Shown: positions 1 to 48,395 of the stretch, piece by piece | How positions within the stretch are numbered: position 1 is the stretch's first letter | How the letters are laid out: every line of letters starts with the position of its first letter | NCBI GenBank assembly: GCA_903900975.1 | Contig: CAIUPE010000030.1 | Location: forward strand, 1 to 48,395 | Source of the DNA: an uncultured Hyphomicrobiales bacterium | Lineage (GTDB): Bacteria; Pseudomonadota; Alphaproteobacteria; Rhizobiales; Beijerinckiaceae | Reading direction: 5' to 3' | Length of the DNA stretch: 48,395 nt | Translations under genes and position numbers: made by a program | Notes under the pieces: model-generated | Told to the model about the DNA's origin: nothing | The model's database searches: none | What the model saw: the letters and a program-made list of their open reading frames with translations, nothing else

Positions 1-390
1 ATGGTCTTTTAGCCGAATATAGGGATGCATGAAGGAGCCGTAAAACAGCGGGTCGCCCTCACACAAAAGCGCGACATCGCGTCCTGCCGAGAGATGGCTC
101 GCGAGCGTCGCAGAAGCCTCGTCATAGAAGGCGGCAAGCTGGCGGTTATAGTCGGGGTCGGTGTGCGGAATTTCCGTTGTTACCGGATAAACGAGCGGCA
201 ATTCGATCGCGTCCTTATGGATCAAGCCATCGGCAATGGTGCGGGCATGGCCTTTTTTGCCGCGCTTGGCGAACCAAGAGACGACGGGGGCCGATTGCAA
301 AGCCTTCATGGATTTAAGCGTCACAAGCTCGGGGTCGCCCGGCCCGAGGCCAACGCCGTAAAGCCGTCCTTTTTGTTCTGAAACGCTCAT
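1..390 (-). CDS. cobI: Precorrin-2 C20-methyltransferase CobI (N-terminal part)
   Basis: The gene enters from the left edge, so only the first 130 codons are seen. The N-terminus reads GRLYGVGLGPGDPELVTLKS, the glycine-rich opening of the tetrapyrrole methylase family, and a second family segment, ALLCEGDPLFYGSF, follows near residues 110-123. Among these enzymes the GLGPGDPELVTLK form fits CobI/CbiL, which adds a methyl group from S-adenosylmethionine to C20 of precorrin-2 in the cytoplasm. Its ATG lies in a 4-bp ATGA overlap with the cobH stop, so it is translationally coupled as the sixth gene of the riboswitch-led operon. CobJ or CobM are alternatives, but the context (CobG-CobH-CobI) and the motif favour CobI. 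Confidence 0.85.
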   Translation of the reverse strand, partial: MSVSEQKGRLYGVGLGPGDPELVTLKSMKALQSAPVVSWFAKRGKKGHARTIADGLIHKDAIELPLVYPVTTEIPHTDPDYNRQLAAFYDEASATLASHLSAGRDVALLCEGDPLFYGSFMHPYIRLKDH

Positions 391-1019
391 TCCTTGTCAC
401 TCGCCAGCGCGTTGACGGCTCCAACCGTCATGGCGCTGCCGCCTTTTCTGCCTTTAACCACAATCCACGGCGCGCGATTATCATCCATCAGTGCGTCTTT
501 TGACTCAGCCGCTCCCACAAAGCCAACGGGCATGCCCACAACACAAGCGGGCAGGGGCGAGCCTTCATCCAGCATTTCCAACAATCTGAAAAGGGCGGTG
601 GGCGCATTGCCGATGGCAATGATGGAACCTTTCAGATGCGGCCGCCAGAGTTCCATCGCCGCCGCCGTGCGGGTGGTGCCGAGCTGCTTGGCGAGTTCGG
701 GCACGCGTGGATCGTCGAGCGTGCAAATTACTTCATTTTTGGCAGGGAGGCGCGCACGGGTAATGCCATTGGCCACCATTTTGGCATCACACAGGATCGG
801 CGCACCGGCCAGTAGCGCTTCGCGTCCGCGCTTGGCGGCATCGGTTGAGAATAGAATGTCTGCTGCCGCTTCAACAATCCCACAGGAATGGATAATGCGG
901 ACGGCTACCTTCTCTTCTTCCGGCGTAAAGCGGGCGAGATCGCTCTCAGCTCGGATCATCGCGAAGCTTTTGTCGTAAATTGCCGCGCCATCGCGGATAT
1001 AGTCATAGCGCGAACTCAA
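387..1019 (-). CDS. cobH: Precorrin-8X methylmutase CobH
   Basis: A 210-residue protein of the CobH/CbiC family, which moves a methyl group from C11 to C12 of precorrin-8X to give hydrogenobyrinate. The opening YDYIRDGAAIYDKSFAMIR is characteristic, and the conserved acid-base histidine sits at residue 44 in VRIIHSCG. The glycine-rich segment GMPVGFVGAAESK near residue 165 is also a family hallmark. Length is normal for the family. The start overlaps the cobG stop by 4 bp and the stop overlaps the cobI start by 4 bp, so the three genes form a tightly coupled run in the aerobic cobalamin operon. Confidence 0.95.
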   Translation of the reverse strand: MSSRYDYIRDGAAIYDKSFAMIRAESDLARFTPEEEKVAVRIIHSCGIVEAAADILFSTDAAKRGREALLAGAPILCDAKMVANGITRARLPAKNEVICTLDDPRVPELAKQLGTTRTAAAMELWRPHLKGSIIAIGNAPTALFRLLEMLDEGSPLPACVVGMPVGFVGAAESKDALMDDNRAPWIVVKGRKGGSAMTVGAVNALASDKE

Positions 1020-2293
1020 CGGCTCACTCCCTTAAACAGATCATTCAATGCCGCTTCCGCCGCTGCTTTGTCGAGCCCGAACAGATGCGGCGTATCGGAT
1101 GCCTTGCCGTTGACGACAAGATCGTAAAGCCCATTTTTACCCACCAGAACGGCTGTCGTAGCGGCGGGGTTGGCGCAGCCCTTCTCGCAACCCGACACAT
1201 GCAGTCGCATTCCGGACGGACCAGCCAGCGATGGTAGAGTCGCAAAGGCCAAAGCGTCCTCATGCGTCTTCACGCTGGCATTGCGGCAAGCGGGCATTCC
1301 GGGGCAGGCGCTGATGGCAAGGCGAGGGTCGGAGGCTTGGCTGATAAACTCCCGGCCCGCTTTCTCAATCAAGGCTTTGGCGGCTTTGGCATCGAGGCCC
1401 GGCACGAGAATGGCGCGCCAAGGGGTGAGCCGTAACTCGCCCGTTCCATCCTTTGCCGCGATGTCGGCTAGGGCATCGAGGCTATTGGCGCTCCAGCGGC
1501 CAAAAGGGGCGCCAATGCCAACAAAGCCTGTTTGATCAAGCGGATGAAATCCGAAGGGCTGTATCGACGCAGGTTTGATGGGAAGGTTGGTCAGGCGCGA
1601 CAATCCTGCTTTCTGCAGAAGCGCTTCAGTTCCGATAAGTGAAATTAAATCTTTTATTCTTTTTAGTGGCTTATCCGATTTTGAAGATGTTTTAATAAAG
1701 GTCAATGCGAGTGCCGCTGCGCAATCAGCAACCTGATCGGGCGTGATCAGCGCCACCGTCTCAGTGTTCCCAAGGCGCACGGCAAAAAGGGTCTCATCGC
1801 CGCTCTTGATGGCTTCAAATCCGATATCGGTGGACTGTCCACACAGACCAAATAGGCCGCCATCATCGACCAAAAAGCCGAACTTGCCGGGGAGTGCATG
1901 AAGGGGAGCTTCAGAGACAAGACGCGCTTCCAACGCCTTCACAACGGGCCTGATATCCAGCAGCGCTGAAGGGTTGATGCCCGCCAAAGGCGACGCCATG
2001 ACATTGCGCACGGACTCGGCTTCCGCGTCATGATCGATCAGCCCATGACGCGAGAGGTCGGCGATGAGGTGCGGCCATTGGCTGGCGCTCACACCACGGA
2101 TTTGCAGATTGGCGCGTCCGGATAAATCGATCAATCCGTTGCCATGTTGCATGGCCGCTTTGGCGATGATGTGGGCTTTCGGCGCACTGATGATGCCGCC
2201 CGTGATGCGCAAGCGTACCAGCAGGCCATCGCCACTTTCCATCGGCCTTAACGCGCCGGGGCACCAGCCTTTGACGAGCGAGGGGGCGTTCAT
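1016..2293 (-). CDS. cobG: Precorrin-3B synthase CobG
   Basis: A 425-residue member of the sulfite/nitrite reductase fold. It carries the ferredoxin-like half-domains (for example GLLVRLRITGGIIS near residue 23) and the [4Fe-4S] cysteines: CPGMPAC in the middle and CEKGC (C-x3-C) near residue 365. CobG hydroxylates precorrin-3A at C20 and forms the gamma-lactone using O2. It is the signature of the oxygen-dependent cobalamin route, so this organism makes B12 aerobically. It overlaps cobN upstream and cobH downstream by 4 bp each. An isolated sulfite reductase is unlikely given length and context. Confidence 0.92.
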   Translation of the reverse strand: MNAPSLVKGWCPGALRPMESGDGLLVRLRITGGIISAPKAHIIAKAAMQHGNGLIDLSGRANLQIRGVSASQWPHLIADLSRHGLIDHDAEAESVRNVMASPLAGINPSALLDIRPVVKALEARLVSEAPLHALPGKFGFLVDDGGLFGLCGQSTDIGFEAIKSGDETLFAVRLGNTETVALITPDQVADCAAALALTFIKTSSKSDKPLKRIKDLISLIGTEALLQKAGLSRLTNLPIKPASIQPFGFHPLDQTGFVGIGAPFGRWSANSLDALADIAAKDGTGELRLTPWRAILVPGLDAKAAKALIEKAGREFISQASDPRLAISACPGMPACRNASVKTHEDALAFATLPSLAGPSGMRLHVSGCEKGCANPAATTAVLVGKNGLYDLVVNGKASDTPHLFGLDKAAAEAALNDLFKGVSR

Positions 2294-5200
2294 TCTGCCG
2301 CCTCCGACAGGAATTCATGCAAGGCGGCTTGGGTGGAATTGCGCCGCGATGTCCAGAATCCGCGTGTCTCAGCCTCGGTGAAGGAACGGGCAATCGCAGC
2401 GGCGGCCTCGGGATTAGCGTCTTTCAGAAAGGCGCGGACCTCTTCATTGCCAAGCGTTGCGTCAAACATCAGGTCGAAATGGCGGCTTTCAACCACATCG
2501 GTGAGGGCTGCATAGGCGTAAAGATTATGAACCGTCTCGGCAATTTCGGTGGCTCCCCGCCAGCCATGCCGCATTTGCCCCTTGATCCAGCGCGGATTTG
2601 TGGCCCGACCGTTCAACACACGCGCCAATTCCTCGCGCACGGTTCTGACCTTGGCAGGCGCGCCGCCCTTCGTTGTGTCGACATGGTAGAGCGCTGGAGT
2701 CGCGCCGAGCGATTTGGCTGCAGCGGCAAAGCCGCCTTCATGCTCGGCAAAGGCATCGGAATCGAGAATGTCTTGTTCGACCATGTCTTGAACATGCACA
2801 AAGGCTTCAGCGGAGGCGATTTGCTCGCGAAATGCGCCTTTGGCCTCCATTCCCTCGCCGGACGCCCGATAGGCATGGGAATTGGCGGCTAAATAGGCCT
2901 CACCCAATTCGGCTTGGCTTTGCCATTGACCGCCGATGATCTGCTCGCCAAGCCCCATGCCATAGGTGCCGGGTGCCGAGCCAAACACGCGCAACGGATC
3001 GCTCTGGGATACCCGCCTTTTGGCGGCCAACGGGTTTTCATCGTCGGTTTCATCCAAATGCGAAATCGCCTGAACCGCCTCGTCGAACAATGCGATTTGG
3101 GCCGGAAAGACATCCCTGAACAGGCCCGATATCCGCAAGGTCACATCAATACGCGGACGGCCAAAGCTGGCAGGCGGCAAAATCTCAAAACCCGTGACGC
3201 GGGAGGAGGAGGCTTCCCAAACAGGGCGCACGCCGAGCAGGGCCATCGCTTGAGCCACATCATCGCCACCCGTGCGCATAGAAGCTGAGCCCCAAAGGTC
3301 AATCACCACCGAGCGCGGCCAATCGCCATGGTCCTGCGCGTGGCGGGCAACCACCTCTTCCGCCGTGCGTCGGCCAATTTCCCAAGCGGTGCGAGTTGGC
3401 ACGCTACGCGGATCTATGGTATACAGATTACGTCCGGTTGGCAGCACATCGGTGCGACCGCGCGAGGGGGCTCCGGCAGGTCCAGCGGCGACAAATCGGC
3501 CATCAAGGGCTGCGAGAAGTCCATCTCGTTCGGAATCGGGGCACTGCAATAGGCTAGACAGGGTTTTATCCACCTCAAGCCCTGTTCCAATTACTCCAAA
3601 GCCATCTGGAATTACCTCAAATTGATCTGCTCGGCCAAAAATATGAAGGCCGTCGGCAATGCGCATTTCCTTCAAATCGCAGAGCCAGGCGTCCAGGTCC
3701 GCCAAAAGCTCGGGGCCATTGAGGTCGTCCTTTAAACCGGCATCGGCTATCAATCCCGTCTCTTTAGCACGGGATAAAATCAATTCCGCCAATATCTTAG
3801 CACGCCTTGGATCAAGCGTTTGGGCGGTGGAATATTCATCCAACAACCCTTCAATTTCAACCGCCGCCCCATGCGATCCAGCCTCCGTCAAAGGCGGCGT
3901 CAAATGCCCAATCGTAACCGCCGAAAGCCGCCTTTTAGCCTGAGCCGCTTCCCCCGGATTGTTGACAATAAACGGATAAATGACTGGAATCGCACCGATT
4001 AAAACCTCCGGCGCGCAATTTTTTGCGAGAGCTACCGACTTTCCGGGCAACCATTCCAGCGTGCCATGGGTACCGCAATGGACCATGGCATCGGGCTGAA
4101 AGACATGGCGTAACCAAAGATAAAACGCGATATAGGCATGGGACGGCGGCTTAGTAGCGTCGTGGTATTCCGCTTTAATATCGAGGCCGCGGCCACGGGC
4201 GGGTTGAAGCGCTACGAGCACATGGTCAGCCTCTAAAGCGCTGAATTTGAAGGTGTTTTCATGAAGCGTAGGATCGTCCGCCGGTTGGCCCCACGCCGCT
4301 ATTACATCGTCGCAAAACCCATCAGGCAGCAGCGCAAAGGCGCGTTCATACTCTGCAAGCGATAGCCCCGTTTGAGTCGATTTGTTGGTGAGGCCCGCCA
4401 TAATAGTGGCACCGTCCGGCATTGGCGGCACCGTATATCCGGCTGATCGCAAATCCTCGGTGATGGCTATAACACTCGCAGGGGTATCTAGCCCCACGGC
4501 ATAGCCAGCCCGTCCGCCTTTATGCGGGTAATCCGACAAAATACAGGCGATTTTACGGTCTTTAGGCGCTTTTCGGCGTAGATTTGTCCAAGATAACGCC
4601 AAATCAGCGACAAAATCGATTCGGTCCAGCGCGGGTTTATGAATAATTTGCGTAAATTCAGCCGCCTCACGACGCTCCGCCTCGGCTTTAAACGAGATGG
4701 CGCGGGTGATGATCCGTCCGTCCAGTTCCGGCAAGACAACATTCATCGCCAGATCGGTCGCAGATAGGCCGCGCGTGGAAGCTAACCATGGTTCCTCTCG
4801 CGTCGTCGCCAGCATGGCTTGCAGGACGGGTACGTCGGCTTGGTCGAGCACGGTGGTGCCATTTTCCAGTTTTGCGGAGAATGCCGTCGTGTTTAGGATA
4901 ATATCGGGCTTTGAGACGTTAAGATGGGCCGTCATCGCCTTAATCGCGTCAGGGTCTTTCAGGCTGGAAACACAGGTGCAATCAACCGCAAAGCCGCGTT
5001 TTGCAAGCGCATCGGCGAGGGCTACCAAGGGCGCGGTGTCTTCGGCGATCATGATGGAGCGATAGGCTACGATCAATGCCCATGGTGCCTCGGGTGGTGC
5101 TACCCTTTGCGCGGCTTGATAGAGCGTTAAAGCCGCAATCGGCTCGGGCTTTGCTACAGGTCGGTTATGACCGAGCTTGGCGGATATCCAATCCAAACAA

Positions 5201-5655
5201 CGGGTTAGGTTGTCGCGTCCGCCTTCATGAAAAAAGCGCCAAAGGGTTTTCAGCTCGTCAGGCGCAAGGGTGGACGCCTCATCAAGCCTCGGATCGGCCT
5301 GATAATCGCCCGGCACTAAAGCCAGATGAAACCCCATGCTGCGGGCAGCACGCGCCAGCTCGTCGACGCCATAGGGCCAGTAATCCTTGCCGCCCAACAA
5401 CCGCACCAATACAAATTTGGCGTGTGGCAGCAGCTTTTCCACGATCAAATCAACCGAATAAGGGTGTTTGAGCTGCGCAAGCGTTGCTACTCGGAGATCG
5501 GGATAAGCTGCCCGTTGTGCTTCCCAAGCCGCTACCAAGCCCGCCAGATCGCTGTCTGTAAACGATAAAAACAGAATATCAGCCGGAGACAGGCCGAGAT
5601 CGACGGCTTCTGCGGTCTCATCAAGCGAAACTGTCTCGGAGCGAAGGAGGTGCAT
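2290..5655 (-). CDS. cobN: Cobaltochelatase large subunit CobN
   Basis: A 1121-residue CobN/magnesium-chelatase H-type protein, the porphyrinoid-binding subunit of the ATP-dependent chelatase that inserts cobalt into hydrogenobyrinic acid a,c-diamide. Visible hallmarks are MVHCGTHGTLEWLPGK in the middle, YPFIVNNPGEAAQAKRR after it, and the C-terminal stretch with DLMFDATLGNEEVRAFL. It is somewhat short against the roughly 1250 residues I expect for CobN. The motor subunits CobS and CobT are not in this window. The start lies 20 bp after the cobW stop without a strong Shine-Dalgarno; the stop overlaps the cobG start by 4 bp. CobW just upstream fits a role in cobalt delivery. Confidence 0.95.
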   Translation of the reverse strand: MHLLRSETVSLDETAEAVDLGLSPADILFLSFTDSDLAGLVAAWEAQRAAYPDLRVATLAQLKHPYSVDLIVEKLLPHAKFVLVRLLGGKDYWPYGVDELARAARSMGFHLALVPGDYQADPRLDEASTLAPDELKTLWRFFHEGGRDNLTRCLDWISAKLGHNRPVAKPEPIAALTLYQAAQRVAPPEAPWALIVAYRSIMIAEDTAPLVALADALAKRGFAVDCTCVSSLKDPDAIKAMTAHLNVSKPDIILNTTAFSAKLENGTTVLDQADVPVLQAMLATTREEPWLASTRGLSATDLAMNVVLPELDGRIITRAISFKAEAERREAAEFTQIIHKPALDRIDFVADLALSWTNLRRKAPKDRKIACILSDYPHKGGRAGYAVGLDTPASVIAITEDLRSAGYTVPPMPDGATIMAGLTNKSTQTGLSLAEYERAFALLPDGFCDDVIAAWGQPADDPTLHENTFKFSALEADHVLVALQPARGRGLDIKAEYHDATKPPSHAYIAFYLWLRHVFQPDAMVHCGTHGTLEWLPGKSVALAKNCAPEVLIGAIPVIYPFIVNNPGEAAQAKRRLSAVTIGHLTPPLTEAGSHGAAVEIEGLLDEYSTAQTLDPRRAKILAELILSRAKETGLIADAGLKDDLNGPELLADLDAWLCDLKEMRIADGLHIFGRADQFEVIPDGFGVIGTGLEVDKTLSSLLQCPDSERDGLLAALDGRFVAAGPAGAPSRGRTDVLPTGRNLYTIDPRSVPTRTAWEIGRRTAEEVVARHAQDHGDWPRSVVIDLWGSASMRTGGDDVAQAMALLGVRPVWEASSSRVTGFEILPPASFGRPRIDVTLRISGLFRDVFPAQIALFDEAVQAISHLDETDDENPLAAKRRVSQSDPLRVFGSAPGTYGMGLGEQIIGGQWQSQAELGEAYLAANSHAYRASGEGMEAKGAFREQIASAEAFVHVQDMVEQDILDSDAFAEHEGGFAAAAKSLGATPALYHVDTTKGGAPAKVRTVREELARVLNGRATNPRWIKGQMRHGWRGATEIAETVHNLYAYAALTDVVESRHFDLMFDATLGNEEVRAFLKDANPEAAAAIARSFTEAETRGFWTSRRNSTQAALHEFLSEAAE

Positions 5656-5675
5656 GGCGGTTGAACGACTTGCCG

Positions 5676-6719
5676 TTAGAGAGGGCGGGCGAGGGCAGCT
5701 TCGAGCGCTGAACGATCAAGCCCCTTCTCGCCGATAAAGACGAGATGGCCGGAACGAGGAGCGCCATTTGGCCATACCGTATCGAAATGATGGCGAAAGC
5801 GCGTGCCGACGCCCTGCACCAAAAGCCGCATTGGCTTACCGGCTACATCCAGAAAACCCTTGATCCGGAGCACATCAAACTCAGCTGCAATGGCCTCTAG
5901 GCGGGCCAGAAAGGTTGGAATATCGGCAATCGTTGCTACTGGCAGCGCGAAACTGTCGAAATCATCATGGTCGTGACCTTCCTCGGCATCGTGATGCGAA
6001 GGGCGGTTGGCGAGATCGTCTTCGGCGGCTGCAGATAGGCCTAAGAGAATTTCGCTTGCGACTTTCCCCTCAAGCGTCTCGACAATCCGGACGGCGCGCG
6101 GAACGGCTGCGGTGATTTGGTCGGAGACGAGCTTCAGCTCTTCCTTGGTCATCAAATCAGCCTTGTTGAGGATCACGAGATCGGCACACAAAAGCTGGTC
6201 TTCATACACTTCTTCCAGCGGATTATCATGGTCAATCGAGGTGTCGTCAGCGCGCTGCGCGAGCAGGGCCTCGGGATCATCGGCAAAGCGTCCGGCGGCA
6301 ACTGCAGCACCATCTACCACGGTGACCACGCCATCAACCGTCAATTTGGCGCGAATAGGCGGCCAATCAAAGGCTTTGACCAGCGGTTTTGGCAGCGCAA
6401 GGCCCGATGTTTCGACGATAATGTGCTCGGGACGGTTGGGGAGCGCGAGCAATTTCTCGATTGCTGGAATGAAATCATCCGCCACGGTGCAGCAGATGCA
6501 GCCATTGGCGAGCTCGACAATGTTTTCATCTGGGCAGCTTTCAATCCCGCAGGACCGCAAAATCTCGCCATCAACGCCAATATCGCCGAATTCGTTTACG
6601 ATCAGGGCAAGGCGCCTGCCTTTAGCGTTTTCAAGTACATGGCGGATAAGCGTGGTCTTTCCGGCACCTAAAAAGCCCGTAATGATCGTGACAGGAACCT
6701 TTGCAAGGGTGGTGGTCAT
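5676..6719 (-). CDS. cobW: Cobalamin biosynthesis GTPase CobW (metallochaperone)
   Basis: A 347-residue G3E-family GTPase. It has the Walker A motif GFLGAGKTTL near residues 15-24, the metal-binding CxCC motif in NGCICCTVADDF, an NKAD guanine-specificity motif, and a His/Asp-rich stretch (HHDAEEGHDHDD) before the C-terminal CobW_C domain. Family knowledge: CobW is thought to supply Co(II) to the CobNST chelatase in a GTP-dependent way; here it immediately precedes cobN. I chose the ATG at 6719 because it forms an ATGA overlap with the upstream DUF1636 stop and begins MTTTLAKVPVTIITG; the longer open frame upstream runs antisense-like through the DUF1636 coding region. Confidence 0.93.
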   Translation of the reverse strand: MTTTLAKVPVTIITGFLGAGKTTLIRHVLENAKGRRLALIVNEFGDIGVDGEILRSCGIESCPDENIVELANGCICCTVADDFIPAIEKLLALPNRPEHIIVETSGLALPKPLVKAFDWPPIRAKLTVDGVVTVVDGAAVAAGRFADDPEALLAQRADDTSIDHDNPLEEVYEDQLLCADLVILNKADLMTKEELKLVSDQITAAVPRAVRIVETLEGKVASEILLGLSAAAEDDLANRPSHHDAEEGHDHDDFDSFALPVATIADIPTFLARLEAIAAEFDVLRIKGFLDVAGKPMRLLVQGVGTRFRHHFDTVWPNGAPRSGHLVFIGEKGLDRSALEAALARPL

Positions 6720-7105
6720 GGTGTGATCTCCGAAGCTTTGGGGGAGGAAACAGAAGGGGGAAGCCGCGCGATGACGCCTTTTTTCAAGGCATCGGGGCGT
6801 TGTTTCCACGGAATGAGGCCGTCATCAGTGGCGGCATAAAGGGCAGCACCCTCAAGAATGGTTTCAGGGGCACTGTCAGGCGCGAAATCGCCATAGACAT
6901 AGGTCCATTTACCGGGAGCAGAAAAGGCAACGGTGCAGGGCCTTTTGCAGACGCTGAGACATTCGACGCCTTCAAGCCGCACCTTGGCACCACTTATGGC
7001 AATCACACCCTCAAGCGCGGTCATGAGACGCGCACCTGCGCGTTCCGGCGAGGTGTCCTCGGCGGCCTTACAATTGGTGCAAACATAAATCGTCGTAATC
7101 GTCAT
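6716..7105 (-). CDS. DUF1636 cysteine-rich metal- or cluster-binding protein
   Basis: A 129-residue protein and the first gene behind the cobalamin riboswitch. Its five cysteines lie at C9-x2-C12 and C49-x3-C53-x3-C57, in an N-terminal half that looks like a thioredoxin-like [2Fe-2S] ferredoxin fold. This matches the DUF1636 family, which I know as a frequent neighbour of cobW in alphaproteobacterial cobalamin loci but without a settled function. A Shine-Dalgarno-like GAGGG precedes the ATG at 7105, and the stop overlaps cobW by 4 bp. Inference: electron transfer or metal handling for corrin ring synthesis. The C-terminal 30 residues are Lys/Pro/Ser rich and probably flexible. Confidence 0.82.
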   Translation of the reverse strand: MTITTIYVCTNCKAAEDTSPERAGARLMTALEGVIAISGAKVRLEGVECLSVCKRPCTVAFSAPGKWTYVYGDFAPDSAPETILEGAALYAATDDGLIPWKQRPDALKKGVIARLPPSVSSPKASEITP

Positions 7106-7230
7106 GCGCCCTCAATGGTGTTGCATCGCTTTGAGCGATAGCTGGGCGCGCGCAGCGGCTGAAAAGCCGCGTTTATGGCCGTGAATGGCCGAAAACCGTC
7201 CCGAGGCACCCCGCCCGGAAGCATGCGATG

Positions 7231-7435
7231 GTCAGAAAAGGCAGGTCTCCTGGCTCGCGGATCGTCGCTTCGCACCCCCTTCCCAGTTTGCCTTATAGCG
7301 AGGCCTACCAGTGGTTTATCGGTACGCGGCTAACCGCTTACAGTTGCGGGGGCAGCCATGGAATTACCGCGTGAGGCGGCTTCACCATGTTCCCATTTAA
7401 CCCCTCTTGCGGAGGGGGCCATTTCATTCACCGAC
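7231..7435 (-). promoter_or_regulatory. Cobalamin (AdoCbl) riboswitch
   Basis: On the minus strand the segment holds the conserved elements of the B12 riboswitch in order: GGGAACATGGTGAAGCC (about 7375-7394), GGCTGCCCCCGCAACTGTAA (about 7339-7358), CCACTG (about 7310-7315), GGGAAGGGGG, and the B12 box AGCCAGGAGACCTGCC (about 7240-7255). A weak P1 helix can pair GTCGG at 7431-7435 with bases near 7231. It lies about 125 nt upstream of the DUF1636 gene. Between them, near 7155-7171, is a small hairpin (GCGGCT/AGCCGC) with no U-tract, so control may be at ribosome access rather than termination. It should repress the whole DUF1636-cobW-cobN-cobG-cobH-cobI operon when adenosylcobalamin is plentiful. 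Confidence 0.93.
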
Positions 7436-7542
7436 TCTGGGGTAAGGTGAGGCGTATGTCAATTTAAGACCGTATTGTTCTGGTGGTATTCGGCACCGAA
7501 ACTTCGTATGAGCACCCATAATCCCGCCATAGAGGACCCATT

Positions 7543-8163
7543 ATGGCCGAGCTCACGGAAGAAGAAGTGGCCCAACGCCACAAAGACAAAATGGCCAAGC
7601 GCAAGGCCGTGCAGGATGCCGAGGTGGCCTCAAAAACCATTACCGAGAAGGGGCTCCTCATCGTCAATACCGGTCCCGGCAAAGGCAAGTCGACTGCGGC
7701 ATTTGGCCTTATCATGCGGGCTTTGGGCTATGAATGGCCCGTTGGGATTGTGCAATTTATCAAGGGTGCATGGGAGACTGGCGAGCGTAAAGCCTTGGAA
7801 AGGTTCCCGGATTTGGTGCGCTGGTACTCGATGGGTGAAGGCTTTACTTGGGAAACGCAGGATAAAGCGCGCGATATAGCGGCAGCGGAAGCCGCTTGGG
7901 TCAAGGTCAAGGAACTGATGGCAGACCCGACCATCCGGCTCTTGGTTCTGGATGAGCTCAATATTGCGCTGCGCTACGATTATTTACCGCTTTTGGACGT
8001 GGTAGAGACGTTGAAGGCCCGGAGGCCCGATTTGCACATTGTGGTGACGGGCCGGAACGCCAAGCCGGAAATGATTGAAGCTGCTGATCTTGTTACCGAG
8101 ATGGGCTTGGTGAAGCATCATTTTGCGGCGGGCGTTAAGGCCCAGCAGGGAATTGAATTCTGA
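7543..8163 (+). CDS. cobO: Corrinoid adenosyltransferase CobO
   Basis: A 206-residue CobA/CobO/BtuR-family enzyme that transfers the adenosyl group of ATP to the Co(I) of cob(I)yrinic acid a,c-diamide. The P-loop is GPGKGKST at residues 44-51; downstream hallmarks are [12 protein letters not shown], the [12 protein letters not shown] segment and [21 protein letters not shown]. Length matches the family. A GAGGA sequence about 8 bases before the ATG supports the start. It is divergent from the riboswitch-led operon and shares a 1-base TGATG overlap with cobQ, so the two form an operon. I see no riboswitch on this strand. Confidence 0.96.
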
Positions 8164-9623
8164 TGGCTGGCAAGGCTTTGATGATCCAAGGCACGGGGTC
8201 CGATGTTGGCAAATCGCTGATTGTTGCGGGGCTTTGTCGGGTTGCGCGAAACCGGGGGCTTAGGGTTCTGCCGTTCAAGCCGCAAAACATGTCGAACAAT
8301 GCGGCGGTAACGGCGGACGGCGGCGAGATCGGGCGGGCGCAAGCCTTGCAGGCGCGGGCTGCTGGCGTTGCGCCAACGGTGCATATGAACCCTGTTTTGC
8401 TGAAACCCCAAAGCGAAATCGGCTCGCAGATTATTGTGCAGGGCCGTGTCGTGGGAACGGCAAAAGCACGCGATTATCAGGCCTTGAAGCCGAAACTAAT
8501 GGCGTCTGTTCTTGATAGTTTTCAACGCCTTAAGGCAGACGCTGACCTTGTTCTGATTGAAGGGGCGGGGAGTGCGGCGGAGATCAATTTACGCGCCAAT
8601 GACATCGCTAATATGGGCTTTGCCCGCGCCGCCGACGTGCCGGTGGTTTTGCTGGGGGACATTGATCGCGGTGGCGTTATTGCCCAGATTGTTGGCACGA
8701 AAGCCGTTTTGGACCCTGCTGATGCGGCGATGGTGGCGGGTTTTCTGGTTAATCGCTTCCGGGGGGATCCCACTCTTTTTGAAGACGGGATGCGTCTGAT
8801 TGCTGAGAAATCAGGCTGGAAAAGCTTTGGTTTGATTCCGCATTTCCGCGATGCTTTTCGGCTTCCGGCGGAAGATGCGGTGGCGCTGGATCGCCGGAAA
8901 GCGGCTCGCGATGCGCCAATTACAATCGCTGTTTTGCAATTGCCAAGAATCTCAAATTTCGACGATTTTGACCCGTTAGCGGCTGAATCTGGCGTTAAAT
9001 TGCTCATGATTCGTCGGGGTGAGGCTATTCCAGGCGATGCGGATTTGGTCATTATTCCCGGCTCGAAAGCGACGATTGCCGACCTTGAGGCGCTGCGGAC
9101 GGAAGGGTGGGATATCGACCTTAAAGCTCATCTTAGACGGGGTGGGCGGGTGCTGGGCGTGTGTGGTGGATACCAGATGCTTGGCAATCGGGTGGAGGAT
9201 CCCTTCGGCATTGAAGGGGCCAAGGGCGGGATTGACGGTTTGGGGTTGCTGGATGTTGATACGGTGATGGCAAGCCATAAGACGCTTTTGGCCGTTTCTG
9301 GTACCGATATCGATGGAAATGCGCCCTTTTCCGGCTATGAAATGCATATTGGCGTTACCTTGGGGCCGGATGCCCTGCGCCCTCTTTTACGCTTCTCGGA
9401 CGGCAAAATGGATGGCGCCCGCTCGGTTGATGACCGGGTACGTGGGGTCTATGTCCACGGGCTTTTTGCCGATGATCGCCAGCGGGCGCGTTGGCTCGAC
9501 TGGATTGGCGCTAAGGGGTCGAATTTAGCCTATAATCAGGTAGTTGAAGACACACTTGAGGCACTTGCAGCCCATCTTGAGATGCATGTGGATGTGGATG
9601 GAATAATTGGATTGGCTCGATAG
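8163..9623 (+). CDS. cobQ: Cobyric acid synthase CobQ
   Basis: A 486-residue glutamine- and ATP-dependent amidase that amidates four carboxyl groups of adenosylcobyrinic acid a,c-diamide. The N-terminal ATPase domain has GTGSDVGKS at residues 10-18 and the family signature [11 protein letters not shown]. The C-terminal class I-like glutamine amidotransferase domain has its nucleophile Cys334 in [10 protein letters not shown] and the catalytic His432 in GVYVHGLF. Length is normal. It overlaps the cobO stop by one base. The nearest downstream gene, cobD, is convergent. Confidence 0.97.
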
Positions 9624-9764
9624 GCGGAGTTTTTTCGCTGATCGGGTGGAAATTTTTCAGCTCGATAAAAGCGGTTTTCAGGTAGCCGGACGCGGCGTTC
9701 GGGTAAATAAGACGTGGGTTGTGATAGTTTAAGCTAATTTGGCCGAACTGGCGTCACATTTCAT

Positions 9765-9823
9765 CCGTCATCTACCATGTTGATTGAAAGAATTGAATCT
9801 TCAATCAACATGGTAGATGACGG
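9765..9823. repeat. Perfect 24-bp inverted repeat with 11-nt loop
   Basis: The arms at 9765-9788 and 9800-9823 are exact reverse complements over 24 bases and enclose the loop AGAATTGAATC. It sits between the convergent genes cobQ and cobD, where it could act as a bidirectional terminator. However, the stem is not GC-rich and has no T-run on either strand, so a small repetitive element is equally possible. The string TCATCCGTCAT at its left edge recurs in the palindromic repeat at 29571-29616. Confidence 0.85.
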
Positions 9824-9832
9824 GTTAGTGCG

Positions 9833-10798
9833 TCACACCCTAACCGCCAAACCCAAGACAACCACACCCTCAATCACCGCCGCCAATCGGTAAAGGTTCA
9901 GCGCGCGCCGAATATCTTCTGCCGTTGCCTCGCGTCGGCCGTCGCCCATATAGGCGTCGTTTACCATCTCGGTGCCGTAGAGTCGTGGTCCAGCTATTGA
10001 GAGGCCTAAGGCTCCTGCCATGGCGGCTTCGGGCCAACCGGCATTGGGGGAGCGGTGGTTTTTGGCATCGCGCGCAACGGCGCGGACGGCCCTCCAAGCC
10101 GAGCAACCGGGAATCAGAACCGATGCCAAAACCAGCCACAATGCCGCAAGGCGCGAGGCGGGCAGGTTGATCAGATCATCGAAGCGGGCGGCCGCCCATC
10201 CGAAGGCGTGGTATTTTTCCGATTTATGCCCGATCATGCTGTCGGCCGTGTTGGCCGCTTTGTAGACGGCACCACCCGTTAGACCGAACATCGCTATCCA
10301 AAACAGAGGGGCGACCACCCCGTCGGCGAAATTTTCCGCCAGACTTTCGATGGCCGCGCGGCTCACACCCGCATCATCGAGAACCGCGGTGTTGCGACCG
10401 ACAATCATTCCGACGGCTGATCGTCCGGCCGTCACACCTCCGGTTTCGAGTGCCGTGGCAACGGCGGCGACATGCTCATAGAGGCTGCGTTGGGCAGGTA
10501 AGGTTGCCGCCAATAAAATCAGGATCACGACACCCAAATCGCTTTGGGTTAGCCACATGTCGGCGGCTATCGTCACCAGTGCCGTTGCGCCAAGCAACAG
10601 CATAAGGGCTACAATGCCATACATCCGTCGGACCAAGAAAGAATGGGTCGGACGGTTCAGATATCGATCAAGTAGCGTAATAAACGCTCCCATCCAGGTG
10701 ACGGGGTGACCGATTGCGCGATAGATGGCTTGCGGATAACCGCAGAGCGCTTCAAACAGAAGGGCTGCCGCCGCGATAAAGAGAGAGCCTGTGACCAT
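9833..10798 (-). CDS. cobD: Adenosylcobinamide-phosphate synthase CobD (CbiB)
   Basis: A 321-residue multi-pass inner-membrane protein of the CbiB/CobD family, which joins adenosylcobyric acid to an aminopropanol (phosphate) arm. The N-terminus contains the family motif HPVTWMGAFITLLDRYLN; further hallmarks are VGRNTAVLDDAGVSRAAIESLAENFADGVVAPLFW and the DDLINLPASRL segment (each quoted only in part here). Several hydrophobic helices are evident at residues 1-20, 60-78 and 85-100. The ATG at 10798 overlaps the divergent cobC start by 8 bp, so its promoter must lie inside cobC. Confidence 0.95.
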   Translation of the reverse strand: MVTGSLFIAAAALLFEALCGYPQAIYRAIGHPVTWMGAFITLLDRYLNRPTHSFLVRRMYGIVALMLLLGATALVTIAADMWLTQSDLGVVILILLAATLPAQRSLYEHVAAVATALETGGVTAGRSAVGMIVGRNTAVLDDAGVSRAAIESLAENFADGVVAPLFWIAMFGLTGGAVYKAANTADSMIGHKSEKYHAFGWAAARFDDLINLPASRLAALWLVLASVLIPGCSAWRAVRAVARDAKNHRSPNAGWPEAAMAGALGLSIAGPRLYGTEMVNDAYMGDGRREATAEDIRRALNLYRLAAVIEGVVVLGLAVRV

Positions 10799-11810
10799 TT
10801 CTGCCCCTGCATCCGAAAGTCTGTTTATTCACGGCGGCAATCTTGCCGCCGCGCGCTTGGCTTTTCCAAATTCACCGGAGCCCTGGATTGATTTATCCAC
10901 CGGCATTAATCCGATCGCCTATCCTGTGCCGGAGGTGTCTGCGGCATCTTGGGCGCGTTTGCCAGAGGAAAATGCGTTAGACCTCTTAGAGCGCACCGCT
11001 GCCTTGGCCTATGGCATCTCGCCGGATGTGCAGACGGTGGCTGCCCCCGGCACCCAAGTGCTGATCGAGCTTTTGCCGCGTCTGTTTCCGGCCAAACGGG
11101 TTGGCATTTTGGGCTTTACCTATGCTGAGCACGCGAAATGCTGGCGCGCAGCGGGTGCTGAGATCACGACCGTTGAGCATCTCGATGATTTGCAAGATTT
11201 TGATGTTGCGATTGTGGTGAACCCTAATAATCCCGATGGGCGGCTTGTTCCGGCATCCGATCTTCGCACGCTTGCTGAAACCATGGCGGATGCGGGACGG
11301 CGTTTAATTGTCGATGAGGCGTTTATTGATGTGATGTATCAGGGCACCAGCCTCGCGCCCTATCTGGCGGCGAAGGGGACCCTTCTTCTGCGCTCCTTTG
11401 GCAAAACCTATGGCCTTGCGGGCGTGCGCCTCGGCTTTGCCGTGGCAGGGCATGAGGATGCGGCGCTGATCCGGCAGGCTGTAGGGCTCTGGGCGATATC
11501 AGGCCCCGCGATTGCGATTGGCAGCAAGGCGCTGGATGATCAGGCATGGCTTGAAGCCACGCGGGAGCGGTTGATCTCGGATGCCGTGCGGCTCGATAGC
11601 GTGTTGCAGAAAAAGGGCTGGACGGTGGTGGGTGGCACACCGCTTTATCGCTTGGTGGCGTGTGACAATGCGGCTTCAGTATTTCAGCGGCTGGCCGAGG
11701 CTGGAATTCTGGTCCGCGCGTTCCGTGATCGTCCGCATTGGCTGCGGTTTGGCCTGCCGGGCATAGGCTCGGAATGGATGGCGTTTGCCGAGCGGATGCG
11801 TGATATTTAG
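10791..11810 (+). CDS. cobC: Threonine-phosphate decarboxylase-like CobC (PLP enzyme)
   Basis: A 339-residue fold-type I aminotransferase-family protein. The PLP-binding lysine is in LRSFGKTYGLAGVRLGF, and the opening FIHGGNLAAARLAFP with IDLSTGINPIAYPVP is typical of CobC/CobD decarboxylases, which make (R)-1-amino-2-propanol phosphate for the nucleotide loop. NPNNPDGR is the usual aspartate-region motif. Histidinol-phosphate aminotransferase is the main look-alike, but the STGINP opening and position next to cobD argue for the cobalamin role. The start is GTG at 10791, preceded by GAGAGAG; no in-frame ATG lies nearby. It overlaps the divergent cobD start by 8 bp. Confidence 0.92.
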   Translation: MTISAPASESLFIHGGNLAAARLAFPNSPEPWIDLSTGINPIAYPVPEVSAASWARLPEENALDLLERTAALAYGISPDVQTVAAPGTQVLIELLPRLFPAKRVGILGFTYAEHAKCWRAAGAEITTVEHLDDLQDFDVAIVVNPNNPDGRLVPASDLRTLAETMADAGRRLIVDEAFIDVMYQGTSLAPYLAAKGTLLLRSFGKTYGLAGVRLGFAVAGHEDAALIRQAVGLWAISGPAIAIGSKALDDQAWLEATRERLISDAVRLDSVLQKKGWTVVGGTPLYRLVACDNAASVFQRLAEAGILVRAFRDRPHWLRFGLPGIGSEWMAFAERMRDI

Positions 11811-11848
11811 GCGGTAGGCTTAGCCAAGAAAAACGAGTGGGGGAAACG

Positions 11849-12700
11849 ATGGCGCGGAATTTTTTAAATGAATTGACTGGATCATTTGCCATGCCAGCGG
11901 CAGAAAACCCGACGGTGGCAATGGTGGAAGCGGCCTATCAGCACCACGGGCTCGACTGGCGCTATATCAATTGCGAGGTTCCGCCGGAAAGACTCGGCGA
12001 TGCCGTTTTAGGCGCGCGCGCCATGGGCTGGGCGGGGTTTAACTGCTCGCTGCCGCATAAGGTGGAAGTCATCCAATATCTCGACGGCTTGGGCGCATCG
12101 GCTGAAGTGATTGGCGCGGTGAATTGCGCCGTGCGTCGCGATGGCCGCTATATTGGTGAGAACACCGACGGCAAAGGCTTTTTGCAATCGCTCATGGCGG
12201 TGATTAACCCCAAGGGCTTGCGCGCGGTGATGTTTGGCGCAGGCGGCGCGGCGCGGGCTTGTGCGGTGGAGATGGCGCTGGCGGGCCTATCGCACATTAT
12301 CATCGTAAACCGTGATGCAAAACGCGGGCAGGTATTGGTGGATCTCATCAACGCTAAAACGCCCGCGAAAGCCGAATTGATGGTGTGGGACCATGATTTT
12401 GTGGTGCCCGCTGAGACCGCGATTGTGGTGAATGCCACCTCCATCGGGCTTTATCCGGATGTTGAGGCGCGGTTGAACCTGGATATGGCGTCGATCACGC
12501 CTTCGATGGTGGTGGCTGATATTATCCCGAACCCGCCACGTACCGTCTTGATCCGCGAGGCGGAAGCGCGTGGCTGCCGCGTGATTGACGGGCTTGGGAT
12601 GCTGGTTAATCAGGGCGTGATCGGGATTAAATATTGGACTGGAATGGATGTGGATGCGGGCGTGATGCGGCGGACGGTGGAGGAGATTTTTAAAGGGTGA
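11849..12700 (+). CDS. Shikimate/quinate 5-dehydrogenase-like protein
   Basis: A 283-residue protein of the shikimate dehydrogenase superfamily. The catalytic lysine (K71 in LPHK) and aspartate (D107 in ENTDGKGF), the NAD(P)-binding loop GAGGAARAC and the NATSIGLYP motif are all present. The substrate-carboxylate serines of canonical AroE (SxSxSP) are not: the matching place reads GSFAMPAAENP. It is therefore probably a paralogue acting on quinate or another cyclitol rather than the AroE of the aromatic pathway. I use the ATG at 11849, preceded by GTGGGGGAA; a GTG at 11837 is possible. It follows cobC by 38 bp and may be cotranscribed. Confidence 0.8.
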   Translation: MARNFLNELTGSFAMPAAENPTVAMVEAAYQHHGLDWRYINCEVPPERLGDAVLGARAMGWAGFNCSLPHKVEVIQYLDGLGASAEVIGAVNCAVRRDGRYIGENTDGKGFLQSLMAVINPKGLRAVMFGAGGAARACAVEMALAGLSHIIIVNRDAKRGQVLVDLINAKTPAKAELMVWDHDFVVPAETAIVVNATSIGLYPDVEARLNLDMASITPSMVVADIIPNPPRTVLIREAEARGCRVIDGLGMLVNQGVIGIKYWTGMDVDAGVMRRTVEEIFKG

Positions 12701-12710
12701 GGGATTTCTT

Positions 12711-12989
12711 TTAACGTTTCGCAATCCGTTCCGCGTGCAGGGCGCGAATGCCTTTCATGACTTCATCCATAGGAATTCCCCGCTCCGGATGCGCTTGCAT
12801 CTCCAGCGCGGTGGGGACGACCTCTTCACGCAGCCTGCGTTCAATGGCGGCGTCGCGGGCTTGGAGCGCACGGAGGCCTTCGCGGATCACTTCGCTGCCC
12901 GAGGTGTAATCGCCGGACTCAACTTTGGCATCGATAAAATCGGCGTGTTCTTTGGGAAGGCTGAAGGTGCGTTTGGCAACGGTTGACAT
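12711..12989 (-). CDS. ParD-type antitoxin without an adjacent ParE
   Basis: A 92-residue ribbon-helix-helix antitoxin of the ParD/CopG family. KRTFSLPKEHADFIDAKVESG forms the strand and first helix (part quoted), and GDYTSGSEVIREGLRAL is the characteristic ParD segment; the C-terminus is a charged helix that normally wraps the toxin. In parDE operons the toxin gene follows the antitoxin, but here the stop is 10 bp from the stop of the convergent dehydrogenase gene, leaving no room for ParE. It is an orphan antitoxin, either a relic or a free regulator. An AAGGAG-like ribosome site (from gctcctttg on the plus strand) lies just upstream of the ATG. Confidence 0.85.
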   Translation of the reverse strand: MSTVAKRTFSLPKEHADFIDAKVESGDYTSGSEVIREGLRALQARDAAIERRLREEVVPTALEMQAHPERGIPMDEVMKGIRALHAERIAKR

Positions 12990-13056
12990 GGACGGCTCCT
13001 TTGAGGGCGGTATGAATAAGTCACACCAAAGTCAGGGCAAATTGTCGACTGGTGTC

Positions 13057-13365
13057 TTAAACCGCTACCGTCAGTTTCAAATCCAGCGCCGCTACGATTT
13101 TGCGGACTGTTTCATGGCGGGGATGGGCGCCGGGAGAGAGTGCTTTGTAGAGGCTCTCGCGGCCTAGGCCGGATTTCTTGGCGACTTCCGTCATGCCTTT
13201 CGCGCGGGCGACGGTTGAAAGGACTGCAATGAAAACTTCGGGATTTTCGTCTTCCAGACATGCTGCTAAAAATTCAGCCATGACCTCGGGTGTGTCGAGA
13301 TAATCGACAGCGTCAAAGGGGGCAATGTCGGGTTCAATTGGCTTCGTCATAGCTCTCTCTTTCAT
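13057..13365 (-). CDS. HigA-type addiction-module antidote protein
   Basis: A 102-residue helix-turn-helix antitoxin of the putative addiction module antidote family (TIGR02684-like). The core AKGMTEVAKKSGLGRESLYKALS is the HTH region, followed by GAHPRHETVRKIVAALDLKL (quoted in two parts). The ATG at 13365 overlaps, as ATGA, the stop of the short remnant of its toxin gene; MTKPIEPD at 13350 is a possible second start. In intact systems the RelE/HigB-like killer gene precedes this one. Here only its last codons remain (13362-13445), so the antidote is now orphaned and probably expressed as the distal gene of the neighbouring DUF1778/GNAT operon. Confidence 0.85.
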   Translation of the reverse strand: MKERAMTKPIEPDIAPFDAVDYLDTPEVMAEFLAACLEDENPEVFIAVLSTVARAKGMTEVAKKSGLGRESLYKALSPGAHPRHETVRKIVAALDLKLTVAV

Positions 13366-13445
13366 ATGATTTCTGCGAGCTTAATCGCCTTTTCAATATC
13401 CCGGCTCTGAGTAGATTCGCCGACACGTTCGACGCCTACAATCAT
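13362..13445 (-). pseudogene. Remnant of a HigB/RelE-like toxin (C-terminal tail only)
   Basis: The frame that ends at 13362 in an ATGA overlap with the antidote gene reads GESTQSRDIEKAIKLAEII at its end. This closely resembles the C-terminus of addiction-module killer proteins (GGDKSTQ-RDIE-A-LA type). Nothing upstream in this frame resembles the rest of the toxin: the GNAT gene, read in another frame, occupies that DNA. I infer a deletion that fused the DUF1778/GNAT module to the tail of an older higBA-like module. The leftover reading frame is too short to be toxic. Confidence 0.65.
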
Positions 13446-13450
13446 GCCGG

Positions 13451-13948
13451 TCAGGCCAGTGACGCTGCTATCGCGGCGATTGACCGGAACAGGATGAGAC
13501 GGTCGTCCCGCGACGGCGTGAAGCCGCGCCGCTGCCAGAAGGCTGCTGCTTCCTCGTCGACGGCATTGACCATGAGAGCGCGACCACCAACGAGACTTGC
13601 GACGGTGACGCAACGCTCAAGCGCGTGCTTGATCAGGCCTGTTCCGATACCGCGTCCGGCAAAGGCGATGTCTGTCGCAAGCTGGCCAAGCAGCAGGCAT
13701 GGAACCGGATCGGGCGGCTGTCCGGTGCGGATCGCGCGCGGCAAAGCACTGGGGACGACCGCTGTCGGCGCAAGGCCATAATAGCCTATGACGCGCAAAT
13801 CCTCATGCACGACCAAAACAGCCGTGAAGCCTTTCTCTTGATTGGACAGCGCACGGGTCTTGAGCCAATGGTCGAGCGTTGGTTTTCCGCAGTTGAACCG
13901 GGAAACTTCGTGCGCCGCCGTCAGCAGCTCGGGGGCTGATAGAACCAA
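13451..13948 (-). CDS. GNAT-family toxin (TacT/AtaT-like acetyltransferase)
   Basis: A 165-residue GCN5-type acetyltransferase directly downstream of a DUF1778 antitoxin gene, the standard arrangement of tacAT/ataRT modules whose toxins acetylate aminoacyl-tRNA. The N-terminus FNCGKPTLDHWLK is typical of this toxin group, and the acetyl-CoA loop is AGRGIGTGL near residues 97-105. The usual catalytic tyrosine of TacT (in FYxxxGF) corresponds to Trp138 here (FWQRRGF), so activity is uncertain, although I recall this W form in other rhizobial relatives. The start is TTG at 13948, three bases after the antitoxin stop. Confidence 0.87.
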   Translation of the reverse strand: MVLSAPELLTAAHEVSRFNCGKPTLDHWLKTRALSNQEKGFTAVLVVHEDLRVIGYYGLAPTAVVPSALPRAIRTGQPPDPVPCLLLGQLATDIAFAGRGIGTGLIKHALERCVTVASLVGGRALMVNAVDEEAAAFWQRRGFTPSRDDRLILFRSIAAIAASLA

Positions 13949-13951
13949 GGC

Positions 13952-14251
13952 TTAGGCTTTCGTGTGGTAGCCTGGCTCCCAGGGGGCCGGACGCTTGACG
14001 AGGTCCACCATTTCAGGCACTGGGGCGGCAGGCCTCGACAGGATCGCAGAGAATTCGGCAAAGCCTTCCGCGCTCATGCGGATCAGCCTGTTCTCCATCA
14101 GCACATCCTCGGCGGCTCGAACGGCAGCTTCGCGTACGAAATCCGTGCGTGATCGGCTGCGTAGACCAGCCGCACGATCAATCAACGCGATATCCGCCTC
14201 CGGCAGGCGCATCGAGATAGGGTATTCCTTGCGTTCAGTGTTCACGGCCAT
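13952..14251 (-). CDS. DUF1778 antitoxin (TacA/AtaR-like)
   Basis: A 99-residue ribbon-helix-helix protein. The segment EYPISMRLPEADIALIDRAA gives the DNA-binding strand and helix and RSRTDFVREAAVRAAEDVL the second helix, as in DUF1778 antitoxins; the C-terminus (VPEMVDLVKRPAPWE) would neutralise the acetyltransferase. I start at the ATG at 14251 because it has GAGGATG just upstream and gives the family length; the open frame extends about 41 codons further but that part overlaps the promoter and looks noncoding. It should autorepress its own promoter with the toxin as corepressor. Confidence 0.88.
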   Translation of the reverse strand: MAVNTERKEYPISMRLPEADIALIDRAAGLRSRSRTDFVREAAVRAAEDVLMENRLIRMSAEGFAEFSAILSRPAAPVPEMVDLVKRPAPWEPGYHTKA

Positions 14252-14269
14252 GCGCTCATCCTCGTTCGT

Positions 14270-14298
14270 TGTATAGTACGTCGTAGTGCAAATTACAA
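14270..14298 (-). promoter_or_regulatory. Candidate promoter/operator of the DUF1778-GNAT module
   Basis: On the minus strand TTGTAA (14293-14298) and TATACA (14270-14275) are separated by exactly 17 bases, 18 bp upstream of the antitoxin ATG. The region is notably AT-rich against its surroundings and contains outer TGTAT/ATACA inverted halves that could bind the ribbon-helix-helix antitoxin. This is a pattern match only. Confidence 0.4.
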
Positions 14299-14370
14299 TA
14301 CAGAGGTGGCTCGACTTGATGGCCAATAGCGTATTGGAAGGAGGCCTCTTGAAATAATGATCAACAATCC

Positions 14371-16716
14371 TCACCCCCGCTCGACGAACGTCTCCAGCAC
14401 CATTTTCCGGCCGGCCTTCTCAAAATCGATGGTGAGCTTATTCCCATCCACAGAAGCCACCGCGCCATAGCCGAACTTAATGTGAAACACCCGTTCGCCT
14501 TCGTTGAAATTCGACGCAGCTCCTGTGGATTTCGCCACCAATTCGCCCTCGATCAGCATCGGGCCTTTGCGCTGCGTCGGTTGGGATTTCTGGGGTTGGG
14601 CTTGTGATTGCGCGCGTTGCCAGCCGGGTGTGGAGTAGGATGAGCCGCCAAAACCGCCTTGGTCGAAACGTGAGCGGCCATAGCCGCCATGGCCGCCAAA
14701 GCCTGCAGGCGCGTCGATCACTTCGACGTGTTCGGGCGGTAATTCATCGATAAAGCGCGAGGGGGTGGTGGCGTTCCACATGCCGTGGATGCGGCGGTTG
14801 CTGGCGAAATAGAGTTTTGCCCGACGCCGCGCGCGGGTGAGGCCGACATAGGCTAAGCGCCGCTCTTCTTCCAAGCCCGCGCGGCCGCTTTCATCGAGCG
14901 CGCGTTGGTTGGGGAATAGGCCTTCTTCCCACCCGGGGAGAAACACGGTGTCGAATTCCAAGCCCTTCGCGCCATGCAGCGTCATGATCGAGACCCGCTC
15001 CGCGGTGTCGTTGTCCGTCATTTCCATGACAAGCGAGACGTGCTCTAGGAAGGCGCCGAGATCGGGGAATTCGTCCATCGAGCGGACGAGTTCTTTCAAG
15101 TTTTCCAAGCGTCCGGCGCTATCCGCTGTGCGCTCCTTTTGCCACATATCAGTGTAGCCGGATTCTTCCAAGATTTGCTGGGCGAGTTCGCCTTGTTTCA
15201 TCGTCTCGATGAGCGTCGACCAACGGCCAAAGCTTAAGGCTAATTCGCGCAACGCGCCGCGCGGTTTGGGTTTCAGCTCATCGGTTTCGATGAGGCGGCG
15301 CACCGCTTCCAGCATCGGGATTTGCGCTTTCCTCGCGTAGAGATGCACCTGCTCAATGGTGGCGTCGCCTAGGCCACGCTTTGGCACATTAACGATGCGC
15401 TCGAAAGCCAAATCATCGGTCGGGTTGGCGACGACGCGGAGATAGGCCAGCGCATCTCTAATTTCGGCGCGCTCGTAAAAGCGTGGGCCGCCGATGACGC
15501 GGTAGGGCAAGCCAAGCGTGACAAACCGTTCTTCGATCTCGCGCATTTGTGCCGAAATGCGCACCAGAATGGCCATATCGGCGAGCGAATGGCCTTTGTG
15601 TTGGAGCGCTTCGATTTCCTCGCCGATGAGGCGGGCTTCTTCCTCCGAATCCCATGCGCCGGTCAGCGTCGGCTTTTCACCTTCCTCATCATCGGTGAAC
15701 AGCGTTTTGCCCAAGCGGCCTTGGTTATGGGCGATGAGTTTTCCGGCGGTGGCGAGGATGTGGCCGGTTGAGCGGTAATTTCGCTCCAGGCGCACCACAA
15801 CGGCGCCCGGAAAATCTTTCTCGAAGCGCAAGATGTTGTCGACTTCGGCGCCGCGCCAGCCATAGATCGATTGGTCATCATCGCCCACACACGCGACATT
15901 GCGGCGGCCTTGGGCGAGGAGGCGCAGCCAGAGATATTGCGCGACGTTGGTATCCTGATACTCGTCGACCAACATATATTTGAAGCGCTCTTGATAGGCT
16001 TGCAGCACGTCGGGGTGCTCGCGGAAAAGGCGCAGGTTTTCGAGCAGGAGATCGCCGAAATCGGCGGCATTGAGCTGCTTTAGGCGCTCTTGATAAAGCG
16101 TGTAGAGCTTGCCGCCCTTGCCATTGGCAAAAGCGCCGGCTTCGCCTGCGGGGACTTTATCCGGCGTTAGGCCACGGTTTTTCCAGCCATCGATGAAGGA
16201 GGCGAGCGCGCGGGCGGGCCAGCGTTTCTCATCAATATCCTCGGCGCGGATGACTTGCCTCATCAGACGGATTTGGTCGTCGGTGTCCAAAATGGTGAAA
16301 TCGGAGCGCAGGCCGACGAGCTCGGCGTGACGGCGTAAGATTTTGGTGCCGATGGCGTGGAAGGTGCCGAGCCAAGGCATGCCTTCGGCCACTTGGCCGA
16401 GGAGATGCCCGATGCGCTCCTTCATCTCACGCGAGGCTTTGTTGGTGAAGGTCACAGCCAGAATTTGCGATGGATAGGCGCTGCCGGTGGCAATGATATG
16501 CGCGATACGGGTGGTGAGCACGCGGGTTTTACCGGTGCCGGCGCCTGCGAGCACGAGGACGGGGCCGTCGATGACTTCCACCGCACGGCGCTGCTCGGCG
16601 TTCAAGCCGTCGAGATAGACCGCACTGGAACGCGCCGCCGATTGCGCACGCGCCGCCAACCCGCCTGCTTGCGGGGTGTAGGAAAGATCATCATCGAGAT
16701 CGAACGGATCGGCCAA
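14371..16716 (-). CDS. uvrD: ATP-dependent DNA helicase UvrD/PcrA
   Basis: A 781-residue superfamily 1A helicase. In order: Q-motif LNAEQRRAVE (residue 38 on), Walker A GAGTGKTRVLTTR, motif II DEYQDTN, motif III GDDDQSIYGWRGA, motif IV NYRSTG, motif V MTLHGAKGLEFDTVFLPGWEEGLFPN (part), and motif VI ERRLAYVGLTRARR. A linker rich in Gly, Ser and Gln leads to a C-terminal Tudor-like domain (FHIKFGYGAVASVDGNKL), which in PcrA/UvrD contacts RNA polymerase. It unwinds DNA 3' to 5' in nucleotide excision and mismatch repair. Length is slightly above UvrD of E. coli, from the N-terminal tail and linker. Confidence 0.95.
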   Translation of the reverse strand: MADPFDLDDDLSYTPQAGGLAARAQSAARSSAVYLDGLNAEQRRAVEVIDGPVLVLAGAGTGKTRVLTTRIAHIIATGSAYPSQILAVTFTNKASREMKERIGHLLGQVAEGMPWLGTFHAIGTKILRRHAELVGLRSDFTILDTDDQIRLMRQVIRAEDIDEKRWPARALASFIDGWKNRGLTPDKVPAGEAGAFANGKGGKLYTLYQERLKQLNAADFGDLLLENLRLFREHPDVLQAYQERFKYMLVDEYQDTNVAQYLWLRLLAQGRRNVACVGDDDQSIYGWRGAEVDNILRFEKDFPGAVVVRLERNYRSTGHILATAGKLIAHNQGRLGKTLFTDDEEGEKPTLTGAWDSEEEARLIGEEIEALQHKGHSLADMAILVRISAQMREIEERFVTLGLPYRVIGGPRFYERAEIRDALAYLRVVANPTDDLAFERIVNVPKRGLGDATIEQVHLYARKAQIPMLEAVRRLIETDELKPKPRGALRELALSFGRWSTLIETMKQGELAQQILEESGYTDMWQKERTADSAGRLENLKELVRSMDEFPDLGAFLEHVSLVMEMTDNDTAERVSIMTLHGAKGLEFDTVFLPGWEEGLFPNQRALDESGRAGLEEERRLAYVGLTRARRRAKLYFASNRRIHGMWNATTPSRFIDELPPEHVEVIDAPAGFGGHGGYGRSRFDQGGFGGSSYSTPGWQRAQSQAQPQKSQPTQRKGPMLIEGELVAKSTGAASNFNEGERVFHIKFGYGAVASVDGNKLTIDFEKAGRKMVLETFVERG

Positions 16717-16841
16717 GCGGGCAGCCTTACTTCAGGAGAACATAACGCGAATCACCGGCGAGGATGCCGAAAGGCCGAGACAATGTCGACCGTGCTGGTT
16801 GGATAGATGGGGATGAGGAGCTTTGATAGCGATAGCAATCA

Positions 16842-16866
16842 CAAAACGATCCTGTGAATCGTTTTG
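16842..16866. terminator. 9-bp hairpin between uvrD and the glycosyltransferase gene
   Basis: CAAAACGAT (16842-16850) and ATCGTTTTG (16858-16866) form a perfect 9-bp stem with a 7-base loop. The TTTTG on either strand gives a short U-run. It lies downstream of the minus-strand glycosyltransferase gene and could end its transcript, but a MITE-like repeat lies between, so the assignment is tentative. Confidence 0.35.
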
Positions 16867-16935
16867 AGCGGCGAATGCCCGAAGCGCAAGCGGAGGACTG
16901 GCGAGGAGGGGGGTTGGGTAGGTTTAGCCTTTTAT

Positions 16936-17052
16936 CCGTCCTTGCGAGCGATGAGCGAAGCAATGCAGCTAAACGTTGGAGGAAAGGTTGGGAAATGGCA
17001 GCTAGCCGCCAAACCATCAGCTGGGTTGCTTCGCGTTCGCTCGCAATGACGG
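16936..17052. repeat. MITE-like element with about 34-bp terminal inverted repeats
   Basis: The left end (16936-16970) begins CCGTCCTTGCGAGCGATGAG and the right end (17019-17052) ends CGCTCGCAATGACGG; the two arms pair over roughly 34 bases with several mismatches. The sequence type GTCATTGCGAGCG...GAAGCAAYCCAGCT is a widespread noncoding repeat that I recognise from many bacterial genomes. No coding capacity is seen inside. With its flanks it fills most of the 341-bp gap between the uvrD start and the glycosyltransferase stop. Confidence 0.75.
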
Positions 17053-17057
17053 AAATA

Positions 17058-18083
17058 TTACGCCGCGCGCATCTGCATCGGGCGGTAGATTGCTTCCGAC
17101 ACATTGCTTAAAAACTGCTTTGCGGCTTGCTCGTGCGAATAGCCTAACGCAAATTGGCGGCTGATGGCGCGCGAAATATCGAGCGCGCCGAGGGCTGCAG
17201 CGCGCAAATCCTCATTGACCACGCCCGCGCCGGCACGGCCGATTTCTGGAATGAGACCCTCAACCGGAAAAGCTGCGACCGGCGTCCCCGATGCCAAGGC
17301 TTCGAGCATGACGAGGCCGAAGGTTTCGGTTTTGCTTGGGAACACGAACACATCCGCCGAAGCATATATCCGCGCCAGATCGGTGCCGAAGCGCGCGCCT
17401 AAGAAATGTGCGTCGGGATATTTAGCCTGCAGCATTTCCCGATCAGGTCCATCGCCGACGATGACTTTGGAGCCCGGAAGATCGAGCGATAAAAAGGCTT
17501 CGAGGTTTTTCTCAATCGCTACACGCGCAACGCAGAGAAAGATCGAGCCGGGGAGATTGAGGGTTTCGCGGGCGCTGGGGTTAAACAGTTCCGCATCCAC
17601 CCCGCGGGACCAGATTAGGCAGCGGTTGAAGCCTTGTTCCGTTAATTCGGTGCGCAAAGCCGGAGTGGCGACCATGGTGGCCACTCCCGCATTGTGGAAA
17701 TAGCGCAGCACGCCATAGCTCACGGCTTCCGGAATCGGATAGCGTGCCGAGACATATTGCGGGTAGCGGGTGTGGTAGCAGGTGGTAAAGGGACGCCGCG
17801 TCTTGATGGCCCAATGGCGCGCGAGCCAGCCGAGAGGGCCTTCGGTTGAAATGTGCAGCGCGTCAGGATTATGCGCCTCGATCGCATCGGCGACTGCTTG
17901 CGGGGAGGCCAGCGCCAATTGTATTTCGGGGTAGCCGGGGAGGGGTGCCGTTGGATAATCTTGCGGGGTTAGAAAATCGACGCTATGGCCGAGTTTGGTG
18001 GCGTCAAGCGAGAGCCGTTGCAACGTGCGCACAACGCCGTTGACCTGCGGAAGCCAAGCATCGGTGACGATCAAAACACGCAT
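17058..18083 (-). CDS. GT4-family glycosyltransferase
   Basis: A 341-residue GT-B glycosyltransferase. The N-terminal acceptor domain starts MRVLIVTDAWLPQVNGVVRTL, the typical opening of the group-1 family with a GVVRT loop (partly quoted), and contains ISTEGPLGWLAR and CYHTRYPQY, resembling mannosyl- or glycolipid transferases. The C-terminal domain has VGDGPDREML and the E-x7-E nucleotide-sugar motif (ETFGLVMLE). Likely cytoplasmic face of the inner membrane. Donor and acceptor cannot be told from sequence alone; related proteins act on diacylglycerol, phosphatidylinositol or GDP-mannose-dependent reactions. It stands alone on the minus strand. Confidence 0.85.
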   Translation of the reverse strand: MRVLIVTDAWLPQVNGVVRTLQRLSLDATKLGHSVDFLTPQDYPTAPLPGYPEIQLALASPQAVADAIEAHNPDALHISTEGPLGWLARHWAIKTRRPFTTCYHTRYPQYVSARYPIPEAVSYGVLRYFHNAGVATMVATPALRTELTEQGFNRCLIWSRGVDAELFNPSARETLNLPGSIFLCVARVAIEKNLEAFLSLDLPGSKVIVGDGPDREMLQAKYPDAHFLGARFGTDLARIYASADVFVFPSKTETFGLVMLEALASGTPVAAFPVEGLIPEIGRAGAGVVNEDLRAAALGALDISRAISRQFALGYSHEQAAKQFLSNVSEAIYRPMQMRAA

Positions 18084-18182
18084 CGGAGGGGCTCAAAATA
18101 GCGATAGAAACAGGCAATTTATCTGCTTCCCTTCAAACCGGATTCGTATTGCGGTTTGATGACATCCGTCGCGCCAAATTGA

Positions 18183-18716
18183 TTAATGAAGCCCCACTTT
18201 GCCAAGGCGATTGTTTTTGGGCACGGCGATCGTGCTGCCAATCCCTTCGGGGCGGGGCAAAGCAACGTGGGCGGAGTGCATGACGGCAATCGCATCGCGA
18301 ATATCGGCAGGAAAATGCGTGACTTTGCGTTCGCCTTTGTCGATGTGCAGCGCCATCAATTCGGACGTCGCAGCAAGCCAACCCTCGGATGCATGGCGCA
18401 TTTCGAGGTAGAGGTGCAGTCGTTTAGCGTCATAGTCGATGAGTTGAACCGTGATGCGGACCGGTGTTTCCAAATGCACTTCGCGCCGGTAACGCAAATG
18501 GGCTTCGCCGATAAAAATTGTACCCGGACCCTCGGTGTAATAGGCGTGGTTTAGGCCCAACAACTCGAAAGCTTCATCAATCGCGCGTTCGAACAGCACG
18601 TTATAATAGGCCATGTTGAGATGCCCGTTTTCGTCGATCCACTGGGGCTCGATCCGTAAAACGGAAGAGACAAACGGTGCAAAAAACAGCGGATTCAGCT
18701 TTGGCTTTGCGGTCAT
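18183..18716 (-). CDS. Hotdog-fold acyl-CoA thioesterase
   Basis: A 177-residue 4-hydroxybenzoyl-CoA thioesterase-like protein. WIDENGHLNMAYYNVLFERA carries the Asp/Asn-Gly-His-hydrophobic-Asn motif of the family (partly quoted), followed by the central helix and IGEAHLRYRREVHLETPVRI on the beta-sheet. It resembles the thioesterase partner or domain of carnitine dehydrogenase systems, which hydrolyses betainyl-CoA; no dehydrogenase gene is adjacent, so the substrate is open. The next gene upstream is divergent, leaving about 210 bp for promoters. Confidence 0.82.
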   Translation of the reverse strand: MTAKPKLNPLFFAPFVSSVLRIEPQWIDENGHLNMAYYNVLFERAIDEAFELLGLNHAYYTEGPGTIFIGEAHLRYRREVHLETPVRITVQLIDYDAKRLHLYLEMRHASEGWLAATSELMALHIDKGERKVTHFPADIRDAIAVMHSAHVALPRPEGIGSTIAVPKNNRLGKVGLH

Positions 18717-18928
18717 GCTGCGATTTTCAGAACTTCGACGAAGAAATCATCGGTTATGGCCAGCAGAAAGGCAAGGGGCGATGTGCCTATGATCCAAAAG
18801 TCGGCTTTGAAAGCGATTGGGTCGGGGCTTGGTTCATCCTTCATACGCCTTTATGAATTAAAATCATCGCGCGTTTGAAGCAGAGTCGTTATCATCGCTC
18901 ATTCGGGAATTTAAGTAATGGAAATAGC

Positions 18929-21900
18929 GTGCGCGAATTTTTGACGGGTTTGGCGATCCTGATCATCGGCGTCTTGGTTACAGCGCTGATCGCGCCTTTT
19001 GTTGTGGATTTTAACGCTCAGCGGCCCCGAATTGAGGAAGCTTTGTCGCAGACGATGGGCCAACCCGTTGCGATTGCCGGTTCGATTGATATTCGCCTTT
19101 TGCCGTTTCCTGTCGTCGATCTCAGAAAGGTGACCATCGGTACACCACCGAATGGCAGTTCGGCTTTTGCTGAAAGGATTAGCCTCGATATTGCAACGAT
19201 GCCTATGCTAAAGGGCGAAGTGCATGTGATGGAGGCTGTTCTTGATCAACCGGTCGTTACACTAGCCGTAAGCACCGACGGCATCGTTTCCGGACTATGG
19301 CCGAAGGATGGTGAGCCTACAGGCACTCTAATTTCCATTGAGAAATTCACGGTTCACGATGGCAAAATTGCCCTTCGTCCGCAAGGTTCGGACCGTCCAA
19401 TCGCTTTATCGAAACTCCAACTCGAGGGTTCTGCTGTATCGCTGCAAGGGCCATGGCGTGTCGACGGTCAGGGCGAGTTTGATAACAAACCGGTAGGACT
19501 GCGGCTTTCGACCGGAACGGCAGATGAGACGGGTATGTTCCGGATCAAAGCCACCATGGATCATCCGGACGGCGGATTTAAGGCTGATGTAGACGGGCTT
19601 GCATCTCTCGTCACGCGCCTCACTTTTGACGGTAAACTCTCGATTGCCGGCGAGTTACCTTGGCCAGAACTTGGCACTTTGGGTAAGCAACCCTGGTCAT
19701 TATCGACCCTCGCCAAGCTCGACGGCAATGCTTTGGACGTGACAGCCGCAGAAATTAATGCCGGCAGTGACGAGACCGGTTTCAAATTGAACGGCTCGGG
19801 CTCGGGACTATTAGGGGGCGGCCGTTCCCTCGAGGTATTGTTTGATGCCAAACAATTGGATCTCGATCGTCCCCTGCATATTGATGGCAAACCCAATCCG
19901 GCACTGCCGGCGGTTTTAACGGCGTGGCGCGGGGTGCTTTTGGCATCGGACGATGATCTGCGGCCGTCATTTCCCGTCAATCTTACTGTTACAGTCGACA
20001 GCGTTATTGCTGGTGGTGATACGATCCGAGGCTTACGGCTCGACACCAAGCTCGATTCCGATGGTGTGACGTTAAAACGCGGCGTTGCGCAATTGCCGGG
20101 CAATGCCAAACTTACGGCAGCAGGCGAAATTGGTCTGTCCGAAGGCGGCGCATTTTCCGGCCATGCGAGTTTTTCGTCAAAGGAATTTGGCCGCTTCGGT
20201 GCCTGGATCGATGGGGTTTTGTCCGGTCGTTCCATGCGATATGGGGAGGCCCACGATGTCAGCGCCGAAGCGGATTTGGCGTTGTCGTCAACCTTGGTGG
20301 GCGCCAGCAACCTTAAAATCAACCTCGATCAATCGTCGATTACCGGTTTGTTGCGGTATGAACTACCCGATGAAGGCCAACGTGGGCGGCTCGATGCCCA
20401 GCTCGCCTCCGACGGTTTCGACCTCGATCAGTTACCGGAAGCCTCGCTTCTTGCCGCCCGATTTGGCGCAATTGACGCATCCGTTGTGATCAATGCACGC
20501 AATGTCCGCGCAGCCCGCATGAAGGATGCCCATGCGGGTCGGTTACAGATGAAGGCTACGGCCTCGGAAGAGGGGCTGGTCATTGATACGTTGGAAATCA
20601 ACGATATTGGCGGCGCAAATGTGAAGGCCAGTGGACGTTTGACCGCTGCAGGTGATCGTGTCGAAGCGTTGATTGATGCCCGCGATGTAGGCCCGATCGC
20701 CGTGTTGCTGCGCAAAATTGCGCCTGGCCCGGCCTCCACTCTATTGGCCGAGCGCGCCAAGTTACTCGGCCCGGCTAATTTTAAGGTCACGGCAGAGCGG
20801 CGCGCTGATAAAGCGCGAACCATTGCTTTGGCTGTTGAAGGCAACGCGGCAACAACGAGTTTATCCGGTCAGGGCAATCTGACATCCGTTGATGCAGACA
20901 TTAGCTTGGATGCGACTTTCAAAACGAGCTCGCCGGACGCAAGCCTATTGCTCCGCCAGATTGGGTTTTCCGTATTGCCACTTCCGCTTGACGGCGGAGG
21001 CTCGATCACAACCCAGCTGAAAGGCAGTTTGAACAAGGGGTTTGTCTTTGCGTTGAAAGGCGAAGTAGCGGGAACCATCATCAAGGCTGACCTTGGGCTG
21101 GATCCGGCGGCATCGACGGCCTCTGGCCCTGTCGCGTTTTCGTCACCTGATGTCGAGCCTTTGTTGCAAGCCTTGGCGTTGCCGGTTTTGGATCCGTCCG
21201 CCAAAATTCCTGTTAACGTATCGGGCAAGCTCGATTGGTCGACAGCAAAGCTCGCTCTGTCGGCGTTGGCTATGACGTCGGGCACGCATCAGCTTTCTGG
21301 CCATCTAGCGTATGAACCGCAAGCAGGAACCCTTAATGGCGAACTGGCAACGGAGGCGGTTTCATTACCTGAGTTGGCTTCATTTGTACTCGGTCCACTC
21401 TCGGGTTCTGGTCCAAACGGCCTATGGCCGTCGTCGCGTTTTTCAACACCCGGCCCGCCGCCTGTCGATGTGGATATACGCGTGACGGCGAAGCAATTCG
21501 ATACGGGATTCGGCGCGGACGTGACCTCGGCGAAAATGGAATTGGCTTGGATGCCGGATAGCCTTGAAATCCGCAATTTCGAGGGTGATGCCTTGAAGGG
21601 ACATTTGGCTGGAACCCTCGCCGTTCGGCGTAATAGCGGTCTTGGCAGTTATCTTGGTAAATTTACCTGGAACGGGTTGTCTATTGCGGACCTTTTGCCA
21701 AAATCAGGGATGAGCGGCACGGCTGATGTAACCTTTGATGGGGGCGGTTCAGGCGAAAGTCTCGCGACCTTCGCAGCCTCCTTGTCAGGTGGCGGAACGC
21801 TTCATACGCGTGATCTTGTTGTCCCGGGCTTTGATGTATCGGCGCTCGGTGCTGCAACAAAAGCTCTTGATAATGAACGCGATCCGCCCGATTCACATCG

Positions 21901-22576
21901 GGTCAATGATATGATTGCCAATGGACTACTGGCTAAGCCGCTTGTGTTGGCCGACGTTCAAGCGCCCCTAACCGGTTCGAACGGGGTGGTTCGGATCGGG
22001 CCGGTCGAAGCCCATTCCGGTGGGGCACAAATTCAATCGGGACTGACGTTTGATGTGCGCAGTTTAAAACTTGATGGTCGCGCCAGCCTTGTTTCCGATG
22101 ACGCACCGAAAGATTGGGTTGGGCCTCAACCGCAGGCCAACGTTGCTTTCAAGGGCGTTATCGGTGGCGCTACCAGCCGCGAAGTGGATGCGTCGACCTT
22201 AGCCAATATCCTCACAACACGTCTCGTATCGCGCGAACTCGCCCACCTTGAAGCTCAGGAGACCGACCTGCGTGAGCGGGCATCCTTGGCCCGACATTTG
22301 AAACAGGATCGCGAACGGGCCGAAGAGGCGCGCCTGGCCGAGGAGGCACGCAAGGCCGAAGAGGCTCGCTTGGCCGATGAAGCACGCAAGCATGCCGAGG
22401 CGGATGCTGCCGCGAAAAAAGTGTTGGATGCGTCAGAAAATCAAAAAATAATTGACGATCTCAACGCACAGAAACTAAGCGTGGAGGGGGATCAGAAAAG
22501 CAAAGAGAAAGAGGTTCTCGATGCGGTCGATCAGCTGCTCAAAGGAAACGCTACCGTTCAACTGCCGCCGCCTTAA
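18929..22576 (+). CDS. AsmA-like inner-membrane-anchored periplasmic protein
   Basis: A very large protein (about 1215 residues from the GTG at 18929). An N-terminal hydrophobic segment, FLTGLAILIIGVLVTALIAP, anchors it in the inner membrane; the body consists of repeated beta-rich stretches typical of AsmA/TamB-like proteins, with AsmA N-terminal features (QTMGQPVAIAGSIDIRLLP) and an AsmA C-terminal-like region with VTFDGGGSGESLATFAASLSG (partly quoted). Such proteins are thought to move phospholipids or affect outer-membrane assembly. The C-terminus ends in a charged EEARLAEEARKAEEARLADEA helix and a Pro tail. A TTG at 18875 gives a longer version but lacks a ribosome site. Divergent from the thioesterase gene. 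Confidence 0.82.
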   Translation: MREFLTGLAILIIGVLVTALIAPFVVDFNAQRPRIEEALSQTMGQPVAIAGSIDIRLLPFPVVDLRKVTIGTPPNGSSAFAERISLDIATMPMLKGEVHVMEAVLDQPVVTLAVSTDGIVSGLWPKDGEPTGTLISIEKFTVHDGKIALRPQGSDRPIALSKLQLEGSAVSLQGPWRVDGQGEFDNKPVGLRLSTGTADETGMFRIKATMDHPDGGFKADVDGLASLVTRLTFDGKLSIAGELPWPELGTLGKQPWSLSTLAKLDGNALDVTAAEINAGSDETGFKLNGSGSGLLGGGRSLEVLFDAKQLDLDRPLHIDGKPNPALPAVLTAWRGVLLASDDDLRPSFPVNLTVTVDSVIAGGDTIRGLRLDTKLDSDGVTLKRGVAQLPGNAKLTAAGEIGLSEGGAFSGHASFSSKEFGRFGAWIDGVLSGRSMRYGEAHDVSAEADLALSSTLVGASNLKINLDQSSITGLLRYELPDEGQRGRLDAQLASDGFDLDQLPEASLLAARFGAIDASVVINARNVRAARMKDAHAGRLQMKATASEEGLVIDTLEINDIGGANVKASGRLTAAGDRVEALIDARDVGPIAVLLRKIAPGPASTLLAERAKLLGPANFKVTAERRADKARTIALAVEGNAATTSLSGQGNLTSVDADISLDATFKTSSPDASLLLRQIGFSVLPLPLDGGGSITTQLKGSLNKGFVFALKGEVAGTIIKADLGLDPAASTASGPVAFSSPDVEPLLQALALPVLDPSAKIPVNVSGKLDWSTAKLALSALAMTSGTHQLSGHLAYEPQAGTLNGELATEAVSLPELASFVLGPLSGSGPNGLWPSSRFSTPGPPPVDVDIRVTAKQFDTGFGADVTSAKMELAWMPDSLEIRNFEGDALKGHLAGTLAVRRNSGLGSYLGKFTWNGLSIADLLPKSGMSGTADVTFDGGGSGESLATFAASLSGGGTLHTRDLVVPGFDVSALGAATKALDNERDPPDSHRVNDMIANGLLAKPLVLADVQAPLTGSNGVVRIGPVEAHSGGAQIQSGLTFDVRSLKLDGRASLVSDDAPKDWVGPQPQANVAFKGVIGGATSREVDASTLANILTTRLVSRELAHLEAQETDLRERASLARHLKQDRERAEEARLAEEARKAEEARLADEARKHAEADAAAKKVLDASENQKIIDDLNAQKLSVEGDQKSKEKEVLDAVDQLLKGNATVQLPPP

Positions 22577-22815
22577 AGGTCCAAGCGGGATTCATACGCG
22601 CTTAATATGGCCAGCCGAATCGCCGAGGAGAGATTGCGTGAGCCTCGGCCGGCATCGATGACCCCGATTTCAGCATTTACGCTGCGTTTATTTGCTTGCG
22701 CCAGTCGTTTGAGTGCCAACCAGAATTCAGGTTCCAACGACACACTGGTGCGATGCCCTGCGACCAGCACCGAATGTTTGACCAGACCTATTTGATTGGC
22801 CAAATCCGATGTCAT
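22573..22815 (-). CDS. Ribbon-helix-helix (RHH_4-like) protein
   Basis: An 80-residue protein whose core HRTSVSLEPEFWLALKRLAQ and LSSAIRLAILSAYESRL are strand and helices of a ribbon-helix-helix DNA-binding fold of the kind found across rhizobia. Targets are unknown. It overlaps the DUF4169 gene by 4 bp (ATGA) and closes the sspB-DUF4169-RHH operon; its stop overlaps by a few bases the end of the convergent AsmA-like gene. Confidence 0.8.
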   Translation of the reverse strand: MTSDLANQIGLVKHSVLVAGHRTSVSLEPEFWLALKRLAQANKRSVNAEIGVIDAGRGSRNLSSAIRLAILSAYESRLDL

Positions 22816-23009
22816 TCCGGCTCCTGCTCCGGGGGCGGTGGTAGCAATGCCCCGTCGACAATTCGCGCGATCTGATCTTTTCGAGCTTTTTCGGCCAACT
22901 TTTCGGCTTTGGTGCGACCGAAGGAAATCCGGTGCTCCATTGCCAATTTATCAGCCTTTTTCCGCTCAAGGGCTTTTTTGGCGCGGCGAAATTGAATGAT
23001 TTCAGCCAT
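22812..23009 (-). CDS. DUF4169 small basic protein
   Basis: A 65-residue, strongly charged protein: MAEIIQFRRAKKALERKKAD followed by RISFGRTKAEKLAEKARKD, matching the DUF4169 family of alphaproteobacteria. Nearly all of it should be one helix; the tail is LLPPPPEQEPE. No function is established. I start at the ATG at 23009 because the family begins MAEIIQFR; the frame is open further upstream inside sspB in another phase. It follows sspB by 10 bp and overlaps the RHH gene by 4 bp. Confidence 0.82.
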   Translation of the reverse strand: MAEIIQFRRAKKALERKKADKLAMEHRISFGRTKAEKLAEKARKDQIARIVDGALLPPPPEQEPE

Positions 23010-23019
23010 CGGCGCGCTA

Positions 23020-23535
23020 TCAGGGCTTTTTTCGAAAGGCGCTGAGGCTAACGATTTCGGCCCCGCCTTCGCTGTCTTTGCGAGGGGTTTCGGACGCATC
23101 AAGGATCCGCTCCAGAAGGTGGGGATCTTCCATATCAGCCGACATGTCGTCTGGCGTGTCGTTATCAGCCGACTCGACACCCGCGAGCTCAAATTTAAGG
23201 CCGAAATCGACAGATGGATCCCAAAAACCGGACATTGTATCGAACGGAACAACCAGTTTTTCCGGAATTCCGCCAAACGACAGGCCTACTTCTAGCCCGC
23301 TATCGGTGACGGTTAAATCCCAAAACTGGTGCTGTAACACGATGGTCATCTCTTCCGGATGCCGCTCGAGCAGGCGGTTGGAAATCTGCACGCCCGGCGC
23401 CCGGGTGCGGAACGAGATGAAGAAATGATGTTCGCCCGGCAGGCCATGCTGGGAGGCTTCCACCAGCACGCGGCGGACAACGCCGCGCAAGGCTTCCTGG
23501 ACCAGAAGGTCGTAACGGATGATATCTTCTGGCAT
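23020..23535 (-). CDS. sspB: ClpXP adaptor SspB (alphaproteobacterial type)
   Basis: A 171-residue protein. The N-terminal folded domain starts DIIRYDLLVQEALRGVVRRV and contains GEHHFFISFRT and the FGGIPEKLVVPFDTMSGFWDPS strand region (partly quoted), as in SspB-alpha, which binds the ssrA tag. A long acidic linker (ESADNDTPDDMSADMEDP) leads to the C-terminal AEIVSLSAFRKK peptide that docks on ClpX. The ATG at 23535 follows AGGATAG. The ssrA gene lies directly upstream on the same strand with its terminator between, so tag and adaptor are physically adjacent. Confidence 0.93.
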   Translation of the reverse strand: MPEDIIRYDLLVQEALRGVVRRVLVEASQHGLPGEHHFFISFRTRAPGVQISNRLLERHPEEMTIVLQHQFWDLTVTDSGLEVGLSFGGIPEKLVVPFDTMSGFWDPSVDFGLKFELAGVESADNDTPDDMSADMEDPHLLERILDASETPRKDSEGGAEIVSLSAFRKKP

Positions 23536-23550
23536 CGAACGCTATCCTAC

Positions 23551-23592
23551 CAACAAAAAATAAAGTGGAGGCTTCTGTTGCCAGGCGCCTCC
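23551..23592 (-). terminator. Intrinsic terminator of ssrA
   Basis: On the minus strand GGAGGC (23587-23592) pairs with GCCTCC (23567-23572), followed by ACTTTATTTTTTG. The T-run ends about 15 bp before the sspB start codon, so sspB either has its own promoter within ssrA or depends on readthrough. Confidence 0.75.
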
Positions 23593-23886
23593 GGGCCCCG
23601 CCTTACGCTGCTAGGCGCAAGGGCTTTGATTTCGGTACCAGCGCCGCATTACGCAGCGAGAGCCACCGGAGCATAGTTGTCATTGGCAACTATAAATAAG
23701 CCCGATAACGGCGGAACCATACCGGAAGAAAGATCACCCTTTACACCCTCGTCGATCCTATTTCGCCCCCGCCGAAGCGCATGGCAAAACCGTGCCATGC
23801 GTTTGGGTGGAGGCGCCGGGTACCGCCCCCGGGTCCGAAAAGCTTATTTCGATGCTCGTTTATCTTCATAGCCGCCTTGCGACGGC
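23551..23886 (-). ncRNA. ssrA: Two-piece (circularly permuted) tmRNA
   Basis: Read on the minus strand, the acceptor piece comes first: T-stem CCGGG/CCCGG around loop GGCGGTA, then the acceptor strand CGCCTCC and ACC, ending near 23806. An intervening segment with a GCATGGCA/TGCCATGC hairpin (23779-23800) follows, then the coding piece opens with GGGGGCG at 23770, which pairs with CGCCTCC. Its reading frame (23649-23687) encodes ANDNYAPVALAA and a TAA stop. This order is that of the permuted alphaproteobacterial tmRNA gene, cut into two RNAs after transcription. It rescues stalled ribosomes and tags the product for ClpXP. The 5' boundary near 23886 is set by a TATATT box at 23894-23899 and is approximate. 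Confidence 0.93.
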
Positions 23887-24022
23887 ACACTGAATATAGG
23901 GTGTTGTGAGGCTAAACGGAAGGGCATAATCGACTGGGGACAAACCTATCCCCGATAAGCCATTTAGAGTGCCGCTTTTGGGGCGTAAGCGGTAGAGTAC
24001 GAGCTTACTAAGGATTCGGTGT

Positions 24023-24817
24023 ATGAAAGCCTATCACGACCTGCTGCAAAGAGTGTTGACCGAGGGCGTCGTTAAGACCGACCGGACGGGGACGGGCACG
24101 CGATCGGTCTTCGGCCATCAGATGCGGTTTGATCTCGCCAAGGGGTTTCCGCTGGTAACGACCAAAAAACTGCATTTGCGCTCGATTATCCACGAGCTGC
24201 TATGGTTTATCGCGGGCGAAACAAATATCGATTATTTGCGCAAAAACGCCGTCACCATTTGGGACGAGTGGGCCGATGAGGGCGGTGAGCTTGGCCCTGT
24301 TTACGGCAAGCAATGGCGCTCATGGGCAACGCCCGATGGTGGGACGGTCGATCAAATCCAATGGGTGATCAACGAGATTAAGCGTAATCCCGATTCACGT
24401 CGCCTTGTGGTATCGGCTTGGAATCCGGCCGATTTGGAAAAAATGGCGCTGCCGCCGTGCCATTGCCTCTTTCAATTTTACGTCGCGGACGGGCGGCTTT
24501 CCTGCCAGCTCTATCAACGCTCGGCGGATATCTTTTTGGGCGTGCCGTTCAATATCGCGAGTTACGCGCTGCTGACCCATATGATGGCGCAGGTAACAGG
24601 CCTAAAGACGGGTGATTTTGTGCATACGTTCGGTGATGCGCATATCTATTCGAACCATTTAGAGCAGACGGAATTGCTGCTCTCACGCGCAACGCGGCCT
24701 TTGCCGGTGTTGAAGCTTAATCCTGAGGTCAAGTCGCTGTTTGATTTTACCTTCGAAGATATTGTGATCGAGGGCTATGATCCGCATCCGGCTATTAAAG
24801 CGGCGGTGGCGGTATGA
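24023..24817 (+). CDS. thyA: Thymidylate synthase
   Basis: A 264-residue ThyA, the same length as the E. coli enzyme. The nucleophile Cys146 is in [12 protein letters not shown]; the folate/dUMP residues appear in [32 protein letters not shown] and HIYSNHLEQ. It methylates dUMP to dTMP and turns methylene-tetrahydrofolate into dihydrofolate. The ATG follows AAGGATTC. It overlaps the GNAT gene by 4 bp, and folA, which recycles the dihydrofolate, comes third in the operon. Confidence 0.98.
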
Positions 24818-25293
24818 TATCGATCCGCACGGCCCGGTCGGAGGATGGCGCGCTCGTCTATGCGCTGGTGCGCGAATTGGCGGAATATGAGAAATTGCTT
24901 CACGCGGTTGATGCCACCGAAGCCATGATCTGCGAGGCGCTGTTTGGCGACCAACCGCGCGCGTTCTGCGATATTGTGTCGTGGAAAGGCGAGGATGCGG
25001 GCCTTGCGTTATGGTTTTACAATTTCTCGACCTTTCGTGGGCGACACGGCATTTTTCTCGAAGATTTGTTCGTTCGTCCTGCCTTTCGTGGCAAGGGATT
25101 GGGGAAAGCGCTGTTGGTGCACTTGGCCAAGCGTTGCGTGAGCGAGGGCCTCGCACGCTTCGAATGGTCAGTGCTGAATTGGAACGAGCCGTCGATTGCC
25201 TTTTATAAAGCCATGGGCGCGCAAATGCTGGATGCATGGACAGGCTGCCGCGTGTCGGATGAGGCGCTGGTTCGGTTGGCGGGATCGCAATGA
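24814..25293 (+). CDS. GNAT acetyltransferase, spermidine/diamine (SAT)-like
   Basis: A 159-residue N-acetyltransferase. The opening [25 protein letters not shown] and the [20 protein letters not shown] acetyl-CoA loop (both quoted in part) are close to the spermidine/thialysine acetyltransferase subgroup, and [13 protein letters not shown] closes the fold. The substrate is a guess from that similarity: a diamine or a small amine. It sits between thyA and folA with 4-bp overlaps on both sides, a conserved-looking arrangement that does not by itself suggest a folate role. Confidence 0.85.
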
Positions 25294-25799
25294 CACTTCC
25301 TCTCTCTCTCGTCGTTGCCATGGCGGAAAATCGTGTCATTGGGCGGGATAATGGCCTGATTTGGCGCATTAAATCCGATCTCAAATATTTTAAGGCGAAT
25401 ACGATTGGTCGGCCTGTGATTATGGGCCGGAAGACATTTTTATCGATTGGACGGCCTTTGCCCGGACGTGAAAACATTGTTTTAACGCGGGATGCCCATT
25501 TTTCAGCCGATGGGGTGCATGCCGTTCGCTCATTGGATGAGGCGATTGAGCTTGCCAATCGATTGGCTCCCGGCCTTGGCGCTTCCGAGATTGCGGTCGC
25601 AGGCGGGGCAGATGTTTATGCGCAGCTTTTGCCGAAAGCGAGCAAGATTGTGCTGACCTTGGTGCATGCGACGCCTGACGGCGATGCGTTTTTCCCTTCC
25701 TTCGAGCATATGAAGTTTCGCGAAACGTTTCGTGAAGCTCATGAAGCGGGACCCGATGATCAATATTCCTTCACCTATGTGACCTATGAACGAAACTGA
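25290..25799 (+). CDS. folA: Dihydrofolate reductase
   Basis: A 169-residue DHFR. SLVVAMAENRVIGRDNGLIW opens the fold, with the proton-relay acid at Asp30, and VIMGRKTFLSIGRPLPGREN is the NADPH-binding segment (partly quoted); GGADVYAQLLPKA is the second cofactor loop. It regenerates tetrahydrofolate after thymidylate synthesis. It overlaps the GNAT gene by 4 bp. About 110 bp then separate it from hflK. Confidence 0.97.
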   Translation: MTLPLSLVVAMAENRVIGRDNGLIWRIKSDLKYFKANTIGRPVIMGRKTFLSIGRPLPGRENIVLTRDAHFSADGVHAVRSLDEAIELANRLAPGLGASEIAVAGGADVYAQLLPKASKIVLTLVHATPDGDAFFPSFEHMKFRETFREAHEAGPDDQYSFTYVTYERN

Positions 25800-25911
25800 A
25801 GCCTCAGTGTAGAAGCAAGGCTAGACGTTGACGAAACGGGCTTGAAACCCCATGTGATGCAGGCGGTGCCGCTTTTTTTGGTGCGGGCCAGGATGTAAAA
25901 GGACAAGCGCG

Positions 25912-27036
25912 ATGACCTGGAGCAATCAAGGTGGCGGTGGGCCGTGGGGTCCGAAGAAGCCAAATCCCTGGGGACAGGGGCCGCAAGGCGGCGGCAATGG
26001 CAACGGGCAAACCCCTGATTTCGAAGATATGATCCGTCGTGGTCAGGATTGGCTCAATTCCTTGATGCCGGGTGGTTCGATGAATGGGCGGGGTGCCGTT
26101 TTGATCGCTTTGGCCGCTTTGGTCCTGTGGTTGGCGAGTGGCCTTTACACGGTGAAGCCGGATGAAGTGGGGCTCAATCTGCTCTTCGGCCGGTATGTTG
26201 GCTCCACCCAGCCGGGCCTGAACTACAACCTACCTTATCCGGTTGGCTCGGTGATCCGTCCCAGCGTGACGACGGTGAACACGACCGAAATCGGTTTCCG
26301 CTCTGGCGAAGGTCGGGCGCGTAATGCGCAGCGCGATCTGGCTGAAGAGAGCCTGATGCTGACGGGCGACGAAAACATCGTCGATATTAATTTCGCGGTG
26401 CAATGGCAGGTGAACCCAGCCAAGGCTGCTGATTTCGTGTTCAATATTCAAGAGCCCGAGACCTCGATTAAAGCGGTGGCCGAAAGCGCGATGCGCGAGA
26501 TTATCGGCAAGCGCAATATTCAGGCGATTTTGACCACCGAGCGGGGCGCCGTTGAAGCGGATGTCCGGCAATTAATGCAGGATACGCTGAACGCCTATGG
26601 CGCAGGCGTCGAGGTTCGTCTTGTGCAATTGCAGAAGGTCGATCCGCCAGCACAGGTGATCGACGCATTCCGTGACGTGCAAGCTGCCCGCCAAGATCAG
26701 GACCGTGCGCGCAACGAGGCTGAAACCTACGCGTCTAAAGTTGTGCCAGAAGCGCGGGGCGAGGCTGCACGTATTCAGCAAGAGGCGGAAGCCTATCGCG
26801 AACGTGTTGTGGCGGAAGCCACCGGTCAGGCGAGCCGTTTCAGCCAGATATATGCCGAGTATAAGAAGGCACCGGCCATTATTCGCGAGCGCATGTATCT
26901 TGAGACGATGGAGCGCATATTGGCGGGGTCCGAAAAGACAGTGATCGACCAGAACGGCGCGTCGCAACAGGGTGTTGTACCCTATTTGCCTCTTGGTGAT
27001 TTTCAGAAGAAGAACGGTGCGGGAGTAACAAAATGA
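25912..27036 (+). CDS. hflK: FtsH protease regulator HflK
   Basis: A 374-residue SPFH/prohibitin-family protein. A Gly/Pro/Asn-rich cytoplasmic tail (GGGGPWGPKKPNPWGQG) precedes one membrane segment near residues 63-81 (AVLIALAALVLWLASGLY), then the SPFH domain (GLNLLFGRYVGSTQPGLNYN) and a coiled-coil rich in Ala, Glu and Arg. HflK and HflC assemble into a large cage around FtsH. AAAGGAC precedes the ATG. The stop overlaps hflC by 4 bp. Confidence 0.96.
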   Translation: MTWSNQGGGGPWGPKKPNPWGQGPQGGGNGNGQTPDFEDMIRRGQDWLNSLMPGGSMNGRGAVLIALAALVLWLASGLYTVKPDEVGLNLLFGRYVGSTQPGLNYNLPYPVGSVIRPSVTTVNTTEIGFRSGEGRARNAQRDLAEESLMLTGDENIVDINFAVQWQVNPAKAADFVFNIQEPETSIKAVAESAMREIIGKRNIQAILTTERGAVEADVRQLMQDTLNAYGAGVEVRLVQLQKVDPPAQVIDAFRDVQAARQDQDRARNEAETYASKVVPEARGEAARIQQEAEAYRERVVAEATGQASRFSQIYAEYKKAPAIIRERMYLETMERILAGSEKTVIDQNGASQQGVVPYLPLGDFQKKNGAGVTK

Positions 27037-27929
27037 ACGCGACCAACCGATTTGCTATGGGGATTTTGGTCCTCATTGTTGCCGTCTTCGTCCTCTCCTC
27101 AACCTTTGTCGTGCAACAAACCCAACAGGCGCTTGTTTTCCGTCTCGGCAGTGTGGCGCGCGCGCCCATTACCGAGCCCGGGCTTTATATCAAGGTGCCG
27201 TTTATTGATAACGTGATCACGATTGATAAGCGTATTCTTGATCTCGATCTGCCTCAGCAGGAAGTAATCGCATCGGATCAGAAGCGGCTCGTGGTCGATG
27301 CTTTTACGCGCTATCGCATCACCGATCCTCTGCGCTTTTATCAGAGCGTCAACAGTATTGCGGGAGCCAATATTCGGCTCACGTCGATTGTGAACTCGTC
27401 GGTGCGGACCATTTTGGCTGATGCCACGCTGTCGACGGTGGTGCGGGCTGATCGCGCGGGATTGATGCATAAAATTCGCGATGATGTGAACCAGCAGGCG
27501 CAAGGTTTGGGGCTCCAGATCGTAGATGTGCGGTTGCGGCGCGCTGATCTGCCCGAGCAGAACAGTCAAGCCGTATTCCAACGGATGCAGACGGAGCGTC
27601 AGCGCGAGGCCGCCGATATCCGCGCGCAAGGCTCGCAATTCTCGCAGACGATTAAGGCCAAGGCCGATCGCGATGTGGTGGTATTAAGGGCAGATGCAAC
27701 GAATACGTCAGAGACCGTTCGCGGCGAGGGCGATGCGCAAAAAAACCGGATTTTAGCAGAGGCCTATGGTCAAGATCCTGAATTTTTTGCGTTTTATCGG
27801 TCCTTGCTTGCCTATGAAACGGCGTTCAGGCCAGGTGAGACACGGTTGGTCTTGAGCCCCGAGTCCGAGTTTCTGCGCTATTTCAAAGATCCGTTTTCTG
27901 TCAAAAATGGTGAACAGATCAACGAATAA
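27033..27929 (+). CDS. hflC: FtsH protease regulator HflC
   Basis: A 298-residue SPFH protein, partner of HflK. One N-terminal membrane segment (FAMGILVLIVAVFVLSSTFV) is followed by QQTQQALVFRLG and the coiled-coil QRMQTERQREAADIRAQGSQ; the C-terminal region with YGQDPEFFAFYRSLLAYE is diagnostic for HflC. It begins in a 4-bp overlap with hflK. degP follows 31 bp later, so membrane and periplasmic protein quality control lie in one operon. Confidence 0.96.
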   Translation: MNATNRFAMGILVLIVAVFVLSSTFVVQQTQQALVFRLGSVARAPITEPGLYIKVPFIDNVITIDKRILDLDLPQQEVIASDQKRLVVDAFTRYRITDPLRFYQSVNSIAGANIRLTSIVNSSVRTILADATLSTVVRADRAGLMHKIRDDVNQQAQGLGLQIVDVRLRRADLPEQNSQAVFQRMQTERQREAADIRAQGSQFSQTIKAKADRDVVVLRADATNTSETVRGEGDAQKNRILAEAYGQDPEFFAFYRSLLAYETAFRPGETRLVLSPESEFLRYFKDPFSVKNGEQINE

Positions 27930-27960
27930 GGCCGGGTTAGTTTGCGCAGGAGGCACAACG

Positions 27961-29433
27961 ATGCACGCTTTTCGAATGACATCAGCCGCGGTGTTGACCG
28001 CCTCTTGCCTTATCGCGTTCGCATTGGCCGTCGGTGTACCGCAAACGGCTTCAGCACGCGGGCCTGAATCGCTATCGGGGCTGGCTGAACAAGTGATGGA
28101 TGCGGTGGTCAATATCTCCGCTTCCACGAACGTGCCGGCCGAGCAGCAACGCGCGGTTCCAATGCCACAATTGCCGCCGGGAACACCGTTTCAAGAGTTT
28201 TTCGATGAATTCATGAACCCGAAGAACGGTAGTGGCGGTCCATTACCTGCGCGCAAATCCAGTTCCTTAGGATCGGGCTTTGTGATTGATCCTTCGGGCA
28301 TTGTTGTCACCAACAACCATGTCATTGGCGATGCCGATGAAATTATGGTGATTTTCAATGACGGACGGAAGCTGAAAGCCGAAATCATCGGCAAAGACCC
28401 CAAAGTCGATTTAGCGGTGCTGCGGGTAACCCCGGATAAGCCACTGGTGGCGGTTAAATTCGGCGATTCCGATATCGAGAAAATTGGCGATTGGGTGATG
28501 GCCATCGGCAATCCCTTCGGCTTAGGCGGATCCGTCTCTGCCGGGATTATTTCTGCCAAAAACCGCGATATTTCAGACCAGTCTTACGGTCAGTATTTGC
28601 AGACGGATGCCGCCATTAACAAGGGCAATTCGGGTGGGCCTTTGTTCAACATGGACGGCGAAGTCATTGGCATCAACACGGCGATTTTATCGCCGACAGG
28701 TGGTTCAATCGGCATTGGCTTTGCCATTCCGTCAGCGCTGGCGGCACCTGTTGTGGATCAATTGCGTCAATTCGGCGAAACGCGGCGCGGCTGGTTGGGC
28801 GTTCGAATCCAGTCGGTTGATGAGAATATTGCTGAAACCTTGGGGCTTGGCACGCCTCATGGCGCGTTGGTTGCTGGCGTCGACGAGAAGGGGCCATCCA
28901 AAGTGGCCGGTCTGGAACCGGGCGATGTGATCGTAACCTTTGATGGCAAAGCTGTGAAAGAATCGCGCGATTTGCCCCGTTTGGTCGGCCAAACAGCCGT
29001 TGGCAAGACCGTTGATGTGGGCATTGTTCGTAAAGGCAACGAGCAAAATGTAAGGGTAACGCTTGGGCGTCTGGATGAAACCGACACAAAACCTGCCAAA
29101 ACAAGTGAGCCGGCCCAACCCGAACAACCCGTGACCAAAAAGACGATGGGCATCGAATTGTCGGCGCTTACCGCTGATCTCAAAAAGCGTTACTCGGTCA
29201 AAGACAGCGTCAAGGGCGTGCTGGTGGTTAAGGTTGATCCGAATTCACCTGCCGCAGATAAGCATATTGCGCCGGGCGATGTGATTGCCGAGGTGCAGCA
29301 AGAAGCGGTGGATACGCCAGACGCCGTGTTGAAGCGGATTGATGCGGTCAAGAAAGATGGCAAAAAATCGGTCTTGATGCTGGTCGCCAATCCGCAAGGT
29401 GAAATGCGGTTTGTGGCGCTGGGGATAGAATAA
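27961..29433 (+). CDS. degP: Periplasmic serine protease DegP/HtrA family
   Basis: A 490-residue Do-type protease. A signal peptide (residues 1 to about 35, ending near TASARG) precedes the trypsin-like domain with His120 (NNHVIG), Asp150 (KVDLAVLR) and Ser224 (KGNSGGPLF), then two PDZ domains (GVDEKGPSKVAGLEPGDVI and VDPNSPAADKHIAPGDVI mark them). It degrades or refolds damaged envelope proteins. I start at 27961, directly after AGGAGGCACAACG; the open frame begins 54 bp earlier, inside hflC. The family is multi-copy in rhizobia, so DegP versus DegQ is not certain. Confidence 0.95.
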   Translation: MHAFRMTSAAVLTASCLIAFALAVGVPQTASARGPESLSGLAEQVMDAVVNISASTNVPAEQQRAVPMPQLPPGTPFQEFFDEFMNPKNGSGGPLPARKSSSLGSGFVIDPSGIVVTNNHVIGDADEIMVIFNDGRKLKAEIIGKDPKVDLAVLRVTPDKPLVAVKFGDSDIEKIGDWVMAIGNPFGLGGSVSAGIISAKNRDISDQSYGQYLQTDAAINKGNSGGPLFNMDGEVIGINTAILSPTGGSIGIGFAIPSALAAPVVDQLRQFGETRRGWLGVRIQSVDENIAETLGLGTPHGALVAGVDEKGPSKVAGLEPGDVIVTFDGKAVKESRDLPRLVGQTAVGKTVDVGIVRKGNEQNVRVTLGRLDETDTKPAKTSEPAQPEQPVTKKTMGIELSALTADLKKRYSVKDSVKGVLVVKVDPNSPAADKHIAPGDVIAEVQQEAVDTPDAVLKRIDAVKKDGKKSVLMLVANPQGEMRFVALGIE

Positions 29434-29452
29434 GTTAGAAGCGTAATAAACA

Positions 29453-29515
29453 CTCATCCTTTGCTTCCTTCTCTCATTTTGGGGAAGGTGGCGCGGGACG
29501 TGTCGTGTGAGGGGC
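29453..29515. repeat. Palindromic intergenic repeat, copy A
   Basis: Reads CTCATCC...CCTTCTCTCATTTTGGGGAAGGTGGC...GTGAGGGGCC. Its reverse complement begins GGCCCCTCAC and contains CCACCTTCCCC, the pattern of the CCCCTCATCC...CACCTTCTCCC repeats scattered between genes in rhizobial genomes. It lies 20 bp after the degP stop. Confidence 0.6.
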
Positions 29516-29570
29516 CGATGCTTTTTATTCGAGCTCGGCGCGGTTAAGTTTGTAAGGCTATCATCAGAAT

Positions 29571-29616
29571 CTCATCCGTCATGCTTCGCATGACACCTTC
29601 TCCTTCAAGGAGAAGG
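29571..29616. repeat. Palindromic intergenic repeat, copy B (two hairpins)
   Basis: CTCATCC is followed by a 7-bp hairpin GTCATGC/GCATGAC with a 3-base loop and then CCTTCTCCT/AGGAGAAGG, a perfect 9-bp stem at 29596-29604 and 29608-29616. It lies in the opposite orientation to copy A, between the convergent genes degP and serB, where either copy could stop transcription. Confidence 0.65.
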
Positions 29617-29633
29617 ATAGTTAAGTTTGGCCT

Positions 29634-30533
29634 TTACTCGATCCAGCTCGAACGCGAATAGCCTTGCGCATAAAGCAGGGCTGTTAGGTCGGCATGTTCG
29701 ATCCGCGCGTCAGCAGCTGCGGCTACCGCGGCTTTGGCTCGGTATGCGACGCCAAAGCCTGCTTCCTTGATCATATCGAGATCGTTGGCCCCATCTCCGA
29801 TGGCCAGTGTTTCATCAGGGTGAAGCGCGAATTGTTCCCGCAATTCAATGAGGGTCGCGCGCTTGGCCTGCTTGCCGAGGATTGGTTCGGCGACTTCGCC
29901 CGTGAGTTTACCTTTGTCGATCATCAACGTATTGGCACGGTGCTCATCGAAGCCGATCATCGCGCTAATTCGATGGGTGAACAGCGTAAAGCCGCCCGAG
30001 ACGAGGGCGGTATAAACGCCATGACCGCGCAGAGTCGAAATTAACGTACGAGCGCCGGGGCTTAGCGTAATCCGCTCAGCAATGATTTTGGGAATCACCA
30101 ACGCGTCAAGGCCCGCAAGTAAACGGACTCGTTCGCGCAAGGCTTGCTCAAACTCCAATTCGCCGCGCATGGCGCGTTCAGTGATCTTGGCGACCTTTTG
30201 TTTGACGCGCAGTTCGGCCGCCAATTCATCGATACATTCCTGCCCGATCATGGTGGAATCCATATCGGCGATGAACAGGCTTTTTTTGCGGGTGGCGAGC
30301 GGTTGCACGATGACGTCAATGGGCTCGCTTGCGAGCGCTTGGCGGATTTTTTCAACCGTTTCCTTCGTTTCCTTTTGCGAGCGGGCGGAGAAAACGACAT
30401 CAATCGCAATCTGGCGATCAAGCCGGATCACCTTGGCATTGCTTGGCAAGGCTTGCGCAAGATGCGAAAGCAGCGCATCCGACAAAGCGGGCTTTGATGG
30501 GTTGGAAACCAGGGTGGCAACATAATCGGTCAT
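29634..30533 (-). CDS. serB: Phosphoserine phosphatase SerB
   Basis: A 299-residue HAD-family phosphatase. An N-terminal ACT-like regulatory domain of about 80 residues precedes the catalytic core: DMDST at residues 90-94 (motif I), SGGFTLF (motif II), and GDGANDLDMIKEAGFGVAY (motif IV). It makes serine from phosphoserine. I use the ATG at 30533 (MTDYVATLVS); the frame is open much further upstream, through the divergent miaA coding region, which is an antisense artefact. The start is only 6 bp from the miaA start, with no obvious ribosome site. Confidence 0.95.
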   Translation of the reverse strand: MTDYVATLVSNPSKPALSDALLSHLAQALPSNAKVIRLDRQIAIDVVFSARSQKETKETVEKIRQALASEPIDVIVQPLATRKKSLFIADMDSTMIGQECIDELAAELRVKQKVAKITERAMRGELEFEQALRERVRLLAGLDALVIPKIIAERITLSPGARTLISTLRGHGVYTALVSGGFTLFTHRISAMIGFDEHRANTLMIDKGKLTGEVAEPILGKQAKRATLIELREQFALHPDETLAIGDGANDLDMIKEAGFGVAYRAKAAVAAAADARIEHADLTALLYAQGYSRSSWIE

Positions 30534-30539
30534 GGGCGT

Positions 30540-31475
30540 ATGGATAACATGAAGATTCAATCCGGTCGACGCGCTATTCTGATCGCGGGGCCAACGGCCA
30601 GCGGAAAATCGGCGCTCGCGATGCGGCTGGCCGCTGCGCTTAATGGCGTGATTGTGAATGCCGATTCCATGCAGGTCTATCGCGATCTTCGCATTCTCAC
30701 GGCGCGGCCCTCGGTTGAGGAGGAACGCGACTTTCCGCATCGGTTGTTTGGCCATGTTGATGCAGCCGAGAATTATTCCGTGGCGCGCTGGTTGGCGGAC
30801 GCGGGGCGGGAAATCGTAGCCATTGAGGCGGAGGGGCGTTTGCCCATTCTGGTGGGCGGTACCGGGCTTTATTTTCGCGCTTTGACGGAAGGGCTCTCCG
30901 ATATTCCGCCTGTGCCGGATGATGTGCGGGCCGAGCTGCGCGCATGGGCGGAGGGGCGAGACCCGCAAGAAATTAATGCTCGGCTCGCCGAGGTGGACCC
31001 CGAAACCGCAGCCCGGCTTCGCCCAACGGACCCGCAGCGCAATCTGCGCGCTTTGGAAGTTTATACCGCTACCGGCAAGCCGCTCTCAGTTTTTCATGCG
31101 AGCCGAAGCGGAGCGGTGCTCGATATCGCGTCCTGTGTTGCGGTGTTTTTAGAGCCCGACCGCGAAGTGCTGCGCCAGCGGATTGATGCGCGGTTTGATG
31201 CGATGATGGCGATGGGCGCAACTGAGGAGGTAGAAGCCTTGATGCTGCGCGGGCTCGACCCAGCGCTACCCGCCATGCGCGCGCATGGTGTGCCGGGGCT
31301 GATCAGGGCGTTCCGGAATGAGATTTCGATGGAAGAGGCCATTGCCATCGGCAAGGCCGATACGCGGCGTTATGCCAAGCGGCAGCATACGTGGTTTAGG
31401 CATCAGGCCCCCGAGTTTGAATGGGTGGGGGTGGAAGTGGCAGAGGCGAGGGTGCTGTCACTTGTGACAGGGTGA
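30540..31475 (+). CDS. miaA: tRNA dimethylallyltransferase MiaA
   Basis: A 311-residue enzyme that puts the dimethylallyl group on A37 of tRNAs reading UNN codons. GPTASGKSALAMRLA is the P-loop, VIVNADSMQVYRDLRILTARP the tRNA/dimethylallyl-diphosphate region (partly quoted), GGTGLYFRALTEGLSDIP and DTRRYAKRQHTWFRHQ the C-terminal signatures. The first ATG (30540) is used; a second in-frame ATG lies 9 bp on. It diverges from serB with a 6-bp gap, so any 5' leader must lie inside serB. Confidence 0.95.
   Translation: MDNMKIQSGRRAILIAGPTASGKSALAMRLAAALNGVIVNADSMQVYRDLRILTARPSVEEERDFPHRLFGHVDAAENYSVARWLADAGREIVAIEAEGRLPILVGGTGLYFRALTEGLSDIPPVPDDVRAELRAWAEGRDPQEINARLAEVDPETAARLRPTDPQRNLRALEVYTATGKPLSVFHASRSGAVLDIASCVAVFLEPDREVLRQRIDARFDAMMAMGATEEVEALMLRGLDPALPAMRAHGVPGLIRAFRNEISMEEAIAIGKADTRRYAKRQHTWFRHQAPEFEWVGVEVAEARVLSLVTG
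31455..31470. promoter_or_regulatory. Near-perfect palindrome CTGTCAC-TT-GTGACAG
   Basis: Two 7-base arms flank a TT spacer at the very end of miaA, about 75 bp upstream of brnT. The form resembles an operator for a dimeric regulator, but no regulator can be named, and it overlaps the last miaA codons. Confidence 0.3.
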
Positions 31476-31544
31476 AATTCGCGGTCGCTTGCGCCACTAT
31501 CGCAGCAAGTTTCCTTGACAGCGCGAATTAATGTTACTACATAA

Positions 31545-31778
31545 ATGATAATCGAATGTGATCCCGTCAAACGCTTGTGGACGATTGAGGAGCGCGGCCT
31601 TGATATGGCTAATGCGGGCCAAGTGTTTGAAGGGCCTCATATCACCGCTGAAGATGCTAGGTTTAGCTATGGTGAACCGCGCCATATCACCGTTGGATAT
31701 CTGGATGGCCGAATGGTTGTTCTTGTTTGGACACGACGTGACAGTCGAATTCGGATGATGCTTGAGGAAAACCAATGA
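31545..31778 (+). CDS. BrnT-family toxin with probable C-terminal frameshift
   Basis: A 77-residue DUF497/BrnT ribonuclease-like toxin. The body matches the family: IIECDPVKRLWTIEERGLDM, DARFSYGEPRHITVGYLDGR and VVLVWTRR. Family members then continue RIISMRKANEREQKRY. Here the frame ends RIRMMLEENQ, while the +1 frame from 31762 reads LRKTNERELKKFTPRLGRS and stops at 31821. One missing or extra pair of bases near 31760 would restore a normal toxin. The present stop overlaps the brnA start (ATGA). The truncated protein lacks the conserved C-terminal Arg/Asn segment and may be inactive. Confidence 0.8.
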   Translation: MIIECDPVKRLWTIEERGLDMANAGQVFEGPHITAEDARFSYGEPRHITVGYLDGRMVVLVWTRRDSRIRMMLEENQ

Positions 31779-32023
31779 ACGAGAGCTCAAAAAATTTACA
31801 CCGCGATTGGGTAGATCCTGATGATGCGCCTGATCTGTCGACGCCGGAATGGCAGGCCGTTTTTGATAAGGTTCCGGTTCGGCGGGGACGTCCGCCTTTG
31901 GATGAGCCGAAGGTTTCGACCACCATCCGGCTGGATGCGGATGTTTTGGCGGCTTATCGCGCGGAGGGGCCGGGGTGGCAGACGCGGATTAATGAGGTAC
32001 TGCGTAAAGCGCTGCAGGGTTGA
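31775..32023 (+). CDS. BrnA-family antitoxin
   Basis: An 82-residue antitoxin. An acidic N-terminus (DWVDPDDAPDLSTPEW) leads to the C-terminal ribbon-helix-helix VSTTIRLDADVLAAYRAEGP and GWQTRINEVLRKAL, standard for BrnA, which binds BrnT and represses the operon. The start is at 31775 in overlap with the brnT stop. If brnT were restored to full length the genes would overlap by 47 bp. Confidence 0.88.
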   Translation: MNESSKNLHRDWVDPDDAPDLSTPEWQAVFDKVPVRRGRPPLDEPKVSTTIRLDADVLAAYRAEGPGWQTRINEVLRKALQG

Positions 32024-32069
32024 AGGCCCTTTGAGGTGTGTGCCTGCGGGCGCATGTGTTTGATGGCGG

Positions 32070-32174
32070 ATGCGGGCCGGGAGGCCCGCGGTCCGAGTTT
32101 TAGGTGCTCATGGACCGCGCGGCTCCTGCCGCGCCTCTTACCTTTGCTATGCGGGCCGGGAGGCCCGCGGTCCG
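32070..32174. repeat. Pair of 26-bp direct repeats, each with a GC-rich palindrome
   Basis: The sequence ATGCGGGCCGGGAGGCCCGC followed by GGTCCG occurs at 32070-32095 and again, unchanged, at 32149-32174. Each copy is itself a hairpin (GCGGGCC/GGCCCGC). Between them is a degenerate inverted version (TGGACCGCGCGGCTCCTGCC). The unit lies between the convergent brnA and RMD1-family genes and could terminate both; it looks like a small repetitive element. Confidence 0.75.
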
Positions 32175-32175
32175 G

Positions 32176-32988
32176 TTAAAACCGCCTAAAAAACAAATCG
32201 TAAAACGTGATCGCGATTTCGACCGCGATCAGCGCTACCACCGTAATCTCTAGCCGCAGGCTGCGTTGGGCGTCGATGAGATCGGTCAGTGCGCTGGCGG
32301 TGTCTTGCACCGTGCTGAGTTTGTGGGCGAGCGTTCCGGCGCGTTCTTTGAGCTCATATTCGTCTTCCAGACGTGCATAGAGGCGCTCGAGATCGGAGCG
32401 GTCCCACAATACGTCGGGCTTGTCCTCTACCGCGACGCGGGCGGCCATGCGGTGGGCTACGACGAGGGACTCGCCGATCAGCTTCAAAATACTGGTGCGA
32501 TCCCCTGGCACGCGGCCTTTGCGGGCCAATTGGCGGGCGAGCGGGTCGATGACGTCGAAAACAGCGCTGATCTGGCGTTCATTATGGGCCAGCGCCACGC
32601 TTTTGGCCAAGGCGTCGGCAATGACCAATAGTCGTTCATCGGACAGATCGCGCACTTGAATGGGGCCGCCGGGTGGAACTTGATCGTCCTTTTCGGAGAC
32701 CACCATGATCTGGGCGATCTCGTCCTCCATGGTTGGCAAAGCGCCCGAGATGCGGGGCTTCAACATCCGAAGGAAGTCATCTTCCTCTAACGGCGATAGG
32801 CCTGCCAGCACCACGGCGCCATAGCGGAATAAAGCGGCAAAGCCCTTGGTGCCAACGCGGAAGGCGTAAGGGGCTGACGCAATCATGTCGCTGCGCTCAA
32901 GGCCAGACGTATCGAGCCTGTCGCCGAGCAGCAGAGCACGGACGGTTAATACCTCGCGGGGTGTAGTTGTGGTCGAATTATTCGTCAT
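32176..32988 (-). CDS. RMD1/DUF155-family membrane protein
   Basis: A 270-residue protein of the family typed by yeast Rmd1 and Rmd8 (COG1723). The N-terminal domain carries VGTKGFAALFRYGAVVLAGL (partly quoted); the C-terminal half has LARQLARKGRVPGDRTSILK, then WDRSDLERLYARLEDEYELKER and SLRLEITVVALIAVEIAITFYDLFF (quoted in part), a membrane anchor at the extreme C-terminus. The bulk should face the cytoplasm. Its bacterial function is unknown; eukaryotic relatives act in mitochondria. It has no obvious operon partner. Confidence 0.85.
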   Translation of the reverse strand: MTNNSTTTTPREVLTVRALLLGDRLDTSGLERSDMIASAPYAFRVGTKGFAALFRYGAVVLAGLSPLEEDDFLRMLKPRISGALPTMEDEIAQIMVVSEKDDQVPPGGPIQVRDLSDERLLVIADALAKSVALAHNERQISAVFDVIDPLARQLARKGRVPGDRTSILKLIGESLVVAHRMAARVAVEDKPDVLWDRSDLERLYARLEDEYELKERAGTLAHKLSTVQDTASALTDLIDAQRSLRLEITVVALIAVEIAITFYDLFFRRF

Positions 32989-33054
32989 AAAGCGTTATAT
33001 GGCACAAATTTTGGCGTAAAACCATGACACGGATTATTCTTGTCCACGGGATGC

Positions 33055-33083
33055 TTGACGAAACTTCACTTCCGATCTAGCGT
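33055..33083 (+). promoter_or_regulatory. Probable promoter of the ilv leader
   Basis: TTGACG (33055-33060) and TAGCGT (33078-33083) are spaced by 17 bases, about 30 bp before the leader peptide start. The -35 box is near consensus, the -10 box weak. Confidence 0.5.
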
Positions 33084-33112
33084 TTATGAAGAATTTAACT
33101 GAGGAGCGCTTA

Positions 33113-33166
33113 ATGCGCACGGATCTTATTGTAGTACGCAAGCGTCAGGAGCGGGGCGAACGTTAA
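33113..33166 (+). CDS. ilv attenuator leader peptide
   Basis: A 17-codon frame, MRTDLIVVRKRQERGER, preceded by GAGGAGCGCTTA. Codons 5-8 are consecutive Leu-Ile-Val-Val, the products of the pathway that follows. After it, AGCGTCAG (33141-33148) can pair with CTGACGCT, GCGAAC with GTTCGC, and a U-tailed terminator stands at 33197-33220. This is the layout of ribosome-mediated attenuation: stalling at scarce Leu/Ile/Val tRNA would favour an alternative fold and let ilvB be transcribed. Confidence 0.8.
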   Translation: MRTDLIVVRKRQERGER

Positions 33167-33196
33167 GTTCGCTGTCCCGAGACTGACGCTGACCCC

Positions 33197-33220
33197 AAGG
33201 CCCCCCAGAGGGCCTTTTTT
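33197..33220 (+). terminator. Attenuator terminator before ilvB
   Basis: AAGGCCC (33197-33203) pairs with GGGCCTT (33210-33216) around a 6-base loop and runs into TTTTTT. It lies 31 bp after the leader peptide stop and 45 bp before the ilvB start. Confidence 0.8.
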
Positions 33221-33265
33221 ATTGCCTAAATGTTCAACACTTCAAAGACGGCCCGGAGAGAGACG

Positions 33266-35038
33266 ATGTCAGAGACAATGAGCGGCGCGGAAATGGTGAT
33301 CAAGGCCTTGCAAGATCAGGGCGTGGAGCATCTGTTTGGGTATCCCGGCGGTGCGGTTTTGCCGATTTATGACGCGATGTTCCATCAGGACAAAGTAAAA
33401 CACATCCTTGTTCGCCATGAGCAGGGTGCGGTTCACGCGGCTGAGGGCTATGCGCGCTCGTCTGGCAAAGTGGGCTGTGTGCTGGTGACGTCTGGTCCCG
33501 GTGCCACCAACGCGATCACCGGTTTGACCGATGCGCTGCTCGATTCCATCCCGCTGGTGTGCATCACGGGGCAGGTGCCAACGCATCTGATTGGCTCGGA
33601 TGCTTTTCAAGAGTGCGATACGGTGGGCATTACCCGCCATTGCACGAAGCATAATTACCTCGTCCGCTCGGTCGAAGATTTGCCGCGTATTCTGCATGAA
33701 GCCTTCTATGTCGCCTCCCATGGCCGTCCGGGTCCGGTGGTGGTCGATATTCCGAAGGATGTGCAGTTCGCGCTTGGCCAATATGAAAAGCCACAGAGCA
33801 ACCAGCACAAGACCTATCGTCCGCAGATGGATGGCGACATCACCAAGATCCGCGCTGCGGTTGAGTTGATGGCCCATGCTAAAAAGCCGGTGTTCTATAC
33901 CGGCGGCGGCGTGATCAATTCGGGCGACGAGGCTTCGGCTCTGTTGCGTGAATTGGTGAAGCTGACGGGTTTTCCGATCACCTCGACCTTGATGGGCTTG
34001 GGCTCCTTCCCAGCCGCTGATCCGCAATGGCTCGGCATGTTGGGGATGCACGGAACCTATGAAGCCAATATGGCGATGCATGATTGCGACGTGATGATCT
34101 GCATCGGCGCACGCTTTGATGACCGCATCACGGGTCGATTGAATGCGTTTTCGCCGAATTCCAAGAAAATCCATGTCGATATTGATCCGTCCTCTATCAA
34201 CAAGAATGTCCGCGTCGATATCGGCATTGTGGGCGATTGCGGCCATGTGTTGAAGGACATGTTGACCGAGTGGAAGGCGTTGAAGCCCGCGCCCGACCGC
34301 AAGCAGATCGCGCCTTGGTGGGACGAAGTCTCCGCCTGGAAGGCCAAGGATTGCTTGGCCTATCGGGCATCTGAAACCACGATCAAGCCGCAATATGCGA
34401 TTGAACGTTTGTATGAACTCACCAAGGATATGGACCCTTACATCACGACCGAAGTCGGCCAGCATCAGATGTGGGCGGCGCAGTATTTCCGCTTTGAAAG
34501 CCCGAACCGTTGGATGACCTCGGGCGGTCTGGGCACGATGGGCTATGGTCTGCCTGCGGCGATTGGCACGCAAATGGCGCATCGCGACTCGCTCGTGATC
34601 GACATTGCGGGTGAAGCTTCGATCTTGATGAACATGCAGGAAATGTCGACGGCGGTTCAGTATCGTCTGCCGGTCAAGATTTTCATCCTGAACAATGAAT
34701 ATATGGGCATGGTGCGCCAGTGGCAGGAATTGCTGCATGGCTCGCGCTATTCCGAGAGCTATTCGCAATCACTGCCTGATTTCGTTAAATTGGCAGAGGC
34801 TTACGGCGGCAAGGGTATCCGGTGTTCCGATCCAGCCAAGCTCGATGATGCGATCCGTGAGATGATCGCCTATCCGGGCCCGGTGATTTTCGACTGCTTG
34901 GTCGAGAAAATGGAAAACTGCTTCCCGATGATCCCATCGGGCAAGGCGCATAATGAGATGATCCTGAATGATCTCTCGGATGATGCCGGTGTCGAGATTG
35001 GCAACATTATCGACCAGAAGGGCAAGGCGCTCGTTTAA
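33266..35038 (+). CDS. ilvB: Acetolactate synthase large subunit
   Basis: A 590-residue thiamine-diphosphate enzyme catalysing the first common step of branched-chain amino acid synthesis. FGYPGGAVLPIYDAM opens the Pyr domain with the catalytic glutamate in RHEQGAVHAAEGYAR; the cofactor-binding region reads GTMGYGLPAAIG...DIAGEASILMN, where the usual GDG is AGE, a form I recall in alphaproteobacterial enzymes. LNNEYMGMVRQWQELLH is the substrate gate. I start at 33266 (MSETMSGAEM), preceded by GGAGAGAGACG, rather than at the ATG 36 bp earlier, which abuts the attenuator. ilvI is the alternative symbol. Confidence 0.95.
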   Translation: MSETMSGAEMVIKALQDQGVEHLFGYPGGAVLPIYDAMFHQDKVKHILVRHEQGAVHAAEGYARSSGKVGCVLVTSGPGATNAITGLTDALLDSIPLVCITGQVPTHLIGSDAFQECDTVGITRHCTKHNYLVRSVEDLPRILHEAFYVASHGRPGPVVVDIPKDVQFALGQYEKPQSNQHKTYRPQMDGDITKIRAAVELMAHAKKPVFYTGGGVINSGDEASALLRELVKLTGFPITSTLMGLGSFPAADPQWLGMLGMHGTYEANMAMHDCDVMICIGARFDDRITGRLNAFSPNSKKIHVDIDPSSINKNVRVDIGIVGDCGHVLKDMLTEWKALKPAPDRKQIAPWWDEVSAWKAKDCLAYRASETTIKPQYAIERLYELTKDMDPYITTEVGQHQMWAAQYFRFESPNRWMTSGGLGTMGYGLPAAIGTQMAHRDSLVIDIAGEASILMNMQEMSTAVQYRLPVKIFILNNEYMGMVRQWQELLHGSRYSESYSQSLPDFVKLAEAYGGKGIRCSDPAKLDDAIREMIAYPGPVIFDCLVEKMENCFPMIPSGKAHNEMILNDLSDDAGVEIGNIIDQKGKALV

Positions 35039-35072
35039 GCGCCCTCGTTCCTGAAAGGGGATCGGTTTAGCC

Positions 35073-35771
35073 ATGAAGACGATTGGCCTCATCGGTGGCA
35101 TGAGTTGGGAGTCGAGTGCGATTTATTATCGACTCTTCAACGAGGCCGTGCGGGCGGAGCTGGGTGGGTTACACTCGGCCCGCCTTGTGATGTGGTCGGT
35201 TGATTTCGACGATATTGCGCGCCAGCAAGCTGAAGGCGATTGGGAAGCATCCGGCAGGCTATTGGCCGATGCCGCCGCAGCATTGGAGCGGGCAGGGGCC
35301 GATGCGATCCTCTTGGCCACCAATACGATGCACAAAGTGTCGGATGCGATCACGGGCGCTATTTCGGTGCCGTTTCTGCATCTGGCTGATGTGACGGCCG
35401 AAGCGGTTAAGGCTTCAGGTGCTAACAAGCCTCTCGTGCTCGCGACGCGCTATACGATGGAGCAGCGCTTTTATCTCGATCGGTTGGAAAGAGCAGGGCT
35501 TCAGCCTTTGGTGCCCGAGCAAGCGGATCGCGATACGGTGCATCGCATTATTTATGACGAATTATGCCGTGGTGTGGTGAAGGCAGGCTCGCGCGAAGCA
35601 CTTCTCGCGATCATTGCCCGTGAAGCGGCAAAAGGTGCAGACGGCGTGATTTTGGGCTGCACCGAATTGGGCATGATTTTGGCTGCGGGTGACGGTCCGC
35701 TGCCGGTATTTGATACGACGCGGCTGCATGTGGCGGCTGGCGTCGCTTACGCCTTGAACCTTAACGCTTAA
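35073..35771 (+). CDS. Aspartate/glutamate racemase-family protein (YgeA-like)
   Basis: A 232-residue member of the Asp/Glu racemase superfamily: TIGLIGGMSWESSAIYYRL opens it, and the second catalytic cysteine is in GCTELGMI. The first catalytic position, CNT in classic racemases, is ATNTMHKV, with Thr in place of Cys, as in the E. coli YgeA group of broad-specificity amino acid racemases. It lies 34 bp after ilvB and 11 bp before the GST gene, apparently in the ilv operon. Whether it acts on branched-chain or other amino acids is unknown. Confidence 0.85.
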   Translation: MKTIGLIGGMSWESSAIYYRLFNEAVRAELGGLHSARLVMWSVDFDDIARQQAEGDWEASGRLLADAAAALERAGADAILLATNTMHKVSDAITGAISVPFLHLADVTAEAVKASGANKPLVLATRYTMEQRFYLDRLERAGLQPLVPEQADRDTVHRIIYDELCRGVVKAGSREALLAIIAREAAKGADGVILGCTELGMILAAGDGPLPVFDTTRLHVAAGVAYALNLNA

Positions 35772-35782
35772 GGAACAGCACG

Positions 35783-36466
35783 ATGAAACTAGCCATTGGT
35801 AACAAAGCCTATTCGTCCTGGTCGCTCCGGCCGTGGATTTTGATGAAGGCGCTTGGTCTTCCCTTTGAGGAGGATTTGATCCCGCTCGACACGCCGGAGT
35901 TTCGCCCGCGCGTCAACGCTTACCATGCGGGCTCGACGGTTCCGATCTTGGTGGATGGCGATATTACGGTTTGGGAGTCGCTCGCCATTATGGATTATCT
36001 GGACGAGCGGTTTCCCGATAAGGCCGTCTGGCCGAAAGATTTGAAGGCGCGCACCTTTGCCCGCGTCATCTCCAACGAGATGCATGCCGGTTTCCGTGGC
36101 CTTCGGGGTGCGTGCCCGATGAATATTCGCAAGCGCTATGCGACGCTGGATCGTGGCGAGCTGGTGGCCAAGGATGTGGCGCGGATTACGCATTTATGGA
36201 CCAAGGCCTTGACCGAGTTTGGCAAGCCATCGGGGCTTGGCCCCTTCCTGTTCGGATCGTTTTCGGCGGCTGATGCGATGTTCGCGCCGGTTGTGACGCG
36301 TCTGCACACCTATTCGATCCCCGTTGATGCACATGTTCGCGCCTATATGGATGCCGTGCTGGCTTCGCCTGCCTTTGCCGAGTGGCACAAAGCTGCTTTA
36401 GCCGAGCCTTGGACGGTTGCCCATGATGAGGTTGATGAACCGAGCATCGGGCCGTTTTTCGCTTAA
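35783..36466 (+). CDS. Glutathione S-transferase family protein
   Basis: A 227-residue GST. The thioredoxin-like N-terminal domain starts KLAIGNKAYSSWSLRPWILM, where the SSWSLRPW segment provides the catalytic serine region, and contains STVPILVDGDITVWESLAIM with the cis-Pro and Glu-Ser glutathione motif; the helical C-terminal domain has FLFGSFSAADAMFAPV. Substrate unknown. AAGGAACAGC precedes the ATG. Position between the racemase and ilvH suggests cotranscription with the acetolactate synthase genes. Confidence 0.88.
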   Translation: MKLAIGNKAYSSWSLRPWILMKALGLPFEEDLIPLDTPEFRPRVNAYHAGSTVPILVDGDITVWESLAIMDYLDERFPDKAVWPKDLKARTFARVISNEMHAGFRGLRGACPMNIRKRYATLDRGELVAKDVARITHLWTKALTEFGKPSGLGPFLFGSFSAADAMFAPVVTRLHTYSIPVDAHVRAYMDAVLASPAFAEWHKAALAEPWTVAHDEVDEPSIGPFFA

Positions 36467-36502
36467 ATTTCCCTCTTTGATCGCAAGTCTGAAAGAAATA
36501 CC

Positions 36503-37039
36503 ATGACGCAATCGCATTACTCTGACGCTCCGGCCTCCAGCCTTCCTGCCCGCCATACGCTGTCGATCTTGGTCGACAACGAGCCAGGCGTGCTGGCCCG
36601 CGTGGCTGGCCTGTTCTCGGGCCGTGGCTATAACATTGAGAGCCTTACCGTTTCCGAGACCGAGCACGAAAAGCACGTGTCGCGCCTGACCATCGTGACG
36701 ACCGGCACCGAGATGGTGATCGAGCAGATCAAGCATCAGCTCGACCGGTTGATCCCCGTGCACCGCGTGATCGATCTGACCGTGCAGGGTGATGCGATTG
36801 AGCGCGAATTGGCGCTTGTGAAGGTGATTGGTCGCGGCGAGCAGCGCAGCGAAGCCTTGCGGATTGCCTCGGCCTTTGGCGCGCGCACGCTGGATGCGAC
36901 GCTGACCTCCTTCGTCTTCGAGCTAACCGGGGCTTCGGACGAAATTGAGCGCTTTATTCGTGTGATGGCCGAGCTTGGCATTGCCGAGGTCTCGCGTACC
37001 GGTATCGCCGCGATGAGCCGCGGCGCGGAAGCGTTGTAA
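36503..37039 (+). CDS. ilvH: Acetolactate synthase small (regulatory) subunit
   Basis: A 178-residue protein with an N-terminal ACT domain (HTLSILVDNEPGVLARVAGL, then SGRGYNIESLTVSETE) and the ALS small-subunit C-terminal domain ending IAEVSRTGIAAMSRG. It activates the large subunit and confers valine feedback. It lies 36 bp after the GST gene; in most relatives it follows ilvB/ilvI directly, so two genes have come to lie between them here. ilvN is the alternative symbol. Confidence 0.95.
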   Translation: MTQSHYSDAPASSLPARHTLSILVDNEPGVLARVAGLFSGRGYNIESLTVSETEHEKHVSRLTIVTTGTEMVIEQIKHQLDRLIPVHRVIDLTVQGDAIERELALVKVIGRGEQRSEALRIASAFGARTLDATLTSFVFELTGASDEIERFIRVMAELGIAEVSRTGIAAMSRGAEAL

Positions 37040-37109
37040 TTTATTGCCCCATTAAGCTTGATGATCTACAATGTAGATACATTGGGTTTGATGGGGAAGG
37101 GTTGGCGTC

Positions 37110-37427
37110 ATGCGGGTTAAAATTGCCAAATGGGGCAACAGCGCTGCCATCCGGCTGCCGAAGGCGGTGATGGACGAGATGCGGCTTAAACCCGGCTCGG
37201 AAGCCGAGTTGAATGTCGAGAATAAAGAAATTCATATTAGTCTGGTTAGCAAACCGAAGCGATTGACGCGCGAACAGTTGATCAAAAATATGGATAGGTC
37301 TGGCTTGGCGGGTGAATCGGAGACGATTGATTGGGGCCCTGATCGTGGTTCTGAACGAATTGAAGATGATTATTCCGGAAGCATATCGACCGACGTTGAC
37401 GATGCGGACAAAAAACGTGCCTTTTGA
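37110..37427 (+). CDS. mazE: MazE-type antitoxin (AbrB-like)
   Basis: A 105-residue protein: the N-terminal swapped-hairpin domain KIAKWGNSAAIRLPKAVMDE binds DNA; the C-terminal LTREQLIKNMD and IDWGPDRG match the MazF-neutralising tail. Most relatives end soon after WGPxxG, while this one runs about 25 residues further (ERIEDDYSGS...), overlapping the start of mazF. An AT-rich operator-like stretch, ATGATCTACAATGTAGATAC, lies just upstream with TCTACA/TGTAGA halves (37063-37079). Confidence 0.88.
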   Translation: MRVKIAKWGNSAAIRLPKAVMDEMRLKPGSEAELNVENKEIHISLVSKPKRLTREQLIKNMDRSGLAGESETIDWGPDRGSERIEDDYSGSISTDVDDADKKRAF

Positions 37428-37770
37428 GAGCGGCGATCTTCATTGGGCCGATCTTGATGGCTTTGTTGGTGCGGAACAGCGAGGGCGACGCCCCGTTTTG
37501 ATTGTTTCCGAGAATTTCTACAATTTGAGATCCAATCGTGTGATCGTTTGTCCCATTTCGTCGCGTGCAAGAGGATGGGCAACCGAAGTTAAGCTTTCCG
37601 ATGGCTTGCCCATCAGCGGTGTCATCTTGGCGGATCAAATACGTGCACTCGACCGAAAAGCCCGTATTTTTGATTATATTGCGCATATTCCAGCTGTTGA
37701 TATGGCGGCAGTACGCGATGTGATAGCCCTTTTACTCGGTATTTTAAGTCTGGAACCCGATGACCTTTGA
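37402..37770 (+). CDS. mazF: MazF/PemK-family endoribonuclease toxin
   Basis: A 122-residue toxin: ESGDLHWADLDGFVGAEQRG opens the MazF fold, then RRPVLIVSENFYN, VIVCPISSRARGW, and the LADQIRALDRKARIF strand. It cleaves mRNA unless bound by MazE. I start at the ATG at 37402 (MRTKNVPFESGD), giving the usual length; an ATG at 37366 (MIIPEAYRP) is possible. It overlaps mazE by 26 bp and the downstream exporter gene by 11 bp, so the toxin pair appears translationally linked to an amino acid exporter gene. Confidence 0.88.
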   Translation: MRTKNVPFESGDLHWADLDGFVGAEQRGRRPVLIVSENFYNLRSNRVIVCPISSRARGWATEVKLSDGLPISGVILADQIRALDRKARIFDYIAHIPAVDMAAVRDVIALLLGILSLEPDDL

Positions 37771-38356
37771 AACTTTTCTAGCGCTTGGCCTTTACTCCAT
37801 TGTGGCATCCGCCACGCCGGGGCCTAACAATTTGATGCTGCTGGCCTCCGGTGTGAATTTTGGCATTCGCCGGACGGTACCGCATATGCTTGGCATCGCG
37901 GTTGGTTTTACCGCCATGGTCGTGATCGTCGGCTTTGGATTGGGCGCGGTGCTCGATATAGTGCCGGGTGTCATGACGGTGCTGCGCTATGGCGCCTTGG
38001 CCTATACCGTTTGGCTGGCGTGGAAGCTGGGTACCAGCGGATCGCTCGGTACGGGCAAATCGGGCGCGAAGCCCATGAGTTTTATGGCCGCCTGCCTCTT
38101 TCAATGGTTTAATCCGAAGGCGTGGGTGATGGCTCTAACCGCCACCGCGCTTTACACGACGACGCAGGGCTATTTTATCAGCTTATTGTTGGTAGCAGCC
38201 GTATTTGGGTTGATTGGCATGCCTTTTATCGCCATTTGGGCCGGTTTTGGTGTCGCCTTGCGGGGATTGCTCTCGGTTCCGGCCCGTTTACGCGCGTTCA
38301 ACATCGTGATGGCGTTGCTGTTGTTGGCCTCTACCCTTCCTTTTGTGTTTGAATAG
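37760..38356 (+). CDS. LysE/RhtB-family amino acid exporter
   Basis: A 198-residue inner-membrane protein with about six hydrophobic helices. The N-terminal LysE signature is ASATPGPNNLMLLASGVNFG; the middle has FQWFNPKAWVMALTATALY, also typical. Such proteins export amino acids (lysine, threonine, homoserine, leucine types). Substrate is unknown, but location between ilvH and ilvC makes branched-chain amino acids or a related overflow product a fair guess. It overlaps the mazF 3' end by 11 bp. Confidence 0.9.
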   Translation: MTFETFLALGLYSIVASATPGPNNLMLLASGVNFGIRRTVPHMLGIAVGFTAMVVIVGFGLGAVLDIVPGVMTVLRYGALAYTVWLAWKLGTSGSLGTGKSGAKPMSFMAACLFQWFNPKAWVMALTATALYTTTQGYFISLLLVAAVFGLIGMPFIAIWAGFGVALRGLLSVPARLRAFNIVMALLLLASTLPFVFE

Positions 38357-38378
38357 GCCATGCATACCAGCGTTTCTC

Positions 38379-39472
<1,094 letters not shown>

Positions 39473-39493
39473 TTGGTTCGTATTGACAATAAT

Positions 39494-39524
39494 AAAAAAG
39501 CCTCGCGAAAGCGGGGCTTTTTTT
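39494..39524 (+). terminator. Intrinsic terminator of ilvC
   Basis: AAAAAAGCCTCGC (39494-39506) and GCGGGGCTTTTTT close on a GAAA tetraloop, with one G-U pair in the stem and a T-run to 39524. Confidence 0.92.
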
Positions 39525-39561
39525 ATTGCCGTTATCAACACGCCCACTTAGGGTTCCGATC

Positions 39562-40413
39562 ATGCCCATTCTCTCCATCCAGTCCCATGTCGCTTACGGC
39601 CATGTCGGTAATTCATCGGCGGTGTTTCCGTTGCAGCGGCGCGGGCATGAGGTTTGGCCGATCCATACCGTTCAGTTTGCCGCCCATACGGGCTACGGGC
39701 CGCCCAAGGGGCGCGTTTTCGATGCGGCGATGATTGACGAGGTCATGGAGGGCATCGCTGAGCGACCGGATTTTGCGACCTGTGAGGCGGTGCTTTCGGG
39801 CTATATGGGTTCGTTCGAGATGGGTGGGGCTATTGTGCGGGCGGTTGAGCGGGTAAAGGCTGCCAACCCCTCAGCGCTTTATTGCTGTGATCCGGTGATG
39901 GGCGATATTGGACGCGGCTTTTTTGTGCGCCCCGATATGCCGGACTTCATCCGCGAGCAGGTCGTGCCGGTTGCCGATATTTTAACGCCTAATCTGTTTG
40001 AGCTTGACGTGCTCAGCGGCTTGAAATGCTCGGATCTGGCGTCGGTGCGAAAGGCCTTTGACGCCGTGCATGGGCTTGGGCCCAAGATCATCCTTTTAAC
40101 GTCTGGCGCTACTGAAGGAACGCCGCCGGATCAGTTTGATATGCTGGCTTCCGATGTAACGGGCGTCTGGCGTGTGCGTACACCACGCATGGCGTTTAGC
40201 CCGAATGGGGCGGGTGATCTTGTAGCTGCGTTGTTTTTATCGCGCTATCTGCAATCCCGCTCCGTTGTTGATGCGCTTGGGTTTGCAGCCTCGACCGTTC
40301 ATGGCGTATTGCAGGCGACCTTTGATGCGCACTCTGCCGAATTGCTGCTAATTAAGGCACAACATGAATTTGTATCACCCCTTCATTTCTTTGAACCGAA
40401 GCTTATTGGATGA
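39562..40413 (+). CDS. pdxY: Pyridoxal kinase PdxY
   Basis: A 283-residue ribokinase-fold kinase making pyridoxal 5'-phosphate. [20 protein letters not shown] is the family opening; [17 protein letters not shown] and the GAGD anion hole ([19 protein letters not shown]) are present. The ATG at 39562 is chosen over an in-frame one 36 bp upstream that lies next to the ilvC terminator. It overlaps the PhzF gene by 4 bp. PLP would serve PLP-dependent enzymes such as CobC. Confidence 0.93.
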
Positions 40414-41312
40414 GCCGTCGCTTTTTTACCCTTGATGTTTTTACCCATCGCGCTTTGGCGGGTAATCCGCTGGCCGTTGTGTTGGACGCACAGGGGCTCG
40501 ACGACGCTGCGATGCAGGCGATTGCCGGCGAATTCAACCTTTCAGAAACGGTGTTTGTTTTTCCGCCGAAGGACGCCGCCCATCGCGCCGCATTGCGGAT
40601 TTTCACGCCGGGCCGCGAATTGCCGTTTGCTGGGCATCCGACGGTAGGCACTGCCGTGTTGCTGGCGACGCTGGATGACGTAGGGCAGAGCGGCACCCAT
40701 TTTGTGTTGGAAGAGAAAGTAGGCCTTGTGCCCTGCCGTGTGGCACCCTCCAGCAATGGCGTCATCGAAGCCCTTTTTTCGCTGCCGCGTCTGCCGCAAC
40801 GTGTTGAGCTTGCAGCCGGCAACGCCGATATCGCACGGGCGATTGGGGTAGAAGTTACCGATATCGGATTTGACGCGCATCATCCGGCGGTGTTTTCGGC
40901 AGGCGTCGGCTTTACGCTGGTGCCGCTGAATAGTCTTGCTGCGGTCGCCAAAGCGCGGATCAATCATGACCATTGGCAGGCCGGCATTTTGCCAGCCGAT
41001 CATGCCAACGCCTTTATCTATTGCCGTGAAACAGCAGATGAAGGGCATCATTTCCATGCCCGCATGTTTGCGCCCGATCTAGGCGTTGGCGAAGATCCAG
41101 CCACAGGCAGCGCCGTTGCGGCTTTTGCCGGTGCGGTGGCTGAGTATGAGGGCTTAGGCGATGGCCGCCATGTTCTTTTGATTGAGCAGGGCTATGAGAT
41201 GGGACGCCCGTCGCTTATCCGGCTGGAAATGGATATTGCGGGTGGAATGCTCGTTGAAGTGCGCATTGGCGGTGGTGCGGTGATTGTGAGTGAAGGTGCG
41301 CTGCGGCTTTGA
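40410..41312 (+). CDS. PhzF-family isomerase-like protein
   Basis: A 300-residue PhzF-fold protein. FFTLDVFTHRALAGNPLAVV is the canonical opening, the catalytic glutamate is E46 in NLSETVFVFPP, and GREL PFAGHPTVGTA and GEDPATGSAVAAFAG are the two domain-linking signatures. PhzF isomerises a dihydroanthranilate in phenazine synthesis, but most homologues have other, unknown substrates; no phenazine genes are present. It overlaps pdxY by 4 bp and is convergent with the DUF1640 gene. Confidence 0.9.
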   Translation: MSRRFFTLDVFTHRALAGNPLAVVLDAQGLDDAAMQAIAGEFNLSETVFVFPPKDAAHRAALRIFTPGRELPFAGHPTVGTAVLLATLDDVGQSGTHFVLEEKVGLVPCRVAPSSNGVIEALFSLPRLPQRVELAAGNADIARAIGVEVTDIGFDAHHPAVFSAGVGFTLVPLNSLAAVAKARINHDHWQAGILPADHANAFIYCRETADEGHHFHARMFAPDLGVGEDPATGSAVAAFAGAVAEYEGLGDGRHVLLIEQGYEMGRPSLIRLEMDIAGGMLVEVRIGGGAVIVSEGALRL

Positions 41313-41319
41313 ACGCGGC

Positions 41320-41712
41320 TTAATTATGGCCCACAATTTTTGCCAGCGTGACGACGGCACCTAAGATCACCAAGGTTTGAAAGCCAATGGAGCCAACGAT
41401 CCATTTGAGCACATCGCTACGAAGCGACTCGATTTTGGCTTCGAGACGGGATTCGGTAGCTCTCATATCCGCTTTCATCGCTGTCATTTCGGCCTTCATT
41501 GAAAAATCTAGGCGTTGAACGGACGTATCGACGCGTTGTAAATCGGACCTTAAGTCACCGTCGAGTTGGGCAATATTTGCCTTTGTCGCAATCTGGTCCG
41601 ATGTAGCGTCCGCAATCGCTATCGCCAGCCCTTCGGACTGCTCCTGCGTGAACTTTGCCTTGTCTCTGAGCGTTTGGGCAAATTTCAGCGTATCGAAGGC
41701 CAGCGTTGTCAT
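41320..41712 (-). CDS. DUF1640 coiled-coil membrane protein
   Basis: A 130-residue protein: FDTLKFAQTLRDKAKFTQEQ is the DUF1640 head, followed by a coiled coil (residues about 45-95, rich in Lys, Asp, Arg) and a C-terminal membrane segment GSIGFQTLVILGAVVTLA. The family is related to the mitochondrial CCDC90/MCUR1 proteins and is common in alphaproteobacteria; function in bacteria is not known. It stands alone on the minus strand, upstream of the leuA leader on the opposite strand. Confidence 0.88.
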   Translation of the reverse strand: MTTLAFDTLKFAQTLRDKAKFTQEQSEGLAIAIADATSDQIATKANIAQLDGDLRSDLQRVDTSVQRLDFSMKAEMTAMKADMRATESRLEAKIESLRSDVLKWIVGSIGFQTLVILGAVVTLAKIVGHN

Positions 41713-41821
41713 AGCGGTTTTTCCGTGAGCAAGCGTTTCGAGACTTTGAGGATACGCAAAATCGGAACGCGCTTAAAATGCGCTCTCATTGCGTCAATTT
41801 CAAGCGCAAATGGCCGGACTG

Positions 41822-41843
41822 CACCTGTCACATAGGACAGGTG
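41822..41843. promoter_or_regulatory. Perfect 8-bp inverted repeat CACCTGTC/GACAGGTG
   Basis: Arms at 41822-41829 and 41836-41843 with spacer ACATAG lie between the divergent DUF1640 gene and the leuA leader. It could be an operator or a small RNA hairpin. No further support. Confidence 0.3.
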
Positions 41844-41969
41844 AGGGGCGTTTGATGCCCTTAAAAGTAGGGTCTTGCTTATCTGCAGCTTTTTCCTGTA
41901 GTCTCGCACTATCTTAACCGCTTCCGTGATCGAATGACGATGGAAGTGGGAACATAAGGATAGGACGCC

Positions 41970-42074
41970 GTGGCCGCATCAGCGACCCTTTTAAGTGTAA
42001 TGACCTTGGCTCTCGTGACGAGCCAGGCTTTGCCGCGTCCGCTTGCAGCTCTCCTTCTTCTTAGCCGCCCCTGA
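41970..42074 (+). CDS. leuA attenuator leader peptide
   Basis: A short leucine-rich frame with GTG at 41970 (preceded by AAGGATAGGACGCC) or ATG at 42000 and a TGA at 42072-42074. From the ATG it has 24 residues with eight leucines and ends L-L-L-L-S-R-P. CCCCTGAG (42068-42075), which spans the stop, can pair with CTCAGGGG (42101-42108), and GGCCCG/CGGGCTT elements follow. Placement 120 bp before leuA fits leucine-dependent attenuation. No U-tailed terminator is evident, so control may be at translation. Confidence 0.75.
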   Translation: MAASATLLSVMTLALVTSQALPRPLAALLLLSRP

Positions 42075-42193
42075 GGGCCGGCCGGGCATCAGCCTGGGCG
42101 CTCAGGGGTTCATCGAGATCACGCCGTACGCTTCGGCCCGTGTGACCCGTCAAGGTGTGTCCCGGGCTTCAACGAGATAAGAGGAACGAGATT

Positions 42194-43753
<1,560 letters not shown>

Positions 43754-43758
43754 GTTCA

Positions 43759-43793
43759 AAAAGGCGCTTTCGAGAGAATCGGGAGTGCCTTTT
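43759..43793 (+). terminator. Intrinsic terminator of leuA
   Basis: AAAAGGCGCT (43759-43768) pairs with AGTGCCTTTT (43784-43793), ten pairs with one G-U wobble, directly after the leuA stop. Confidence 0.75.
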
Positions 43794-43930
43794 ACATTTT
43801 CGCATATTTCTATCCTACCTTTTAATTACTCCTTAAGTTCCCTAACGTAATCTTAGGTTGAGCGATAGGATCCGCACGTCTTGAGAGTGTAGGCGCTTTC
43901 TACCGCATCCCTATTTGAAAGGAGCGAAGA

Positions 43931-44434
43931 ATGAGCAGTATATCAAATGTAGCCGCAGGAAATAATCCGTTTGAAAATCGAATTTTGAACCGTATTTCTT
44001 ACGCGACCTCGTCCGGACAGTTATCGCAGACCGATGGTACAGCCATTAGTTCTGCCCTCGGTGATATCGCAGGCCAGTTGCAAACCTCTTCAGGCGCGTC
44101 ATCGGCGTCGACCGGGTCAAGTACCAGTCCAGGCCAGTTTCGAAAAAAAATCAATGCTTTGATCGATGGCGAAGTAACATCCGGCAAACTAACGGATGCT
44201 CAAGCCATTGAACTCAAAGGCCTATTGGAGCCGGGAAAGGGTGGGCCCGGAGGTGGCAAAGGTCCAGGCGGTCCCGGTGGCCCTGGTGGAGCTAGCGGCT
44301 CAGGTCACCATCATGTCAAAAGTGGTTCGAACGGCACGGATCAGGCGGATGATGGCGATAACGACGATCAAGCCTCCACCACGGCATCGAATGGATCATC
44401 CGCATCAGCATTGCAATCCGCAGCTTCATCGTAA
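43931..44434 (+). CDS. Gly/Ser-rich protein, probably truncated by an in-frame TAA
   Basis: A 167-residue frame with GAAAGGAGCGAAGA before its ATG. The N-terminus SSISNVAAGNNPFENRILNR and the middle INALIDGEVTSGKLTDAQAIELKGLL resemble a Bradyrhizobium-type family of unknown function with an EF-hand-like Asp/Thr helix repeat; a Gly-Pro-rich linker with GPGGPGGPGG and an HHH run follows. The same frame continues after the TAA at 44432 for 49 codons to a second stop at 44582-44584, with matching composition (DPIQAFLKMLGDAQNALNSA). I infer a premature stop. No signal peptide is seen; the protein may be secreted by a type I route or stay cytoplasmic. Confidence 0.75.
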   Translation: MSSISNVAAGNNPFENRILNRISYATSSGQLSQTDGTAISSALGDIAGQLQTSSGASSASTGSSTSPGQFRKKINALIDGEVTSGKLTDAQAIELKGLLEPGKGGPGGGKGPGGPGGPGGASGSGHHHVKSGSNGTDQADDGDNDDQASTTASNGSSASALQSAASS

Positions 44435-44584
44435 TCGACGGATACAAGCAGCGATCCAATTCAAGCCTTTTTGAAAATGCTGGGTGATGCACAAAACGCG
44501 CTGAATAGTGCCACCTATGGCCAACAGGCGACTACCAATTCGGCGTCGACTTCAAGCATCGGTCTTGTTAACCAGACGATTTAA
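44435..44584 (+). pseudogene. In-frame continuation of the Gly/Ser-rich gene after the stop
   Basis: Beginning right after the TAA, 49 sense codons follow in the same frame before the stop at 44582-44584. They encode an amphipathic stretch (PIQAFLKMLGDAQNAL) and a Ser/Thr-rich tail that resembles the C-termini of the family I recall. No start codon with a ribosome site opens this part. Confidence 0.5.
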
Positions 44585-44633
44585 TGGAGTTCTATACAAG
44601 GCCGTTCAAAGGCTAGGCACTGAAACGTTGCGA

Positions 44634-45278
44634 TCATCGTTTGGAGCGCAAGGCAACCGAATTTGGCGAAGCCGCAAAATGCGACGTCAAGTTTGAAGCA
44701 AGGGCTGCCCGATCCATGTGCTCGAGGGCCTCAAGGCGAGTGGCGACTAGCTCTCCTTGAACGATGATTGCCGTGAAGGGTGCCTCTGAAGTCGTCACTT
44801 GGGTTGGCGGGCTTGAAGGCGAATGTGGGCTTTGATCGGGAGGCACCATTCCTGCTGCCGACATCAAAGCTTCTGGCGGTATTTGCGACGGATCGGATGG
44901 GGGGTCCGCGATGATAACCCTTTCTGCAACCGGCACGGCTGATGCGTCGTTCAAGGCGAGTTGTGTGCCAATCGTATCGTGAAAGGCCATCCATCCGAGG
45001 GGCTGGTGCGTTGCTGGCGCAATGGCAACGGGCGCCAATGACCATTGGACGCTGTCGAGCGATGTCGGTACCGATGCTAAGAGAGCCAGACTAGCCACAG
45101 CCATCAGTAAGCGAAATTGCGGTGGATTCTGTTTTTGCCCTCGGACGATGGAGGGATCCCATTCGCCTGCGATCCCCTTGAAGTCCGTCAGTTGAGCCAG
45201 TTCATCGTCGGTCAAAGCGCTTGGCCGACGGAAAGCTTTTCTCGAAGATAAAGAATTGGACGAGGGTACGTCATCCAT
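44634..45278 (-). CDS. Unknown membrane-anchored protein
   Basis: A 214-residue protein I do not recognise. The cytoplasmic N-terminal part has PSALTDDELAQLTDFKGIAG and a likely single membrane segment at about residues 57-74 (FRLLMAVASLALLASVPT). The rest is rich in Pro, Ser, Ala and Asp and should lie in the periplasm. I start at the ATG at 45278 with GGTGGGGTG upstream; a GTG at 45287 is in frame. It has no operon partner; the next gene on the plus side is a tRNA. Confidence 0.6.
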   Translation of the reverse strand: MDDVPSSNSLSSRKAFRRPSALTDDELAQLTDFKGIAGEWDPSIVRGQKQNPPQFRLLMAVASLALLASVPTSLDSVQWSLAPVAIAPATHQPLGWMAFHDTIGTQLALNDASAVPVAERVIIADPPSDPSQIPPEALMSAAGMVPPDQSPHSPSSPPTQVTTSEAPFTAIIVQGELVATRLEALEHMDRAALASNLTSHFAASPNSVALRSKR

Positions 45279-45461
45279 TGGAATCACCCCACCATTCGCG
45301 TTCGATAAGGGTTGGTTAGCATTACCCGTTCCATCAATTAGGCGGCAAAGGGAATTGATGTTTAAAGAGCTATGACGATTTTATTTGCTTAGGCCTTGCA
45401 AGCCTGATCATGCTTTGCTAAGCAAAGCCCTCGCGGGGCTTGACCCCGCCTTTGTTTTGAT

Positions 45462-45537
<76 letters not shown>

Positions 45538-45695
45538 TCAAAACATCCCGCCGGTGTTAATTATTGGTCGAGGATTTAGCAATAGATCCGTACAGGCTTT
45601 TATTCCATCACCGGGTATTGGCCTCGTATGTGTCGAGTAAATTGCTGTCTTATTGATGGCTTTTGAATGATTATTAAGATTTGAAACGGCACGGT

Positions 45696-46154
45696 ATGAA
45701 AAGCGGAAGCACTTTATTTGGTTTAGTGTTGCTAACCTTCGTTCTGTCGGGATCGATTGCGCATGCGAGCAGTAACCCTCCTGCGTGTGTTGAGGCGTCG
45801 AAGCAATCGCTCGACAATCATTTGACCGAAGAGAAATTAATCTGGAGTCAAGAAGGCGGTGAGGTTCGGGATATCGAGTTTGAACCCATTTATCGTGAAA
45901 AAACGAATAAATGTTATTTCAAACTGAACTTCAAGATTGTGAAGTCGGGCGAATTGATGCGGACTTACTATCTCGTGGATGCGTTCGAGAACCGGATTTA
46001 CGCTGCCTATCTCGACGTGCTGAAGCGGGGACGCTCGGTGCCGAAAGAGCCGCCGCTAAATTGTACCTACGGCATCGTTTATGATGAGAAGACATCGTGC
46101 GCAACCAAGGCCGAGCTCGACGGCTTTGTTAAATCGTTGATCGCGCAAAATTAG
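45696..46154 (+). CDS. Small secreted protein of unknown function
   Basis: A 152-residue protein with a clear signal peptide (MKSGSTLFGLVLLTFVLSGS then IAHA-SS). The mature part has four cysteines (PPACVEA, NKCYFK, LNCTYG, TSCATK) that could form two disulfides in the periplasm, and many charged residues. I recognise no domain. I start at the ATG at 45696; a TTG at 45681 is in frame. It stands alone. Confidence 0.7.
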   Translation: MKSGSTLFGLVLLTFVLSGSIAHASSNPPACVEASKQSLDNHLTEEKLIWSQEGGEVRDIEFEPIYREKTNKCYFKLNFKIVKSGELMRTYYLVDAFENRIYAAYLDVLKRGRSVPKEPPLNCTYGIVYDEKTSCATKAELDGFVKSLIAQN

Positions 46155-46453
46155 TCTGACGTTCAACGCTTAGATACCGCGCATCGTCCAAGTCTCCATT
46201 TGGTCATGTCGACATCGAATTCGTTTGAAACTGCCCGGAGGTTTAACGGAAGCTGGCAGGGTAGCGAGTGTCGCAAGGCAAAAAATGCTCCTATCAAAGG
46301 GCGAGGCAGCGTCTAACGACTTAATTGCACCGAGGTGTTTGTCATAATCGGTATTTAGCGGCGTTTTTCAACAATTTTCGCGATAAGAATCATTGCGAAT
46401 ATGCGTGATTAGGCGCTCAATACGTCATGCAGTTAGAATCGGGACAATTCAGA
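46155..46453. other. Intergenic stretch before the TolC-like gene
   Basis: About 300 bp between the secreted-protein stop and the TolC-like start. It becomes AT-rich near 46350-46420 (GCGTTTTTCAACAATTTTCGC), where a promoter is likely. I see no gene, repeat or clear hairpin. Confidence 0.6.
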
Positions 46454-47830
46454 ATGTTGCGCAACACAGCCAGCTATGGCTTGCTTTTTGGTGTTATTCT
46501 GTTCGCTTCGCCTATGGCGGCATCCGCTCAATCTCTGGACGAGGTTGTGGCCCGCGTTTATGCGAAAAATCCGGAATTAAATGCCCAACGGGCTGGCGTT
46601 CGCGCGTCTGACGAAAATGTTGCGGCCGCAAATGCCGGATTTCAACCGCGTGTGAGCGTGTTTGGCTCAGCCGGTGGAAATCAGGTTGATTACAATGCTC
46701 CCGGCTACGCGCTTTCAGGGACCCAGCAGCTAGTGCCGCGGAATTATGGACTGAGTGTCGTTCAGAACCTCTATAACGGCGAGCAGACCAGCAATCAGGT
46801 TAGAATTGCGGATGTCAGCGTCTTGGGCGCGCGGTCGGAATTAGCCGCAACGGAATCTGCTGTATTGCTGGATGCGGTCACCAAATATATGGACGTGATC
46901 CGCGATATATCGGTCAGTAAGGTGATGCAGAATAATCTTGAGGTTATTCAAGAGCAGCTTCGGCAGACGCAGATCCGGTTCGATATTGGTGATGTCAACA
47001 ATACGGCGTTGGCGCAAGTGAAAGCCCAATTGGCGCTGGCTGAAGCCGATTTGAATACGGCAAAAACCAATCTCTCGATCAGTCGGTCGTCGTTTGAAAA
47101 GGTCGTGGGTATCGAGCCAAAAGATTTGAAGCCGATTATGGCGCCCGTTAAGAAGCTGCCTCACTCCTTGTCGCAAGTTCTCGCACTTGCCGATAAAAAT
47201 AATCCGAAAATTATTGCGGCAGGCTTTAATCAGTCCGCTTCCGAATTAAATGTTGATTTAGCTGCGGGCGCGCTGCGGCCAACGGTAGATGTCGTAGGCA
47301 CGGCCTCACAGCAATGGGACTACCAATTCCAGAATGACAAAATGAGTGACTTGTCGTTGATCGGCAAGGTAACCGTGCCGCTTTATGAGGGTGGCGAGGC
47401 CAACGCTCACATCCGTCGGGCGAAAGAGCTTTTGGCGCAGCAGCAGTTGGATGCCGATGCGATTCGGGCGACGATCAGAAATCAGGCGACGGCGGCTTGG
47501 CAGCAACTTGAAAATACCAATGTTCGGATTCAATCGGCCAATATGCAGATTGAATCCGCGCAAGTTGCGTTGAACGGTACGCGATCAGAATTTCAGGTCG
47601 GACAGGCGACAACGCTGGACGTGTTGATTTCAGCGCAAAATCAACTGAGCGCACAGATCAATCGTGTCACAGCTGAGCATGATCACGTCGTATCGGCGTA
47701 TCAGGTCATGGCGCTTACGGGGCAGTTGACGGGCGCCGAATTGGGCGTTCACGCCAAAGTGAGCGATCCAAAAGCCCATTACGACGCGACGCATAAGCGT
47801 ATTTTTGGCACCGATCTTGAAGCCAATTAA
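46454..47830 (+). CDS. tolC: TolC-family outer-membrane efflux/secretion channel
   Basis: A 458-residue TolC homologue. A signal peptide (to about SAQS) is followed by two repeated alpha/beta halves: LDEVVARVYAKNPELNAQRAG opens the first, with YGLSVVQNLYNGEQTSNQVR; the second has DLSLIGKVTVPLYEGGEANA. The C-terminal ALTGQLTGAELG is typical of type I secretion outer-membrane proteins. It would form a trimeric duct for an ABC or RND pump not in this window. I start at the ATG at 46454; an ATG at 46427 is in frame. No pump genes adjoin it. Confidence 0.92.
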   Translation: MLRNTASYGLLFGVILFASPMAASAQSLDEVVARVYAKNPELNAQRAGVRASDENVAAANAGFQPRVSVFGSAGGNQVDYNAPGYALSGTQQLVPRNYGLSVVQNLYNGEQTSNQVRIADVSVLGARSELAATESAVLLDAVTKYMDVIRDISVSKVMQNNLEVIQEQLRQTQIRFDIGDVNNTALAQVKAQLALAEADLNTAKTNLSISRSSFEKVVGIEPKDLKPIMAPVKKLPHSLSQVLALADKNNPKIIAAGFNQSASELNVDLAAGALRPTVDVVGTASQQWDYQFQNDKMSDLSLIGKVTVPLYEGGEANAHIRRAKELLAQQQLDADAIRATIRNQATAAWQQLENTNVRIQSANMQIESAQVALNGTRSEFQVGQATTLDVLISAQNQLSAQINRVTAEHDHVVSAYQVMALTGQLTGAELGVHAKVSDPKAHYDATHKRIFGTDLEAN

Positions 47831-47847
47831 GATCGATAATTGAAAAT

Positions 47848-47879
47848 AAGTCAGGCGCCTCCTCTAAAGGCGCCGACTT
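47848..47879 (+). terminator. Hairpin after the TolC-like gene
   Basis: AAGTC-a-GGCGCC (47848-47859) pairs with GGCGCC-GACTT (47869-47879) around a 9-base loop, one A bulged. There is no T-run, so it may be a weak or Rho-assisted terminator. Confidence 0.5.
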
Positions 47880-48395
47880 CGGGAGTGGGGCCCGGGCCTG
47901 CGAAGGGCTAACGGCACACAAGCGATATTAAAACGCCTTATTGAGCGGCGAATTTGGGTGACGATTCATCCGAAATGACGTTGCACGCTTAACAGAAAGC
48001 GTTTTTAACCTATCCTTTCTTCCCTGGGGTTAATAAAAGTGCGAGCGGCATCTCAAGCAGGGATATTCGCTTAAAATCGCCAATACATCCTTATGATTGC
48101 ACTGTTTTTCGGATGCCTTGAATTTACCTTCAGCGTGGCGTTTTTGAGATGTTGACAAGCCCGTTAATTGGATGCAGTTTTTAAGCGCTGCTGGTCCTTT
48201 GCGCCGCAAGGTCTGCTTATGGAATGGCAGGACGGGTAGATTAAGATGAGCGGGCTTTGCATCCTTGCTTGCGTGGTCGCTGTTGCCAGACGTCCAAGCA
48301 CCAACCGAAAGCGATATATTTCGGGACTAGGTTTCTTGATCGTTATCCGTGATTTATGCGTGTCGTTTGGTCAAAAGTTAAATAAATATAGCCCG
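47880..48395. other. Noncoding right end
   Basis: More than 500 bp with no convincing gene on either strand. A TTGACA (48154-48159) without a good -10 box and several T-runs are the only visible signals. A frame from 48246 stays open to the edge but has neither a ribosome site nor a recognisable protein. The stretch may be a long leader of a gene beyond the window. Confidence 0.5.

Follow-up and report, generated by a model that had tools for sequence, protein, structure and literature searches.

Does a two-piece tmRNA gene that stands directly before the gene of a proteolytic adaptor share its transcription with that gene? The question is raised by a locus in a contig of 48,395 nucleotides (CAIUPE010000030.1, positions 1 to 48,395, assembly GCA_903900975.1) from an uncultured Hyphomicrobiales bacterium of the Beijerinckiaceae; the whole of this stretch is called the window below. 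A sequence-only reading had placed here a permuted ssrA gene, ending in a terminator ahead of sspB, and had proposed coupled expression of the two genes, for instance by read-through of the terminator or from a promoter inside the tmRNA gene. The features of the locus are collected in Table 1.

The ssrA gene is of the permuted two-piece type. The Rfam search yields a match to the alpha_tmRNA model RF01849 at 23925–23564 of the minus strand, covering the full model (positions 1–355) with 302.5 bits (gathering score 50, E = 2e-87), and a second match to the permuted tmRNA model RF04321 at 23867–23649 of the same strand. ARAGORN also calls a tmRNA on this strand, with the tag ANDNYAPVALAA, the frame ending in AA and a stop codon. 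Both the gene type and the tag proposed earlier are hence recovered, whereas the upper limit of 23886 is too low, as the RF01849 match reaches 23925 and includes the apparent promoter. The 2.9 Mb genome (153 contigs) has a single ssrA match. The encoded 3' end of the acceptor piece (23804–23810) reads CCUCCACCC, against the family consensus CCUCCACCA in the RF01849 alignment; since the piece ends in CCC instead of CCA, its final A may need to be added post-transcriptionally.

Table 1. Features of the ssrA–sspB locus, in coordinates of the window
Feature	Coordinates	Strand	Basis
ssrA, permuted two-piece alphaproteobacterial tmRNA gene	23564..23925	-	Rfam extent; ARAGORN 23558-23900
Acceptor piece, first in the gene, approximate ends	23804..23890	-	inferred from the RF01849 alignment
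Coding piece, carrying the tag frame; 5' end approximately at GGGGGCGAAA	23564..23770	-	inferred from the RF01849 alignment
Tag reading frame ANDNYAPVALAA and stop	23649..23687	-	ARAGORN and sequence
CTTCCG, -35-like element of the putative ssrA promoter, 17 nt before the -10	23917..23922	-	sequence; inside the 5' part of RF01849
CTATAT, -10 element of the putative ssrA promoter	23894..23899	-	sequence
Conserved 3' stem of tmRNA, GGAGGC...CAACAGAA...GCCTCC	23567..23592	-	similar stem in tandem and non-tandem loci
U-tract TTTATTTTTT following the stem; may act as a terminator, perhaps a leaky one	23555..23564	-	sequence; not conserved across loci
AGGA, Shine-Dalgarno-like, 9 nt before the sspB ATG	23545..23548	-	sequence
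sspB, predicted ClpXP adaptor for ssrA-tagged proteins, 171 aa	23020..23535	-	PF04386, 153.4 bits
Small DUF4169 protein (65 aa), encoded by the next co-directional gene	22812..23009	-	PF13770, 44.7 bits on a longer ORF enclosing it
ORF of 80 aa that overlaps the stop codon of the DUF4169 gene; may close the run	22573..22815	-	ORF reading
thyA, divergent neighbour of ssrA	24023..24817	+	PF00303, 423 bits; NF002497, 486 bits

The 171-codon reading frame at 23535–23020 of the minus strand encodes SspB: it matches PF04386 at positions 2–155 of 156, the score of 153.4 bits (E = 6.5e-45) being far above the gathering score of 27. It starts 28 nt after the Rfam end of ssrA, in agreement with the claim that the tmRNA gene lies directly upstream. 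The nearest named SspB proteins, three in number and 91–92% identical, come from Hyphomicrobiales MAGs, and in the SspB tree the protein of the window stands beside an Alsobacter MAG. From the family match, it is predicted to bind both the tag and ClpX. The alphaproteobacterial form of SspB is reportedly the subject of work by Lessner et al. (2007) on Caulobacter. Binding of the ssrA tag by SspB leads to higher affinity to ClpX, as stated in an excerpt of PMC3985003, and the SsrA/SspB pathway feeds ClpXP in Caulobacter according to an excerpt of PMC8119881. On the plus strand, the run starting at 24023 consists of thyA, a GNAT gene and a dihydrofolate reductase gene. Elsewhere in the window, a cobalamin riboswitch (RF00174, 7223–7438, minus strand, 121.8 bits) lies upstream of what by eye resembles a run of cobalt/cobalamin genes.

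We then call a pair tandem if sspB lies less than 1 kb downstream of ssrA on the same strand. Among 150 genomes of the window's order, tmRNA was found in 143 and SspB in 145, with one weak match (G094:C116, 20.9 bits, under the cut-off) left out, and the pair is tandem in 124 of the 143 genomes with both genes. The other 19 comprise ten in which the genes share a contig and nine in which they lie on different contigs; in at least one of the latter, G003, ssrA is at a contig end. At the level of the class, tmRNA matches were found in 176 and SspB in 168 of 190 genomes, and the pair is tandem in 98 of 130 genomes, among the matches listed for both genes; the 32 non-tandem genomes, again among the matches listed, have the two genes on one contig in 20 cases and on different contigs in 12. 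Three genomes (G000, G042, G082) belong to both surveys, and many genomes in both are MAGs. Out of 80 named loci found via SspB, 60 are tandem by ARAGORN, M. aminovorans (L121), M. rhodinum (L158) and X. autotrophicus (L134) among them, and seven have ssrA 1.1–2.4 kb upstream. ARAGORN shows no ssrA in the other 13, seven of which have less than 500 nt of upstream sequence and six at least 500 nt; five of the seven short ones (L090, L092, L114, L129, L155) nevertheless carry the tmRNA end motif shortly before sspB.

Chance adjacency cannot account for such a frequency in genomes of thousands of genes. The ssrA–sspB pair thus shows the same strand, adjacency and conserved order of an operon, and the recurrence of this order in most sampled genomes of the class suggests joint expression. 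The non-tandem genomes (19/143 in the order and 32/130 in the class, the latter among the matches listed) count against a common unit. In the open-access literature we found no description of the ssrA–sspB adjacency; Lessner 2007 or Chien 2007 may mention the order.

Several contigs end in or near ssrA (L084, L090, L092, L114, L129, L148, L155; G003, G011, G037), which may reflect strain variation or insertions at the tmRNA gene. Mobile islands were considered as the cause of separated pairs and set aside. The 20 intervening stretches (19 from non-tandem genomes of both surveys and one from a long-gap tandem genome, G135) hold varied ORFs on both strands, as judged by eye. Further copies of the tmRNA end motif, CAACAGAA or CAACAAAA, follow the tmRNA gene in four of these 20 (L287, L290–L292) and are possible remnants of integration at ssrA. 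One genome of the window's family has a strongly divergent tmRNA (G117:C1:163819–164146, 114.6 bits) about 105 kb from sspB, on the other strand.

Positions 1–39 of RF01849 resemble the ssrA promoter more than they do a transcribed RNA. This was assessed in 79 tandem loci, that is, 19 of 21 loci chosen by the tmRNA score (L009 and L012, with sspB about 3 kb away, were left out) and 60 loci picked mainly from the short-gap end of both surveys. A strict -10 motif stands at the 5' end of ssrA in 69 of the 79, and the full -35/-10 pair in 39; a CTTT-type block occupies the -35 position in most of them, as seen by eye. The shuffles used for this 5'-end scan kept base composition only, and those for the interior and GANTC scans described below kept dinucleotides.

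On balance we lean towards the reading in which the ssrA promoter drives a single transcription unit of ssrA and sspB, the latter expressed by read-through. RNA polymerase would use the promoter CTTCCG-17-CTATAT (23922–23894) and produce a permuted pre-tmRNA. Pre-tmRNAs of the permuted class are processed into two stable tmRNA pieces, and most of the transcripts would share this fate. A minority would pass the 3' stem and the U-tract and carry sspB, and perhaps the two small genes behind it. The supply of the adaptor, at a lower level, would then be tied to that of the tag RNA; if so, this would explain how adaptor and tag are kept in proportion across a large bacterial class, and the coupling may be of benefit. 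Read-through is favoured by the conserved order, the ssrA promoter motif, the shortage of internal consensus promoters, the lack of a U-tract in 50 of the 79 tandem loci and, in a minority of genomes, the short spacer.

One point against the read-through unit lies in the stretch between the genes: the strong U-tract of the window could stop most transcripts. It has 9 T in 10 positions and ends 19 nt before the sspB ATG, not about 15 bp as had been proposed for the terminator. The stem before it (arms GGAGGC, 23592–23587, and GCCTCC, 23572–23567) has, by eye, 6 bp and a loop of 14 nt; it is not called by the consensus terminator scan, which excludes loops longer than 8, and folding of a 69-nt stretch prefers another pairing, no better than in shuffles (z = -0.46). 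Near relatives have T-rich but varied versions of the U-tract. With the rule of at least 5 T in 8, and with L174 left out, as its contig ends 22 nt after ssrA, a U-tract follows the stem in 29 of 79 tandem and 15 of 39 non-tandem loci, and 50 of the 79 tandem loci have none. Hence it is neither a class-wide terminator nor an element specifically lost before sspB. The equal frequencies led us to reject a lost terminator as a signature of linkage, and they count against the read-through unit, since linkage has not visibly removed the terminator. The terminator assumed in the sequence-only reading is thus retained in part: the U-tract of the window is strong, but the stem is a conserved part of tmRNA and the tract is missing in most relatives examined. 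The simplest reading would be a stop that leaks in the window's group and is often absent elsewhere. An antiterminator, formed by pairing of the U-tract with the CAACAGAA loop, was also considered and attributed to chance, given the same z of -0.46 and the different downstream letters in the nearest relatives, L082 and L083.

If termination is of little consequence, the level of sspB may be set by processing. The long transcript would be cleaved directly behind the tmRNA stem, at an AU-rich site of the RNase E type for instance, and the U-tract would matter little. RNase E prefers AU-rich sites. Such a cut overlaps with the read-through unit and is compatible with it; as the explanation of sspB expression we consider it unlikely, if not strongly so. 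It agrees with the large share of tandem loci that have no U-tract by the rule, and the third base after the stem is A in 41% of the tandem loci versus 15% of the non-tandem ones; however, this enrichment is confounded by descent, and the U-tract frequency is the same in both sets. A premature tmRNA form, reported as unstable, was mapped in S. meliloti alongside the two stable pieces, according to an excerpt of PMC2873474, which also fits processing.

The other route, a promoter of sspB itself, was addressed by scanning the tmRNA interior and the spacer, a stretch that begins 60 nt past the Rfam start and reaches roughly to the start of sspB. A strict -10 motif was found there in 4 of the 79 loci, with 11.0 expected from the shuffles, and a full -35/-10 pair in 3, with 16.1 expected. 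For the last 120 nt and the spacer, the -10 motif is seen in 3 loci (3.3 expected) and the full pair in 3 (6.0 expected), hence no clear signal either way, and this near-expectation count is a point against the read-through unit. In the window, the strict sigma-70 consensus scan of 22550–24150 called no promoter; it misses the ssrA promoter too, so its silence alone means little.

The length of the spacer bears on the same question. In 60 loci with start codons assigned by rule, the gap from the tmRNA end to the start codon is 8–99 nt (median 43.5) and at most 40 nt in 28, these values being biased low by a selection that favoured short gaps. In the tandem genomes of the surveys, the tmRNA end and the SspB domain are a median 110 nt apart in the class (among the matches listed) and 142 nt apart in the order; in most measured loci, some 30 nt of the gene precede the domain. 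The medians thus correspond to roughly 80–110 nt to the start codon and leave room for a promoter in most tandem genomes, another point against the read-through unit. Distances of 75 nt or less, that is, about 45 nt or less to the start codon, are seen in 30 of 98 tandem genomes of the class (among the matches listed) and in 10 of 124 of the order. Hence a minority of tandem genomes, the window included, have a spacer too short to hold a separate promoter.

We therefore regard as improbable the alternative in which sspB has its own promoter in ssrA or the spacer, the ssrA transcript ends at the U-tract, and the position of the promoter keeps the genes adjacent. The good U-tract of the window and the roomy gaps in most tandem genomes speak for it, promoters that deviate from the sigma-70 consensus would escape the scans, and only the first 80 nt of the spacer were scanned in the 19 score-chosen loci. 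But with the looser rules the interior and spacer fall below the shuffles, and in genomes where the gap is small, 8 nt at the least, the promoter would need to lie within tmRNA sequence that is under constraint. Of the two routes to coupled expression proposed initially, read-through is consequently the favoured one, and the internal promoter the less probable one. Coupling itself gains from the conserved order and from consensus promoter signals that are at or below the shuffled level; co-transcription is what we infer from them.

It could also be that the order arose by accident in an ancestor and has persisted because rearrangement is slow, sspB being transcribed independently and with no functional coupling. 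Synteny can persist by descent, and several groups have a separated pair, for instance the Brucella, Ochrobactrum and Falsochrobactrum records (L130, L137, L147, L160) with about 2.4 kb between the genes. S. meliloti may be one more exception: the excerpt of PMC2573895 lists its ssrA between SMc01449 and SMc01450, and neither of these names shows sspB. Moreover, a thymidylate synthase gene of either type also often stays beside ssrA, so some of the conservation may be that of the locus as a whole. We examined the neighbours in 40 tandem loci outside the order (37 families), a set chosen as tandem, so that the comparison covers the neighbours and not the frequency of the pair. We regard this explanation as improbable too: the window's other neighbours are mostly gone there, with ThyA upstream in 7/40 and DUF4169 downstream in 0/40 (sought within about 1.5 kb of sspB with a 65-aa query of limited reach), while sspB is still downstream on the same strand, at 1–17 kb, in 14 of the 32 exceptions in the class, among the matches listed.

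The thymidylate synthase genes form a pattern of their own. ThyX, a thymidylate synthase unrelated to ThyA, is the largest upstream neighbour family (PF02511, 189 bits) in the 40 class-level tandem loci outside the order (L202–L241): within 2.5 kb upstream of ssrA, ThyX is found in 20 and ThyA in 8, that is, in 28 of the 40 together. In 26 of these 28 the gene is divergent from ssrA, and in 24 it lies within 150 nt of the ssrA match. Non-tandem ssrA loci (L242–L277) have a thymidylate synthase in 17 of 36 cases, ThyA in 11 and ThyX in 6. Within the order only ThyA was seen, in 10 of 19 loci within 1.5 kb and in 58 of the 80 named loci within up to 3 kb before sspB. The SspB tree (47 rows, 35 labelled) has at least eight changes of the ThyA/ThyX label; it is poorly resolved, and its well-supported branches force two, so ThyA and ThyX seem to have replaced each other at this position on at least two occasions. 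No description of thyA or thyX beside ssrA was found in the open-access literature.

In the window, a GANTC site, the CcrM methylation motif, is situated at 24013–24017, 5 nt before thyA. Such sites are present in 14 of 18 thyA–ssrA intergenic stretches, with 4.6 expected and a maximum of 10 in 300 shuffles, and in 10 of the 14 stretches they lie 5–21 nt before the thyA start. For the thyX–ssrA stretches the count is 9 of 20, with 4.8 expected. It is possible that thyA is under cell-cycle control via these sites. Deletion of ssrA in Caulobacter delays dnaA transcription and DNA replication, as described in an excerpt of PMC8119881, and the shared thy–ssrA intergenic region is thus a place to look for such control. 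We advance, as a tentative and rather doubtful synthesis, a class-wide tmRNA–adaptor operon, co-dosed by read-through from one conserved promoter, with a divergent ThyA or ThyX gene swapped in place more than once, which would hint at a selected link between dTMP supply, trans-translation and the cell cycle. In any case, thymidylate synthase, tmRNA and adaptor make up a recurrent three-part locus.

The RNA itself has no essential difference from the alphaproteobacterial two-piece tmRNA (RF01849), known from Caulobacter (Keiler et al. 2000, as cited in the excerpt of PMC3985003): the permuted gene, the tag frame and the full-length model match are common to both, the acceptor end being CCC here and CCA in the model. 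Likewise, the adaptor has in common with the Caulobacter form of SspB (PF04386) the family match over nearly the whole domain. In E. coli, sspB sits with sspA, whereas in the window it is directly behind ssrA. The E. coli neighbour of ssrA is smpB. A co-transcript of rnr and smpB is reported for S. pneumoniae (PMC3534368). The smpB–ssrA and rnr–smpB pairs are like that of the window in that genes of the same quality-control pathway stand side by side, but here the leading gene encodes an RNA and its partner is a protease adaptor.
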